The translations under genes were made by a program, and so were the position numbers. From a bacterium (GTDB lineage: Bacteria > SZUA-182 > DTGQ01), in the NCBI GenBank assembly GCA_023512255.1, contig JAILZY010000137.1:1-6814 (forward strand): 6,814 bases of DNA. The letters run 5' to 3'. Numbering within the stretch: the stretch's first letter is position 1; each line of letters begins with the position of its first letter. The notes beneath the pieces were generated by a model. It did not search any database, was not told the origin of the DNA, and was given only the letters and a program-made list of their open reading frames with translations. Below are positions 1 through 6,814 of this stretch, piece after piece.

Positions 1-112
1 TTTGCAGAAATTTCTTAACGCCTTGAAATCTTTAAAAATTACCTCTAATAGAAAATCCAGTAAAATCAAGGGTTCGGAAAAAAGTGCAAAAGCATAGAAT
101 ATAACTGAACGG

Positions 113-898
113 TTAACCATTAATGGCCAGCCTGGAATCCAAAAATAGCTTGATTTTTTCTATTTCTCCAACCACCGCTCTACAGGCGGGAAAGGGGGAT
201 CTGCCCTGAGCATCGGCTTCAACCAGCTCCCAATCGAATGGCAGAGAGCCGATAAGCTCAAAATCAGGCAATTGACTGACAATAAAATCCCGATCCTTAG
301 AATGGCGCACCTTATTGGCTACTAAAAAAATTTGCGAAATCCCAATCTCAAAAGCTAAACGACGGATATCCTTGGCCGTCTGAAGACTCCGATGACCCGG
401 CTCAACCACAACCAGAAGAGCATTGACCGCCTTGGCTGTCCCTCTGCCCAGATGCTCAATGCCTGCCTCCATGTCCAAAATCAAGACCTCATCCTGTCTC
501 AGCAACAGATGAGTTACCAAGGCCTTGATAAACGTATTCTCAGGACAATAACAGCCACTGCCGCCAGGCTTGGGTGTTCCAAGAGCCAGCAGCAAAATAT
601 TCTCAAACCGTACCCCGAACCGCTCAGCCACATCATCCACCGAAGGATTGATCTTAAAGAACCCTCCCCCTGCTCCTGGACGCGCTCCTGTGCGCTCCTC
701 AATCAGAGAGGTTAGGGTACTAAGCGGCTGAATTTTAGCCACCTCCGATTCTGGAAAACCAATAGCTGCGGCCAAATTAGCGTCAGGGTCAGCATCAATG
801 GCTAAAACCCTACGCCCTTGCTGCGAATAAAGCCTGGCCAAAATGGCCGACACAGTCGTTTTACCAACTCCACCTTTACCAGTAACTGCAATTTTCAC
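113..898 (-). CDS. cooC: CooC/AcsF-type nickel-insertion ATPase (CODH/ACS maturation factor)
   Basis: A 261-residue MinD/ParA-like P-loop ATPase. The deviant Walker A motif GKGGVGKTT is at residues 7-15, with signature Lys8 and Lys13. The IDADPDAN segment with Asp37 follows. A Cys-Tyr-Cys pair (Cys116, Cys118) sits in GSGCYCPEN, and the Walker B-like LILDMEAGIEHLGRGT spans 139-154. In characterised CooC proteins the CxC pair binds nickel at the dimer interface, and ATP hydrolysis drives nickel insertion into carbon monoxide dehydrogenase or acetyl-CoA synthase in the cytoplasm. The start is GTG, chosen because the family begins right at M-K-I-A-V-x-G-K-G-G; AAGGAG lies 12 nt upstream (911-916). 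It follows the IclR gene on the same strand with a 61-bp gap and no clear terminator between them, so co-transcription is likely. No CODH subunit is visible; one could lie further left. CooC versus AcsF cannot be decided here. Confidence 0.9.
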   Translation of the reverse strand: MKIAVTGKGGVGKTTVSAILARLYSQQGRRVLAIDADPDANLAAAIGFPESEVAKIQPLSTLTSLIEERTGARPGAGGGFFKINPSVDDVAERFGVRFENILLLALGTPKPGGSGCYCPENTFIKALVTHLLLRQDEVLILDMEAGIEHLGRGTAKAVNALLVVVEPGHRSLQTAKDIRRLAFEIGISQIFLVANKVRHSKDRDFIVSQLPDFELIGSLPFDWELVEADAQGRSPFPACRAVVGEIEKIKLFLDSRLAING

Positions 899-959
899 AA
901 TACCTTGAGACTCCTTAGATTGTAGTATTCCCCCTTGGCCTCACCAAAAACTCTAATTT

Positions 960-1778
960 TTAGGAAGACTCTACACCATACCCAAGACGGCGGGAAATCT
1001 CCATGGCAGCATTTTTGACCAGCGGGACCAGTTCCTTCTCGATTCTATCGTTAGACATACGATTCACAGGGCCGGAAATGCAAACGCCTGCCACCACGTT
1101 CTCAGTATAGTCCCAAACAGGTGCGCCAACACACTTGACATCCTCTTCATATTCTTCATTATCAATGGCATAGCCCTGCTTACGCACCATCTCAAGATGC
1201 TTTAGCATCTCACTTTCAGACACAATGGTGTTTTGGGTATACCTTTTTAGCCCTACCTCCTTGAGGAGTTTGCGAATTTCCTCAGGAGACTTATACGCTA
1301 CCTGAACTTTTCCGGCTGAGGTGCAAAACAAAGAAGCCCGACGACCAATCATAGGAACAATTCGAACCGGACGGCAAGTTTCCATCATATCAACATAGAC
1401 AACCTCTCCACGATCACATACAGATAGATAAGCAGTTTCCATAGTCTTGGTCGCCAATCTATCGAGGACATCATGAGCCTGACTGACCAGCCCCATTCTC
1501 CGCAGGTAGGCTTGCCCGAGTTCAAGACATCTCAATCCTAGCCGATAGTTACCAGTGACAGGATTTTGTTCAATATAACCTTGATAGGACAAGGTGGTGA
1601 GTAGCCGAAAGACATTATTTTTAGGTAATTTTAGTCGATAACTTAGGGTGGTAACTCCTAACTCTTTCTCGTTGCTCAGAATGAAAACGTTAAAGACGTC
1701 AAGAGCACGAACTACGGACCGGATTAAATAATCATAAATATCTCTTTTCTTCGTCTCGCTCTTCTTCATCTCACCCAT
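960..1778 (-). CDS. IclR-family transcriptional regulator
   Basis: A 272-residue protein with the usual IclR layout and length. An N-terminal winged helix-turn-helix lies at about residues 20-82 (RALDVFNVF, then LSYRLKLPKNNVFRLLTTL as the recognition region, then GYIEQNPVTGNYRLG as the wing). A C-terminal GAF-like effector-binding domain covers about 96-268. The family signature is seen as GYAIDNEEYEEDVKCVGAPV (about 202-221), with Cys216 in the usual place. IclR proteins bind palindromic operators as dimers or tetramers, sense small carboxylic or aromatic metabolites, and often autoregulate. The effector cannot be read from sequence. The first ATG (1778) has AAGG only about 3 nt upstream; the fourth codon (ATG at 1769) is better spaced from the same AAGG, so the true start may be 9 nt later. 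It is likely to be the first gene of a unit with the downstream CooC gene. Confidence 0.92.
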   Translation of the reverse strand: MGEMKKSETKKRDIYDYLIRSVVRALDVFNVFILSNEKELGVTTLSYRLKLPKNNVFRLLTTLSYQGYIEQNPVTGNYRLGLRCLELGQAYLRRMGLVSQAHDVLDRLATKTMETAYLSVCDRGEVVYVDMMETCRPVRIVPMIGRRASLFCTSAGKVQVAYKSPEEIRKLLKEVGLKRYTQNTIVSESEMLKHLEMVRKQGYAIDNEEYEEDVKCVGAPVWDYTENVVAGVCISGPVNRMSNDRIEKELVPLVKNAAMEISRRLGYGVESS

Positions 1779-1802
1779 TAACCTTTTTCAGTCTACTGTA
1801 GA

Positions 1803-1859
1803 AAGCCTTTCCTGTGATTGCCCTATCCAGCAGAAGCTTGCCTGGTTGCCCCTATCCAG
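1803..1859. repeat. Imperfect 27-28 bp tandem duplication in the iclR leader
   Basis: The segments 1803-1830 and 1834-1859 align with small gaps: both begin AAGC, pass through CCTG and end TTGCCC(C)TATCCAG. The second unit continues into a small hairpin, CCCCT-ATCC-AGGGG (1849-1862). On the minus strand these lie just upstream of the iclR start, inside the long leader expected from the promoter at 2018-2046. Role unknown. Confidence 0.6.
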
Positions 1860-1907
1860 GGGAGAGCGATCTTGTCCCAACTTCCGGCAAGCAGATTTTA
1901 GAGCCTA

Positions 1908-1956
1908 TACTAAGAGTACTAAGAGCCTACTATTAGGAAGATCCTTGTACTAAGAC
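1908..1956. repeat. Three short TACTAAGA repeats upstream of iclR
   Basis: TACTAAGAG occurs back to back at 1908-1916 and 1917-1925, and TACTAAGAC at 1948-1956. The first pair is bracketed by two GAGCCTA copies (1901-1907 and 1923-1929). They could be binding sites for a regulator or remnants of local duplication; nothing more can be said. Confidence 0.45.
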
Positions 1957-2017
1957 ACCAGGATAATTGCTAACTTGCAGGTAGTTTTATGAACAGCTTC
2001 TACCAGAGGTAAGAGGC

Positions 2018-2046
2018 AGTTTAACACGCTGTTTTATTCTTGTCAA
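2018..2046 (-). promoter_or_regulatory. Candidate sigma70-type promoter for the iclR-cooC unit
   Basis: Read on the minus strand, a perfect -35 box TTGACA (2041-2046) is followed after exactly 17 nt by TAAACT (2018-2023), which matches four of six consensus -10 bases including the key T, A and final T. Transcription would start near 2011 and leave a leader of about 230 nt before the IclR start codon. No better promoter is visible closer to the gene. Confidence 0.5.
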
Positions 2047-2049
2047 GAA
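2037..2049. promoter_or_regulatory. Perfect 13-bp palindrome over the -35 box, candidate operator
   Basis: TTCTTG-T-CAAGAA is a perfect dyad that contains the TTGACA -35 hexamer of the minus-strand promoter. An IclR-family dimer bound here would compete with RNA polymerase, which suits autoregulation of the adjacent regulator. Next to it, AAAAATA-CC-TATTTTT (2048-2063) forms a second AT-rich dyad. The protein that binds is an inference from position. Confidence 0.4.
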
Positions 2050-2324
2050 AAATACCTATTTTTTCAAGGAATCAAAAAGCGATCGGCAATGGATGGGAAT
2101 TCTTTAGGTGCGATTAAATTTTGGGGGGATAAAATAGAAAGCTGTTTTAATTTTTCCAAAAATCGTCTCTTAAGATGGGGCAAATCTTAGATGGTTCAAA
2201 ATATTTCACCTTATGATCCACAATCCAAAGCCTTCTACTGACCGAACTCAAGATTACATAATAATTCTATTTGAAATTAGTGAATAATTTAGCGTTACAA
2301 AAACAGATTACATTCCTGTTGACT

Positions 2325-2338
2325 CGACCGAACGGTCG
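2325..2338. promoter_or_regulatory. CGACCG-AA-CGGTCG palindrome, possible operator
   Basis: A perfect 6-bp inverted repeat around AA, unusually GC-rich for its AT-rich surroundings. It resembles operators bound by small helix-turn-helix dimers such as TetR-family proteins, but no such regulator is in the window and no promoter is seen next to it. Confidence 0.3.
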
Positions 2339-2387
2339 GACCAGAAGACTAAATGGGCGAGAGGGGAAAATTTATCTTGCCCTTTGC

Positions 2388-2450
2388 AGGTTTTTAATCT
2401 TTGATGGCCAGGTTTTAATCTTTGATGGCTTCGATTATACTTTGATCGCT
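2388..2450. repeat. Tandem ~21-bp units (two good copies, one degenerate)
   Basis: The units 2388-2409 and 2410-2430 are nearly identical, sharing TTTTAATCTTTGATGGC after AGG, with one extra T in the first. A third, degenerate unit ends in TTTGATCGCT at 2450. The spacing of about 21 bp equals two helical turns, so all copies face the same side of the DNA. They lie about 40 bp left of the ~74-bp inverted repeat. Confidence 0.65.
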
Positions 2451-2476
2451 CTTATATATCAGACACCATAAACCCT
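2446..2476. repeat. Degenerate partial copy of the ~74-bp repeat
   Basis: TCGCTCTTAT at 2446-2455, a CCAT shortly after, and AACCCT at 2471-2476 match in order and orientation the right-hand repeat copy beginning at 6741, but with an internal deletion and several mismatches. Its ACCATAAACCCT (2465-2476) also recurs at 2488-2499 inside the left intact copy. This makes the left boundary a partial inverted pair. Confidence 0.4.
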
Positions 2477-2486
2477 ATATCAGAAC

Positions 2487-2561
2487 AACCATAAACCCTC
2501 GAAGGGGCTTAGCTCTTTATTAGGGTTATGTCTCTCAATGGTAGCTAATAAATAAGAGCGA
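2487..2561 (-). repeat. Left copy of a ~74-bp inverted repeat flanking the sugar operon
   Basis: This 75-bp segment is the reverse complement of 6741-6814 with a single one-base indel (CTCTTTATTA here, CTCTTATTA in the other copy). It has internal dyad structure. GCTCTTTATTAG (2512-2523) pairs with CTAATAAATAAGAGC (2545-2559) with a 3-nt bulge around a 21-nt loop, and CCCT-CGA-AGGG (2496-2506) makes a second small hairpin. Identity with the right copy stops at 2562 on the inner side; the outer limit cannot be set because the right copy reaches the window end. Confidence 0.95.
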
Positions 2562-2577
2562 CTTTGATTATATTTTC

Positions 2578-2606
2578 TTGGTTATTTCTTATAATCCTGG
2601 TATAAT
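2578..2606 (+). promoter_or_regulatory. Extended -10 promoter for the four-gene sugar operon
   Basis: TTGGTT (2578-2583) is separated by 17 nt from a perfect -10 TATAAT (2601-2606), which is preceded by TGG, forming the extended -10 motif TGnTATAAT. A second TATAAT at 2590-2595 has no suitable -35. Transcription would begin near 2613 and give a leader of about 57 nt. The promoter lies just inside the left inverted repeat, so the operon carries its own promoter within the flanked unit. Confidence 0.65.
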
Positions 2607-2669
2607 TACCTTGATTTATTATATAAGCCTCAGCTACTTACATAATTACCATAGATACTTCTGCACAAC

Positions 2670-3677
2670 ATGCTGATCACTATAGTTATCCCGGTATATA
2701 ACGGCGCCCGAACTATCAGGGGGTTGGTCGATAAGCTCATAGCTACTGTGGGCAGTGAGGAGCTCCAAATTGTCCTAGTGAATGATGGAAGCCAGGACAA
2801 CAGTCAGGAAGTCTGTCGCTCCCTGAGTAGAGAGTATGGGCCGATAGTCAAATTCATTGACCTGGCCAAAAACTTCGGCGAGCACAACGCGGTCATGGCT
2901 GGTCTACATTACGCCGAAGGTGACTATGTGGTCATCATGGATGATGATTTCCAGAATCCTCCACAGGAGGTGCCTCTTCTGGTTCAGGAAGCGCTCAGGC
3001 ATAACTATGATATTGTCTATACCTACTATCCTAAAAAGGAGCATTCATGGCTGCGGAATCTAGGCAGTTGGTTCAATGACCAGGTGGCTAACATCCTGCT
3101 AGAGAAGCCTCGAGGGCTTTATCTTTCAAGCTTCAAGTGTCTGAGCCGCTTTGTGGTCAATGAGATTATCAAATATAGCGGACCATATCCCTACATTGAT
3201 GGTCTGGCCCTTCGGTGTACTCGAAATATCGGACGGGTTCAGGTCCAGCACAACAAACGCTTGGAAGGAAGATCAGGCTACACCTTCCGCAAACTGGTCC
3301 GGCTGTGGCTTAATATGTTTGTGAATTTTTCGGTGATGCCTCTTCGGGTCAGCTCCATGCTGGGGCTGCTGTTCACTCTTGTTGGCTTTGTTCTTGGGGT
3401 TCTAGTGATTGTAGAAAAGCTGTCTAATCCGGCGACACCGCTTGGTTGGGCATCGCTGATCGTTACGGTTATAGCCTTCTCCGGCGTCCAGCTTGTCATG
3501 CTTGGCCTTGTGGGCGAATACCTTGGCCGCATGTTCCTGACCAATAACCAAACCCCGCAGTTTATAGTTCGGGGGGTGTACCAAGAAGAGGCAAATCGGG
3601 GAGGTTCCCAGGAAGAGGCGAAATGGGGTACTAAAAATGGCAGCCATGAACAAAATGAATCTCCAAGAGAAGCTTAG
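2670..3677 (+). CDS. Family 2 glycosyltransferase, ArnC/GtrB-like polyprenyl-phosphate sugar transferase
   Basis: A 335-residue GT-A fold enzyme. The N-terminus ITIVIPVYNGA is typical of GT2. VNDGSQDNS (37-45) and MDDDFQNPP (90-98) carry the nucleotide- and metal-binding aspartates. KNFGEHNAVMAGL (67-79) is characteristic of the ArnC/GtrB/DPM1 group, and GRSGYTF (200-206) sits where ArnC has GESKYSF. Two membrane helices follow (about 228-248 and 260-281), then GEYLGR and TPQFIVRG as in ArnC. Such enzymes sit on the inner membrane face and transfer one sugar from a nucleotide sugar to undecaprenyl phosphate. The start fits the family although no Shine-Dalgarno is visible upstream. The hydrophilic tail after residue 304 contains a 9-residue repeat and overlaps the next gene by 41 bp. 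The sugar is unknown; neighbours suggest an amino sugar. Confidence 0.9.
   Translation: MLITIVIPVYNGARTIRGLVDKLIATVGSEELQIVLVNDGSQDNSQEVCRSLSREYGPIVKFIDLAKNFGEHNAVMAGLHYAEGDYVVIMDDDFQNPPQEVPLLVQEALRHNYDIVYTYYPKKEHSWLRNLGSWFNDQVANILLEKPRGLYLSSFKCLSRFVVNEIIKYSGPYPYIDGLALRCTRNIGRVQVQHNKRLEGRSGYTFRKLVRLWLNMFVNFSVMPLRVSSMLGLLFTLVGFVLGVLVIVEKLSNPATPLGWASLIVTVIAFSGVQLVMLGLVGEYLGRMFLTNNQTPQFIVRGVYQEEANRGGSQEEAKWGTKNGSHEQNESPREA
3582..3628 (+). repeat. 27-bp period duplication in the glycosyltransferase tail
   Basis: Two 20-bp units, 3582-3601 and 3609-3628, share CA(A/G)GAAGAGGC followed by AAAT-like sequence and GGGG. They encode QEEANRGGS and QEEAKWGTK at residues 305-322. The GGGG of the second unit is the only purine-rich stretch suitably placed before the next gene's ATG at 3637. 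Confidence 0.6.
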
Positions 3678-4656
3678 CTGCTTTGAAGGCAAGGATATCC
3701 TGATTACCGGAGGGCTGGGGTTTATCGGCAGCAATCTGGCCATCCGGCTCATCGAGCTTGGGGCTAAGGTAACCCTCCTTGATGCCATGATCGAGGATCA
3801 TGGAGGGAATCTCTTTAATATCGAACCGATTAAAGATCAGGTCAGGGTCAACTTTAGCGATGTTAGGGATGAAAACAGCCTCAGATATTTAGTGCGTGGC
3901 CGTGACTACATCTTTCACCTGGCTGGACAGAATGATCATGTCCTCAGTCTGCAAAACCCCTTCCCCGATATCGACATCAATATCAAAGGAGCAGCTATTC
4001 TGCTTGAGGCCTGCAAACGCTATAATCCGTCGGCCAGGCTTATCTACACCGGAACACGGGGTGAGTATGGTCCTGCTGTCAAGTTGCCAGTCAGTGAGGA
4101 TATGCCGATCAACCCTAAGGGCATTTATGAGCTGTCGAGCCTCACGGCTCAAAAGCTGTTTCAGATTTATCATCACAACCATGCTATCAGGTCTATAACC
4201 TTACGGCTGACCAATATTTACGGTCAGCGGGCCCAGATGAAGCACAATCGCTTCGGCGTAGCCAACTGGTTTATCCGCCTGGCTATTGATAATGAAACCA
4301 TAAAGGTTTTTGGCGACGGCTCCCTGCTGCGGGACTTTCTCTACATTGATGATACGGTTGAAGCTATCCTGCTTTGCGCAGCCACTGAAGAGGCCTACGG
4401 CGAGGTATTCAATGTCGGCAATGATCATCCATCAAGCTTTCTTGAGCTAGCCAAAACCATCATTGAAGTGGCTGGAACTGGCCGGTGGGAATTTGCTCCT
4501 TTTAGCCCAGAGCGGGCGGCTCAAGAACCAGGCCATTTCTATTCGGATATTTCTAAAATCAGGCGAATAGTTGGCTGGGAGCCAAAATCATCCCTAGCTG
4601 AAGGAATCAGAAAGACGGTGGAATATTATAGGCAGTATAAAACTCACTATTGGTAA
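3637..4656 (+). CDS. NAD-dependent epimerase/dehydratase (extended SDR) lacking the catalytic lysine
   Basis: A 339-residue extended short-chain dehydrogenase/reductase. ITGGLGFIG (23-31) is the Rossmann GxxGxxG, DYIFHLAGQ (90-98) is the usual cofactor-domain strand, and YTGTRGEYG (137-145) is the catalytic Ser/Thr region. LRLTNIYGQR (189-198) and FGDGSLLRDFLYIDD (225-239) are substrate-domain signatures of sugar-nucleotide epimerases, dehydratases and decarboxylases. At the catalytic YxxxK position the sequence is Tyr164-Glu-Leu-Ser-Ser168, so lysine is replaced by serine (AGC, 4138-4140). It probably acts on an NDP-sugar, but the reaction cannot be named and may be altered. The first ATG (3637) has GGGG 8 nt upstream; ATGs at 3646 and 3655 are alternatives, since the Rossmann fold begins about residue 19. 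It overlaps the glycosyltransferase by 41 bp in another frame, which implies translational coupling. Confidence 0.88.
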   Translation: MAAMNKMNLQEKLSCFEGKDILITGGLGFIGSNLAIRLIELGAKVTLLDAMIEDHGGNLFNIEPIKDQVRVNFSDVRDENSLRYLVRGRDYIFHLAGQNDHVLSLQNPFPDIDINIKGAAILLEACKRYNPSARLIYTGTRGEYGPAVKLPVSEDMPINPKGIYELSSLTAQKLFQIYHHNHAIRSITLRLTNIYGQRAQMKHNRFGVANWFIRLAIDNETIKVFGDGSLLRDFLYIDDTVEAILLCAATEEAYGEVFNVGNDHPSSFLELAKTIIEVAGTGRWEFAPFSPERAAQEPGHFYSDISKIRRIVGWEPKSSLAEGIRKTVEYYRQYKTHYW

Positions 4657-4665
4657 GTTTCTAGT

Positions 4666-4693
4666 AAATTTGGGTAAGTTTTTTCCTAAATTT
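4666..4693 (+). other. AT-rich inverted repeat in the epimerase-aminotransferase gap
   Basis: AAATTTGGG (4666-4674) and CCTAAATTT (4685-4693) form an imperfect dyad with a T-rich loop. A short direct repeat GGTAAGTTT (4652-4660 and 4673-4681) overlaps it. There is no T-tract after the stem, so this is not a convincing terminator. It may be an mRNA processing or stability element, or meaningless in AT-rich sequence. Confidence 0.3.
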
Positions 4694-4696
4694 CAC

Positions 4697-4711
4697 TCCT
4701 ACTGAGTAGGA
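4697..4711 (+). promoter_or_regulatory. Perfect palindrome that includes the aminotransferase ribosome binding site
   Basis: TCCTACT-G-AGTAGGA is a perfect 7-bp dyad. In RNA it can fold as a 6-bp stem with a TGA loop. Its right arm holds AGGA (4708-4711), which lies 9 nt before the aminotransferase ATG and is the only good Shine-Dalgarno there. Folding would hide the site. A DNA-binding role is equally possible. Confidence 0.45.
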
Positions 4712-4720
4712 CCTGCAAAG

Positions 4721-5869
4721 ATGGAGATGCAGATTCCATTCTTTGAGCTAAAAAAACAATATCTTAGTATCCAAGAAGAAATCGATCAGGCTGTGGCCAG
4801 GGTGTTGCAGAGCGGCTGGTACATTCTGGGCAGGGAAGTAGAGGCTTTTGAAACCGAGTTTGCTGCCTACTGCCAGGCTCGCGCCTGTGTTGGCGTAGCC
4901 TCAGGGACCGATGCTATAAGACTGGCCCTTACGGCCTGCGGAATTGGGGCAGGAGATGAGGTCATCACCGTCCCCAATACTGCCGTGCCGACAATAGTGG
5001 CCATCTGCCTGGCCGGAGCCAAGCCGGTACTGGTCGATGTTGATCCTGCGACCATGACTATGGACCCTGAGCGGCTCAAAGCCTATCTGGAGACTCAAAG
5101 TACCCCCCTGAAAGCCAAAGCAATCATTCCGGTGCACCTGTACGGCCAGCCCGCTGATATGGAGCCCATCCTTGAAATAGCTCGATTCTACGGCCTTCGG
5201 GTAATTGAGGATGCCTGTCAGGCCCACGGAGCCGAATATCAGGGAATCAAAGTGGGGAGTTTGGGTGATGCCGGCTGCTTCAGCTTTTATCCGACTAAAA
5301 ACCTCGGCGGCTACGGCGATGGGGGAATGGTGGCGGTGAATGATGAAAAGCTGGCTAGTCGCTTGCGGATGCTTAGAAATTATGGAGAAGAGAAAAAATA
5401 TTACAACGCCATCTTAGGCTGTAACAGCCGGCTAGATGAATTGCAGGCCGCTATTTTGCGAGTTAAATTGCGCCACCTCGATGCCTGGAACAGCCAAAGA
5501 AAAATCATAGCCGCACGCTATCACTCGCTCCTGTCCGACACTGATTTGATTCTGCCCACCGAGGCATCCTATGCCAAACACATCTGGCACCTCTATGTGG
5601 TCCGCTCACCAAACCGCGACCGGCTGCAGCAGCACTTAGCAGATCATGGTATCTTGACCAGTATCCATTATCCGCTCCCTGTTCACTACCAGAAAGCCTA
5701 TCAGTGGTTAGACTATCCAAGGGGCGCCTTTCCCGTAGCTGAGCGCTGCTCGACCGAGATTCTTTCCCTGCCCCTCTATCCTGAGCTCACTGATGAGCAG
5801 ATCGAATACATTGGCCAGGTTATCCGGCAGGCTAAAGCTAGCGGGGGGAAGGAAAGGAGGGGTAGATGA
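4721..5869 (+). CDS. DegT/DnrJ/EryC1-family PLP-dependent sugar aminotransferase
   Basis: A 382-residue fold-type I aminotransferase of the usual family length. The N-terminus [17 protein letters not shown] is typical of nucleotide-sugar aminotransferases. [10 protein letters not shown] (61-70) binds the cofactor phosphate, EDACQAHGA (163-171) has Asp164 for the pyridine nitrogen, and [15 protein letters not shown] (188-202) has the Schiff-base Lys193. [12 protein letters not shown] (233-244) and the C-terminal [13 protein letters not shown] (315-327) complete the family pattern. These cytoplasmic enzymes transaminate a keto group on an NDP-hexose, usually with glutamate. The pattern recalls the QdtB/FdtB/ArnB group, but position specificity cannot be read. 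All catalytic residues I can check are present. It lies 64 bp after the epimerase, the largest gap in the operon, and it ends in frame with the methyltransferase three codons before that gene's start. Confidence 0.93.
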
Positions 5870-5875
5870 GAATTG
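5854..5875 (+). promoter_or_regulatory. Ribosome binding site and TTG start of the methyltransferase
   Basis: AAGGAGG (5854-5860) lies 12 nt before the TTG at 5873. An ATG at 5866-5868 overlaps the aminotransferase TGA (ATGA) at better spacing, but it is out of frame and stops after six codons (TGA 5884-5886). The TTG is chosen because conserved family residues EYxxMFxLE begin only four codons later, and an in-frame TGA (5867-5869) excludes an earlier start. Confidence 0.65.
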
Positions 5876-6706
5876 GAAAGAGATGAATATGCAGCCATGT
5901 TCAGGCTGGAGGATGATTACTGGTGGTATCAAGGATTGCGGCAGATCACCTTTCACTTCCTAGATAAATTTATTAGCCAACAAAAATTGCAGCAGCCAGG
6001 ATCAGGGGCTAAGATTTTGGATGCCGGATGTGGGACTGGAAAGCTACTTGAGGAATGCAGCCAGATCGGCAAGATGATGAGAGGCTATCGGGCCTTTGGG
6101 TTTGAATTTTCTGAATACGCCCTTCCATTTCTGAAGATGCGGGGGCTGAGAAAGCTCGTGCAGGCCTCGATTTGCCAACTACCTTTTCGCAGCCTGAGCT
6201 TTCAGGCACTTATCTGCCTTGATGTTTTGTGTCATACTGGAGTGGACAGTGACCGCCAAGCGCTGGTTGAAATTCACCGTGTGCTAGAGCCAGGAGGACT
6301 GGTGATTATCAACCTTCCGGCTTTTGAATTTTTGCGAAGCTCACACGACTTTGCTGTTCATACAAGGCGAAGGTACAGGCTGAAGGAAGTGCGACAGAAG
6401 CTGCATGAGTGTGGGTTTTCTATCAAAGTGCTAACATACCGAAATACTCTTCTCTTCCCACTGGCCGCGGCGGTCCGACTAATCAGGCGGGCAGCGATCT
6501 TTGGGGCAGGCAGAGGCAGTCAACAGAGGGGCAAGGAGTGCAAAAAATCAGACCTTCGACCTCTGCCATCATCAATTAACCAACTGCTGTACGGCATCCT
6601 GGCCTTTGAGAACGCGCTCTTGGCCCGCGGTCTGACCTTTCCCTTCGGGCTGTCAGTGTTTTTTGTGGCCGTCAAAGATGGTGATAAGGAAGGCAAAAGA
6701 AAGTAG
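5873..6706 (+). CDS. Class I SAM-dependent methyltransferase of a polysaccharide/sugar locus
   Basis: A 277-residue Rossmann-fold methyltransferase. The N-terminal EYAAMFRLEDDYWWYQGLR (5-23) is a hallmark of a group common in polysaccharide gene clusters. Motif I ILDAGCGTGKLLE is at 48-60 and the acidic ribose-binding Glu78 follows the second strand. LICLDVLCHTG (113-123) contains motif II, and EPGGLVIINLPAF (139-151) is motif III. HDFAVHTRRRYRL (158-170) and the end TFPFGLSVFFVAVK (255-268) also fit that group. It probably transfers a methyl group from S-adenosylmethionine to a sugar hydroxyl or amine; whether on the NDP-sugar or the lipid-linked product is unknown. The last gene of the operon, it ends with TAG directly followed by in-frame TAA. 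The stop is 34 bp before the right inverted repeat. Confidence 0.87.
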   Translation: MERDEYAAMFRLEDDYWWYQGLRQITFHFLDKFISQQKLQQPGSGAKILDAGCGTGKLLEECSQIGKMMRGYRAFGFEFSEYALPFLKMRGLRKLVQASICQLPFRSLSFQALICLDVLCHTGVDSDRQALVEIHRVLEPGGLVIINLPAFEFLRSSHDFAVHTRRRYRLKEVRQKLHECGFSIKVLTYRNTLLFPLAAAVRLIRRAAIFGAGRGSQQRGKECKKSDLRPLPSSINQLLYGILAFENALLARGLTFPFGLSVFFVAVKDGDKEGKRK

Positions 6707-6740
6707 TAAGCTAAGGCCAACAATATATGTCAAAATATTT

Positions 6741-6814
6741 TCGCTCTTATTTATTAGCTACCATTGAGAGACATAACCCTAATAAGAGCTAAGCCCCTTC
6801 GAGGGTTTATGGTT
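6741..6814 (+). repeat. Right copy of the ~74-bp inverted repeat, reaching the window end
   Basis: This is the reverse complement of 2487-2561 with a single-base deletion. GCTCTTATTTATTAG (6743-6757) pairs with CTAATAAGAGC (6779-6789) with a 4-nt bulge, and CCCT-TCG-AGGG (6796-6806) follows, then TTTAT. Placed after the last stop codon of the operon, it could also act as a weak terminator or mRNA 3' end structure, though no proper T-tract follows the long stem. The repeat may continue past the last base given. Confidence 0.95.

Follow-up and report, generated by a model that had tools for sequence, protein, structure and literature searches.

A four-gene sugar-modification operon lying, most probably by coincidence, between two insertions of a species-specific MITE family

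Introduction

The closest described counterparts of the repeats analysed here are RUP of Streptococcus pneumoniae, a 107 bp element present in 108 copies (PMC2229807, PMC10969869), and the Correia/NEMIS elements of Neisseria. Like these, the repeats of this study are non-coding sequences of ~100-150 bp with terminal inverted repeats (TIRs), target duplications and stable hairpins, and they occur in about a hundred or more mostly intergenic copies for which mobilisation in trans is assumed. They differ from RUP and Correia/NEMIS in sequence, in having TCGCTCTTAT ends rather than TA-ended termini, and in a target duplication of 6 bp instead of TA; moreover, no parent IS was identified for them. 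MITEs can also flank other genes, as in the Acinetobacter integrons that lie between identical MITEs (PMC10969869) and in the composite transposon containing MITEAba12 (PMC6382973). The locus described here resembles such composite units in that two MITE copies surround unrelated genes. In contrast to them, the two MITEs are flanked by separate target duplications, and the genes between them are part of a conserved chromosomal cluster extending beyond the right copy.

This cluster recalls in outline the arn aminoarabinose operon (ArnC, ArnA, ArnB, ArnT), with a polyprenyl-phosphate glycosyltransferase, an SDR protein, a DegT aminotransferase and a PMT-type membrane protein. Unlike the arn operon, however, it encodes a methyltransferase and no formyltransferase, none of its NCBIfam scores comes anywhere near the equivalog cut-off, and the PMT match is weak. 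An earlier note, made from the sequence alone, had proposed that this operon could be a non-autonomous mobile cassette or an invertible segment, or could have two copies of a dispersed palindromic element on either side by chance. Here we analyse the locus in its genome and in relatives.

Results

Structure of the window and its two inverted repeats

The window, meaning the whole stretch of DNA analysed, is an entire contig (C165) of 6814 bp from a draft genome of 3.83 Mb in 172 contigs; its features are collected in Table 1. Two perfect inverted arms, 2517-2561 with 6741-6785 (45 nt) and 2487-2517 with 6784-6814 (31 nt), join into a single inverted match in which the left copy has one T more. 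This agrees with the earlier description of 2487-2561 and 6741-6814 as inverted copies differing by one base, and the reported absence of a transposase between them was likewise borne out. The length of ~74 bp given for these segments did not hold, as the left copy is a complete element and the right copy is cut at 6814, where the contig ends. Taken on its own, the left copy is an imperfect palindrome.

Table 1. Coordinates of features in the window
Feature	Position	Strand	Remarks
CTTTGA, left target-site duplication of left MITE	2440..2445	.	same 6 bp at 2562-2567
Left MITE, whole copy	2446..2561	+	116 bp, TCGCTCTTAT...ATAAGAGCGA; one T beyond the 115-bp consensus
CTTTGA, right target-site duplication of left MITE	2562..2567	.	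same 6 bp at 2440-2445
Likely sigma-70 promoter	2578..2606	+	TTGGTT, 17-bp spacer, TATAAT; read from sequence; host DNA, outside MITE
GT2 polyprenyl-phosphate glycosyltransferase, ArnC-like	2670..3677	+	Pfam PF00535
NAD-dependent sugar epimerase/dehydratase (SDR)	3637..4656	+	PF01370; G001 orthologue 88% identical
DegT/DnrJ/EryC1-type sugar aminotransferase (PseC/ArnB-like)	4721..5869	+	PF01041, E 3e-120
SAM-dependent methyltransferase, TTG start	5873..6706	+	PF08241; G001 orthologue 66% identical
ATATTT, left target-site duplication of right MITE	6735..6740	.	other half at end of contig C100
Right MITE, inverted, first 74 bp alone	6741..6814	-	cut by contig end

Short-read assemblers break contigs at repeats. 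Besides the window, which stops inside the right repeat copy, seven further contigs (C3, C19, C23, C36, C39, C93 and C100) stop 72-76 bp inside copies of the same element. The exact repeat length of 74 bp is therefore an artefact of the assembler. At its left end (1-104) the window carries another dispersed repeat, unrelated to the first and ~97-104 bp long, with 40 scored copies at 87-99% identity and 131 candidates in the genome, and without a match in G001-G004. Thus, the contig has repeats at both ends.

Just left of the MITE, at 2392-2429, we observed two perfect direct copies of TTTTAATCTTTGATGGC with a start-to-start distance of 21 bp. A third, partial match to TTTTAATCTTTGATGGC (CTTTGAT) overlaps the target duplication of the left MITE.

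A species-specific MITE family

Searching the genome with the repeat yielded 148 first-look candidates and 40 scored copies with 91-98% identity to the copy in the window. The two end sequences gave 196 matches with at most two mismatches, as compared with none for the reversed control. Together, these counts put the copy number at roughly 100-150. From 43 complete copies a consensus of 115 bp was derived, to which the copies have a median identity of 0.965. An exact 6-bp target duplication flanks 31 of these 43 copies, while shuffled flank pairs gave ~1 duplication per set and at most six in any of 1000 shuffles; a stricter, cleaner count found the duplication at 30 of 40 complete copies. The TIRs are 24 bp long and imperfect, with the first 10 bp perfect and four bases different between the two ends. 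None of 40 copies lies within an open reading frame (ORF), although ~73% of the longer sequence stretches is ORF. The element has no ORF of at least 80 aa within 2446-2561, and its 115-bp consensus is too short for a transposase. No match was detected in 39 other genomes, including that of the congener G001, or in Rfam.

By the defining features of MITEs as set out in PMC10969869 and PMC2229807, the repeat is a short (<500 bp) non-coding sequence with TIRs and target duplication, present in a large number of copies that are dispersed and mostly intergenic. We regard it as a species-specific MITE family, whose copy number, ends, duplications, intergenic location and absence from the searched relatives are all direct observations.

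The genome was also searched for a larger element with TCGCTCTTAT ends, using a pattern for the ends without the MITE core, and none was found; the pattern returned internal variants of the MITE, one second element and a few matches that are likely due to chance. The second element (L129 1381-1522, on C90 of the window's genome, G000) is 142 bp long and has the same TCGCTCTTAT ends, a 6-bp duplication (ATTTAA) and a different core. It represents a sister MITE family and is possibly nearer to the missing parent. A search for DDE_Tnp_1 (PF01609) gave three genes, fragmentary or degenerate, without TCGCTCTTAT-type ends. One of the three, an IS4-like gene with a split frame located 43 bp from a MITE, was considered as autonomous partner and rejected because its ends do not match.

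The operon and its promoter

The four genes between the repeats are co-oriented and preceded by a likely promoter. For the glycosyltransferase, the best NCBIfam match is PRK10714 ArnC, with a score far below its cut-off, and the best PDB match is ArnC (9hwj, E 1e-44). The epimerase/dehydratase may start slightly downstream of 3637. A consensus promoter scan did not list the promoter among its sites, and the call depends on conservation: in G001, where there is no MITE, the orthologous operon is preceded by a block with 86% identity to 2571-2607. The promoter is therefore ancestral and was not supplied by the MITE.

Conservation of the operon in relatives

G001, which belongs to the same genus, contains the same four genes in the same order on contig C49, with ~65-88% protein identity and no MITE. 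The operon is followed there by a membrane-protein gene, a PMT_2-like membrane transferase, a PhoB-like regulator and a histidine kinase. Contig C269 of G004, a member of the same order, carries pieces of the glycosyltransferase, dehydratase, aminotransferase and methyltransferase genes that lead directly into a PMT-like gene, again without a MITE. The conserved order of the operon is thus observed directly. Together with the scattered intergenic copies in the window's genome, the stability of the operon in relatives without the element is the outcome that the earlier note had named as speaking against its mobile or invertible unit.

Two peculiarities of the relatives were noted. In a single open frame of G004 C269 (L106 4661-5563), the beginning of the dehydratase runs into the last part of the aminotransferase, suggesting a scaffold or assembly gap or a deletion. 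The membrane-protein gene of G001 (L105 6946-8262 on C49), with a weak match to NF046093, separates the methyltransferase gene from the PMT-like gene; it had no match in G000, in a search run without a positive control, and is also absent at that place in G004. It was probably gained in G001 or lost in the window's genome, and nothing connects this to the MITE.

Upstream of the operon the genomes differ, with IclR and CooC-like genes in the window versus an HD-GYP regulator in G001. The CooC-like ATPase and IclR regulator genes (window 113-2056) are colinear with G001 contig C54 and the operon with C49, indicating a rearrangement between 2056 and 2571. The intact CTTTGA marks the left MITE as a simple insertion, which therefore need not be the cause of this rearrangement. 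Upstream of the IclR gene, a 36-bp block (2021-2056) shows 97% conservation and coincides in part with a promoter-like site on the minus strand.

The right junction

The missing end of the right MITE followed by ATATTT occurs exactly twice in the whole genome, once at a complete copy inside C62 and once at the terminus of C100. Over its final 35 bases the window is identical to the beginning of C100 (reverse complement), and C100 completes both the element and the ATATTT duplication. Its first gene is PMT-like and shares 69% identity with the G001 gene and 49% with the G004 gene, and its second gene is a PhoB-like regulator, 82% identical to that of G001. A join of the window to C100 would thus restore the conserved gene order. 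Note that ATATTT is A/T-rich and occurs at other copies too, and that the 35-bp overlap is common to other contigs ending in a MITE, so that the join, which we infer, rests mainly on synteny. Given this join, the right MITE lies within the cluster, between genes four and five, and what the two MITEs enclose is no natural unit. Accordingly, the earlier view of the repeats as enclosing exactly one promoter and four genes is correct as to content, but the cluster goes on past the right copy with a fifth conserved gene.

Origin of the inverted pair

Very probably, members of one MITE family inserted separately at the two sites, they do not function together as a pair, and the operon lies between them by coincidence. 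With ~100-150 dispersed copies, chance alone should bring some inverted copies close together: a number of 100-145 copies predicts 5-11 inverted neighbours within 4.3 kb, and four other close inverted pairs are found among the listed copies, at distances of 2.1, 2.6, 2.7 and 4.1 kb. If instead the inverted MITEs were the ends of a non-autonomous transposon carrying the four-gene operon, the near-identical repeats on both sides would be accounted for, MITE-flanked integrons and resistance genes would provide precedent (PMC10969869), and the different upstream neighbour of the operon in G001 would fit. The duplications argue otherwise. Instead of a single shared outer duplication there is CTTTGA/CTTTGA around the left copy, as expected of a single insertion, and, given the C100 join, ATATTT/ATATTT around the right copy, the outer right flank being ATATTT and not CTTTGA. 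Nor do the genes move as a unit in the comparison with G001 and G004, where the MITE-free operon runs into the same downstream gene that lies beyond the right MITE here. The proposal of a mobile cassette is thus highly improbable. Flipping of the operon by recombination between the copies, with switching of an envelope sugar modification, is suggested by the near-identical inverted arms and was the other proposal of the earlier note. It is extremely improbable: the promoter is inside the segment, so flipping would leave expression of the four enclosed genes unswitched; an odd number of inversions would split CTTTGA between the copies, whereas it is intact around the left one; there is no recombinase inside; and in G001 the operon has the same order and points the same way with respect to the genes downstream. 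Moreover, with more than 100 equivalent copies no pair is special.

The insertions could also have acquired a regulatory role as RNA or DNA, with the hairpin between genes four and five attenuating or processing the transcript and the left copy insulating the promoter. The operon-transcribed strand of the right copy, represented by the reverse complement of the left copy, has a predicted folding energy of -47.5 kcal/mol (z -6.5), and the left copy stops 16 bp before the conserved -35, both consistent with such a role. However, palindromes fold stably without selection, copies that sit between co-directional genes favor neither orientation (14 versus 13), and Rfam returned no match. We consider co-option unlikely. 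The more specific idea that the right MITE is an RNA attenuator or processing site setting the level of the PMT-like envelope transferase, and that similar MITEs between co-directional genes act likewise throughout the genome, is quite unlikely.

Discussion

Our results favor separate insertion of the two MITEs. A transposase acting in trans would paste the 115-bp palindromic, non-coding element into A/T-rich intergenic DNA, generating a 6-bp target duplication. One copy would have inserted just upstream of the conserved promoter of the operon, and a second, inverted relative to it, between gene four and gene five, the latter encoding the PMT-like membrane glycosyltransferase. We infer mobilisation in trans; the searches for TCGCTCTTAT ends and for DDE_Tnp_1 genes found no partner transposase.

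The conserved cluster probably makes a polyprenyl-phosphate-linked amino sugar, of predicted chemistry, and transfers it to an envelope component. Of the possibilities raised by the earlier note, it is the chance position of the operon, with a dispersed palindromic element on each side, that the scattered copies bear out; the repeat search it had called for, in this genome and in the 39 others, revealed many intergenic copies here and none elsewhere.

In conclusion, the apparent mobile sugar cassette is most probably a coincidence of a MITE-rich draft genome. The MITE family itself, with ~100-150 near-identical copies of a 115-bp element with 6-bp duplications, unseen in the congener, offers a clear-cut example of a recent burst specific to one lineage.
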